DNA of 42,341 bases from Sporichthya brevicatena (GTDB taxonomy: Bacteria > Actinomycetota > Actinomycetes > Sporichthyales > Sporichthyaceae), in the NCBI RefSeq assembly GCF_039525035.1, contig NZ_BAAAHE010000068.1:1-42341 (forward strand), written 5' to 3'. Positions within the stretch are counted from its first letter, which is position 1, and each line of letters starts with the position of its first letter. The notes beneath the pieces were generated by a model. That model made no database searches, was not told the DNA's origin, and worked only from the letters and a program-made list of their open reading frames with translations. Positions 1 through 42,341 of this stretch are shown one piece after another. The position numbers were made by a program, and so were the translations under genes.

Positions 1-111
1 CGACGCAACTCCAGCGCCCGCGGCATGCTCTTCTACCGCCTGCTCCAGCAGGCCGTCGCCACCGACCCACACCCACTGAGCGAACTGATCGTCAGTTCCC
101 CGGACTGGTAA
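1..111 (+). CDS. C-terminal tail of an unidentified protein (partial)
   Basis: Frame 1 is open from the window edge to a TAA at 109-111 and encodes 36 residues rich in Arg, Leu and Gln (for example RGMLFYRLLQQAV). The start lies outside the window. Codon use is high-GC and looks coding. I do not recognise the family with certainty. The arrangement of a basic stretch followed by a short hydrophobic helix could fit the end of a transposase, but that is a guess. It is followed 33 bases later by a frameshifted DUF222 gene, so this end of the window may be a decaying or mobile segment. Confidence 0.4.
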   Translation, partial: RRNSSARGMLFYRLLQQAVATDPHPLSELIVSSPDW

Positions 112-144
112 GGCTTACTGCACTCAAGCAGATATGCAGAACAT

Positions 145-1738
145 ATGTTCGAGCAGCTGATCGAACCGGACGAGGTCGATGCGATCGACCTCGCCGAGCT
201 GCGTTCGCAGTTGTGGGACGTCCCGGTCGAGGGTCCGCCGCCGGAACATGAAGAGGCGACGTTGGCCCGGGTGCTCGCGGAGGCGGCGGCGCGGGTGTGG
301 GACGAGGTCCCGGACGAGGTGTTCGCGTCGGGTCCGCCGGCGGAGGACGTGTTCTCCGCCGCCGATGAGGCGCGGTGGCGGGAGCGGGAAGCGACCGCGT
401 TCGCGTTGTGGGAGCAGGAGTACGCGACCACCGATGGGGCGCTGCGGCGGATCGTGCGTTCGCGGGCCGATGCGGCCCGCTGCAACGGCAGCGAGTTGCG
501 GGGGATGGCGGAGTTCGCGATGGCGCGGGCGCAGGAGGCCGCGGTCGCGGTCGCGCAGGCCGGGCGCCGAGGGCGCGAGCCGGGAGGAGCTGGAGGCGGT
601 GATCGAGGCCGCGGAGGCCTCCGCTGCCGCCGAGCTCGGCGTGGTGCTGCACCTGTCCCCGGCCGCCGCCCGGGCCCGCAGTGATTTCGCCTCCGGGTTG
701 TTGCGTCGGCTGCCCGAGACGCTCAAGGCACTGGAGGCTGGGGGCATCACCGAGCGCGCGGCGAAGGTGCTGTGGGAGGAGACCCGGGACCTGTCCGTCG
801 CCGATGCCGCCCGCATCGAACGGGACTGCCTCGAACGCGCGAAGAACTCCACCCCGGCCTCGTTCGGCCGGCATGTGCGTAAGCGGGTCGAGGAACTCGA
901 CCCGGCCGCCGCCCGCAAGCGGCATGAGCGGGCCCGTACCGAACGCCGGGTCTCGATGTCGCCGGCGGGGGACGGGATGGCCTGGATCTCGCTGTTGCTG
1001 CCGGCCGAGGAGGCCGTGGCGGTCTACGGGGTGATCGATGCCGCTGCCCGGCAGAAGGTTCCCGGCGATGCCCGGACCCTGGATCAGCGCAAGGCGGACG
1101 CCGTCGTCGATCTGATCACCCGCCCCGGCACCCAGGACCCCCGCGTCGGCTACGTCGTGCACCTCCACGGCGAGGCCGGACCAAGCGCGACCGGCGCGGA
1201 TGAGGGGTTCGTGCAGGTGCAGGGTGGGGAGCGGATCCCGGCGGCGCGGGCGCGGGCCAAGGCGGACCTGACCGTGCATCACCCGTCGGTGCCGGTGGAC
1301 ATCGCCGCGCTGCTCGCGGACTACAACTCCCGCCCCGACATCTACCGGCCCCCGGCCAGGCTGCGCCGGGCGATCCGGGCGCGGGACAAGCACTGCCGGT
1401 TCCCCGGCTGCCGGATCCCGGCCGACCGGTGCGAACTCGACCACACCATCGCCTTCGAGATCGGCGGGCGGACCGTCTACTTCAACCTCTCGGCGTTGTG
1501 CAAGTTCCATCACCGGATCAAACACATGCCCGGCTGGGCGTGCTCGCAGGACGAACACGGAGTCCTGACCTGGACCACCCCCACCGGGCAGGTGTTCATC
1601 ACCCGACCACCCCCACCGGTCGGGGACGAACCCCCTGACTTCGAACAACCCCCACCCACACCCTCGCCCTGGACCCGGGCCGGCGCCGCACGGACCGCGG
1701 CACCGGCCCCCGGACCCGACGACGAACCGCCCTTCTGA
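145..1738 (+). pseudogene. DUF222 / HNH endonuclease-domain protein, interrupted by a frameshift
   Basis: Two overlapping frames join into one DUF222 (13E12-repeat) protein. The N-terminal part (MFEQLIEPDEVDAIDLAEL at the start) reads in the frame of 145 up to about 563. The remainder, beginning AEGASREELEAVIEAAE, reads one base further on, to the TGA at 1736-1738. One surplus base in the C/G-rich stretch near 559-570 explains the break. The C-terminal part has the usual DUF222 core and an HNH nuclease signature at about 1390-1530: a CRFPGC knuckle, ELDH, and CKFHHRIKH, so the metal and catalytic His residues are intact. The tail is Pro-rich. Members are abundant in actinobacterial genomes, often as repeated copies, and their role is uncertain. 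The break may be a real pseudogene, a single-base sequence error or, less likely, recoding. No strong ribosome site precedes 145. Confidence 0.8.
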
Positions 1739-1822
1739 GGACAACCATGCCCGGGTGTCGCGCGTCTGCTCAGTGGACACCGCCCCGGGCGGCGTCCGGG
1801 CGTACGAGCAGGGCGGGTACCT

Positions 1823-1867
1823 GGCGGGTGGGGACATGGCGGGTGGGGACATGGTGGGTGGGGAGAT
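1823..1867. repeat. 15-bp tandem repeat, three copies
   Basis: Three consecutive 15-bp units occupy 1823-1837, 1838-1852 and 1853-1867. The first two are identical (GGCGGGTGGGGACAT) and the third differs at two bases. They lie between the DUF222 gene and the next small gene. The array is G-rich on the plus strand. The short open frame that crosses it has no ribosome site and is not considered a gene. Confidence 0.8.
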
Positions 1868-1975
1868 GGCGAACTTGAGTGCCGACGTGGGTGGTTCTGA
1901 GCTGGGGTCAGAGGACTGCCAGGTTCAGGACCTTGTCCCTGGGCCCGGCCCCCGCGTCCGCGATCTCCTAGAAGC

Positions 1976-2293
1976 ATGACGACGACCCTCGCCCCGGCCC
2001 CCGAGTCCGTGGGCTCGCCGGCCCGGTTGCGGCGGACGAGCGCGGACTTCCTCTCCGAAGCCGCCCGCGCCGCCCGCGTGGATCGCGTCCGTGCCCGGGA
2101 GGCCCGGGCGATGGCGGCGGCGTGCGAGCACCGGGCACGTCGAGCGCCGAGTCAGTCCGCGATGTACCTGCGCGAGGCTCTTCGGCTGCGCCGCGAGGCG
2201 GCCGCCTTCGAGATCGACGCTGCCCTCCACGACGAAGCCATCGCCGCGGTGTGGCAGTTGATCGATGCCGGGGATGTCCGGGCGGCACACTGA
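1976..2293 (+). CDS. hypothetical helical protein, 105 aa
   Basis: The product is a small basic protein rich in Ala, Arg and Glu, predicted by eye to be almost wholly helical; residues 15-80 are an Arg/Ala heptad-like stretch and the C-terminus reads AAVWQLIDAGDVRAAH. There is no signal peptide, membrane segment or recognisable catalytic motif. Codon third positions are strongly G/C, which supports coding. The ATG at 1976 has only a weak upstream ribosome site. It converges with the crotonase gene, with 22 bases between the stops. I do not recognise the family. Confidence 0.6.
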   Translation: MTTTLAPAPESVGSPARLRRTSADFLSEAARAARVDRVRAREARAMAAACEHRARRAPSQSAMYLREALRLRREAAAFEIDAALHDEAIAAVWQLIDAGDVRAAH

Positions 2294-2315
2294 CGATCCG
2301 TCAGCGGTATCCCAC

Positions 2316-3137
2316 CTACTCGCTGAAGGACCCGTGCCGCCCGGCGCCGCCGGCGAACCGCGACGCACCCGCCGCGCTCTCCCCACTCTGCAGAACGGCC
2401 AGCCCGCCCCGCGCCTCGTTCTCCAGCGCGGCTGCGGCGTCCAGCCCGTCCTGCGCGTACGTCGACGCCCGGTCGGCGAGCATGCACGTCTGCGGGAGCT
2501 CGGCGATCTGGCGCGCGAGCTCGACCGCCGCGGCCAAGGTCTGCCCGGCCGGGGCGACCCGGTTCGCCAGGCCCATCGCCAGTGACTCCTCCGCGCCGAC
2601 CGGCCGGCCGGTGAGGATCAGGTCCAGCGCCCGGCTCTGCCCGATCAGGCGGGGCAACCGCACGGTCCCGCCGTCGATGAGCGGCACGCCCCACCTCCGG
2701 CAGAAGACGCCGAACACCGCGTCCTCCGCCATGACCCGCAGGTCGCACCAGAGCGCGAGCTCCAGGCCGCCGGCGACGGCGTGGCCCTCCACCGCGGCGA
2801 TCGTCGGCTTCGCCGGCACGCCCCGGCTCGGCCCCATCGGGCCCGGCTGCCCCGGCCCGAAGGCCGCCAGGTCCTCGCGGCTCAGGCCCGCTGCCGCGAA
2901 GGCCGCCAGGTCGTACCCGGCGCAGAACGCGCCGCCGCGCCCCGTGAGCACGGCCGTCCGCACGGCGTCGTTCGCCCCCACCCACGCGAAGGCCGTGCGC
3001 AGCTCCGCGGCGGTCTGCGGGTTCACCGCGTTGCGGACCTCCGGCCGGTTGATCGCCACGATCGCGACCGGTCCGTCGAGCTCGACCTGCACGTTGCTCA
3101 GCGCCGGCAGGGCGCCGTTCTCGCGGGACGTATCCAT
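2316..3137 (-). CDS. enoyl-CoA hydratase/isomerase (crotonase-fold) family protein
   Basis: This 273-residue crotonase-fold protein probably acts on an acyl-CoA in the cytoplasm. The two oxyanion-hole segments are clear: GGAFCAGYDL and EGHAVAGGLELAL. The Glu of GGLELA matches the first catalytic Glu of rat enoyl-CoA hydratase (Glu144), but the position matching Glu164 is Cys, in FGVFCRRWGVPLIDGG. It is therefore unlikely to be a standard hydratase; isomerase, hydrolase or other crotonase chemistry is possible. I chose the ATG at 3137; in-frame ATGs at 3146 and a start at 3191 would add 3 or 18 residues that do not resemble the family. It is divergent from a 51-residue protein and isolated from other fatty-acid genes, so the substrate cannot be named. 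Confidence 0.85.
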   Translation of the reverse strand: MDTSRENGALPALSNVQVELDGPVAIVAINRPEVRNAVNPQTAAELRTAFAWVGANDAVRTAVLTGRGGAFCAGYDLAAFAAAGLSREDLAAFGPGQPGPMGPSRGVPAKPTIAAVEGHAVAGGLELALWCDLRVMAEDAVFGVFCRRWGVPLIDGGTVRLPRLIGQSRALDLILTGRPVGAEESLAMGLANRVAPAGQTLAAAVELARQIAELPQTCMLADRASTYAQDGLDAAAALENEARGGLAVLQSGESAAGASRFAGGAGRHGSFSE

Positions 3138-3209
3138 GCCCCGCATCGTGTCATCGGCCGGCCCGCGGGTAGTTCCTCCGCACCTCAGCACGTGAACGAA
3201 GGGGTAGCA

Positions 3210-3365
3210 ATGGTGGAGCGACGGGAGCAGCGCAGGCGGTCGGGCGAGCGGAACGGGCTCACCCGCGAGAACGTCACGGTCTTCGAGTGGGACGGCTCCA
3301 CCGACCCGCGGGCGACCGCGCGTCCACCCCGGCCGAACGGGGCGCCCCCAGCCGCGGAGGACTGA
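3210..3365 (+). CDS. small hypothetical protein, 51 aa
   Basis: A short gene begins at the ATG at 3210, seven bases after a good ribosome site (AAGGGG). The product is highly charged at its start (MVERREQRRRSGERNG), has a central TVFEWDGSTDPRA segment and ends in a Pro-rich tail. It has no signal peptide or membrane segment. It runs divergently from the crotonase gene and converges on the signal-peptidase gene 17 bases downstream. The clear ribosome site supports translation. I do not recognise the family. Confidence 0.55.
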   Translation: MVERREQRRRSGERNGLTRENVTVFEWDGSTDPRATARPPRPNGAPPAAED

Positions 3366-3382
3366 CCACGGGCATGGGCGCG

Positions 3383-4273
3383 TCAGCCGCGCTTGCTCCA
3401 GTTGTGCACGAGGTAGGAACCGACGAGCACCAGCACGGCCAGGATGACGAGAATCCGCATGGTGGATGTGTACCGCAGCGTCGGCCGGTTGGACACGGCT
3501 TCGGCGAAGCGGCCCGCCGGAGCGGCATCGATCGCGACATCGATCGCGACGTTCTTGCGCGGTTCCACGAGCTCCCGGCGCCGCTGACGTGGGAGCAGCT
3601 CTGGCGCGAGGACGAGGGGCCGCTCGTCGAGGAGGACGGCGGTGCCGCCTCCCTGGCGCCGCCGCGGCCCGGCCAGGCTCCCACCACTGGAGATGTCATC
3701 TGCATAAGAGATGTCATCTCCAGTGCAGGGGACGGGCGCGTCGGGCTCGTCGGCCTCGTCGGGGCGGGAGCGGCGTCCGGTGAACAGCAGGACCGCGCCG
3801 GCGGCCATCAACGAGAGCCCGACGCCGATGCGGCCCGCCGGGGTGGTGAGCACCGCGAGCCGGATGAACGGCCAGCCCGCGTACGGGACGACCGCACGGA
3901 CCTCGGCGGTCCGCGTCCGGGACAGGTCGAGAGTCCATGGATCGGGTTCACGGTTGGCGTCGCCCTTCGTGCGCGCCGTCAGCTGACCGTCCGTCACCCT
4001 CAACTCGATGATCCGGTGGGCCACCGGGTGGTTGCCCGGCGGCTCCCAGGGCGACGGCGGCGCGAACATGACGACGTCGCCGACCTCCAGTCCGGCCGCT
4101 CCGGTCTCGAGGGCGATCGCCAGGTCGCCGCGGTCGGCGTAGCCGCTCATCGAGCCGGAGAGCACCGGCTGCACCGCGACCCGGCCGGAGAGCATCGCGA
4201 TCGCGAGCACGATCAGCGCGATCGCGGCGACGTCCGCGAGCAGCCGCCCGGCTGCGCGCACGAGGCGGTTCAT
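3383..4273 (-). CDS. sipW: SipW-type (ER/archaeal-type) signal peptidase I with long C-terminal extension
   Basis: A membrane serine protease expected to cleave the signal peptides of the two exported proteins encoded just upstream. An N-terminal membrane helix (about residues 11-30) is followed by the catalytic segment VLSGSMSG (Ser41), then VAHRIIE (His86) and TKGDAN (Asp105). The Ser/His/Asp set is that of ER-type SipW peptidases rather than the Ser/Lys bacterial type. A second membrane helix lies near residues 145-170. Usual members are near 190 residues; this one has 296. The extra tail contains a palindromic insert (3685-3725), a 12-bp direct repeat coding for repeated AID, and a last hydrophobic helix (MRILVILAVLVLVGSY). 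The ATG overlaps the upstream stop (ATGA), indicating translational coupling. The final 25 codons could alternatively be a separate membrane peptide starting at 3460, but no ribosome site supports that. Confidence 0.8.
   Translation of the reverse strand: MNRLVRAAGRLLADVAAIALIVLAIAMLSGRVAVQPVLSGSMSGYADRGDLAIALETGAAGLEVGDVVMFAPPSPWEPPGNHPVAHRIIELRVTDGQLTARTKGDANREPDPWTLDLSRTRTAEVRAVVPYAGWPFIRLAVLTTPAGRIGVGLSLMAAGAVLLFTGRRSRPDEADEPDAPVPCTGDDISYADDISSGGSLAGPRRRQGGGTAVLLDERPLVLAPELLPRQRRRELVEPRKNVAIDVAIDAAPAGRFAEAVSNRPTLRYTSTMRILVILAVLVLVGSYLVHNWSKRG
3685..3725. repeat. 41-bp palindromic element inside the sipW tail
   Basis: Perfect 11-bp arms, CACTGGAGATG at 3685-3695 and CATCTCCAGTG at 3715-3725, enclose 19 bases. 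Within it the 12-mer GAGATGTCATCT occurs twice as a direct repeat (3690-3701 and 3708-3719), and each copy is itself a near-palindrome (AGATG-T-CATCT). Read on the minus strand it codes for two DDIS repeats in the signal-peptidase tail, and the local G+C at third positions falls sharply against its neighbours. It looks like an inserted palindrome or a paired operator; which one cannot be told from the sequence. Confidence 0.75.
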
Positions 4274-4803
4274 CCGCTGGTCCGGTTCGCGCCGCCGCCG
4301 ACCCACGCAAGGGTGATCGAGTTGGCGGGGATCGTGACCGTGACGCCGAGGCCCAGGATGCCCGTGATCTGAACGGCGAGGTTGTACGTGGCGCCCGGGG
4401 CCAGGCTGGTGGCCATCGTGAAAGGCCCGGGCGAGGTCGTCAGCGTGACCCGTCCCGTGCAGGTGACGCCGGAGAACGTGTTCGGGCAGCCGTAGACGGT
4501 GAGCGAGCCGATGTTGACCCCGCCCACCCCGACCGTCGCGGTGATCGTCTCCGGAGCGGTGCCGGTGTTCTTGACGGAGAACGTGTCCGAGGCCAGACCG
4601 AGCAACGGGAGGACGAAGCTTCCGCTGTACCCGGTCCCGCCCCCGGTCACGTTCGACCCGGTCAGCTGGTAGCCGACCCGGGCCGAGGCGAGCGGGGCGT
4701 TCCGGTTCCCGGTCCCGTGCCACGCGCCCCAGGCGCCGGGGGAGACCAGCGAGAGCACCGCCGCCGCGGCCACCCAGAAGGTGGCGCGCGGCGTCATGCT
4801 CAC
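4270..4803 (-). CDS. SipW-dependent-type exported protein, second in TasA-like operon
   Basis: The 177-residue product has a short signal-like N-terminus (FWVAAAAVLSLVSPGAWGAW) of the kind processed by SipW peptidases, where the cleavage zone is followed by an aromatic GAWHG instead of the classical AXA. The mature part is a Thr/Gly/Val-rich beta-sandwich-like sequence with FSVKNTGTAPETITATV, typical of TasA/camelysin-like and CARDB-like domains, and two Cys (VYGCPNTF, VTCTG). The GTG at 4803 overlaps the upstream stop (GTGA); an internal ATG at 4797 is the alternative start. Its own stop overlaps the sipW start. By analogy with bacillary TasA it may form or anchor extracellular fibres, but that is an inference. 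Confidence 0.65.
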   Translation of the reverse strand: MSMTPRATFWVAAAAVLSLVSPGAWGAWHGTGNRNAPLASARVGYQLTGSNVTGGGTGYSGSFVLPLLGLASDTFSVKNTGTAPETITATVGVGGVNIGSLTVYGCPNTFSGVTCTGRVTLTTSPGPFTMATSLAPGATYNLAVQITGILGLGVTVTIPANSITLAWVGGGANRTSG

Positions 4804-5396
4804 CCGTCCGTGCGGTCGTTACCGCCGGTCGCGGTCCCGGTGAACGCCAGCGTCAGGGTGGAGGCCTGGTTCTGGTAGGTCGTCTGATCCGCGGTGCCGC
4901 TGAACACGACCCGCACCAGCAGGTGCTTGCTCGCGCCGGCGTTGATCGTCCCGAGGTTCGAGAGCGATCCGAGCGCCGCCGGCGTCGCCTGCGTGCCGAG
5001 GTGGTTCGTGCTGCTGCCCGAGCAGGTCGTCGACCCCGCGGCGAACGCGACGTCGCAGGAGGAGATCCAAGCGGTCAGGGCGCCGGGCAGCGTCGCCGTC
5101 CCGGACAGCGTGCCGGTGAAGGCCTGCGGCACGGAACCGGTGTTCGTGACCGTCACCCAGCGGTGGAAGTAGTCGCCCGGCAGCAGGTTCGTGATGCCGG
5201 TGCTCCAGGTGGCCTGACCGGTGCCGGCGTCCGCGACGTTGACGGTCACCGTCGCCGAGCTCACCGACTGGGTGAGGCTGCCGTCGGACTGCCAGGCGGC
5301 CCAGGTGCCCGACGCGGTGACGACCGCGCCGACGGCGAGGAGCAGGGCGGCCGCGCGGCGGCGCCGGGGGCGGCGCGTGGGAGTCGGCTCGGTCAT
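4800..5396 (-). CDS. TasA/camelysin-like exported protein, first gene of SipW operon
   Basis: This 198-residue protein has a basic start ([10 protein letters not shown]), a hydrophobic core and the SipW-type boundary ASGTWAAWQSDGS, which parallels the GTFAYFSD boundary of TasA-family substrates. The mature domain is beta-rich and carries VTVTNTGSVPQAF, a spacing found in TasA/CalY proteins. Two Cys (SSCDVAF and TTCSGS) may form a disulphide outside the cell. The ribosome site GAGAGGA lies about eight bases before the ATG at 5396. It leads a tightly coupled three-gene operon with a second substrate and the signal peptidase. The likely role is a structural surface or biofilm fibre protein; identity to TasA itself is not claimed. 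Confidence 0.7.
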   Translation of the reverse strand: MTEPTPTRRPRRRRAAALLLAVGAVVTASGTWAAWQSDGSLTQSVSSATVTVNVADAGTGQATWSTGITNLLPGDYFHRWVTVTNTGSVPQAFTGTLSGTATLPGALTAWISSCDVAFAAGSTTCSGSSTNHLGTQATPAALGSLSNLGTINAGASKHLLVRVVFSGTADQTTYQNQASTLTLAFTGTATGGNDRTDG

Positions 5397-5717
5397 GGCG
5401 GGTCCTCTCGAGACCTGGTCAGGTCCTTCACGGCCCCCATCGACCGGCCCGCCACCAACCTGAGCTGTCGGGTCGACGGCAGTTCGGCAAACGCATGCCC
5501 ATTGGACGGTTCGCTTAAGGTTTTTGTCCGATCCGACAGGTTTGAGTCGGGCTCAGCTAACCCATAGCTCCGTTGCGACTACAGAAAGTAGTCGCTTTTT
5601 CGCGTTGGAGCCCCCCACTCCCGGCGCGCGTCCCGAAGGCGTGCCGGGCTCAGGTGACAGCGCGTGTCGATCGAGAGCTTGCTCCGCCCTGCGCGGAGTC
5701 GAAGGGAAACACGACAC
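5397..5717. other. 321-bp divergent intergenic region between TasA-like operon and chaplin-like gene
   Basis: This holds the promoters of both divergent units. The plus-strand side has a possible -35 TTGAGT at 5542-5547, 17 bases before a poor -10 at 5565-5570, then a terminator-like hairpin (5575-5600) and about 110 further bases before the start at 5718. The hairpin would lie in the leader of the chaplin-like gene if transcription begins upstream of it. The purine-rich GAAGGGAAA before 5718 is the ribosome site. The segment CAGCTAACCC at 5553-5562 recalls one part of the ydaO (c-di-AMP) consensus, but the rest of that fold was not found. Confidence 0.5.
5575..5600 (+). terminator. terminator-like hairpin with T tract (possible leader attenuator)
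   Basis: An 8-bp perfect stem, GCGACTAC at 5575-5582 and GTAGTCGC at 5588-5595, closes a five-base AGAAA loop and is followed by TTTTT at 5596-5600. This is a classic intrinsic terminator on the plus strand. No plus-strand gene ends nearby, because the genes to the left are on the minus strand. Its place upstream of the chaplin-like gene therefore suggests attenuation or protection from stray transcription. Confidence 0.6.
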
Positions 5718-6743
5718 ATGGGAATGCACTCCAAGCCTTCGCGAGCGGCCCTGGTCGCCAAGACCGGGGCGTGCTCGGGCGCGGCTCTGTTGCTGAGCGC
5801 GTCCGGCATCCTGCTCGCGCCGCCGGCCGGCGCCGACGGCACGCCTCCGGGCGAGGCCGCGACGACCTCCGCGCCGCCGAAGGCCGAGAAGAAGTCGGCC
5901 AAGCCGGCCGACCGGCCGGCGAACGTGAACTCCACCGGCGACCCGGCCGACGACCCCGAGGTCGAGGGCGCCGACGCCCCGACCGACGGTCCGACGGTCA
6001 CCGTCCCGCGCGACCGCAACATCAACGGGGTCGTCAACGTCGCCGACCTGAACGTCCAGGTCGTCGGGCAGGTCTGCAACAACTTCGTGCCGGTCAACGT
6101 GCTCGGCGGCCAGGGCGCCGGCGAGGCGGTCACGGGCGGGCTCGCGCTCCTCGGCGACGCGGCCGGGGCGAACGCCGAGAACCTGAAGGCCTGCGAGCAG
6201 GTCGTCGACCAGACCGACGGCGTCGGCAGTGAGAATGCCGCCGACGGCGCGGTCGGCGGCACCGAGAACGTCAACGGCCTGATCAACGTCACCGACAACA
6301 ACGTCCACGTGCCGGTGCAGGTCTGCAACAACTACGTGCCGGTCAACGTGCTCGGCGGGCAGGGCAGCGGCGAGAACGCCACCCTGGCCGGGGCGCTCGG
6401 GATCCTCGGCGGAGCGCCGTCGGCGGAGTCGACCTCGGAGAGCTCCAAGTCCTGCGACCAGGACGCGGTGCAGCACGACCGCGACGGGGGCGCCGGTGAC
6501 CGCAACACCAACGGTCTGATCAACGTCACGGACAACAACGTCCACGTCCCGCTGCAGGGCTGCAACAACTACGTGCCCGTGAACGTCCTGGGCGGCCAGG
6601 GCAGCGGCGAGTCCGTCACCGGGGCCGGCGCGTTCGACCTCGGCGGGCTCCTCGGCGAGGACGACGACCCCGCGACGGCGAAGGCCGACGCGAGCAACGC
6701 CAAGTCCTGCGACCAGGACGCGGACCAGCACGACGACGACTGA
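5718..6743 (+). CDS. secreted protein with three chaplin-like repeats
   Basis: The 341-residue product has a signal peptide (hydrophobic about residues 20-38, ending PPAGADG), a Pro/Ala/Lys/Asp-rich linker to about residue 100, then three repeats starting near residues 101, 184 and 263. Each repeat has the core NGLINVTDNNVHVPVQVCNN followed by VPVNVLGGQGSGE and, some 30-40 residues later, a second Cys (SCDQD in repeats 2 and 3, ACEQV in repeat 1). The alternating hydrophobic strand with VxVxVC and VPVNVLG, and two Cys per unit, resemble streptomycete chaplins (VHVPVNVCGNxVNVIGLL), which assemble into amyloid-like surface films. The C-terminus is acidic and His-rich (DQDADQHDDD). The start at 5718 is set by GAAGGGAAA; an upstream ATG at 5664 would spoil the signal peptide. 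The adjacent TasA/SipW operon suggests a shared role in the cell surface. Chaplin membership is inferred from the pattern only. Confidence 0.7.
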   Translation: MGMHSKPSRAALVAKTGACSGAALLLSASGILLAPPAGADGTPPGEAATTSAPPKAEKKSAKPADRPANVNSTGDPADDPEVEGADAPTDGPTVTVPRDRNINGVVNVADLNVQVVGQVCNNFVPVNVLGGQGAGEAVTGGLALLGDAAGANAENLKACEQVVDQTDGVGSENAADGAVGGTENVNGLINVTDNNVHVPVQVCNNYVPVNVLGGQGSGENATLAGALGILGGAPSAESTSESSKSCDQDAVQHDRDGGAGDRNTNGLINVTDNNVHVPLQGCNNYVPVNVLGGQGSGESVTGAGAFDLGGLLGEDDDPATAKADASNAKSCDQDADQHDDD

Positions 6744-6801
6744 TCAGTTCGACGAACGGGCCCTGCTGACGGGCGGGCCTCGACAACAGAAGCAGCTGCA
6801 C

Positions 6802-6833
6802 CGAACGGCGCCGGGGGCCCCCGGCGCCGTTCG
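6802..6833 (+). terminator. GC-rich hairpin after the chaplin-like gene
   Basis: Two perfectly complementary 16-base halves (6802-6817 and 6818-6833) lie 59 bases after the stop, centred on GGGGGCCCCC. There is no T tract, as is common for terminators in high-GC actinobacteria. It separates the chaplin-like gene from the Zur-controlled pair. Confidence 0.65.
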
Positions 6834-6878
6834 CCGTCTCCGGGGTGGCGAGTTGCGTCAACTCTCCGCTATCGCTAA

Positions 6879-6893
6879 TGATAATCGTTATCA
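6879..6893. promoter_or_regulatory. Zur box
   Basis: TGATAATCGTTATCA at 6879-6893 is a 6-3-6 near-perfect palindrome and matches the actinobacterial Zur operator pattern (TGAxAATxxTTxTCA). It lies 19 bases before the ATG at 6913. A -35-like TTGCGT at 6853-6858 stands 17 bases before TAATGA at 6876-6881, so the box overlaps the probable -10 region, which fits repression by zinc-loaded Zur. The composition is strikingly AT-rich for this genome. Confidence 0.85.
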
Positions 6894-6912
6894 ATAAGCG
6901 GAGGGAGCGCTC

Positions 6913-7272
6913 ATGTCGGTAGCGGGGTACACGGTCGTGGTCTGCCAGTCCGGCGGCTGCCGCAGCGGGTTGGGGCTGATGCCCGCCCTGCGGACGCTCG
7001 TCCGCGCCACCCCGCACGCGGTGCTGGTGTCCTCCGGCTGCACGGTCGGGACCCTCACCTGCCGCTCCCGCGTCCCCGGGCCGGTGGTGCTCGTGCAGCC
7101 CTGCGACGAGCAGCGGCGTCCCGTCGGCGCGGCCGTCCACGTCGGCCCGCTGCGCACGCGCAGCGACGTCGCCGACCTGATCGCCTGGCTCCGCTCCGGG
7201 GACCTCGACCCCGCCGACCTGCCCTGGTCGCTGCGGCTGAACACCGGCCCCGCCGCCGCGCTGCACAACTGA
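6913..7272 (+). CDS. thioredoxin-like [2Fe-2S] ferredoxin family protein, Zur-controlled
   Basis: This 119-residue cytoplasmic protein opens with a beta strand and a CxxxxC element (VVVCQSGGCRSGL, Cys11 and Cys16), with further Cys at 43, 50 and 64 (SSGCTVGTLTC, VQPCDE). The order resembles thioredoxin-fold [2Fe-2S] ferredoxins or DUF1636-like proteins, but the Cys could also bind zinc. The ribosome site GGAGGGAG precedes the ATG. It is the first gene after the Zur box and is followed after 33 bases by the Mrf-like gene, so both should be induced in zinc shortage. Its biochemical role is not known to me. Confidence 0.65.
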   Translation: MSVAGYTVVVCQSGGCRSGLGLMPALRTLVRATPHAVLVSSGCTVGTLTCRSRVPGPVVLVQPCDEQRRPVGAAVHVGPLRTRSDVADLIAWLRSGDLDPADLPWSLRLNTGPAAALHN

Positions 7273-7305
7273 GCCCGCGAACCCGTCCCCTCGGAAAGGC
7301 CGTTC

Positions 7306-8346
7306 ATGGTTCCCCTCGTCGTCGTCTCCTCGATCGACCCCGTCATGCCGCAGGTGCTCGCGAGCGGGCTGCTCTGCGACGTCCCGGACCTCACGGTCAT
7401 CCGCCACGAGATCTACGCCGCCGAGCACCGGTTGCGCCGGGTGGTCACGCGCGCCGACCGGGTCGAGGAGGACGTCGACGTCGAGCTCGAGCACACCTGC
7501 CTGTCCTGCGCGCTGCGGGCGGACATCGTGCCGACGGTGGTCCGGGTCGCGGCGCAGCAGCCGGCGGCGATCGCGCTCGTCCTACCCGTCACCGCCGACC
7601 CGGTGCCGGCGGTGCACGCCCTCGCCCGGCTGCGCGGGGACGGCGTCCGGGTCCGCGCCACGGTCGCGGCCGTCGACGCCCACCGCTTCGAGTGGGACCT
7701 GCTGGGCAACGACCTGCTCGCCGAGCGGGACCTCGCGTTCACGCCCGAGGACCGGCGCTCGGTCGGCGAGGCGCTCGCCCGCCAGGTGGAGAGCGCCGAC
7801 GTGCTCGCCCTGGACGGCGACCTCGGCCGCCGGGCGTCCGTCCTGCTCGACCACCTTGTCGGCGGCGAGCCGCGCCGGGTCGGTCTGCTCGACCTGCAGC
7901 CCGCCGACGTGCTCGACCACACGACACCGTTCTCCTGGATCGGCCGCGGCGACCCGGCCCGCGCGCGCCCCACCGGCGCCGCCGCCGACTGCGGGATCTG
8001 GACCGTCGACCTGCAGTCCTGGCGTCCCTTTCACCCGCACCGGCTCCGCGCGCAGCTCGAACGCCTCGGCACGGGCCCGCTCCGCGCCCGCGGCTACTTC
8101 TGGCTGCCCACGCGATCCGGGCTCCGGTTCATCTGGGACGGCGTCGGCGGCCAGCTCTCCGTCGGCGACGTCGGTTCCTGGGCCGGTCCGCCGTCGACGC
8201 GGCTGGTCATCACCGGCACGGAGCGCGACCCCGAGGACCTCCGCGACGCCTTCGACACCGCGCTGATGACGGAGGCCGAACTCGTCGACGGCAGCGACGG
8301 CTGGCGCGACCGCGACGACGGCTGGGACGAGCTGCTCGGCCGCTGA
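7306..8346 (+). CDS. COG0523/CobW-like protein related to mycobacterial Mrf, Zur-controlled
   Basis: The 346-residue product has the layout of the zinc-starvation COG0523 protein Rv0106/Mrf (the factor that recruits MPY to remodelled mycobacterial ribosomes). Its N-terminal strand is followed by SSIDPVMPQ where a GTPase P-loop (GxxGxGKT) would be, so nucleotide binding by Walker A is not expected. HTCLSCALR (Cys65, Cys68) replaces the CxCC metal motif. The CobW C-terminal domain is recognisable from RPFHPHRLRAQLE through RARGYFWLPTRSG and VGSWAG. GGAAAGG stands before the ATG. Placed 33 bases after the first Zur-box gene, it should be made when zinc is scarce. A role in ribosome remodelling is inferred from Mrf; zinc allocation is an alternative. 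Confidence 0.75.
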   Translation: MVPLVVVSSIDPVMPQVLASGLLCDVPDLTVIRHEIYAAEHRLRRVVTRADRVEEDVDVELEHTCLSCALRADIVPTVVRVAAQQPAAIALVLPVTADPVPAVHALARLRGDGVRVRATVAAVDAHRFEWDLLGNDLLAERDLAFTPEDRRSVGEALARQVESADVLALDGDLGRRASVLLDHLVGGEPRRVGLLDLQPADVLDHTTPFSWIGRGDPARARPTGAAADCGIWTVDLQSWRPFHPHRLRAQLERLGTGPLRARGYFWLPTRSGLRFIWDGVGGQLSVGDVGSWAGPPSTRLVITGTERDPEDLRDAFDTALMTEAELVDGSDGWRDRDDGWDELLGR

Positions 8347-8363
8347 ACCGGCGTCTGCGCCGC

Positions 8364-8858
8364 TCAGCCCGTCACCGGCAGGATGTGCGCCGAGACGATC
8401 CGGCCCGCGTCGAGCTCCAGCACCCCGAGCGTCCCGTGCGGCTGGCGGCGCTTGTCGGTGGGGGAGCCGGGGTTGAAGATGCGCAGCCCGTCCTCGGTGA
8501 CGTCCATCGGGATGTGCGAGTGCCCGTAGACGACGAGGTCCGCCGCCGGGAAGCGGCGCCGCATCCGGCGGACGCGCCCGGCGGCGGGGCCGGCGTCGTG
8601 GATCATCGCGACGCGCACGCCGGCGAGTTCCAGCTCGAGCGTCTCCGGCGCACCCCAGGCCGCGACCTCCGGGCCGTCGTTGTTGCCGAGCACGACCGAG
8701 ACCGGCGCGTAGGCGGCCAGCTCGTCGAGGACGCCCGCGGTGCAGACGTCGCCCGCGTGCAGGATCCGGTCGGCGGTGCGCAGCCGGTCGGCCACGCGGG
8801 GTGGGCAGCTCTTCCAGAACCGCGGCGCGTGGGTGTCGGAGAGGACGACGATCCGCAC
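8364..8858 (-). CDS. calcineurin-like metallophosphoesterase (YfcE/MJ0936 type)
   Basis: A compact 164-residue phosphodiesterase with all metal-ligand motifs: VLSDTHA near the start, LHAGDVC, VLGNND, an isolated MIHDAG, and YGHSH with NPGSP near the end. Such proteins hydrolyse phosphodiesters using two metal ions in the cytoplasm; the natural substrate is usually unknown. I favour the GTG at 8858, which gives the family-typical [10 protein letters not shown] opening; a TTG at 8879 preceded by GGGGACA would add seven residues. It is convergent with the Mrf-like gene (17 bases apart) and divergent from pntA. Confidence 0.85.
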
Positions 8859-8965
8859 CGGTCCAGTGTGTCCGGTCAAGGTGTCCCCGTGGGCCCTGCC
8901 CCGGTTCGCGGCGACCGCAAGTAGGTTGGCTCGGCAGGAGACCTTCCCGAGGATGCGGAGGATCG

Positions 8966-10504
8966 ATGGCCGAAAGCGCCCTGATCGGTGTGGTCAGCCA
9001 TGCGGGACACGGGGAGACGCGCGTCGCCGCCACCCCTGCGACCGTGAAACAGCTGATCGGGCTCGGCTATCGCGTGCTGCTGGAGTCCGGCGCCGGTGTG
9101 CTGGCCGGCTTCACCGACGACGCCTACCGCGCGGCCGGGGCCGAGGTCGGCGACACCAAGGCGGCCTGGGGCGCGGACGTGGTGTTCGCGGTGCGCGCGC
9201 CCGAGACCGAGGAACTCGCGCTGATCCGTGACGGCGCGACGCTGATCTCGATCCTCGCGCCCGGCCTCAACCCCGACCTGGTCTCCGCGCTCGCGGCCCG
9301 GCCCATCACGGCGCTGGCGCTCGACGCGGTTCCCCGCATCTCGCGCGCCCAGTCGATGGACGTGCTCTCCTCGATGGCCAACATCGCCGGGTACCGCGCG
9401 GTCGTCGAGGCCGCGCACGTGTTCGGCCGGTTCTTCACCGGGCAGGTGACGGCGGCCGGCAAGGTGCCCCCGGCCAAGGTCCTGGTGGCCGGCGCCGGCG
9501 TCGCGGGGCTCGCGGCGATCGGCGCCGCCTCGTCGATGGGGGCGATCGTCCGCGCGACCGACCCGCGGCCCGAGGTCGCCGACCAGGTGAAGTCCCTCGG
9601 CGGCGAGTACCTCGCGGTCGACGTCGAGGTGGAGCAGAGCGGGACCGGCTACGCCACGGCCACGCCCGAGGAGTACAACCGCCGCGCCGCGGAGATCTAC
9701 TCGGAGCAGGCCGCGGACGTCGACATCATCATCACCACCGCCCTGATCCCGGGCCGCCCGGCGCCGAAGCTGATCACGGCCGAGGACGTCGCGTCGATGA
9801 AGTCCGGCAGCGTCATCGTCGACATGGCCGCCGCGCAGGGCGGCAACGTCGCCGGGACGAAGGCCGGCGAGGTCGTCGTCACCTCCAACGGCGTCACGAT
9901 CATCGGCTACACCGACCTGCCGGGACGGCTGCCGACCCAGGCCTCGCAGCTCTACGGGCAGAACCTCGTCAACCTGATGAAGCTGCTGACGCCGGAGAAG
10001 AACGGGACGATCGTCCTCGACCTCGACGACGTCGTGCAGCGCGGCATCACCGTCGTGCGTGAGGGCGCGAACCTCTGGCCCCCGCCGCCGGTCCAGGTCT
10101 CGGCCGCCCCGGCAGCCAAGCCCGTGGCCGCGCCGGTCGTGAAGCCCGAGAAGAAGATGTCGGCGCAGCTGCAGCTGGGGCTCGTCGCCGTCGGCGCCGC
10201 GGTGCTCTTCCTGCTCAACGCCTTCGCGCCCGACCCGATCCCCGAGCACTTCACGGTGCTGACGCTCTCGGTCGTCGTCGGGTACTACGTCATCGGCAAG
10301 GTGCACCACGCGCTGCACACGCCGCTGATGTCGGTCACCAACGCGATCTCCGGGATCATCGTCGTCGGAGCGTTGCTGCAGATCGCCCACGACGACGCGA
10401 CGATCCGGACGCTGTCGTTCCTCGCGATCCTGCTCGCGTCCATCAACGTCTTCGGCGGCTTCGCCGTGACCCGCCGCATGCTCGGCATGTTTTCGAAGGG
10501 CTGA
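8966..10504 (+). CDS. pntA: proton-translocating NAD(P) transhydrogenase subunit alpha
   Basis: The 512-residue protein is the alpha subunit of the transhydrogenase that passes hydride from NADH to NADP+ using the proton gradient. Residues 1-380 form the NAD(H)-binding domain I (opening [18 protein letters not shown], with [15 protein letters not shown] as the dinucleotide loop and [15 protein letters not shown]). After a Pro/Ala/Lys linker, residues 415-512 hold about four membrane helices, so this is the fused form seen in E. coli PntA rather than the split PntAA/PntAB form. GGAGGATCG precedes the ATG. A -10-like TAGGTT at 8922-8927 suggests the promoter. It overlaps pntB by one base (TGATG), so the pair is cotranslated. 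Confidence 0.97.
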
Positions 10505-11952
10505 TGAACGTGGACGCCGAATCCATCGCGCACGCCGCGTACATCGTCGCGGCCCTGCTGTTCATCCTGTCGCTCGCGGGCCTGTCCCGGCACGAGACGG
10601 CGCGGCAGGGAATCATCTACGGCATCGCCGGCATGGCGATCGCGCTCGCCGCGGTCATCGGACTGGCCACGGAGGACATCGACGCCACCGGCGGCATCCT
10701 GATGGCGGTCGCCGTCGGCATCGGTGCGGTGATCGGGCTCTGGCGGGCGAAGGTCGTCGAGATGACCGGCATGCCCGAGCTGATCGCGCTGCTGCACAGC
10801 TTCGTCGGCCTCGCGGCCGTGCTCGTCGGCTGGAACGGGTACTACGAGGTCGAGGACGACCCGACCCAGACGCACTACACGGGTTCGCTGCTCGACATCC
10901 ACCACGCCGAGGTGATGATCGGCGTCTTCATCGGCGCCGTGACGTTCACCGGCTCGGTCGTCGCGTACCTGAAGCTCTCGGCGAAGATCAAGTCCGCGCC
11001 GCTGATGCTGCCGGGGCGCAACTACCTGAACCTCGGGATGCTCGTCGCGTTCGCGGCGTGCACGGTCGCGTTCACGGTCGAGCCGAACCTCGGCCTGCTG
11101 ATCGCCGTCACCGTGATCGCGCTCGTGCTCGGGATCCACCTGGTCGCGGCGATCGGCGGCGGCGACATGCCCGTCGTCGTCTCGATGCTGAACAGCTACT
11201 CGGGCTGGGCCGCGGCCGCCGCGGGCTTCCTGCTCTCGAACAACCTGCTGATCACGACCGGTGCGCTCGTGGGCTCCTCCGGCGCCTACCTGAGCTACAT
11301 CATGTGCAAGGCGATGAACCGCTCGTTCATCTCGGTCATCGCCGGCGGGTTCGGCATGGAGGCCCCGTCCGGCGACGCGGGCGAGCAGGGCGAGCACCGC
11401 GAGATCACCGCCGACGGAGTCGCCGAGCTGCTCGCCGACGCGGAGTCGGTCATCATCACCCCCGGCTACGGCATGGCCACCGCGCAGGCGCAGTACGCCG
11501 TCGCGGAGCTGACGCGGAAACTGCGCGACCGTGGCATCGAGGTCCGGTTCGGCATCCACCCGGTCGCCGGCCGCCTGCCCGGGCACATGAACGTGCTGCT
11601 CGCCGAGGCGAAGGTGCCGTACGACATCGTCCTGGAGATGGACGAGATCAACGACGACTTCCCGTCGACGTCGGTGGTCCTCGTCATCGGCGCCAACGAC
11701 ACCGTCAACCCGGCGGCGCTGGAGGACCCGGGCAGCCCGATCGCCGGCATGCCGGTCCTGCCGGTGTGGGAGTCCCGTCAGGTCATCGTCTTCAAGCGCT
11801 CGATGGCGACGGGGTACGCGGGCGTGCAGAACCCGCTGTTCTTCAAGGAGAACACCTCGATGCTCTTCGGCGACGCGAAGGCCCGGGTCGAGGACATCCT
11901 GCGCAGCCTCGACGCGCTCGCTCCCGCGGGGGCGGGTTCGGCGTCCCGCTAG
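10504..11952 (+). CDS. pntB: proton-translocating NAD(P) transhydrogenase subunit beta
   Basis: The 482-residue beta subunit begins with about nine membrane helices (domain II, residues 5-290), including the [13 protein letters not shown] and [12 protein letters not shown] segments that contribute to the proton path. It then has the NADP(H)-binding domain III (residues 310-470) with [31 protein letters not shown], and the conserved [11 protein letters not shown] and [10 protein letters not shown] motifs. It starts in the pntA stop (TGATG). Its stop overlaps that of the opposing thioesterase gene by four bases. With PntA it forms the membrane complex supplying NADPH. Confidence 0.97.
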
Positions 11953-12356
11953 CCGGCGGAGTTGGTCGAGCGCCCGTTCGCGCGGGCCAGGAACTTTTCC
12001 GCGTCGACGACGGCCCGGGTGACCTGGCCGCTGGCGACGAGGCCTCCGTCGGCGTGCTCGGCGGCCACCTCGAAGCGCATCTGCCGGCCGTCCACGTCGG
12101 CGAGCCGGGCGTGGACGATCACCTCGGCGCCGAGCGGGCTGGGTCGCATGTGCTCGATCTGGATGCGCATGCCGACCGAGGTCTGACCGGGTGCGAGCTC
12201 CGCGGCGCCGGCCTCGACCGTCGCGGCCTCCATCAGGGCCAGCAGGCGCGGGGTCGCGAGCACCTCGACGCTGCCGGAGCCGAGCGCGAGCGCGGTGTCG
12301 TCCGGTCCGACAACGTGACGGACCGTCGCCTGCCTGCGGGAACCGGGGGCCTCCAC
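11949..12356 (-). CDS. hotdog-fold thioesterase of the FlK (fluoroacetyl-CoA thioesterase) type
   Basis: The 135-residue protein matches the FlK family along its length: [14 protein letters not shown] provides the Thr and Glu eight residues apart, and [11 protein letters not shown] provides the His of the FlK triad (Thr42, Glu50, His76). It presumably hydrolyses a short acyl-CoA; the natural substrate cannot be named, and most family members do not act on fluoroacetyl-CoA. The GTG at 12356 lies seven bases after TAATCT (12369-12364 on the minus strand), a good -10 for a leaderless transcript, which supports this start. It is convergent with pntB (overlapping stops) and divergent from the GlcD-like gene. 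Confidence 0.8.
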
Positions 12357-12419
12357 GCCTTCGAGATTAGCCTCCTCGACGATCTTCGTCGCCTGTCCGG
12401 TTTGTGAGAGTCTGCAGCC

Positions 12420-13790
12420 GTGGGTGCGATTTCCTCCGAGGTACTGGCCGAACTGACGGCCGCTCTGCCCGACGGCGTGGTCCTCACCGACCCCGACGGG
12501 CTCGACAAGTACCGCTGGGACCGGGCCCTGGACCCGGCCGCCGAGCCACCGCTCGCGGCCGTCCGCGCCGAGTGCACCGAGCACGTCCAGACCACGATGC
12601 GCTGGGCGACCCAGCACCGGATCCCGGTCGTCCCCCGCGGCGCGGGCAGCGGCCTGTCCGGCGGGGCCGGCGGCATCGCCCGCGGCGTCGTCGTCTCCAC
12701 GGAGCGGATGCGCGAGATCTCCGTCGACCCCGTCACCCGGATCGCCGTCGCGCAACCGGGGCTGTTCAACGCGGAGGTGAAGAAGGCCGCCGCCGAGGTC
12801 GGGCTCTGGTACCCGCCGGACCCGTCCTCGTTCGAGATCTGCTCGATCGGCGGCAACGTCGCCACCAACGCCGGCGGGCTGTGCTGCGTGAAGTACGGCG
12901 TGACCACGGACTACGTGCTGGGCATGCAGGTCGTCCTCGCCGACGGGCGGGCCATCCGCCTGGGCGGGCCCCGGGTCAAGGACGTCGCGGGGCTCTCGCT
13001 CACGAAGCTGTTCGTCGGCAGTGAGGGGACGCTCGGGATCATCACCGAGGTGACGCTGCGCCTGATGCCGGCGCAGCCGCCCGCGCACACGCTGGTCGCG
13101 ACGTTCCGGGACACCCGCGACGCGACGGCCGCGATCCTGAAGATCACCTCGACCATGCGCCCGTCGATGCTCGAGTACATGGACAACGCCTCGATCAACG
13201 CGGTCGAGGACGTCATGAAGATGGGTCTCGACCGCTCGGCCGCCGCGATCGTCGTCGCCAAGTCCGACGCCGGGGACCAGCGGGAGATCGACACCCTCCT
13301 CGACGCCTGCCACTCGAACGGTTGCACCGAGTGCTTCCACACCGACGACGAGACCGAGGGCGAGATGTTCGTCGCCGCCCGCCGGGCCGTCATCCCGTCG
13401 GTGGAGCGCAAGGGCCGGCTGCTGCTTGAGGACGTCGGCGTCCCGGTGCCGCGACTGCCCGACCTCGTCGCCGGGATCGAGAAGATCGCCGACGACCGTC
13501 AGGTCGTGATCGCGCTGATCGCCCACGCGGGCGACGGCAACACGCACCCGCTGATCGTGGTGGACCCGTCCGACCCGGACTGCGAGCGCCGGGCCACCCT
13601 CGCGTTCGGCGAGATCATGGACCTCGCCATCGCCCTCGGCGGCACGATCACCGGCGAGCACGGCGTCGGCCGCCTCAAGCGCCCGTGGCTGCGGGACCAG
13701 GTCGGCGACGACGTCCTCGACGTCACCCGCGCGATCAAGAACGCCCTTGACCCCCTCGGCATCCTCAACCCGGGGACCATCCTCGACTGA
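12420..13790 (+). CDS. glcD: FAD-linked oxidase, glycolate oxidase GlcD / D-lactate dehydrogenase-like
   Basis: The 456-residue flavoprotein has the PCMH/VAO-type FAD-binding domain: VPRGAGSGLSGGAGG binds the pyrophosphate, DPSSFEICSIGGNVATNAGG and KLFVGSEGTLGIITEVTLRL are the conserved GlcD segments. The C-terminal FAD-oxidase domain shows AHAGDGNTHPLI and GEHGVGRLKR. It oxidises a 2-hydroxyacid, probably glycolate or D-lactate, to the 2-oxoacid. The convergent neighbours glcG and malate synthase G favour glycolate. No GlcE/GlcF subunits are next to it, so the electron acceptor is unclear. The GTG at 12420 is chosen from family length. Confidence 0.85.
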   Translation: MGAISSEVLAELTAALPDGVVLTDPDGLDKYRWDRALDPAAEPPLAAVRAECTEHVQTTMRWATQHRIPVVPRGAGSGLSGGAGGIARGVVVSTERMREISVDPVTRIAVAQPGLFNAEVKKAAAEVGLWYPPDPSSFEICSIGGNVATNAGGLCCVKYGVTTDYVLGMQVVLADGRAIRLGGPRVKDVAGLSLTKLFVGSEGTLGIITEVTLRLMPAQPPAHTLVATFRDTRDATAAILKITSTMRPSMLEYMDNASINAVEDVMKMGLDRSAAAIVVAKSDAGDQREIDTLLDACHSNGCTECFHTDDETEGEMFVAARRAVIPSVERKGRLLLEDVGVPVPRLPDLVAGIEKIADDRQVVIALIAHAGDGNTHPLIVVDPSDPDCERRATLAFGEIMDLAIALGGTITGEHGVGRLKRPWLRDQVGDDVLDVTRAIKNALDPLGILNPGTILD

Positions 13791-13799
13791 CCCGCCGGC

Positions 13800-13832
13800 A
13801 TGTCAGGAAAGGGTGACACCCTTTCTTGACAT
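13800..13832. repeat. 33-bp palindromic element with AGGGTGACACCC core
   Basis: Sixteen-base arms flank a single central A; the only irregularity is a G.T pair. It starts nine bases after the GlcD-like stop, between convergent genes, so it may act as a bidirectional terminator. Its core (AGGGTGACACCC), with flanking TGTCA at one end and TGACA at the other, recurs in the longer palindrome at 40707-40764, which points to a dispersed repeat family rather than a simple terminator. Confidence 0.75.
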
Positions 13833-13844
13833 CGCGAGCGGGGG

Positions 13845-14270
13845 TCAGCCGGTAATGGGGGTCAGGCCGGCGGCCTCGATGCCGGCGACGGCGGCGGCCT
13901 CGTCGTTGTCGGAGGTGTCGCCGGAGATCCCGACGGCGCCGATCGTCGCCCCGTCGGCCTTCACCAGCACGCCGCCGGGAACCGGGATCAGCGCGCCGCC
14001 GATCGCCGCGCCGGCGGCGGAGACGAAGTAGGGCTGCTGCTCGGCGCGGGCCATCAGGGCGCGGGAGCCGACGCCGATCGAGATCGCGCCGAACGCCTTG
14101 CCGTGGGCGATCTCGAACCGCTTGTTCGACGAGCCGTCCTCACGCTCGACGGCGAGGACGTTGCCACCCGCGTCGAGAACAACGACGGTCAGCGGCGAGA
14201 AGCCCTTGTCCGCACCGAACTTCCGCGCGGCCGCGACGATCGTGCGCGCGGTCTCCAGGTTGATGCTCAC
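13845..14270 (-). CDS. glcG: GlcG/HbpS family (DUF336) heme-binding-like protein
   Basis: The 141-residue protein belongs to the GlcG/HbpS family: [32 protein letters not shown], and the Gly-rich [13 protein letters not shown] plus [15 protein letters not shown] toward the end. Family members bind heme or small metabolites and often sit in glycolate operons, where their role is unsettled. The GTG start overlaps the malate synthase stop (GTGA), so it is cotranslated with glcB. This supports reading 12.4-16.5 kb as one glycolate/glyoxylate module with the convergent GlcD-like gene. Confidence 0.85.
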
Positions 14271-16453
14271 GAGCGCTGTCCCATCTGTGAAAGGCCCTTC
14301 TTGGCCTCGGCCCGGAGGGCGTGCAGGATCGGTTCGGTGTAGCCGGACGGGGACTCGGTGCCCCGGAAGATCAGGTCGTGCGCGGCCCGGAACGCCGGAC
14401 CGTCGAAGCCCGGCGCCATCGGGGTGTAGAGCGGGTCGCCGGCGTTCTGCCCGTCGACGACGACGGCCATCCGGCGCAGGGCGTCCTCGACCTCCTCGGC
14501 CGTGACCACGCCGTGCAGGAGCCAGTTCGCGATGTGCTGGCTGGAGATCCGGCAGGTCGCGCGGTCCTCCATCAGGCCGACGTTGGAGATGTCCGGGACC
14601 TTCGAGCACCCGATGCCCAGGTCCACCCAGCGCACGACGTAGCCCAGGATCCCCTGCGCGTTGTTGTCGAGCTCGGCCCGGCGCTCCTCCGGGGTCCAGT
14701 CGACGGCCGGGGCGAGCGGGACCTGCAGCAGCTCGTCGAGCGAGGCCCGGGTCTGCCCGGCCAGCTCCTGCTGACGGGCGGTCACATCGACGCGGTGGTA
14801 GTGCGTCGCGTGCAGGGTGGCGGCGGTCGGGGACGGGACCCAGGCGCAGTTGGCGCCGGCCTGCGGGTGGCCGATCTTCTGCGCCAGCATGTCGGCCATG
14901 CGGTCCGGGGCGGCCCACATGCCCTTGCCGATCTGGGCGCGTCCGGCCAGGCCGCAACGTAGGCCGACGTCGACGTTCCAGTTCTCGTAGGCGGCGATCC
15001 ACGTCGTCGCCTTCATGTCGTTCTTCCGCACGACCGGGCCCGCCTGCATCGAGGTGTGGATCTCGTCGCCGGTCCGGTCGAGGAAGCCGGTGTTGATGAA
15101 GACGACCCGCGAGGACGCGGCGCGGATGCACTCGGCGAGGTTGACGGTGGTCCGCCGCTCCTCGTCCATGATCCCCATCTTCAGTGTGTCCGTCGGCAGG
15201 GCCAGGGTGCGCTCGACCGCGGCGAAGAGGTCGGAGGTCAACGCGACCTCGTCCGGGCCGTGCATCTTCGGCTTCACCAGGTAGATGGACCCGGCGGGGG
15301 AGTTGCGGTCCGCCGCGTCGCGCAGCCGGTCGCGCAGCGCGCAGGCCGAGACGACGAAGGCGTCGAGGATGCCCTCGCCGATGTCGCGGCCGTCGCGGTC
15401 ACGCACGGCGGAGGTCGTCATCAGGTGGCCGACGGTCCGGGCGAGCAGCAGCGACCGCGCACGCAGGCGCGCCGGCGAGCCGTCGGCGGCGGTGTACTCG
15501 CGGTCCGGGTTGACGGTGCGGGTGAACGTCTGGCCGTTCTTGTGCACCGGGGCGGACAACGACCCGCGCATCAGGCCGAGCCAGTTCCGGTAGGCCTCGA
15601 CCTTGTCCTCGGCGTCGACGCAGGCGACCGAGTCCTCGAAGTCCATGATCGCGGTGACCGCCGACTCCAAAACGACGTCCGCGACGCCGGCCGCGTCGGT
15701 CGCACCGACCGAGTGCGCCCGGTCGATGCGGATCTCGATCCCGAGGCCGTGGTTGCGCAGCAGCACGGCGGTCGGCGTCGCGGCCTCGCCGACGTGGCCG
15801 GCGAACGCGGCCGGGTCCGCGAGGCCCACGGCGCGGCCGTCGTCCAGGGTGACGCGCAGCGCGCGGTCCGCGACGGAGTAGGCGGTCGCGGCGGAGTGCG
15901 AGCCGTCGGCCAGCGGGACGACGTCGTCGAGGAACGCCCGGGCCCAGGCGATCACGTGCTTGCCGCGGTCCGGGTCGTACGGCCCGGGCGGCGGCGCCTC
16001 GCCGAGGGCGTCGGTGCCGTAGAGCGCGTCGTAAAGCGATCCCCACCGCGCGTTGACGGCGTTGAGCGCGTAGCGGGCGTTGGTCACCGGCACGACGAGC
16101 TGCGGCCCGTTGATCGAGGAGATCTCCGGGTCGGTGTTCGCGGTCGTGACGGTGAACTCCGGCCCGGGCGGGACGAGGTAGCCCAGGCCCTCCAGGAGCC
16201 GCCGGTACCCGGCTGGGTCCCCGAGGCCGCCGTGGCCGCGGTGCCAGTCGTCGATCGCGGCCTGCAGCCGCTCCCGGACCGTGAGCAGCTCACGGTTCCG
16301 CGGCCCCAGGGTGTGGACCGCGTCCGAGAGGCCCGCGAAGAACTGGTCCGCGGACACCCCGGTCGGGGGCAGGACCTCGGTCGTGACGAAGGCGTGCAGT
16401 CCGGCGTCGACCGTGAGGTCGGCGACGGAGACCGACGTGGGGCTGGAGGACAT
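14267..16453 (-). CDS. glcB: malate synthase G
   Basis: The 728-residue enzyme condenses glyoxylate with acetyl-CoA to malate. Length matches the G isoform (about 720-730). Conserved blocks visible in order: [20 protein letters not shown] near the start, [27 protein letters not shown], the metal and glyoxylate-binding [31 protein letters not shown], and the C-terminal [17 protein letters not shown]. The ATG at 16453 follows GGGAG by six bases; the longer upstream frame lacks family similarity. It leads a two-gene operon with glcG and feeds glyoxylate, probably produced by the GlcD-like oxidase, into the central cycle. Confidence 0.96.
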
Positions 16454-16595
16454 CGCGCACTCCCGTCTGTGTGGCCCATCCGCTGAGCTCGGCTCTACCT
16501 TGTCACCCGAGGCGTGCCCCGATCCGGTCGGGGAAGTCAGGGGACATGACGGTGGTCTCGGATTCCGTACCGGCGGCGCCCCGGCGGGACCGCTG

Positions 16596-18200
16596 ATGGC
16601 GCGCAAGGGCGACTCGCTGACCGAGTACCGGCGCAAGCGGGACTTCGAGAGGACGCCCGAGCCGGCGGGCGGGGAGAGTCCGGAGCCGGGGGCGCGGCCG
16701 CGGTTCGTCGTCCAGCGGCACCGGGCCCGGCGGCTGCACTACGACGTCCGGTTCGAGATCGACGGAGCGCTGGCCAGCTGGGCCGTCCCGAAGGGTCCGA
16801 CGCTCGACCCCTCCGCCCGGCGGATGGCGGTCCACGTCGAGGACCACCCGCTCGAGTACATCGACTTCGAGGGCGTCATCCCCTCGGGCGAGTACGGCGG
16901 GGGCGACGTCATCGTCTGGGACACCGGCGAGTGGGAGCCCCACGGCACCGACGACCCGGCGGCGGCCGTCGCCAACGGCGAGCTGCACGCCGAGGTGTTC
17001 GGCGAGAAGCTGCGCGGCCGGTTCGTGCTCGTGCGCCGCGAGCAGGACGGGGTCAAGGTCGGCAAGGAGAACTGGCTCCTGCTGCACAAGAAGGACGACC
17101 ACGCCGTCGAGGGCTGGGACCCCGAGGAGCACCCGCGCTCGGTGCTGTCCGGCCGCACCAACGACGAGGTGGCCGTCGCGCCCGACAAGGCGTGGCACTC
17201 GGACCGGCCGGCGGCGGAGGCCGCCGAGGTGTTGCGCCCGGAACCGGTGCCGGGACCGAGCGAGGACGAGCTCGCCGCGTTGGACGAGTTCGGCAAGTCC
17301 GGGTCGTGGGAGATCTTCGGCCGGCGGCTCAAGGTCACCAACCTCGACAAGGTGCTGTTCCCGGGTCGCAAGGGCGGGAAGCCGATCACGAAGCGGGAGT
17401 TCCTGCGCTACGCGGCGACGATCGCGCCGGTCGCGCTGCCGTACCTGCAGGGCCGGGCGCTGAACCTGCACCGCTACCCGGACGGGACGGAGCAGAAGGG
17501 CTTCTGGCACAAGCAGCTCCCGCAGCACGCCCCGGAGTGGATCGCCCGCTGGGACAACCCCGAGGCCGACCCGGGGGAGACGACCACCTACCTCGTCGTC
17601 GACGAGCCGGCCGCGCTGGTCTGGGCGGCGAACTTCGGCGGGCTCGAGTGGCACCCGTGGACCTCGCGGACCGAGGCGATGCACGAGCCCACCTACGCGC
17701 TGATCGACCTCGACCCGGGGCCGCGGACGACCTGGGACGAGCTGCTCACCCTCGCCCGCCTGCACCGCACCGCGCTCGAGCACCTCGACGTGATCGCGCG
17801 GCCGAAGCTGACGGGGAGTCGGGGGATTCAGATCTGGATCCCGATCGAGCCCGGACCGTCGTTCGACGAGACGCGGGCCTGGGTGGAGAAGGTCTCGCGC
17901 TCCGTCGGCGCCGTCGTGCCGGAGCTCGTGTCCTGGAAGTGGGAGAAGAGCGACCGGGACGGGCTCGCGCGGCTCGACTACACCCAGAACGCGATCAACA
18001 AGACGCTCGTCGCGCCGTTCAGTCCGCGGCCGTCGGCGGGTGCCCCGGTCTCGGTCCCGATCGAGTGGGACGAGCTCGACGACGAGAAGCTGCGCTCGGA
18101 CACGTTCACGATCCGCACCGTGGGGGACCGCCTCGCGGAGCGCGGCGACCCGTTCCGTGCCCTGCTCGGTGTCCGGCAGACGCTGCCGAAGCTCACCTGA
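16596..18200 (+). CDS. ligD: LigD-type 3'-phosphoesterase plus polymerase (two-domain NHEJ protein)
   Basis: The 534-residue protein joins two LigD modules. Residues 35-190 are the 3'-phosphoesterase domain, with [14 protein letters not shown] (His42, His48, Asp50), VEDHPLEY (His84) and [11 protein letters not shown]. Residues 225-530 are the primase-polymerase domain, with [18 protein letters not shown] (metal-binding Asp371 and Asp373) and [11 protein letters not shown]. It acts in ATP-dependent end joining: end trimming and templated or untemplated nucleotide addition. The ligase module is on the next gene, 21 bases downstream, so the usual LigD is split. No Ku gene lies in this window. 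The ATG at 16596 is favoured because it begins just before the phosphoesterase domain. Confidence 0.9.
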
Positions 18201-18221
18201 CTGCCCGTTAGCCTGAGCGGA

Positions 18222-19217
18222 ATGGACGACCTGCTCGAGCGCCTGCTGACGCCGGCGGAGCGCAAGCTCCTGCGCCCGGCGAAGGCGGACTTCGTCCCGC
18301 CGATGCTCGCCTCGCCCGCGGACCGGCCCGCGACCGGCGACGGGTGGCTCTACGAGCGCAAGCTCGACGGCGTGCGGATCCTCGCGGTCCGGGGCGAGCA
18401 GAACACCCGCCTGTACTCACGGATCCAGCGCGACAACAGCGCGACGTTCCCGGAGGTCGTCGCAGCCCTCAACGTCGCCGCCCCGCCCGGCCTCGTCGTC
18501 GACGGCGAGGTCGTCGCGTTCGACGGGGACGCCACGAGCTTCGGCCTGCTCCAGCAGCGTCTCGGCATCAACGACGTCCGGCGGTCGCTGGCGGTCGGGG
18601 TGCCGGTCCACTACTTCCTCTTCGACGTCCTCGTGTACTCCGGTCAGGATCTGACGCAGCTTCCGTTGAGCACCCGCAAGCAGGTGCTGGCCGAGGTCGT
18701 CACCTACGTCGACCCGTTGCGGTTCAGCGACCACCGCGAGGGCGTCGGTGTCGAGTTCCTCCGCGAGGCCTGCGCCGGCGGCTGGGAGGGACTCATCGCC
18801 AAGCGGGCGCACAGCCGGTACGAAGCGGGGCGAAGGTCCTCGCACTGGCTGAAGCTCAAGTGCGTGCGGGAGCAGGAGTTCGTCGTCGGCGGGTTCACCG
18901 TCTCGGCCGCGGCGGGGCGCACCGGATTCGGGGCGCTGCTTGTCGGCTACTACGACGGCGACGACCTGCGCTACGCCGGCAAGGTCGGCACGGGCTTCGA
19001 CCAGAAGACGCTGCTCGCGCTGCGCGGCGCGCTCGACGACCTGACCCTTCCGGACTCGCCCTTCGTCGACGCCCCACGCTCGAAGGACGCGCGCTGGGTC
19101 GACCCGATCCTCGTCGCGCAGGTCGGCTTCACCGAGTGGACCCGCGACGGGAAGCTGCGCCATCCCCGCTACCTCGGCCTCCGGCACGACAAGGACGCGC
19201 GCGACGTCACCCGGTGA
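18222..19217 (+). CDS. ATP-dependent DNA ligase (LigD ligase-domain type)
   Basis: The 331-residue enzyme seals DNA nicks using ATP. The nucleotidyltransferase motifs are in place: YERKLDGVR with the AMP-accepting Lys47 (motif I), DGEVVAFDG (motif III), a FLFDVLVY strand, EGLIAKRAHSRY (motif IV) and WLKLKC (motif V). The OB-fold follows from about residue 215 (EFVVGGFTVS, GKVGTGF). The ATG at 18222 is seven bases after TAGCCT (18209-18214), compatible with its own leaderless promoter in addition to read-through from the phosphoesterase-polymerase gene. Together the two genes give the complete LigD activity set. Confidence 0.92.
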   Translation: MDDLLERLLTPAERKLLRPAKADFVPPMLASPADRPATGDGWLYERKLDGVRILAVRGEQNTRLYSRIQRDNSATFPEVVAALNVAAPPGLVVDGEVVAFDGDATSFGLLQQRLGINDVRRSLAVGVPVHYFLFDVLVYSGQDLTQLPLSTRKQVLAEVVTYVDPLRFSDHREGVGVEFLREACAGGWEGLIAKRAHSRYEAGRRSSHWLKLKCVREQEFVVGGFTVSAAAGRTGFGALLVGYYDGDDLRYAGKVGTGFDQKTLLALRGALDDLTLPDSPFVDAPRSKDARWVDPILVAQVGFTEWTRDGKLRHPRYLGLRHDKDARDVTR

Positions 19218-19221
19218 GAAC

Positions 19222-19258
19222 GGGACTTTGGTCCTGCCGGTTCGGGGACGAAAAACCT
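19222..19258. promoter_or_regulatory. two DosR/DevR-box-like sites upstream of the Acg-like gene
   Basis: GGGACTTTGGTCCT at 19222-19235 matches the mycobacterial DosR core GGGACTWWWGTCCC at 12 of 14 positions. A weaker copy, GGGACGAAAAACCT, is at 19245-19258, 23 bases on (about two helical turns), as in mycobacterial promoters with paired DosR sites. A second feature is a 12-base direct repeat, GCCGGTTCGGGG, at 19236-19247 and 19268-19279, 32 bases apart. The sites lie 59-95 bases ahead of the start at 19317. Control by hypoxia or nitric oxide is inferred. Confidence 0.6.
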
Positions 19259-19316
19259 CTAGGACTGGCCGGTTCGGGGGAGAACGCTGTCCGGCATGGG
19301 GGATCCGGGGGGTCCG

Positions 19317-20000
19317 ATGATTCCGCACTCCGTCGCGGCCGTGGTGGCGTCGGCGGGCCGGCGCTTCGCCGACCGCGGCGGGAACTCGTTGCGCCTCGAG
19401 GTCACCGGCCGGCTCGTCACGCTGCGCGGACCGGAGCGGGGGGACGGTCCGGAGCAGCTCCTCGAAGCCGGGATCGCGTTGTTCGACCTACGGGTGGGAG
19501 CGGAGGAACGGGGGATGCGGGCGGAGGTCGCGGTGCTGCCGCCCGAGGACCTGACGGCGTGGGCGACGGTGACGCTGCATCCTCGTGCGCTCCACCGCGA
19601 CCCGGGCGAGATCGCGTGGCCGGCGCGGCCACGGTTGCTCGGCGTGGGCCGGTCGGGACGACGGAGCGCCCGCGAACTCGTCGCCGCGTGCGAGCGCGGT
19701 GCGGCGAGCGAGGGCATCGCGCTGCGGGTCGCGCCGATGCCGCTGCCGACTCACGTCGGGTTGACCCTGCGCGCCCGCGGGGACGACCCGGCTCACTGGA
19801 TCGCGCTCGGCCAGTGCTGGGCGGGCATCGCGCGCCTCGCCGACCGCTGCGGGTGGATCGCCCACCTGCGCACGCGTCCGGGTGCGACGCCCACGCTCGG
19901 CCGCTTCCTCGGCGCGCAGGTCGAGGTGTGGCTGCTGGCCCGCGAGACACCCCCGCCCGGGAGGGCGGCGGTCGCCACTGACGAGTGGTTCGGGTTCTGA
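19317..20000 (+). CDS. Acg-like truncated nitroreductase-fold protein
   Basis: The 227-residue protein follows the pattern of the DosR-regulon Acg (Rv2032) nitroreductase family. The N-terminal part LRLEVTGRLVTLRGPERG, LLEAGIALFDLRVGAEERGM and AEVAVLPPEDLTAWATVTL aligns by eye with the corresponding Acg segments. The late WIALGQCWAGIARLADRCGW matches the helix before the Acg C-terminus. The FMN-proximal APSxHNxQPW segment is missing and the protein is about 100 residues shorter than Acg, so enzyme activity is doubtful. The ATG at 19317 is chosen because GGGGGG precedes it; an ATG at 19296 has no ribosome site. DosR-like boxes upstream strengthen the assignment. A different fold remains possible. 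Confidence 0.55.
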   Translation: MIPHSVAAVVASAGRRFADRGGNSLRLEVTGRLVTLRGPERGDGPEQLLEAGIALFDLRVGAEERGMRAEVAVLPPEDLTAWATVTLHPRALHRDPGEIAWPARPRLLGVGRSGRRSARELVAACERGAASEGIALRVAPMPLPTHVGLTLRARGDDPAHWIALGQCWAGIARLADRCGWIAHLRTRPGATPTLGRFLGAQVEVWLLARETPPPGRAAVATDEWFGF

Positions 20001-20024
20001 TCGTCGTGTGCGAAGGTGACGCCC

Positions 20025-20693
20025 ATGCGGAGTCATCTGTTCAGCGCCAATGTCGAGCTCGAGACCAGTGACTACATGTCGCTGCAGAACCCCAAGCTGC
20101 TCAAGGTGAAACTGAACGGGGAGCTGCTGGCCCGCCAGGGGGCGATGGTCGCGTACCAGGGCGCGATGGAGTTCGCCTACGAGGGCGCCGGCGGCATGAA
20201 GAAGCTGCTGAAGAAGGTCGCCACCGGCGAGGGTGTCCCGCTCATGCGCTGCCGGGGGCAGGGTGACCTGTTCCTCGCGCAGAACGCCTACGACCTCTAC
20301 CTCGTCGATCTCGAAGGCGACTCCCTCACCGTCAACGGCGACAACGTCCTCGCGTTCGACCCGAACCTGACGTGGGACATCCGCCGCGTCGAGGGCGCGT
20401 CGATGCTCGCGGGCGGCGTGTTCAACATGGTCTTCACCGGCGTCGGACGCATCGCGCTCTCCTCGTTCGGGACGCCGGTCGTGCTCGACGCCTCGCAGGC
20501 GCCCACCTTCGCCGACCTGCAGTCCGCGATCGCTTGGTCGTCCTCGCTCTCGACCCGGCTCGTCCGCACAGCCGGCGCCTCGGCCCTGATCGGCCGCGGC
20601 TCCGGCGAGGCGTTCCAGCTCGCGTTCGAGGGTCAGGGCTTCGTCGTCGTCCAGTCCTCCGAGGGCCCGTACGTCGCTCCTCACAACCACTGA
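20025..20693 (+). CDS. AIM24 family protein
   Basis: The 222-residue beta-rich protein fits the AIM24/TIGR00266 family: a start of the type LFSANVELE, GAMVAYQGAMEFAYEG, VPLMRCRGQGDLFLAQ, DNVLAFDPNLTWDIRRV and a Gly-rich end (FEGQGFVVVQSS). Members form a trimeric double-psi-like beta structure; their bacterial function is unknown, while the yeast namesake is mitochondrial. GAAGGTGA lies before the ATG at 20025; the GTG at 20016 has no ribosome site. It follows the Acg-like gene by 24 bases and could be in the same transcript. A long hairpin lies just after its stop. Confidence 0.85.
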   Translation: MRSHLFSANVELETSDYMSLQNPKLLKVKLNGELLARQGAMVAYQGAMEFAYEGAGGMKKLLKKVATGEGVPLMRCRGQGDLFLAQNAYDLYLVDLEGDSLTVNGDNVLAFDPNLTWDIRRVEGASMLAGGVFNMVFTGVGRIALSSFGTPVVLDASQAPTFADLQSAIAWSSSLSTRLVRTAGASALIGRGSGEAFQLAFEGQGFVVVQSSEGPYVAPHNH

Positions 20694-20698
20694 CCCCG

Positions 20699-20746
20699 TT
20701 GCGTCCGAACATGTGGTCGCTATTGCAGCCACATCGTCGGACGCAA
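20699..20746. repeat. 48-base imperfect hairpin between AIM24 and osmC-like genes
   Basis: Outer arms TTGCGTCCGA (20699-20708) and TCGGACGCAA (20737-20746) are perfectly complementary. Inside them, after a symmetrical two-base mismatch, ATGTGG (20711-20716) pairs with CCACAT (20729-20734), leaving a 12-base loop. It may terminate the AIM24 transcript or be part of the leader of the OsmC gene, whose start is 87 bases away; no T tract follows it. Confidence 0.75.
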
Positions 20747-20832
20747 GGAATGGTTCGGCGTCGCGGGAACTTGGGGACAAGGACGCACAGCCCCCGAGTA
20801 CGGACACCGACGACGCACCCACGGGAGACGAC

Positions 20833-21273
20833 ATGCCCACGCGCACCGCACGCACCGCCTGGACCGGGACCCTCGAGCAGGGCAGTGGCAAGGTCGAGCT
20901 GACGAGTTCCAAGGTCGGGACCTACGACGTCTCGTTCCCGAAGCGCGCCGCGGAGGACGCGGGCGGGACGACCAGCCCCGAGGAGCTGATCGCGGCGGCG
21001 CACTCGTCCTGCTACGCGATGCAGCTCTCCGCGCTGATCGGCCAGGCCGGCGGCACCCCGCAGGCGCTCGACGTCCAGGCGGACGTCGACCTCGGCCCCG
21101 ACCCCGCCGGCGGCTTCCGGCTCACCGGCATCCGGCTCACGGTCCGCGGCGAGGTCGACGGCCTCGACGCCGACGGCTTCCTCAAGGTCGCCAACGAGGC
21201 CAAGGCCGCGTGCCCGGTGAGCAAGGCCCTCACCGGCGTCGAGATCTCGCTCGACGCGGCGCTCGAGGGCTAG
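20833..21273 (+). CDS. OsmC/Ohr family peroxiredoxin
   Basis: The 146-residue protein has the two reactive Cys of OsmC proteins: HSSCYAMQLSALIG near the middle and AACPVSKALTGVEI near the end, with the conserved PEELIAAAH before the first. OsmC proteins reduce organic hydroperoxides with these thiols in the cytoplasm. GGGAGACGAC precedes the ATG at 20833; a longer reading from 20713 crosses the hairpin and is unlikely. It converges with the DUF4097 gene, 24 bases away. OsmC rather than Ohr is favoured by the CYAM and CPVSKAL wording. Confidence 0.92.
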   Translation: MPTRTARTAWTGTLEQGSGKVELTSSKVGTYDVSFPKRAAEDAGGTTSPEELIAAAHSSCYAMQLSALIGQAGGTPQALDVQADVDLGPDPAGGFRLTGIRLTVRGEVDGLDADGFLKVANEAKAACPVSKALTGVEISLDAALEG

Positions 21274-21297
21274 CCCCGAGTCGAGGCGGCTCGACGC

Positions 21298-21927
21298 TCA
21301 GGCGGCGGGCGCGCGGACCAGATGCACGTCGCCGCGGCCGATGCGGGCGCGCAACGACACGGCGCGCGAGCCCGCCCTCGGGCCGTCCTCGACGGGCAGG
21401 TCCGAACGTAGGACGCCGGACCCGGTCCGGACGTCGAGTCGAACTGACACACCCTCAGGAATACCGACGGTCAGCGTGCCCGAGCCCGCGGCCAGGTCGA
21501 CGTCGCCGTGCGCGGTCCCGACGTTCGTGGACCCCGCCCCGACGCGGGCACGCAGGTTCCCGGTCACGGTGGCGACGTCGACGGCCGCGGTGCCGGCCGC
21601 GACGTCGGCGTCGGCAAGCCGGCCGGTCACCGAGATGTCCGCGGTGGCGGTGGCCAGCTTGGCCGTCGTCCCCGCCGGAACGACGATCGTCGCGTCGACC
21701 GCGCCGCGGCCCTTGCGCCATCCGGAGTTGCGGGGGGCGTGGACGACGAGCGTCCGGCCGCGCAGGTCGACCGTGAACCGGTCGAGCCCGTCGGCGTCGG
21801 CCGGCGTGAGCGTGACGACGGCCTCGGAAACGTCCTCGCGGGCGTCGATCGTGAGGCTGCCGTGGCCGAGGCGGACGGACAGTTGGAGCGGGCCGTCGAC
21901 GGGCCACGCGTAGGTCTGCGGGGTCAT
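21298..21927 (-). CDS. DUF4097 family beta-repeat protein
   Basis: The 209-residue protein is a regular series of beta strands of the DUF4097/adhesin-like type: LGHGSLTIDARED, LVVHAPRN, repeated ATATADISVTGRLADADVAAGT, GNLRARVGAGSTNVGTAHGDVDLAAGSG. Each turn suggests a right-handed beta-solenoid. It has no signal peptide, so it is probably cytoplasmic. AGGAGG stands before the ATG. It is the second gene of an operon after a ribbon-helix-helix regulator (34-base gap), an association often seen in actinobacteria. Its function is not known. Confidence 0.85.
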   Translation of the reverse strand: MTPQTYAWPVDGPLQLSVRLGHGSLTIDAREDVSEAVVTLTPADADGLDRFTVDLRGRTLVVHAPRNSGWRKGRGAVDATIVVPAGTTAKLATATADISVTGRLADADVAAGTAAVDVATVTGNLRARVGAGSTNVGTAHGDVDLAAGSGTLTVGIPEGVSVRLDVRTGSGVLRSDLPVEDGPRAGSRAVSLRARIGRGDVHLVRAPAA

Positions 21928-21961
21928 GGGGATCGCCTCCTGGGCGGGTCGTGTGGGTGGG

Positions 21962-22447
21962 TCAGCCGTTGATCCAGCCGGTGATCCGGCCGGGTCCGCT
22001 GCTGGTGGTGGGCGCGCCGCGGCCGGGGCCGAGGGCGGAGGTGGCGGCGCGGAGCAGCCAGGTGTTCACCGAGATCCCGGCGGCGCGGGCGGCGGTGTCG
22101 ATCTGCGCCTTGAGCGACTCCGGCAGCCGCAGCGAGATCCGGGCGTCGTTCTCTCCCTCGTCCACCGCGGCCGGGGGCGTCGGGTCCGTCGTGGGGCCGG
22201 TGCGGACGTCGATGTGCACCTCGTCCGCCTCCAGTCGCACCGACACCGCCGGGGCCCCCGGGACGTCGAGGAGGGCGGCGGTGATCTCGTCCGCCGCGGC
22301 GGAGACCGCCTCCAGGACCGCGAGCCGCACGGCCGGCTCGGCCGCGGTCGCGAGGGCCTGGGCCGTCTGCTGGGTGCGGTCGTCGCCGAGCGCCGCCGCG
22401 GCGAGGAGCTGGGCGCGGACGCCGTCGGTGAAGGGGTGCAGGTGCAT
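21962..22447 (-). CDS. ribbon-helix-helix (HicB-antitoxin-like) regulator
   Basis: The 161-residue protein has a helical N-terminal half and a C-terminal Arc/CopG-type domain: ARISLRLPESLKAQID forms the strand and first helix, followed by ARAAGISVNTWLLRAATSAL. HicB-like antitoxins have this fold, but no HicA toxin is encoded nearby; the partner gene is a DUF4097 protein. It most likely represses its own operon through the palindrome at 22458-22476, whose edge is only 11 bases before its ATG. The position suggests a leaderless or very short leader mRNA. Confidence 0.8.
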   Translation of the reverse strand: MHLHPFTDGVRAQLLAAAALGDDRTQQTAQALATAAEPAVRLAVLEAVSAAADEITAALLDVPGAPAVSVRLEADEVHIDVRTGPTTDPTPPAAVDEGENDARISLRLPESLKAQIDTAARAAGISVNTWLLRAATSALGPGRGAPTTSSGPGRITGWING

Positions 22448-22457
22448 GCCGCCAGAA

Positions 22458-22476
22458 TGACATCACGATGATGTCA
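22458..22476. promoter_or_regulatory. palindromic operator of the ribbon-helix-helix operon
   Basis: TGACATCA (22458-22465) and TGATGTCA (22469-22476) are perfect 8-bp inverted repeats separated by CGA. The site is immediately upstream of the regulator gene. Repeated TGATGTCA half-sites suit a dimer-of-dimers ribbon-helix-helix protein. The 9-mer GATGTCATC at its right edge (22470-22478) also occurs twice in the palindrome inside sipW (3685-3725). Confidence 0.75.
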
Positions 22477-22567
22477 TCGCAACCTTGTTTGCTGTCAGTG
22501 GGCGGGATGTCCGCTATGTCCGGCGTGGCGCGCGATCCGCCCGGAGCGGCTGAGTCACGCTGGACCC

Positions 22568-23275
22568 ATGCGAAACGGGGGAACGATCCGGCGGGTCGGG
22601 AGCGGTGTCCTGCTGGCATCCGTGCTGGTGACGGGCCTGATCGCGGGGGCGGCCGCCGCGCCCGCCGCGGCGAGCAGCTCCGCCGGTGCTGCAGCCTGCA
22701 GCTGCGGGGAGCAGCGGTCCGCCGCGGACCAGCGCCAGCGCGCCGACGTCGTGTTCGAGGGGACGCTGGAGGGCTCGACCAGCTCGGTGAGCACGGACGA
22801 GAACGGCAAGGTCACCGAGTCCGGCCTCGTCCACCAGTTCGCGCCCAGCCAGGTCCACAAGGGCTCGGTGCAGGATCCGCAGTACGTCGTCGAGCTGCCC
22901 GATCGCCCCTGCGACCTTGGCCTCTCCGGCCCCGGCCCGTACCTGGTCGTCGCCGAGCGGCCGTCCCGCGTCGAGCAGAAGAAGTACGGGCTCAACCCCG
23001 ACGACCTGATCGCCCACCCCTGCGGCGGCACCCGTGTGCTGCCGGCGGACCAGCCCGCCCCCGCGTCCGCCCCGGAACCGGCGCCCGCTCCGCCGAAGGG
23101 ATCGGGCTCCGCCGACTCCGACTCCAACGACTCCGACGACTCCGTCGACCCCGGGTCCGGGGAGGGGCTGACCCTGAACCGCCTGCTCGGGGACACGCTC
23201 GGCGACCTGCTCGGCGGCCTGCTCGACGCGCTCGGGCTCGGTTCGGACGACGCACCGCGCCCAGCGCGCTCATAG
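22568..23275 (+). CDS. secreted NTR/TIMP-like domain protein
   Basis: The 235-residue product has a signal peptide (hydrophobic about 12-32, ending APAAASSS) and a mature domain that begins near ACSCGEQRS, followed by ADVVFEGTLEG, VHKGSVQDPQYVV, PCDLGLSGPGPYLVVAE and HPCGGTRVL. Paired CxC at the start plus further Cys and a strand such as PYLVVAE are typical of bacterial NTR/TIMP-like domains. The C-terminal third is a Pro/Ala then Asp/Ser-rich linker ending in a Leu/Gly-rich segment (GDLLGGLLDALGLG), which could attach it to the surface. No strong ribosome site precedes the ATG. Confidence 0.65.
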   Translation: MRNGGTIRRVGSGVLLASVLVTGLIAGAAAAPAAASSSAGAAACSCGEQRSAADQRQRADVVFEGTLEGSTSSVSTDENGKVTESGLVHQFAPSQVHKGSVQDPQYVVELPDRPCDLGLSGPGPYLVVAERPSRVEQKKYGLNPDDLIAHPCGGTRVLPADQPAPASAPEPAPAPPKGSGSADSDSNDSDDSVDPGSGEGLTLNRLLGDTLGDLLGGLLDALGLGSDDAPRPARS

Positions 23276-23350
23276 AGGACTCATAGGAACCGCACCTACG
23301 CTCCGGCCAAATCCGTCCATCTCGGGCGGACGCCTGGGTAGGAGCGGTGC

Positions 23351-25216
23351 ATGAGGGTGAAGACGCCGAGAGCGGTCGTCGCGGCGGCCGGGGTGCTCGG
23401 CCTCCTGGCTGCCGTCACGACGGGGGCATCGACCACCGCGCGCGCCGCGGACTCGCCCGCTGAGTCCGCGACGCGCGCCGGTAGCGCCCCGGACACCCTG
23501 CACCTGCCCGAGGTGACGAGCCTCGCGCTCTCGCCCCAGCTCCAGGAGATGCTCGGGGCGACGACGATCGACCTGGACACGCTCGCGAAGCTGCGCGCGG
23601 CGCGGCCGTCGATCCCGGGGGAGAAGACCCCGCCGGTCGGGACCACGCTGCTGTGGCCGGCGCTCGACGCCGCCAAGGGCGGGCCGATCGGGGTGTACCT
23701 CAAGCAGTACACGCTGCGGGCCGTTGGCAACCACGTCGAGGTGTGGGTGGCCTCCGGGCAGGACGGCACCTCCCAAGGCATCCGCTTCCCCGAGGGCGAC
23801 TGCCGTAACGACGTGCCCGGCTCCGTCGAGATCACCGACGCGCAGCTCAAGAGCCTGGTCTCGGAGTTCGACAACAACATCTACCCGAAGGAGACCGCCG
23901 CCTTCTCCACACCGCGGGACCGGGCGGGGATCAACACCATCCCGGGCCTGTCCGCGGCCGGCGTCAACTTCGCGGGCGACGGCGACAACACCGTCACGCT
24001 CGTCGACAACGTGCGCGACCCGAACTTCTACGAGTTCCCGGAGAACCGGTCCTACATCGCCGGGTTCTTCATGCCGCTGCTCAACGAGCTCACCGACCGC
24101 AACATCATGACGATCGACGCCTTCGACTGGCTGCACCGCACGGGCGCCAACCCGAAGGACGAGCCGGACGACGACCTGTGCAAGTCGCGCCCCGCGCGCC
24201 CGCGGTCCTACGAGGGCACGTTCGCGCACGAGTGGCAACACCTGCTGCACTACTACCAGGACTCGCTCGAGCACACCTGGGTCAACGAGGGCCTGTCCGA
24301 GTTCACCGAGACGCTGGTCGGGTACGCCGACGCCACTCTGACGGTGGATCAGGCCGGATCGCAGGGTTCGCTGCACTGCTTCCAGGGCTGGTCGATCGTG
24401 AAGGCCCGTGGCAACCCGAACCCGCAGGCGTGCGGTGGTCCGCAGAATTCACTGACCAAGTGGGGTGACGAGGGCGAGGGCTCCGAGATCCTCGCCGACT
24501 ACGGCAACGCCTGGTCGTTCATGCTCTTCCTCTACGACCGTTGGGGCGTGGAGATCCTGGCCGGCCTGCATCGCGACAAGGAGGCGCAGGGGCTCACCAG
24601 CGTCCAGCGCCAGCTCGACCAGGTCGCGTCCGGGACCAAGGTGCTCGACGTCCTGCACGACTACCAGTTGATGAACCTGCTCGACCGGTTCGTCGACCGC
24701 AAGGACGGGCAGGTCCGCGGCATCGCCAAGGAGCGTGTGACGAGCAAGAGCCTGAACGCGACCGTGAACCTCGAGAACCCGGCGTCGTACGCGAAACCGG
24801 GCGCGGCGCCGAACGGCGCGGACTACATCGTCCTGCGTCAGGGCAAGGACGCGTTGCCGACCTCGTTCGGTTTCACCGGCGCAAAGATGCTCCCCGGCGC
24901 TCAGGAGTCCTCGAGCGGGGACGACCCGATCGCGCTGCTCGACGAGATCCTCTTCGGCTCGCCGGAGGAGGGCGCCGGCACGGTCGCCAACTGGCACGTC
25001 AGTCTCGTCGGCATCGACGCCAAGAAGCACCGGGCGCTCGTCCGCTCGGTCGACGGGTTCGACGTCTCCTTCGGGGCGAAGGACCTCGCGGCGTTCAGGT
25101 CGTACCCGCTGCTCGTCGCGGTCGTCAGCCACGACGACCCGGTGGACACCGAGACCAACGGCGACGAGAACGCGCCCTACACCTACACGGTCAACGGCCG
25201 GGAGCAGACGGGCTGA
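23351..25216 (+). CDS. secreted gluzincin-type zinc metallopeptidase
   Basis: The 621-residue protein has a signal peptide (to about residue 33, TTARAAD) and a catalytic centre AHEWQHLLHYY (His293, Glu294, His297) with a third ligand candidate Glu313 in WVNEGLSEF. This HExxH...NEG arrangement fits the M30/hyicolysin-like or immune-inhibitor-like peptidases. A TLVDNVRDPNFY segment and GFFMP upstream resemble pre-catalytic strands of that group. GGAG precedes the ATG. The gene follows the NTR-like protein in the same direction (75 bases), which invites the idea of an enzyme-inhibitor pair, although no interaction is shown. Its end overlaps the opposing GAF gene by 26 bases. Confidence 0.75.
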   Translation: MRVKTPRAVVAAAGVLGLLAAVTTGASTTARAADSPAESATRAGSAPDTLHLPEVTSLALSPQLQEMLGATTIDLDTLAKLRAARPSIPGEKTPPVGTTLLWPALDAAKGGPIGVYLKQYTLRAVGNHVEVWVASGQDGTSQGIRFPEGDCRNDVPGSVEITDAQLKSLVSEFDNNIYPKETAAFSTPRDRAGINTIPGLSAAGVNFAGDGDNTVTLVDNVRDPNFYEFPENRSYIAGFFMPLLNELTDRNIMTIDAFDWLHRTGANPKDEPDDDLCKSRPARPRSYEGTFAHEWQHLLHYYQDSLEHTWVNEGLSEFTETLVGYADATLTVDQAGSQGSLHCFQGWSIVKARGNPNPQACGGPQNSLTKWGDEGEGSEILADYGNAWSFMLFLYDRWGVEILAGLHRDKEAQGLTSVQRQLDQVASGTKVLDVLHDYQLMNLLDRFVDRKDGQVRGIAKERVTSKSLNATVNLENPASYAKPGAAPNGADYIVLRQGKDALPTSFGFTGAKMLPGAQESSSGDDPIALLDEILFGSPEEGAGTVANWHVSLVGIDAKKHRALVRSVDGFDVSFGAKDLAAFRSYPLLVAVVSHDDPVDTETNGDENAPYTYTVNGREQTG

Positions 25217-25712
25217 CGAGGCGCAGGACGGTCTCGCCGATGCCGAGCGAGAGCTCGGTGAAGAAGCGCCGGCCGGCGGTGTGGAACGCCTCGCCGGTGC
25301 TGGCGCCGAGGGCGAGGAACAGCAGCAACTGCCCGTCGTCGTGGATCGGGACGGTCACGACCGAGGACACGCCCTGCTTCTCGAGCAGGTGGTCCACGAT
25401 CGACTCCCGGTCCTCGCCGACCAGGAACGCGGTCGGGTTGCCCTCCCGCAGTTCGTCGAGGACGCGCGGGACGATCTCCGAGATCGTCGCGTTGATCTCG
25501 GTCCCGGGGTCGAAGACGCTCTCCGCGAGCGACCAGGACGCCAGGATCCGGATCGACGGCTCCTCGGACGGCTGCGCGCAGAAGCTCGCGTGCCAGAGGT
25601 CGAACCGGGGCCGCAGGAGCCGCACCACCCCGTGGAGGGCCTCGTCGAGATTCGTCGCGGCCTGCACGGCGGCGACCGTCTCCTCGACCAGGGTCGCGTC
25701 GTCCTTGGCCAT
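25191..25712 (-). CDS. GAF-domain protein
   Basis: The 173-residue protein is a single GAF-like sensor domain: a helix (ETVAAVQAATNLDEALHGVV), strands around FDLWHASFC and IRILASWS, VPRVLDELREGNP, and a conserved GVSSVVTVPIHDDGQLLLFLALG strand pair. No output domain is fused. GGAGGACC is upstream of the ATG at 25712. The ligand is unknown. It reads away from the DHA2 transporter gene, and the two share a 133-base promoter region. Confidence 0.75.
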   Translation of the reverse strand: MAKDDATLVEETVAAVQAATNLDEALHGVVRLLRPRFDLWHASFCAQPSEEPSIRILASWSLAESVFDPGTEINATISEIVPRVLDELREGNPTAFLVGEDRESIVDHLLEKQGVSSVVTVPIHDDGQLLLFLALGASTGEAFHTAGRRFFTELSLGIGETVLRLVSPSAPGR

Positions 25713-25797
25713 CTCGCCGGTCCTCCGATCCGTTCGCCGGAAAGGTGATTCCGACATTCGGCCGGTCTCTAACCTCCGGCTGTCCGGCGGATTCTCA

Positions 25798-25830
25798 CCG
25801 CGATAACCTGACTGCGTTTGGTTATCGCGG
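25798..25830. promoter_or_regulatory. 11-bp inverted repeat upstream of the DHA2 transporter
   Basis: CCGCGATAACC at 25798-25808 and GGTTATCGCGG at 25820-25830 are exact inverted repeats with an 11-base spacer. The repeat ends directly before the ribosome site (GGAGAGG, from 25832) of the transporter. It could be the operator of a TetR- or MarR-type repressor or an mRNA hairpin controlling the ribosome site. No adjacent repressor gene is apparent. Confidence 0.65.
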
Positions 25831-25845
25831 CGGAGAGGCCGGCCG

Positions 25846-27405
25846 GTGGCGCAGCAGTACGTCGAGGGCCGGGTCCGGCTGATCGCGATGCTGGTCGCGA
25901 CCTGCGGCGCGGCGACCAGCGTGTTCCTCACCCTCGGGGTCACGTTCTCGGGAGCGCCGCAGATCGCGGCGGCGCTGCGGGCCGATCAGGCCGACCTGCA
26001 GTGGATCGGCGACGTGTACCCGCTCGTGGTCGCGGCGATCCTGTTGCCCGCCGGCGTCCTCGGTGATCGCCTCGGCCGCAAGAAGGCGTTGGTGGCCGGT
26101 ACGGGGGTGCTCGCGGCCGGGATGTTCCTCGTCGCCCGGTCGGACTCGCCCGGCGCGATGATCGCGGCGCTCTTCTTCTCCGCGCTCGGTGCGGGGGTCG
26201 CGTTCCCCGCCACACTGGCGACGATCACGGTCGCCGTCGCCCCGGAGCGGCGCAGCACCGCGGTCGGGATCTGGGCCGCGGCGGTGCCGATGGGTGGCAT
26301 GTGCGGCACGCTGATCGGCGGGGTGCTGATCGCGACGACCGACACCTGGCGTGCGGGGTACGTCGTCCTCGGCGTGCTCGCCGTGGTGTTCGCGCTGCTG
26401 GCGCTGGTCGTCGTGCCGGAGACGCGCGACCCGGTCCGTCAGCCCCTCGACCCGGTGGGCGTCGTCCTGTCCGTGGTGGGCATCGCGGCGCTGGTGCTCG
26501 GCGTCACTGAGGGGCCGTCACACGGCTGGACCGACCGGGGGACGCTCGGGTGGCTCGCGCTCGCCGGCGTCGCGCTGGCCGCGTTCGTCCGGTGGGAGCT
26601 CGGCCGGACCCGCCCGCTGCTCGACCTGCGGCTCTTTCGGGAGGAGGGGGTCGCCCCCGCCGCCGTCGCGATCTGGGCCGTGTTCTTCGGCACCTACGCG
26701 ATGGCCTTCCTGTCGTTCCAGTACCTCGCGTTCGCACTGGAGTTCTCCGCCCTGCGGGCCGCGCTGGGCCTGCTCCCCTTCGGCGTGACGATGATTCCGC
26801 TCGCCGTCCTGGGCCCGCGGCTCGCGGCGCGGTACGGGACCCGTGCGGTGGTGGCGACGTCGCTGCTGGCGGGCGCGGTCGGGGCGAGCCTGTCGGGCGT
26901 GCTCGCCGTGTGGCAGGGCTACTGGGGTCTCGCGATCGGACTCGCGCTCCTCGGGGCGATCGGGCTCGGCGGCGGTCCGGTGACGGAGGAGATCACCCGC
27001 CGCCTGCCCGCCGCGAAGCAGGGTGTCGCGTCGGCGGTGAACAACCTGACCCGCGAACTCGGCGCGGTGTTCGGGGTCGCGTTCACCGGAACCGCGTTCA
27101 ACATCGGCTACCGGCACGAGATCTCCGCCGCGCTCGACCCCGCGGCCGACCCGCTGGCTGCTCTCGCGCAGGACTCTCCGGCGTCCGGCCTCGCCGCCGC
27201 CGGTCAGGCCGGGGCGGACGCGCCGACGTACGTGACCGCCGTGCTCGACGGCGTCGACACCGGCTGGCTCGCCGCGATGGGCACCGTCGCCGCGTTCTGT
27301 GCGCTTGCGACCGGCTACTTCCTGGCGCGCTACCCGGCGCGGGACGACCGGCCGGCGGGTGAGGTCACAGACCCGCGTCCGACAACGACCGCAGCGTCTG
27401 GCTGA
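25846..27405 (+). CDS. MFS drug-exporter-type transporter, DHA2 (14-helix) family
   Basis: The 519-residue membrane protein has about 14 hydrophobic helices. Between helices 2 and 3 is GVLGDRLGRKKAL (motif A), and helix 5 carries GGMCGTLIGGVLI, the antiporter motif C. TAVGIWAAAVPMGG is typical of DHA2 (QacA/EmrB-like) exporters. The substrate cannot be deduced. The GTG at 25846 has GGAGAGG before it. A clean inverted repeat at 25798-25830 suggests local repression. The last 41 bases overlap the DUF4404 gene on the other strand. Confidence 0.9.
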   Translation: MAQQYVEGRVRLIAMLVATCGAATSVFLTLGVTFSGAPQIAAALRADQADLQWIGDVYPLVVAAILLPAGVLGDRLGRKKALVAGTGVLAAGMFLVARSDSPGAMIAALFFSALGAGVAFPATLATITVAVAPERRSTAVGIWAAAVPMGGMCGTLIGGVLIATTDTWRAGYVVLGVLAVVFALLALVVVPETRDPVRQPLDPVGVVLSVVGIAALVLGVTEGPSHGWTDRGTLGWLALAGVALAAFVRWELGRTRPLLDLRLFREEGVAPAAVAIWAVFFGTYAMAFLSFQYLAFALEFSALRAALGLLPFGVTMIPLAVLGPRLAARYGTRAVVATSLLAGAVGASLSGVLAVWQGYWGLAIGLALLGAIGLGGGPVTEEITRRLPAAKQGVASAVNNLTRELGAVFGVAFTGTAFNIGYRHEISAALDPAADPLAALAQDSPASGLAAAGQAGADAPTYVTAVLDGVDTGWLAAMGTVAAFCALATGYFLARYPARDDRPAGEVTDPRPTTTAASG

Positions 27406-27649
27406 TCGCCTGCGCGAGTCGCGGGTGCTGGGCCTGCCAGCGGTCCTCGGCGTCCTCGAGGATCTCGACGATCCGCGAGTGCTTCTCGGGATCCTCGTCC
27501 GCCGGCCGGTCGTGGGCCAGGTGGTCCGCGACCTCGGCCCGGAGCTCGGACAGGGAGTCGGCTCCCTCGGTCGTCTCGTCCTCGGCGTCCGGGTCGTGCC
27601 GGTCGAGGATCTCGTCCAGTTCGTCGAGCAGGCGCCGGAAGGGGTTCAC
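27365..27649 (-). CDS. DUF4404 family protein
   Basis: The 94-residue acidic helical protein matches DUF4404: MNPFRRLLDELDEILD at the start and the family-typical ending HPRLAQAISQTLRSLSDAGL. It has no signal or membrane segment. Function is unknown. The GTG at 27649 has only a weak ribosome site. It overlaps the end of the MFS gene and diverges from the MDMPI-like gene with 22 bases between their starts, so the promoters must overlap. Confidence 0.75.
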   Translation of the reverse strand: MNPFRRLLDELDEILDRHDPDAEDETTEGADSLSELRAEVADHLAHDRPADEDPEKHSRIVEILEDAEDRWQAQHPRLAQAISQTLRSLSDAGL

Positions 27650-27671
27650 GGGGTCAGCCTAGGTTGCTGGC

Positions 27672-28322
27672 ATGGACTTCAGCACCGCGTGGGGCGATCT
27701 TCTGGCGGCGGTGGCAGCGCTCGACGCGGCCGACTTCGCCCAGCCGTCGGGCTGTGCGGGGTGGCTCGTCCGGGACCTGGTCTGCCATCTCGTCATCGAC
27801 GCGCAGGACGTGCTGATCACCCTGGCGACGCCCGCCGCCGGGCCGGCGACCCGGGACGCGGCGTCGTACTGGACCGTCGGGAACGCCCCGCCGACCGGGG
27901 ACGACCCCCTCGACGCGCTCACCGTGCGCCTGGCCGCCGCGTACGAGGACCCCGCCCTGCTGCAGTTCCACCTCGACGACGTCGGATCCGCCGCGGGGCG
28001 GGCGGCGGCGCTCGCCGACCGGGCGGCTCCGGTGCGGACGCAGGGCGAGGTGCTGCGCGTCGGGGACTACCTCGACGCCTACGTCCTGGAGGCGACGCTG
28101 CACCACCTCGACCTCGTGGCCCACCTGGATCGGCCGGGGCCGGCCGCCGCGTCCCGGGCGGCGGCGCGGGCGCTGCTCGAGCGGATCGCGGCGGCGAAGT
28201 TCCCGGCGGCCTGGCCGGACGCCGAGGCCCTCCAGGTCGGCACCGGGCGGCGGCCCCTGACGCCCGACCTGGCCGCTGACCTGGGTGAACTCGCGGAGCG
28301 CGTGCCGCTGATCCTGGGCTGA
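27672..28322 (+). CDS. maleylpyruvate isomerase N-terminal (MDMPI/DinB-like) domain protein
   Basis: The 216-residue protein has the four-helix MDMPI_N layout: an opening helix, SGCAGWLVRDLVCHLVIDAQDVL with the metal-binding His, and the later YVLEATLHHLDLVAHLDRPG with two His. Such proteins are mycothiol-dependent or DinB-like metalloenzymes, the thiol system of actinobacteria. The exact reaction is unknown. The ATG at 27672 lies six bases after TAGGTT (27660-27665) without a ribosome site, consistent with a leaderless transcript. Confidence 0.75.
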   Translation: MDFSTAWGDLLAAVAALDAADFAQPSGCAGWLVRDLVCHLVIDAQDVLITLATPAAGPATRDAASYWTVGNAPPTGDDPLDALTVRLAAAYEDPALLQFHLDDVGSAAGRAAALADRAAPVRTQGEVLRVGDYLDAYVLEATLHHLDLVAHLDRPGPAAASRAAARALLERIAAAKFPAAWPDAEALQVGTGRRPLTPDLAADLGELAERVPLILG

Positions 28323-28339
28323 CCGGTCGTGTGAGGCAT

Positions 28340-28363
28340 CTTGCATGCAAGCTTGCATGCAAG
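28340..28363. promoter_or_regulatory. tandem palindromic operator of the GntR gene
   Basis: Two adjacent identical 12-bp perfect palindromes, CTTGCATGCAAG, fill 28340-28351 and 28352-28363. A -10-like TACGCT follows at 28369-28374, and the ATG is at 28382, so bound regulator would cover the -35 region. TTGCATGCAA resembles the TTGTATACAA-like sites of FadR/VanR-type GntR regulators, supporting self-control by the downstream gene product. Confidence 0.85.
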
Positions 28364-28381
28364 CGGGGTACGCTGCTGCGG

Positions 28382-29065
28382 ATGACCTCAGCCCCCGCGG
28401 CCCAGCGCGTGTACGACCGAATCCGGCAGGAGATCCTCGACGGGACGCTCGCCGGCGGCAGCCTGCTCAGCGAGGTCGAGGTCGCCGCGCGGCTCGGGGT
28501 CAGCCGGACGCCCGTGCACGAGGCCTTCCGCAAGCTCGAGGCCGAGGACCTGCTGGAGCTGGCGCCGCGGCGCGGCGCGATCGTCGTCCCGGTCCGGCCG
28601 GGGGAGGCGGCGGACGTCCTCGAGATCCGCCATGCGCTCGAGGTCTCCGCGGCCCGCCGCCTGGCGCACGCGGACCCCGCGGTGCGCGAGGCCTTCCGCG
28701 CCGCCGCGGCCGCGCTGCTCGCCGAGCAGGACCGCATCGCCGCCGCCGGTGACCTCGCGGCGTTCGCGGCGGCCGACGCCGACTTCCACCGCGCGATCGT
28801 GACCGCCTCGGGCAACCAGATCGCGGACCGCGTCTACGCCTCGCTGGCCGACCGTCAGCAGCGCATGACGATCGGCGCCGTCGGCGCCCGCACGGACCGT
28901 CTGCCGGTCCTCGCCGACGAGCACCGCCAGTTGGCCGGTCTCGTCGTCGACGCCGAGGTGGCAGCGTTCGAGGCCCTGCTCGCGCGGCACTTCCTGACGA
29001 CCCATCAGAGCGTGCTCGGCCAGGCCGGGACGCAGCCGATCTTCGCCGTGCGGGAGGACGCGTGA
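28382..29065 (+). CDS. GntR family regulator, FadR/FCD type
   Basis: The 227-residue protein has an N-terminal winged helix (YDRIRQEILDGTLAGGSLLS, then VAARLGVSRTPVHEAFRKLE as the recognition helix) and a C-terminal helical FCD ligand domain with DADFHRAIVTASGN, whose Asp/His are the usual metal ligands. It likely senses a small carboxylate-like effector. The ATG is seven bases after a -10-like hexamer and lacks a ribosome site, so the transcript may be leaderless. It overlaps the next gene (GTGA), so it is cotranscribed with, and probably controls, the MFS transporter. Confidence 0.9.
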   Translation: MTSAPAAQRVYDRIRQEILDGTLAGGSLLSEVEVAARLGVSRTPVHEAFRKLEAEDLLELAPRRGAIVVPVRPGEAADVLEIRHALEVSAARRLAHADPAVREAFRAAAAALLAEQDRIAAAGDLAAFAAADADFHRAIVTASGNQIADRVYASLADRQQRMTIGAVGARTDRLPVLADEHRQLAGLVVDAEVAAFEALLARHFLTTHQSVLGQAGTQPIFAVREDA

Positions 29066-30327
29066 GCGTCGACGCCTCGCTCCGCCCGCCCGCGACCGAC
29101 GCCGCGACCGACGCCGCGACCGCCGTGGACGACCCGCACCCGCACGCCTGGCGTCGCGTCGCCGCGGCCATGTTCGTCATCGGCTGGGGCGGCAACCAGT
29201 TCACGCCGCTGCTCTCGGTCTACAAGGAGCTCGGCGGGTTCACCCAGCTCGACGTCGACGTCTTCCTCGGCGCCTACGTCTTCGGTCTCATCCCCGGCCT
29301 GCTCGTCGCGTCCGCGCTGTCGAACCGGCTCGGTCGCCGCCCGGTGCTGCTGGCCGGGCTGTGGTCCGCGCTCGTCGGCACGCTGCTGCTCTCGCTCGGG
29401 GTGCACGGCGGCTATGCCGGTGTCGTCGGCGGCCGGATGCTCAGCGGCGTGTCCGTCGGCATCGCGATGTCCGTGGGCACGACGTGGGTCAGCGAACTCG
29501 CGACGCGCTCGGGGACGCGCTCGGGCGCCGGGGCGCGCCGCTCCGCGCTCTGGCTGACCGCCGGGCTCGGACTGGGACCGGCGTCGGCCGGTCTGCTCGC
29601 GCAGTACGCGAGCCCCGCGCTGACGTGGCCGTTCCTGACCCACGCGCTGCTGTGCGTGCCCGCGATCGTGCTGCTGACCACGGCGCCCTGGGCGGAGACC
29701 CGGGCGCGCCGCACCGAGCCGCTGCGCCTGGCCGACCTGCGTGTGCCTGCGGTGCGGCACCGCCGCTTCCTCCGCGTCGTTCTGCCGATGGCGCCGTGGG
29801 TGTTCGGCTCCGCCGCTGTCGCCTACGCGATCGTGCCCCAGCAGGTCGAGGGCGCCGTCGGGGAGTGGGCGCTGTTGTTCGCGGCCGCGCTCGCCGTCGG
29901 GACGCTCGGGACGGGCGTGCTCGTCCAGCCCGTCGCGCGGCGGCTCGACGACGCCGGCTCGGCGCGCGCGATCGTCGTGTCGATGGCGCTGATGACCGTC
30001 GGTGTCGCGCTCGCGGCCGTCACCGCGGCGACCGAGTCGCCCTGGCTCGCCGCGCCCGTCGCGCTGCTGCTCGGCGCGGCCTACGGCATCGCGGTCGTGT
30101 CCGGGCTGCTCGAGGTCCAGCGCATCGCGCGGCCCGACGAGCTCGCCGGCCTGACCGGGGTCTACTACGCGCTCTGCTACGTCGGCTTCCTGCTCCCGGC
30201 GGTCCTCGCCGGGCTCGCGCACTGGTTCGGCTACCCGGCGATGCTCACCGCCGTCGCGGTGCTCGCCGCCGGCTGCGCCGCGGTGTGCGCCGCCCACTGG
30301 GCGAAGCACCTCCCCGCCGCGGCCTGA
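29062..30327 (+). CDS. MFS transporter cotranslated with GntR regulator
   Basis: The 421-residue protein has about 12 hydrophobic helices; SNRLGRRPVLLAGLW after helix 2 is MFS motif A, and a central loop separates the halves near residue 220. An Ala/Thr/Asp-rich N-terminus contains a 12-bp tandem repeat (29092-29115). The GTG start overlaps the GntR stop. The transport substrate is probably the effector or a related compound of the regulator. It cannot be classed further than a 12-helix MFS permease. Confidence 0.88.
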   Translation: MSVDASLRPPATDAATDAATAVDDPHPHAWRRVAAAMFVIGWGGNQFTPLLSVYKELGGFTQLDVDVFLGAYVFGLIPGLLVASALSNRLGRRPVLLAGLWSALVGTLLLSLGVHGGYAGVVGGRMLSGVSVGIAMSVGTTWVSELATRSGTRSGAGARRSALWLTAGLGLGPASAGLLAQYASPALTWPFLTHALLCVPAIVLLTTAPWAETRARRTEPLRLADLRVPAVRHRRFLRVVLPMAPWVFGSAAVAYAIVPQQVEGAVGEWALLFAAALAVGTLGTGVLVQPVARRLDDAGSARAIVVSMALMTVGVALAAVTAATESPWLAAPVALLLGAAYGIAVVSGLLEVQRIARPDELAGLTGVYYALCYVGFLLPAVLAGLAHWFGYPAMLTAVAVLAAGCAAVCAAHWAKHLPAAA

Positions 30328-30493
30328 GACGGCCGTCACGCCGGTCTGTCCGGATTGACCGCGGATGTCGGGCGGCAATGTCCAGGGCTTACCCAAAGGC
30401 AAGGCAACCCGGAGAACGATCACGGCCGCGCACGGTGGACTGAGCGATAACTACGGGGTGTAGGTGAGCCCTTTGAACCAAGGAGAGCGCGAA

Positions 30494-31006
30494 ATGAAGA
30501 TCGCCGTGCGGGCTGGTCGTACCGCCGCTGTCGTGGCTGGTGCCGTCGTGTGTGCGGCGGTCGCGCTGCCCACGATCGCGAAGGCTGACTCCGGGGACTC
30601 CGCGGAGTGCCCCGCGGCCCGCGTCACCGGGCTCTCGTCCGCGCTCGACACGGTCGGCACCGCCGCGGCCGCCGGCCCGTCGATCGCCTTCGGCGTGCTG
30701 CTCGTCCCGCTGTCGCAGCCACTGCCGCCGCCGTTCGACACCGTCCAGTCCCAGGTGCTCTCGGGTGCCGCCGACGGGGTCCAGCAGCTCCGCTCGGACG
30801 CCCCCGGTTACGTCGACCAGCTCCGCGCGGGCGTCGCCCCGTTCGCGGCCGGCAACGACGTCGCGAACCAGGGTGTGAACGCGGTCGCCGACACCCTCGA
30901 CACCGTCGCCGACGCCGCCGGCCCCGCCATCGCCCCGGTCGACCGGACTCTGCACGAGACCGCGACGATCGTTCGCTCCAACACGGAGGTCGCCGCCTCC
31001 TGCTGA
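30494..31006 (+). CDS. small secreted hypothetical protein
   Basis: The 170-residue product has a clear signal peptide (MKIAVRAGRTAAVVAGAVV, cleavage near PTIAKADS). The mature part is Ala/Val/Asp-rich and helical, with one Cys near the start (SAECPAAR) and one as the last residue (AASC), which could link ends or partners. AAGGAGAG is eight bases before the ATG. The 166-base region before the gene has a TGTCCGGATTGACC direct-repeat motif at 30347-30360 and no obvious gene. I do not recognise the family. Confidence 0.7.
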   Translation: MKIAVRAGRTAAVVAGAVVCAAVALPTIAKADSGDSAECPAARVTGLSSALDTVGTAAAAGPSIAFGVLLVPLSQPLPPPFDTVQSQVLSGAADGVQQLRSDAPGYVDQLRAGVAPFAAGNDVANQGVNAVADTLDTVADAAGPAIAPVDRTLHETATIVRSNTEVAASC

Positions 31007-31059
31007 CGTCGCCGACGTAGAGTTTCGCGGTCGTCGGAAGGACCGCGGGGGACAGGCGC

Positions 31060-31743
31060 GTGAGCAAGCAGTCGTACACCGCTGAGGTGACCGCGGTGAC
31101 GCGGCAGTCGCCGAGCCTGATGCGGGTGGAGCTCGGGGGCGAGGGTCTCGCGGAGTTCCGTTCGCTCGGCGTCCCCGACGAGGCGTGCGTGTTCGAGTTC
31201 CCGGCGCCGGACTCGCCGCGTCGGCACCTGCCCGAGCCCGGGCGTTGGTACTCCCTGGCCGAGGTCGGGCCGCGGCGGATGGTGATCGGCATCGTCCTGC
31301 ACCCCGGCGGCCGGGGCTCGGGCTGGGCCGAGCGCGCGACGGTCGGCGAGACGCTGCGCATCACCGAGCACAACAGCTGGTTCAAGCGCCCCGCGGACGC
31401 CGCCTGGCAGATCCTCCTCGGCGACATCACCGCCCTGCCGGCGTTCGCCCGCATCTGCGCCGAGAGCACGATCCCGACCCAGGTGGTCCTCGAGGTCCCC
31501 GACCCGGCCGACGAGATCCCGATCCCGGCGGCCGAGGTCCGCTGGGTCCACAACGCCGACCTCGCCGCGCACAGCACGCTCGGCGACCTGGTCCGCGGGC
31601 TGCACCGCCCCGAGGGGCCGGGTTACGTCTACGTCGCGGGGGAGTCGAAGGCCACCCGCACCGCGCGCAAGTTCCTCCGGGACGAGTGGAGCCTCGGCAA
31701 CGACCGCTTCGGGGCCATCGGGTACTGGCGCCACGCGCGTTGA
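31060..31743 (+). CDS. siderophore-interacting protein (SIP) family flavoprotein
   Basis: The 227-residue protein fits the SIP/ViuB family of FAD-containing ferric-siderophore reductases, shorter than the usual 250-280. GRWYSLAEVG stands for the FAD-binding RxYS/T motif, followed by HPGGRGSGWAERATVGE, a NAD(P)H-side segment LLGDITALPAF, and the family C-terminus GESKATRTARKFL... ending FGAIGYWR. It would release iron from siderophores in the cytoplasm. The GTG at 31060 has GGGGGACA upstream. No siderophore genes are adjacent, and the upstream gene encodes an unrelated exported protein. Confidence 0.8.
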   Translation: MSKQSYTAEVTAVTRQSPSLMRVELGGEGLAEFRSLGVPDEACVFEFPAPDSPRRHLPEPGRWYSLAEVGPRRMVIGIVLHPGGRGSGWAERATVGETLRITEHNSWFKRPADAAWQILLGDITALPAFARICAESTIPTQVVLEVPDPADEIPIPAAEVRWVHNADLAAHSTLGDLVRGLHRPEGPGYVYVAGESKATRTARKFLRDEWSLGNDRFGAIGYWRHAR

Positions 31744-31845
31744 GCCCGGCACCGCCGAGGAAATCGGTCGTGTGACCGACTTTTGTGCTCGCGACCTCTT
31801 TACGTGACGGCCCGATCCGAGTGAGATGGGTCCGGGCGCTTTCCT

Positions 31846-31857
31846 GACAAACGCCCC
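31846..31857. promoter_or_regulatory. 12-base promoter motif shared with the second binding-protein gene (copy 1)
   Basis: GACAAACGCCCC stands 60 bases before the ATG of the first substrate-binding protein. The identical 12-mer lies 56 bases before the ATG of its paralogue (39135-39146). Both are followed by a TCGT within four bases. A common regulator is inferred. Confidence 0.5.
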
Positions 31858-31917
31858 TCGTTGTCACTATTAGCCGAACCGCCCCCGGTCCCGGATCGGC
31901 TGCGAGGAGGACTCGCC

Positions 31918-33420
31918 ATGCCCAGCCACCGCCATCGGAGCAGCGCCGTCGCGGCGACGATCACCGCGTTCGCCGTTCTGCTGACGGGGTGTGGAGGAAC
32001 CCGCGTCAGTGACGAGGCCATCGAACGGGCCGCCGGGGTCGGCCAGGCCGTCCAGGTCGCGAACCCCGATGCCGCCGCGGGAGTCGTCCCCGACGCCGGC
32101 GTGGTCGCGCCTGTCCCCGGCGCCGTCGACCCGGCCGCGGCGGCGAACCCCGCGGCCGTCGACACCGGCCCCGCGACGACGGGCACCACGACCACGACGA
32201 CGAACTCCGCGGGCAGCACGAAGTCGAACGCGCAGACCGCGGCCTCCGGCGGTGCCAAGGCGAGCGGCGGCGGCAAGGCGTCCGGTCCCGCCACGGGTCC
32301 GGTCATCCGCGTCGGCGCGGTGGGCACGTTCACCGGCCCGGTGGGTGCGCTGGTGAAGGACACGATCACCGGCATCCGCGTGTGGATGCAGTGGATCAAC
32401 GCCCGCGGCGGCGTCGCCGGCCACCCGATCGAGGTCCTCGTCGGCGACGACGGCGGCGACCCGGCGCGCTTCAACTCGATCGAGCAGCAGTTCGTCGAGC
32501 AGAAGGGCGCGGTCGCGTTCCTCTACGCGACGCTCGGCTTCTCGCCCAACGGCAACAACAAGTACCTGGACGCGAAGAAGATCTTCACGCTCGGCACCGA
32601 GGGTGGGTTGGAGACCGCCTACAACAACCCCTACGTCCTGACGGCGACGCCGACGGGCAAGGTCAACGCGGACTCGATCCTGCTCGCGCTCGGCGACGTC
32701 GCGCGCCCGCTGGGCAAGAAGAAGTTCGCCGAGTTCGCCTGCAGTGACTTCGGACTGTGCGACAACTTCGACCAGCGCTGGTCGAACCCCGAGGCGCTCA
32801 AGGCCGTCGGGTTCGAGATCGTGGCGCGCGGCCGGCCGTCGCTGACGCAACCGGACTACACGGCGCAGTGCCTCGCGGCGAAACAGGGCGGGGCCGAGGT
32901 CATCATGCTCGCGCTCGACACGGCCAGCCTCCGCCGCTTCGCCGGCGACTGCGCGCGGCAGAACTACCGGCCGATCTTCGGCACCGCCGACCTGCTCGCG
33001 CTCTCCAGTCTCCCGTCCGACCCCAACGCGGACGGCATGATCATCGCGTCGAAGATGGCCCCCTGGACGGACACCTCGGTGCCCGGCATTGCGAAGGTGA
33101 CCCAGGCCTTCGCGCAGTACGCACCGGGGGCGCCGCCGACCGGCGGCAACACGAACGGCTGGATCCTCGGGCGGTTCTTCGAGTCCATCGGGAAGAACTT
33201 CCCGGCCGGTGAGGTGACGCTCGCCGACGTCGAGGCCGGCGTGTACGGGGTCAAGAACGACAACCTCGACGGGATGACGTTCCCGATCACGATGGTCAAG
33301 GGCCAGCCGATGAAGCGGCAGCTCTGCTACGGCGTCGTCGTGATCAAGAACGCCAAGTACTCACGCTTCCCGGGCAAGGCACTCCGCTGCACGGGGACAC
33401 TGCCGGGCGCCAGCGGCTGA
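31918..33420 (+). CDS. branched-chain-amino-acid-type ABC substrate-binding lipoprotein (Peripla_BP_6)
   Basis: The 500-residue protein is a lipoprotein: the signal peptide ends in the lipobox LLTGCGG. A long Ala/Pro/Thr/Gly/Lys linker (about residues 25-135, with a Thr run) precedes the binding domain, which begins PVIRVGAVGTFTGPVGALV and contains MQWINARGGVAGHP and VLVGDDGGDP, the hallmark blocks of LivJ-like proteins. It would bind an extracellular substrate for import or sensing. GAGGAGG precedes the ATG at 31918. No permease or ATPase gene is near; the next genes encode an exported molybdo-hydroxylase, so the ligand may be the substrate or product of that enzyme. A paralogue lies at 39203-40663. 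Confidence 0.88.
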   Translation: MPSHRHRSSAVAATITAFAVLLTGCGGTRVSDEAIERAAGVGQAVQVANPDAAAGVVPDAGVVAPVPGAVDPAAAANPAAVDTGPATTGTTTTTTNSAGSTKSNAQTAASGGAKASGGGKASGPATGPVIRVGAVGTFTGPVGALVKDTITGIRVWMQWINARGGVAGHPIEVLVGDDGGDPARFNSIEQQFVEQKGAVAFLYATLGFSPNGNNKYLDAKKIFTLGTEGGLETAYNNPYVLTATPTGKVNADSILLALGDVARPLGKKKFAEFACSDFGLCDNFDQRWSNPEALKAVGFEIVARGRPSLTQPDYTAQCLAAKQGGAEVIMLALDTASLRRFAGDCARQNYRPIFGTADLLALSSLPSDPNADGMIIASKMAPWTDTSVPGIAKVTQAFAQYAPGAPPTGGNTNGWILGRFFESIGKNFPAGEVTLADVEAGVYGVKNDNLDGMTFPITMVKGQPMKRQLCYGVVVIKNAKYSRFPGKALRCTGTLPGASG

Positions 33421-33437
33421 CCTCGGCGCCGTTCTTC

Positions 33438-33464
33438 GGCCCCTCGCCCCTCGGGCGGGGGGCC
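33438..33464 (+). terminator. GC-rich terminator-like hairpin
   Basis: Twelve-base arms at 33438-33449 and 33453-33464 enclose a three-base loop, with one G.T pair. It lies 18 bases after the binding-protein stop, without a T tract. It separates this gene from the molybdo-hydroxylase operon. Confidence 0.65.
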
Positions 33465-33732
33465 GCGGTGTGTTGGGGGAACCCGGACAAATAGCGGTCA
33501 TTTATCATCTAAAGCCTTGTGACCGGCGGAACTGTGCATTAGATTACAGAGTGCATCTTAAATCAGCCTGAGTGCGCGCTGCACCGACCGGAGTGACGTC
33601 CTCCGGTCGGAGAGCTCACTCGGGCGCACGCCCCCTCCATCTCGTCGTCGAGGGCGACGAGGGGCACTGCCCCCTGCCCCGCGACGAACCCGATGCCGGT
33701 CTCCCCCGAGCCGGCGTGAAGGGAACGGTTCC
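33465..33732 (+). other. AT-rich promoter and long structured leader of the molybdo-hydroxylase operon
   Basis: With the terminator, the gap between genes is 312 bases. An AT-rich island at 33480-33565 holds a good promoter: TTGTGA at 33517-33522, a 17-base spacer, and TAGATT at 33540-33545. Transcription would start near 33552 and leave a leader of about 180 bases. The leader has a perfect 10-bp hairpin (CCGACCGGAG at 33584-33593, CTCCGGTCGG at 33601-33610) and a smaller one near 33630-33660. GTGCAT occurs twice (33534 and 33551), flanking the -10. No known riboswitch class was recognised. Confidence 0.55.
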
Positions 33733-36108
33733 ATGTCTGCATCTCCCCGCCCGGATGTGGCTACTGCGGTCGACGCGATCGCACCGACCGGCACCACGCG
33801 ACGCCAGTTCGTCGGGTACGTGCTGGCCGGCACGACGCTGGCTGTCACCGCCGATCTGACGCTCACCCCGAGCACCGCCCGCGCTGCGGGCGCCACTCCC
33901 ATTCCCAGCAACCCGACGCTCTCGGACGCCTACGACTTCCTCGACGCGTACCGCGACGCCTGCCTGCCGACCAACCACCACCTCAAGATCGAGATCACCC
34001 CGCAGGGCAAGGCGGTCTTCGCCCTCCCGCGGCAGGAGGCCGGTCAGGGCATCACCACCTCGTTCGCGCAGGTCATCGCCGACGAGCTCGACATGCGCAT
34101 CGAGGACGTGAAGGTCACCCTCGCCGACGCCCGCCCGGAGCTGATCTTCAACCAGCTCACCGGTGGCTCGACGGCGCACTTCTCGCTGTGGATGCCGATC
34201 AAGATGATGGCCGCCACGGCGCGCACCGCGCTCGCCGCGGCCGCGGCCGAGAAGTGGGGCGTCCCGGTCTCCGCGGTCACCACCCGCGACGGTGCCGTGT
34301 TCGGCCCCGACGGTCAGCGCGCCACCTACGGCTCGCTCTCGCAGCTCGCGGCGTCGACGATCACGAAGCCGCTCGACGTCAAGCTCAAGAGCAAGCCGGG
34401 CAAGTACGTCGGCCAGGACGTCGGCCGCGTCGACGCCCTCGACATGGTCACCGGTGCGAAGAAGTTCGCCGGCGACCTGCCCGTGCCGAACGCGCTGCCG
34501 ACGATGATCTGCCGGCCGCCGACACTGAACGGCACCGTGCAGTCGATCGAGAACCTCGAGCAGGTCAAGGCGATGCCGGGCGTCACCGACGTCGGTGCGA
34601 TCTCGCGCGGTGTCGCGGTCCGCGCCCGCACGTTCGGTCAGTGCATCGACGCCATCCGCGCCCTCAAGGTCACCTGGGGCGGCGGCACCGTCGACAACGA
34701 GAACAACGACACCCTGACCGAGAAGGTCGCCGCGGTCCTGCTGCCGCTCGCCCCGACCCTCCCGACCGACGAGGTCATTCAGGAGGACTACGTCTGCCAC
34801 TACCGCTCGGGTTCGCCGATGGAGCCCAACACCGCGGTGGCCGACGTCCGTCCCGACCGGGCCGAGGTCTGGGGCGCGGCGAACATGCCGATCGTGACGC
34901 TCCAGCGCATCGCGATGATGCTGAACCTCCCCGAGGACAACGTCACGCTGCACTGCCCGCCGGCCGGTGGATCGTTCGGCCGCAAGCTGTTCTCGGACGC
35001 GATCTACGAGGCCGTCGAGGCCTCCGCGCTGTTCGGCAAGCCGGTCAAGCTGATGTGGCACCGCGCCGACGACGCGCGGCACGGCCGCATGCACCCGATG
35101 ATGGTCAACCGGGTGCGCGCGACGAAGCAGGGCGGCAGCATCACCAGCTTCGCGATGAGCAGCGCGTCGAGCGCCTGCGACTGGACCCACGGCCTCGGCG
35201 AGATCATCTCCGGGTCCGCCGCGGCCCAGGACCCGCGTCTGGGCTTCACGGGCAACAAGGAGCTCGGCAACCTCTCGGTGGCCGTGGCCTTCTACCAGCT
35301 CGTGACGACGGTGCCCTACAACTTCGGCCCGACCGCGCTGTACCTGAACGAGGTCTTCTCGTACGACACGCTGCCGACCTCCGCGGTCCGCAACGTGTAC
35401 TCGCCCGACGTCGCGGTCTCGCGTGAGCTGTTCGTGGACAAGCTCGCCGACAACTTCGGCATGGACGGCTACGAGTTCCGTCGCGCCTTCCTCAAGAACG
35501 ACCGGATGCGCGCGGTCCTCGACAAGGTTGCCGAGATGGGCAACTGGGGCCGCTCGATGCCCGAGGGCACCGCGCAGGCCATCGCGTTCCACGAGGAGTA
35601 CCAGGCCTACGTGGCGACGCTGATGGAGATCGACTGCCGCCCGGCGATGGTGAACCGCAAGATCCGCGAGGCCTACACCGGCCCGCGCATCACGAAGACG
35701 TTCATGGCTATCGACGTCGGCAACCCGATCAACCCGCGCAACATCAAGGCCCAGCTGATGGGTGGTGCCATGGACGGCATCGCGCAGGCGCTCACCGCGG
35801 CCTGCCACATCAAGGACGGCACGGTCCAGGAGGCGTCGTGGGACAACTACCGGTACACCCGGCAGTGGAACGTCCCGTACGTCTTCGATTGCCACGTCAT
35901 GCCGGCCAACCGTGAGATCGGTGGTGGCGTCGGTGAGGCCGGCGTCGCGGCCGCGCAGGGTGCGGCGGCGTGTGCCTACGCCAAGGCCACCGGCAAGAAC
36001 ATCACCGAGATCCCGGTGAACTTCCGGGAGCCGCTGGGCTTCGTCGTCAAGCCGACGGTTCCGCCCATTCCGCAGTCGCCCGTCAACGGCCGTCGCTTCG
36101 CGCGCTGA
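33733..36108 (+). CDS. Tat-exported molybdopterin hydroxylase large subunit (IorB / aldehyde-oxidase-like)
   Basis: The 791-residue protein has a twin-arginine signal (TTRRQFVGYVLAG, Arg23-Arg24) so it is exported folded with its cofactor. The molybdenum-binding domains follow the isoquinoline 1-oxidoreductase beta pattern: RQEAGQGITTSFAQVIADEL, GSPMEPNTAVADV, PPAGGSFGRKLFSD, and the catalytic GGGVGEAG with Glu735. It would hydroxylate an aldehyde or N-heteroaromatic at the outer face of the membrane. GAAGGGAA precedes the ATG. Its [2Fe-2S] partner follows after 40 bases. There is no FAD subunit, as in IorAB, so electrons probably leave to a cytochrome or other carrier. The substrate is unknown. 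Confidence 0.88.
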   Translation: MSASPRPDVATAVDAIAPTGTTRRQFVGYVLAGTTLAVTADLTLTPSTARAAGATPIPSNPTLSDAYDFLDAYRDACLPTNHHLKIEITPQGKAVFALPRQEAGQGITTSFAQVIADELDMRIEDVKVTLADARPELIFNQLTGGSTAHFSLWMPIKMMAATARTALAAAAAEKWGVPVSAVTTRDGAVFGPDGQRATYGSLSQLAASTITKPLDVKLKSKPGKYVGQDVGRVDALDMVTGAKKFAGDLPVPNALPTMICRPPTLNGTVQSIENLEQVKAMPGVTDVGAISRGVAVRARTFGQCIDAIRALKVTWGGGTVDNENNDTLTEKVAAVLLPLAPTLPTDEVIQEDYVCHYRSGSPMEPNTAVADVRPDRAEVWGAANMPIVTLQRIAMMLNLPEDNVTLHCPPAGGSFGRKLFSDAIYEAVEASALFGKPVKLMWHRADDARHGRMHPMMVNRVRATKQGGSITSFAMSSASSACDWTHGLGEIISGSAAAQDPRLGFTGNKELGNLSVAVAFYQLVTTVPYNFGPTALYLNEVFSYDTLPTSAVRNVYSPDVAVSRELFVDKLADNFGMDGYEFRRAFLKNDRMRAVLDKVAEMGNWGRSMPEGTAQAIAFHEEYQAYVATLMEIDCRPAMVNRKIREAYTGPRITKTFMAIDVGNPINPRNIKAQLMGGAMDGIAQALTAACHIKDGTVQEASWDNYRYTRQWNVPYVFDCHVMPANREIGGGVGEAGVAAAQGAAACAYAKATGKNITEIPVNFREPLGFVVKPTVPPIPQSPVNGRRFAR

Positions 36109-36148
36109 CCAACTCCGTTCCTAACGGGTACTCAGAAAGGGAAACCCC

Positions 36149-36628
36149 GTGCCCAAGCACTCGTTCGTCCTGAACGGCAAGAAGGTCAGTGTCGACATCG
36201 AGAACAACGTCCGCATGCTGTGGGTGCTGCGTGACGTCCTCGGTGTCACTGGCCCGAAGTACGGCTGTGGCATCCGCGTGTGCCAGGCCTGCACCTCCCA
36301 CCTGAACGGCAAGCACTTCAACCCGTGCTCGGTCCCGGTGTCGGACATCCGCTCCTCGGACCGGATCACGACCATTGAGGGCCTCGCGAAGACGGTGAAG
36401 GGCAAGAACCTCCACCCGGTCCAGGAAGCCTGGATCAAGTACGACGTCGCGCAGTGCGGTTACTGCCAGCCCGGCCAGATCATGGCCGCGACCGCGCTGA
36501 TCAACCGTGTGAAGAAGTCCGGCCGCAAGATCTCCGAGGCCGACCTCGACACCCTGCGCAACGTCTGCCGCTGCGGCACCTACCCCCGCATCCGCGAGGC
36601 GATCAAGTACGCCGCCAGCAAGATGTAG
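36149..36628 (+). CDS. [2Fe-2S] subunit of the molybdo-hydroxylase (IorA-like)
   Basis: The 159-residue protein carries two iron-sulphur centres: the plant-ferredoxin-type centre (Cys40, Cys45, Cys48, Cys60; YGCGIRVCQACTSHLNG) and the helical centre (Cys103, Cys106, Cys140, Cys142; CGYCQPGQ and CRCGTYPR). The motif differs from the common GQCGAC by RVCQAC. It passes electrons out of the molybdenum centre of the large subunit. AAAGGG stands before the GTG at 36149. It has no own signal and presumably rides out with the Tat-exported partner. A strong terminator ends the operon. Confidence 0.93.
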   Translation: MPKHSFVLNGKKVSVDIENNVRMLWVLRDVLGVTGPKYGCGIRVCQACTSHLNGKHFNPCSVPVSDIRSSDRITTIEGLAKTVKGKNLHPVQEAWIKYDVAQCGYCQPGQIMAATALINRVKKSGRKISEADLDTLRNVCRCGTYPRIREAIKYAASKM

Positions 36629-36652
36629 GACCCACGGGAGCGTGCACCGTGG

Positions 36653-36692
36653 ACGGCCCCCCACCCGAGTTGCTCGGGTGGGGGGCCGTTTT
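36653..36692 (+). terminator. strong intrinsic terminator of the molybdo-hydroxylase operon
   Basis: A 17-bp perfect stem (36653-36669 and 36673-36689) with a TTG loop is followed by TTTTC. It starts 24 bases after the [2Fe-2S] subunit stop and just before the convergent TetR gene, which it may serve as well. Confidence 0.92.
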
Positions 36693-36703
36693 CGCGCGGG
36701 GGA

Positions 36704-37291
36704 TTACTGGGCGAGCCGGTCGCGGGCGGCCGCGAGGAACTCCTCGGACAGGCAGTCGCCGGCGGTGGCGCGGGCGAGCAGGAGCGCCCCCACGAGGATC
36801 GAGAAGTCGCAGATGATCCGCTCGCGCTGGACGGCGGCGTCGGCCTCGTCGGTGGCCGTGCGCTCGGCGAGGACGGCCAGCAGCGTCCGCATGCCCTCGG
36901 TGTACGCGACCCGGGGTGCGCTGCCGGGCTCGGTGCGGGAGATGCCGCTGGCGAACGCGCTGGGGCACCCGTCGCCGGGGTTGTCGCGGTGGGCGAAGGA
37001 CAGGCAGAAGTCGACGAACGCCTGCCGGGTCGCGATCGGGTCGTGGTCGTGCGCCTCGGAGAACGCGTCGAGGCGGTCCAGGTGCTCCCGGAAGGCCTGC
37101 GTGACCGCGGCCGCGACGAGGGCGTCCTTGGACTCGAAGTGCTTGTAGAAGCCGCCGCGCGTCAGGCCGATCTCGCCCATGACGTCGGGCACGCTGACCG
37201 CGCCGAGGTCGCGCTCCCGGAAGAGGCGAGCCGCGGCCTCGATGAGTTGGCGGTGGTGCTGTTCGGCGACCGCGCGGGACGCTCGGCCCAT
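36704..37291 (-). CDS. TetR family regulator
   Basis: The 195-residue protein opens with a TetR helix-turn-helix (LIEAAARLFRERDLGAVSV, then IGLTRGGFYKHFESKDALV), followed by a helical ligand domain of the TetR_C type (LSFAHRDNPGDGCPSAF with a Cys). GGAG lies eight bases before the ATG. It follows another TetR gene on the same strand with 47 bases between, where TATTTT at 37336-37331 may be its own -10. It is convergent with the molybdo-hydroxylase operon, a plausible target. Confidence 0.93.
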   Translation of the reverse strand: MGRASRAVAEQHHRQLIEAAARLFRERDLGAVSVPDVMGEIGLTRGGFYKHFESKDALVAAAVTQAFREHLDRLDAFSEAHDHDPIATRQAFVDFCLSFAHRDNPGDGCPSAFASGISRTEPGSAPRVAYTEGMRTLLAVLAERTATDEADAAVQRERIICDFSILVGALLLARATAGDCLSEEFLAAARDRLAQ

Positions 37292-37338
37292 CTTGACGCT
37301 CCGGGACTCGGGTGGCGGGCTGAGTCCGAAAATAGCAG

Positions 37339-37965
37339 TTATGTGACATCCAATACAGGGACGCCGGCCAGAAATGCCCTGATCTGATCCACGAACAGAC
37401 GCTCCGCGTCGAGCTCGTTCGCGCGGATCGCGGCCATCAGTGCGGGGTGCTCGTCCTCGTTCGCGGTGGGGAACGGGTTGTCACGTGGACCGTCGAGCGC
37501 GACGGCCTCGACGAGGGCGCTGCCGAGCGTCAACTTCTCCAGGCCGTCCATGAACAGCAGGTGCCGGCGGTCCGGGACGTCGGGGTGCTGGGCGACCTGC
37601 GAGGCGACGATCTCGTAGCGGCGCAGCAGCATGCCGCGGGGGAGGAACTGCAGCAGGACCGGCGCCGCCCGGCGGTGCCGCAGAATCGTCCGGCGGAAGT
37701 TCAGCGAGAACTTCACGAAGTACTCCGGCCACGGCTCGCCGGGGATCGTCTCGGGCACCTCGGTGTCGAGGACGATCGTCTTCGCGACCTCCTCGAGCAC
37801 GTCGGCCCGGTCCCGGAAGTGGTGGTAGAGCGACGGCGTCCGGACGCCGAGCTCGTCCCCGAGACGCGGCAGGCTGAACGCGGCGAACCCGTCCCGGTCC
37901 ATCAGGTTCAGCGCCGTCCGCGCGATCGACCGGCGGTTGAGCACCGGGGCGGGCGAGCTGGTCAT
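37339..37965 (-). CDS. TetR family regulator (TetR_C_1 type)
   Basis: The 208-residue protein has a TetR DNA-binding domain (SIARTALNLMDRDGFAAFSL, then LGVRTPSLYHHFRDRADVL) and a ligand domain similar to the tetracycline-repressor class. The ATG at 37965 is six bases after GATAAT (37977-37972, minus strand) and has no ribosome site, so the mRNA is probably leaderless. It is divergent from the MDR oxidoreductase; the region between has a palindrome (38072-38086) that could be its operator. Confidence 0.93.
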   Translation of the reverse strand: MTSSPAPVLNRRSIARTALNLMDRDGFAAFSLPRLGDELGVRTPSLYHHFRDRADVLEEVAKTIVLDTEVPETIPGEPWPEYFVKFSLNFRRTILRHRRAAPVLLQFLPRGMLLRRYEIVASQVAQHPDVPDRRHLLFMDGLEKLTLGSALVEAVALDGPRDNPFPTANEDEHPALMAAIRANELDAERLFVDQIRAFLAGVPVLDVT

Positions 37966-38071
37966 GCATCGATTATCGCGTGCTCGGTCAGTTTGCCTAC
38001 ACGGATAAGGCTGGTTACCGCACGGTTGTGCCTGAGGTCATAAATTCCCTGGTCAGCGGCAGATGCCTGGC

Positions 38072-38086
38072 CCTAAATGATTTAGG
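38072..38086. promoter_or_regulatory. palindrome in the TetR-MDR divergent region (candidate operator)
   Basis: CCTAAA, TGA, TTTAGG form a perfect 6-3-6 palindrome. The right arm continues as ATTTAGGCAT and the left as ATGCC interrupted by a five-base insertion, so the full site is a bulged longer palindrome. It lies about 60 bases before the MDR start and 107 before the TetR start. The AT content is high for this genome. Confidence 0.5.
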
Positions 38087-38146
38087 CATACCGATTTTTC
38101 GACCCGCGGGCGAATCCGCCGATCGGGGCCGCGGAGAATGGCGCGC

Positions 38147-39118
38147 ATGAAGCGGATCGTGTGCACCTCGTTCGACCTGGACTCCCTCGCGCTCGTCGAG
38201 GAACCGACGCCGGAGCCCGGGCCGGGGCAGGTGCTCGTCGAGGTCGCCGCCGCCGGGGTGAGCTTCGCCGACGGTCTGATCGCCCGCGGGCTCTACCAGG
38301 TGAAGCCCCCGCTGCCGTTCACGCCGGGGACGTCGTTCGCCGGCACGGTCGCGGCGGTCGGGACCGGGGTCGACGTGGTCGCGGTCGGGACGTCGATCGC
38401 CGGGTCGGGCTTCACCGCCGGCGCGTACTCGTCGCACGTCGTCGTCCCCGCCGCGGCGGTGGTGCCGCGGCCGGAGGGTGTCGACGCGCAGATCGCCGCG
38501 AGCGTGCTCGAGAGCTACGGGACGCTGGTCTACGCCGTGACGCGCCGGGTCACGATCGCGCCGGGGGAGTGGGTCGTCGTCCTCGGCGCGGGCGGGGCGA
38601 TCGGCCTCGCCGCCGTCGACGTCGCGCGCAGCCTCGGGGCGAAGGTCGTCGCGGTCGCCTCGTCGGAGGGCAAGCGCGCGGCCGCGACCGCCGCCGGCGC
38701 CGACGTCGCGATCGACTACACCGACCTCAAGGACGGCATCCGCGCCGCGACGGGTGGAGGCGCCGACGTCGTGATCGACCCGGTCGGCGGAGCCGCGGCC
38801 GAGTCGGCGCTGCGGGCGCTGCGCGCCTACGGCCGCTTCTGCGTCCTGGGCTTCGCGTCGGGCGAGATCCCGCGGCTGCCGGCCAACTTCGTGCTGCTGC
38901 GCAACCGCACGATCGTCGGCGTCGACTGGGGGGACTGGGCCCGCGAGGTCGCGACCGTCGAGGAGAACGCGGGGCTGCTCGCCGACGTCCTCGGCCGCAT
39001 CGGTCGGGGCGAGCTCCACCCCGTGCGTCCGACCGCGGCTCCCCTTGCTGACGCTGCGTCAGTTCTGCGGGGCTTCGCCGACCGCTCGGCGACGGGTCGG
39101 TACGTCCTCGTCCCCTGA
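38147..39118 (+). CDS. quinone-oxidoreductase-like MDR family protein
   Basis: The 323-residue protein is a zinc-free medium-chain dehydrogenase/reductase: PGPGQVLVEVAAAGVSFAD, LPFTPGTSFAGTVAAVG, the NADPH-binding VVVLGAGGAIGLAAVDVARSLGAKVVA and the late ATGRYVLVP. The catalytic zinc Cys/His set is missing, as in quinone reductases. It probably reduces quinones or enones with NADPH. The ATG at 38147 is ten bases after GGAG; the ATG at 38138 would sit on the ribosome site. The divergent TetR gene is the likely regulator. Confidence 0.88.
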   Translation: MKRIVCTSFDLDSLALVEEPTPEPGPGQVLVEVAAAGVSFADGLIARGLYQVKPPLPFTPGTSFAGTVAAVGTGVDVVAVGTSIAGSGFTAGAYSSHVVVPAAAVVPRPEGVDAQIAASVLESYGTLVYAVTRRVTIAPGEWVVVLGAGGAIGLAAVDVARSLGAKVVAVASSEGKRAAATAAGADVAIDYTDLKDGIRAATGGGADVVIDPVGGAAAESALRALRAYGRFCVLGFASGEIPRLPANFVLLRNRTIVGVDWGDWAREVATVEENAGLLADVLGRIGRGELHPVRPTAAPLADAASVLRGFADRSATGRYVLVP

Positions 39119-39134
39119 CCGCTTTGTCGGTGCG

Positions 39135-39146
39135 GACAAACGCCCC
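39135..39146. promoter_or_regulatory. 12-base promoter motif shared with the first binding-protein gene (copy 2)
   Basis: GACAAACGCCCC is identical to 31846-31857 and lies 56 bases before the start of the second binding protein. GATACT at 39190-39195, seven bases before that start, suggests a leaderless promoter about 50 bases downstream of the motif. Confidence 0.5.
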
Positions 39147-39202
39147 GTCGTCCGATCGGTCGGGGGTTGGTGCCCGGCCGTGGCCAGGCGATACTCGGCG
39201 CC

Positions 39203-40663
39203 ATGTCCGCCCGGCTCCGTCTCGCCGTGCCCGCGATCGCGGCCGCCCTCGGGTTGCTCGCGTCCGGGTGCGGGACGCGGATGAGCGAGGACGAGGTGCG
39301 CGCGGGCGTCCAGACCGGCCCGGTCGAGATCGCTCCGGAGTCGCTGGAACAACTGCGCTCCGCCGGCTCCGCTCCGGTCGCCGCCCCGGCGGCGAGCGAC
39401 CCGGGCGGGGCGACCGCGCCCGCGGCGGTCGGTTCGACGCCCGGCGGCCCGGCGGCCCCGGCAGCGCAGCCGGGTGAGGTCCAGGTCGACGCCGCCGTGC
39501 CCACGGCGGCGCGGGGCTCCGCCCCGGCGAGCGCGCGGTCAGCCGCGTGCACGGGCCGGGAGGCGCCGCTGCCGATCGGTCAGATCGGCAGCTTCAGCGG
39601 CGTCATGGGCCCCATCACGGCCAGTGGGCGAACCGCGCTCGCCGTCTGGGTCAAGCACGTGAACGCCTCCGGCGGACTCGCGTGCCACCCCGTCACGCTC
39701 TACGTGATGGACGACGGCATGGACCCCAGCCGGGGCGCGGCCGCGGTCGGCACCCTCGCCACGCAGCACAAGGTGCAGGCCCTGGTGTCGCTGTGGGCGC
39801 CGCTGTCGATCCCCGCGATGCGGTCGGCGATCGAGCGGTATCGGCTCCCCGTCGTCGGGGGCGACTCCGTCATGCCGGACTGGTACCAGCACCCGCTGCT
39901 GTTCCCGCAGGGCGCGGGCCTCAACGGGGCGGTCGCCGGCGCGCTCCGACAGGCCGTCGACGCGGGGTTCACGAAGATCGGAATGCTCTACTGCGTGGAG
40001 ACGCCGCTCTGCGCCGGCGTGCAGGACGTCGTGTCGAAGTACGCGGAGCAGATGGGCGCGAAACTCGTCTACAGCTCCCCGGTCTCGCTGACCCAGACCG
40101 ATTTCACCGCGCAGTGTCAGAACGCCAAGAACGCCGGCGTGCAGTCCTTCGGCATGGGTGTCGACGGGTCCACGATCACGCGGGTCGTGCGCTCCTGCGC
40201 GGCCCTCGGCTACCGGCCGCAACTCATCTCCGGCGCGATGCTGGTCAGCGCGGCGCAGGCGAACGACCCCGGCATGCGGCAGAACACCCTCTCGGTCTCG
40301 ACGCCCAACGCGCCCTGGATGCTGACGGAGAACGCGGGGCAGAAGGAGTTCGCCGCGGCCCTCGACCGGTACGCACCGGGGACGCCACGCGACGCCGTCT
40401 CCCTCGCCTCGTGGGCGGCCGCGCAACTGTTCGTCGTCGCGATCGAGAACCTCGGGGACGCCACCCGGACCGCGCCGATCACCTCGGAGTCGATCCTGAC
40501 CGGCCTCGGCCGGGTGAAGAACGAGACCCTCGACGGCCTCGCCCCGCCGATCACCTTCTCGCCCGGGCAGAAGTCGGCGCACGAGCACAACTGCGTGTAC
40601 TACGCCCTGCTCACCGAGCGCGGCTGGGAAGCCCCCCGGGGCAACAAGTACGTCTGCTTCTGA
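39203..40663 (+). CDS. second amino-acid-type substrate-binding lipoprotein (Peripla_BP_6)
   Basis: The 486-residue lipoprotein has the lipobox LLASGCGT followed by RMSEDEV, similar to the TRVSDEA stretch after the lipobox of the first binding protein, which marks the two as paralogues. A Pro/Ala/Gly linker runs to about residue 110. The binding domain begins PLPIGQIGSFSGVMGPIT and includes VKHVNASGGLACHPV and YVMDDGMDPSRG. Several Cys (CVETPLC, SCAALG, AQCQNAK) could form disulphides. The ATG is seven bases after GATACT, so the mRNA may be leaderless. No permease genes are near. The ligand is unknown. Confidence 0.87.
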   Translation: MSARLRLAVPAIAAALGLLASGCGTRMSEDEVRAGVQTGPVEIAPESLEQLRSAGSAPVAAPAASDPGGATAPAAVGSTPGGPAAPAAQPGEVQVDAAVPTAARGSAPASARSAACTGREAPLPIGQIGSFSGVMGPITASGRTALAVWVKHVNASGGLACHPVTLYVMDDGMDPSRGAAAVGTLATQHKVQALVSLWAPLSIPAMRSAIERYRLPVVGGDSVMPDWYQHPLLFPQGAGLNGAVAGALRQAVDAGFTKIGMLYCVETPLCAGVQDVVSKYAEQMGAKLVYSSPVSLTQTDFTAQCQNAKNAGVQSFGMGVDGSTITRVVRSCAALGYRPQLISGAMLVSAAQANDPGMRQNTLSVSTPNAPWMLTENAGQKEFAAALDRYAPGTPRDAVSLASWAAAQLFVVAIENLGDATRTAPITSESILTGLGRVKNETLDGLAPPITFSPGQKSAHEHNCVYYALLTERGWEAPRGNKYVCF

Positions 40664-40706
40664 CGCCTGCTTCTGACGTCGCTTCAGTCGTGTGCCCGCC
40701 CGCGGC

Positions 40707-40764
40707 TGTCAAAAAAGGGTGACACCCCTTACTGCGCAGTAAGGGGTGTCACCCTTTTCTGACA
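40707..40764. repeat. 58-bp near-perfect palindrome with AGGGTGACACCC core
   Basis: Two 29-base halves (40707-40735 and 40736-40764) are complementary except at one position, centred on CTGCGCAG. TGTCA and TGACA form the ends, and the inner AGGGTGACACCCC repeats the core of the shorter element at 13800-13832. It lies between a binding-protein gene and a small secreted protein. It could form a long hairpin or cruciform, or be a non-autonomous palindromic mobile repeat. Confidence 0.85.
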
Positions 40765-40806
40765 CGGCGCGTCGACACGGCGCGTCGACACAGCGCGTTG
40801 ACACGG
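40761..40806. repeat. 13-bp tandem repeat, three copies and a partial
   Basis: GACACGGCGCGTC occurs at 40761-40773 and 40774-40786, with a variant (GACACAGCGCGTT) at 40787-40799 and a partial fourth unit to 40806. It abuts, and by four bases overlaps, the end of the 58-bp palindrome. It is probably replication slippage next to the hairpin, though tandem operator sites cannot be excluded. Confidence 0.75.
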
Positions 40807-40925
40807 GGTGACGTGGGCCTCTGTTTGTGGGTGATCGCGGCGGGCAGCGATGCGGCACGAACGACGCAGCATTCGTCCAGCTTCGTCCGCTTTCCCCGAG
40901 CGGGCGAGACCCAGAGGAGTAGTGA

Positions 40926-41279
40926 ATGCGAACCGCCCCCACGCAGACCCGTACTCGTTCCCTCGCGACCCGGCTGGCAGCGACCGGCGCGGCCGCGATC
41001 CTCGCGGCGACCGGTCTGGTCGCGGCCACCGACAGCGGCGCCGAGTCGAGCAGCACCCAGGTCGCCTTCGTCGACCCGGTCCCGCTGTTCCCGATCCCGA
41101 TCCCGTGCACCGGCTCCCCGCTCGACGCGCAGAGCACCTGCGCCGGCGGCGGCCACTACGACAAGGGCGGCGACCGCGGTGACGGCGTCGGTGGCGACAC
41201 CCCGCAGCTCGGCGGCGCCAACAGCGGCGGCGAGAACGGCGGCGGCAAGACCGGCGGCGAGGGCGGCCCGGAGGCCTGA
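40926..41279 (+). CDS. small secreted protein with CTGSPLD motif, Gly/Asp-rich tail
   Basis: The 117-residue product has a signal peptide (hydrophobic residues 16-36, ATGAAAILAATGLVAAT region) and then a short core PIPIPCTGSPLDAQSTCAGG with Cys61 and Cys72, 11 residues apart. The remainder is a Gly/Asp/Asn-rich tail with GHYDKGGDRGD and DTPQLGG. GAGGAG stands eight bases before the ATG. The next gene encodes a paralogue with the same core. The pair probably contributes to the cell surface; the family is not known to me. Confidence 0.75.
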   Translation: MRTAPTQTRTRSLATRLAATGAAAILAATGLVAATDSGAESSSTQVAFVDPVPLFPIPIPCTGSPLDAQSTCAGGGHYDKGGDRGDGVGGDTPQLGGANSGGENGGGKTGGEGGPEA

Positions 41280-41313
41280 TTCACGCTCAGGCGCTTGTGC
41301 TCCTGAACAAAAA

Positions 41314-41353
41314 CCCCTGAGTGGCGGTCAGAATTGACCGCCACTCAGGGGTA
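41314..41353. terminator. 18-bp perfect hairpin between the two CTGSPLD genes
   Basis: ACCCCTGAGTGGCGGTCA (41314-41331) and its exact complement (41336-41353) enclose a GAAT loop. On the plus strand AAGACTTTTGTT follows; on the minus strand a run of T follows. It fits a bidirectional intrinsic terminator 34 bases after the first gene. Confidence 0.85.
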
Positions 41354-41485
41354 AGACTTTTGTTGGTGCTGTCACACAAGTTTGGTTGGACGCCTTTCGG
41401 GGGACCCGCTCAGCCGTTAACCTGCGAGCTGCCCACCTTGTCCGGATTTGCCCCGCCGGACCGGTTAACGATTGGGAGCGTCCCC

Positions 41486-41764
41486 ATGCACAACACCTCG
41501 AGCGGTGGTCGTCACCGCAAGCCCAACCGCACCCGCGCCATCGCGCTGCGTACTGCTGTGTCGGCCGGCGCCGCGGCGGTCGCGGTCCTGGCGACTCCTG
41601 CCGCCGCGAGCGCCAGCACCCCGGGTGCCTCCCCTCCGGTCCCGTGCACCGGGAGCCCGCTGGACGGCTTCACCACCTGTGGCGCCTCCGGCTACTACGG
41701 CAACGGCGTGACCGGCAGCAACGCCGGTGACTTCGCCGGCGACGACACCCCCGGCGGCAAGTAG
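41486..41764 (+). CDS. small secreted protein with CTGSPLD motif, paralogue
   Basis: The 92-residue product has a basic start, a signal peptide (AVSAGAAAVAVLATPAAASA) and a mature peptide of about 50 residues: PPVPCTGSPLDGFTTCGASG with Cys54 and Cys65, again 11 apart, then YYGNGVTGSNAGDFAGDDTPGG. The motif PCTGSPLD, the Cys spacing and the DTPxxG end are shared with the protein at 40926. GGGAG precedes the ATG. TTGTCCGGATTTGCCC lies 32-48 bases upstream. A strong terminator follows. Confidence 0.75.
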   Translation: MHNTSSGGRHRKPNRTRAIALRTAVSAGAAAVAVLATPAAASASTPGASPPVPCTGSPLDGFTTCGASGYYGNGVTGSNAGDFAGDDTPGGK

Positions 41765-41811
41765 CCGCTCCGGTCGCAGCTCGACCGCAACGAGCTCGAC
41801 TCGCCTCAACG

Positions 41812-41870
41812 AACTGAAGACCTCCCGCCACGGGGTCGCCGACCGGCGTTCCCGAGCGGGAGGTCTTCAG
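41812..41870. terminator. hairpin terminator between convergent genes
   Basis: Sixteen-base arms (41812-41827 and 41855-41870) enclose a 27-base loop; CTTTCT follows on the plus strand. It lies 47 bases after the CTGSPLD paralogue and 15 bases before the stop of the convergent glycine-rich gene, and may serve both. Confidence 0.8.
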
Positions 41871-41885
41871 TCTTTCTGCGGGCGC

Positions 41886-42341
41886 TCAGTCCCGGTTGCC
41901 CGGCGCCGTCGCGGCGCTCAGCTGCGCGGCCGGGGCGCCGGTGCCGGACTTGCCGGGTCGCTGGGCCGGTAGCTGGTAGGTGATGACGACGAGGCCGTCG
42001 TTGGTCGAGCCCTGTCCCATCAGCAGCTGCACGGTGGCCAGGTCGGACAGGCGCCAGGCGGCGATGTAGCCGCTGCCGCCGCCCCCGCCGCCACCGGCGG
42101 TCGCGCCGGCCGAGCCGCCGCCACCACCGGCGTAGCCACCGCCGCCACCACCGGCGCCGACGGTGCCGCCGGCCCAGTTGCCGGAGTGCTTGATGGAGTT
42201 CGACGTGCCGTAACCGCCGGCGCCGCCGCCTCCGCCGTACTGCTCGTCGAGTCCGTCGTGGCCGTCCTGGCCCGCGACCGTGTCGACGGCCGCGCCGCCG
42301 CTCGGGCCGACGGCGCCGATGCCGCCGGGACCGAAGAAGTC
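41886..42341 (-). CDS. glycine-rich protein, C-terminal part (partial)
   Basis: The minus-strand frame is open from the window edge to TGA at 41888-41886 and gives 151 residues; the start is outside. It has Gly runs (YGGGGGAGGYG, GAGGGGGGYAGGGGG, GGGGGGSGY) followed by a strand-rich end with AAWRLSDLATVQLLMGQ and NDGLVVITYQLPAQR. This Gly-run plus GxVVITY order is typical of exported glycine-rich surface proteins of bacteria. The signal peptide cannot be seen. The neighbouring CTGSPLD genes suggest this end of the window encodes surface proteins. Confidence 0.75.
   Translation of the reverse strand, partial: DFFGPGGIGAVGPSGGAAVDTVAGQDGHDGLDEQYGGGGGAGGYGTSNSIKHSGNWAGGTVGAGGGGGGYAGGGGGSAGATAGGGGGGGSGYIAAWRLSDLATVQLLMGQGSTNDGLVVITYQLPAQRPGKSGTGAPAAQLSAATAPGNRD

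Follow-up and report, generated by a model that had tools for sequence, protein, structure and literature searches.

The region at 3383-6743 of the window (the whole 42,341-bp stretch of Sporichthya brevicatena DNA that was analysed) probably consists of a standard TasA/SipW operon lying beside the gene of an unrelated, Sporichthya-specific secreted repeat protein. The window originates from a 5.2-Mb draft genome of the genus Sporichthya (G000), which was compared with two further Sporichthya genomes, i.e. a congener at a level of 91% identity (G001) and a third congener represented by a MAG (G002). On the minus strand, the genes for a TasA/camelysin-like protein of 198 aa (4800-5396), a second SipW-type substrate of about 175-177 aa (4270-4803) and an ER/archaeal-type (SipW-type) signal peptidase (3383-4273, with a conserved core at 3770-4273) follow each other with successive 4-base overlaps (GTGA and ATGA), and the translational coupling of this three-gene operon is therefore real. 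The gene for the secreted three-repeat protein of 341 aa (5718-6743, plus strand) is oriented divergently and is separated from the TasA-like gene by 321 bases. The gene set and its layout thus agree with the preliminary description of this DNA, in which a coupled operon of two SipW-type substrates and an ER-type signal peptidase was opposed by a secreted protein with three repeats.

The TasA-like protein matched Pfam family PF12389 over residues 21-89 (25.3 bits, cut-off 22.5) and fell below the cut-off of the Bacillus TasA equivalog model NF046066 (13.7 bits, cut-off 450); it is a relative of TasA rather than TasA itself. Its signal peptide ends in ASGTWA-AW, with a Trp at P2 and another at P2′, and this GTWA-AW site matches the GTWA-AF site of B. 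subtilis TasA, aromatic residues at P2 and P2′ being common to both. The cleavage site of B. subtilis TasA is TWA-AFND, whose Trp at P2 and aromatic P2′ have been linked to its poor cleavage by the ordinary signal peptidase of E. coli (PMC10269814). The TasA-like protein is 90% and 76% identical to its counterparts in the two congeners, and comparison with G001 yielded a dN of 0.064 and a dS of 0.265, the corresponding values for the repeat protein (91% identical in G001) being 0.043 and 0.187. Since synonymous changes exceed replacement changes in both cases, the TasA-like and the repeat protein are both real proteins under purifying selection. Structure prediction of the TasA-like protein produced a beta-sandwich model of low confidence (pLDDT 59), and a fold search with this model returned generic beta-sandwich matches, with TasA absent among the PDB matches listed. 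The second substrate starts either within the stop of the TasA-like gene (GTGA) or at an ATG at 4797, and its signal peptide ends in SPGAWG-AW. The signal region of this protein is nearly invariant across the congeners, the protein as a whole is 66% and 65% identical, and scans of Pfam and NCBIfam yielded no match above cut-off.

The signal peptidase scored 57.1 bits against TIGR02228 (cut-off 51.85) and matched SEC11C (E 0.0013), and it remained below the cut-off of the Bacillus SipW equivalog NF046067 (33.4 bits, cut-off 190). The serine of its SGSM motif and the histidine (not Lys) of its AHRI motif are invariant in all three Sporichthya genomes and are, by motif, the predicted catalytic residues. 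Past the conserved core, the ORF extends for about 125 further codons that cross the region occupied in G001 by a multicopper oxidase gene. Because the ORF overruns its core through this oxidase region and into a separately conserved membrane ORF, the true C-terminus of the signal peptidase is uncertain and the extension is of doubtful meaning. The membrane ORF in question (MRILVILAVLVLVGSYLVHNWSKRG, 3383-3460, minus strand) is small, has a single TM segment, has counterparts in both G001 and G002, and here shares its reading frame with the ORF of the signal peptidase. In G001, the multicopper oxidase gene (L011 10315-11604, minus strand) sits between the signal peptidase and hydratase genes; it is missing from the window, in which at most a short remnant is present at about 3487-3754. 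A 22-nt inverted repeat with a 7-nt loop and 86% complementarity was also noted at 3680-3730, just past the conserved peptidase core.

Each of the three Sporichthya genomes has the operon at the same place, flanked by pntA and an enoyl-CoA hydratase gene. TasA-like genes were found in 10 of 297 genomes of the class (E up to 1e-5), and a contig search with TasA revealed one locus, in a Sporichthya MAG. As in the window, the TasA-like gene has a SipW-like ORF nearby at actinobacterial loci elsewhere (6 of 8 loci from other families: L092, L094, L096, L097, L098 and L099), and in L097 TasA is followed by a protein weakly related to the second substrate. The TasA/SipW half of the region is real and ordinary, being an already known kind of operon and a standard actinobacterial secretion unit; our literature search found no paper on SipW-dependent proteins in actinobacteria. 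The operon shares with tapA-sipW-tasA of B. subtilis a TasA/camelysin-type substrate, a second dedicated substrate, a SipW-type Ser-His peptidase and a cleavage context of GTWA-A followed by an aromatic residue. However, it differs in its gene order (TasA-second substrate-SipW), in equivalog scores far under the Bacillus models, and in a second substrate that is only a TapA candidate.

By analogy with this system, the ER-type signal peptidase would remove the signal peptides at GTWA-AW and GAWG-AW, which are expected to be poor substrates of ordinary signal peptidase, and the TasA-like beta-sandwich protein would then polymerise into fibres on the cell surface. TasA subunits of B. subtilis join by N-terminal strand donation (PMC9674648), and SipW-type processing would likewise free an N-terminal strand that is probably donated to the next TasA-like subunit. 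The second substrate would probably be a starter or minor subunit of the fibre, in the way that TapA acts on TasA (PMC10151520).

The repeat protein carries a Sec-type signal peptide (PPAGADG) and three repeat units (6012-6218, 6261-6485 and 6498-6740, plus strand) with two cysteines each, and has no visible wall anchor or sorting signal. The units are 70-81% alike over 155 nt at the DNA level, and the protein contains 44 acidic versus 13 basic residues. Of the repeat motifs originally proposed (VPVNVLG and VxVxVC), VPVNVLGG indeed occurs exactly three times, whereas VxVxVC is exact in one unit only and approximate elsewhere (VQVVGQVC, VHVPVQVC and VHVPLQGC). The protein matched no Pfam or NCBIfam family, and the AlphaFold model of the protein alone was useless (pLDDT 35). 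Its gene is preceded by a leader that forms part of the divergent intergenic region (5397-5717), which is 95% identical to that of G001 over 161 nt. RNA of the leader at 5500-5717 folds better than shuffled sequences (z = -2.69), and a terminator-like hairpin at 5575-5595 (plus strand; GCGACTAC AGAAA GTAGTCGC, then TTTTT) is invariant in the congener. The leader belongs to no Rfam family, and no second copy was found in the five genomes tested. Just 3′ of the repeat protein gene, a perfect 16-bp inverted repeat without a T-run (6802-6833, plus strand) constitutes a possible terminator.

True matches to the repeat protein were restricted to 2 of 394 class genomes (i.e. its own and G001), and among 396 genomes of the phylum only its own was retrieved. 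Neither plasmids nor a contig search yielded a match. Weak matches in four other genomes, together with one extra match in G001, turned out to be unrelated frames hit by chance. Within the genomes searched, this makes it a Sporichthya-restricted orphan secreted protein, with a conserved, structured leader. G002 carries the operon on an intact contig, without the repeat gene and without the two genes behind it, a pattern that fits gain and loss alike. In G002, a degraded metallophosphoesterase (L017, about 4270-4590) lies between pntA and TasA, at the place of the repeat, 119-aa and CobW-family genes in the other two genomes. Since one of the three congeners thus has the operon without the repeat protein, the tie between the two is weak. 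Moreover, G000 and G001 are collinear and about 91% identical across the region, so that descent alone suffices and the adjacency of repeat gene and operon in these genomes amounts to one event. The repeat protein was not found within about 6 kb of the eight TasA loci of other families, contig permitting, and the six with a SipW-like ORF nearby have no chaplin-like protein in that span either.

The preliminary description had also called the repeat protein chaplin-like. As in the Streptomyces chaplins (PF03777), the repeat protein is secreted and has a valine-rich beta motif (V-x-V-C-x-N) with two cysteines per unit. However, chaplin domains have three GN motifs 12-13 residues apart, two cysteines and strong hydrophobicity (PMC13251363), whereas the repeat protein is acidic and hydrophilic. 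Specifically, GN motifs numbered three per domain in five measured chaplin domains versus 0 in the 341 aa of the repeat protein, GRAVY was 0.28 to 0.67 in these chaplin domains versus -0.41 in the mature repeat protein (0.19 to -0.67 in its units), and the cysteines are spaced by 18 in chaplins versus 39, 43 and 49 in the repeat units. No match to PF03777 was obtained with the repeat protein in Pfam at E up to 10, and no protein of the three Sporichthya genomes exceeded the cut-off of this family; in the same search, 51 of the 247 genomes of the class did have one above it, which served as a positive control. When six repeat units (three from each of G000 and G001) were scored with an HMM built from 15 chaplin domains, four of them (units 1 and 3) remained at shuffle level, and unit 2 of either genome reached a p of 0.012-0.016. 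Profile comparison with hhalign gave a probability of 32% over 17 columns, covering the motif VHVPVxVCxN. A highly diverged true chaplin that lost its GN motifs could explain this motif, the two cysteines per repeat and the score of unit 2 (p about 0.01 versus shuffles), but is very improbable given the shuffle-level scores of units 1 and 3, the complete lack of GN motifs, the other cysteine spacing, the negative GRAVY and the missing Pfam match. The resemblance to chaplins is real but short, and does not carry membership. After Pfam, NCBIfam, PHROGs, profile-profile and shuffle-calibrated HMM comparisons had returned the short motif only, the repeat protein was rejected as a chaplin.

Chaplin-like features are better developed elsewhere in the genome. 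On contig C49, two adjacent four-repeat proteins (L089 1514-2818 and 3178-4101, both minus strand) contain NVPVTVCGLxVLG units together with the sorting signal LPHTG, and one of them scored 19.4 bits against PF03777 (cut-off 21). All three Sporichthya genomes have units of this kind, as does one of two other members of the family (related units in G003). This LPxTG pair is a better chaplin-like candidate than the repeat protein of the window. CwpA and CwpB of Actinoplanes missouriensis (PMC13251363), the C49 pair and the repeat protein are alike in that they are secreted to the surface of filamentous actinomycetes and show no clear chaplin domain, although CwpA/CwpB and the C49 pair, unlike the repeat protein, are sortase-anchored. 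Our literature search yielded no relevant work that deals with both Sporichthya and chaplins.

The adjacency of the two halves had originally been taken to suggest one surface assembly that uses both modules. Spelled out, the repeat protein would serve as a chaplin analogue in function and assemble together with the TasA-like fibres on the aerial hyphae of Sporichthya, under shared divergent control. Such control could account for the nearly identical divergent regions of two genomes, and would favour a functional link; the conserved region, folded leader and invariant hairpin are compatible with it, though no proof of it. The VHVPVxVCxN motif is common to the repeat protein and chaplins, and a film, if made by these three Sporichthya genomes without PF03777 above cut-off, needs another surface protein. 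However, the adjacency held in the two collinear genomes, and was missing in G002 and at the eight TasA loci elsewhere. Given also the acidic, hydrophilic character of the repeat protein and the stronger claim of the LPxTG pair to be chaplin-like, we regard this joint assembly as unlikely. Its further extension, by which repeat and TasA-like proteins from one divergent control region form a joint hyphal coat and TasA fibres have been recruited to aerial development alongside a non-chaplin film protein, is quite unlikely.

The repeat gene might alternatively belong with the genes behind it rather than with the upstream operon. A perfect palindrome at 6879-6893 (TGATAATCGTTATCA), conserved in the congener and unexpected by chance, precedes the gene for a 119-aa protein (6913-7272, plus strand) and that for a CobW-family GTPase (ZigA/MRF-like; 7306-8346, plus strand). 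We take this palindrome to be probably a Zur box, and the genes behind it to be a zinc-limitation unit. The repeat gene is on the same strand as this unit, and all of these genes are missing together in G002. However, the palindrome comes after the repeat gene, which is preceded by a separate 320-nt leader and followed by a hairpin, and membership of the zinc-limitation unit seems unlikely. In the preferred reading of a standard operon beside an unrelated secreted protein, the repeat protein would be exported via the usual Sec/SPase I route, apart from the operon products, and would be controlled from its own conserved leader. Its three repeats are acidic, rich in asparagine and valine, and capable of forming disulfides. 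A soluble or matrix-associated protein of the extracellular space is a more likely identity for it than a chaplin, a matrix role being the most likely.

Should the joint reading hold, it would reveal the way in which a filamentous actinomycete that lacks canonical chaplins covers its hyphae, and would connect the Bacillus-type fibre system with aerial development. On present evidence, the locus is of more modest value: it firmly places TasA/SipW operons in Sporichthya, and it adds a secreted repeat protein specific to this lineage, whose leader is strongly conserved, to a genome that holds better chaplin candidates elsewhere.
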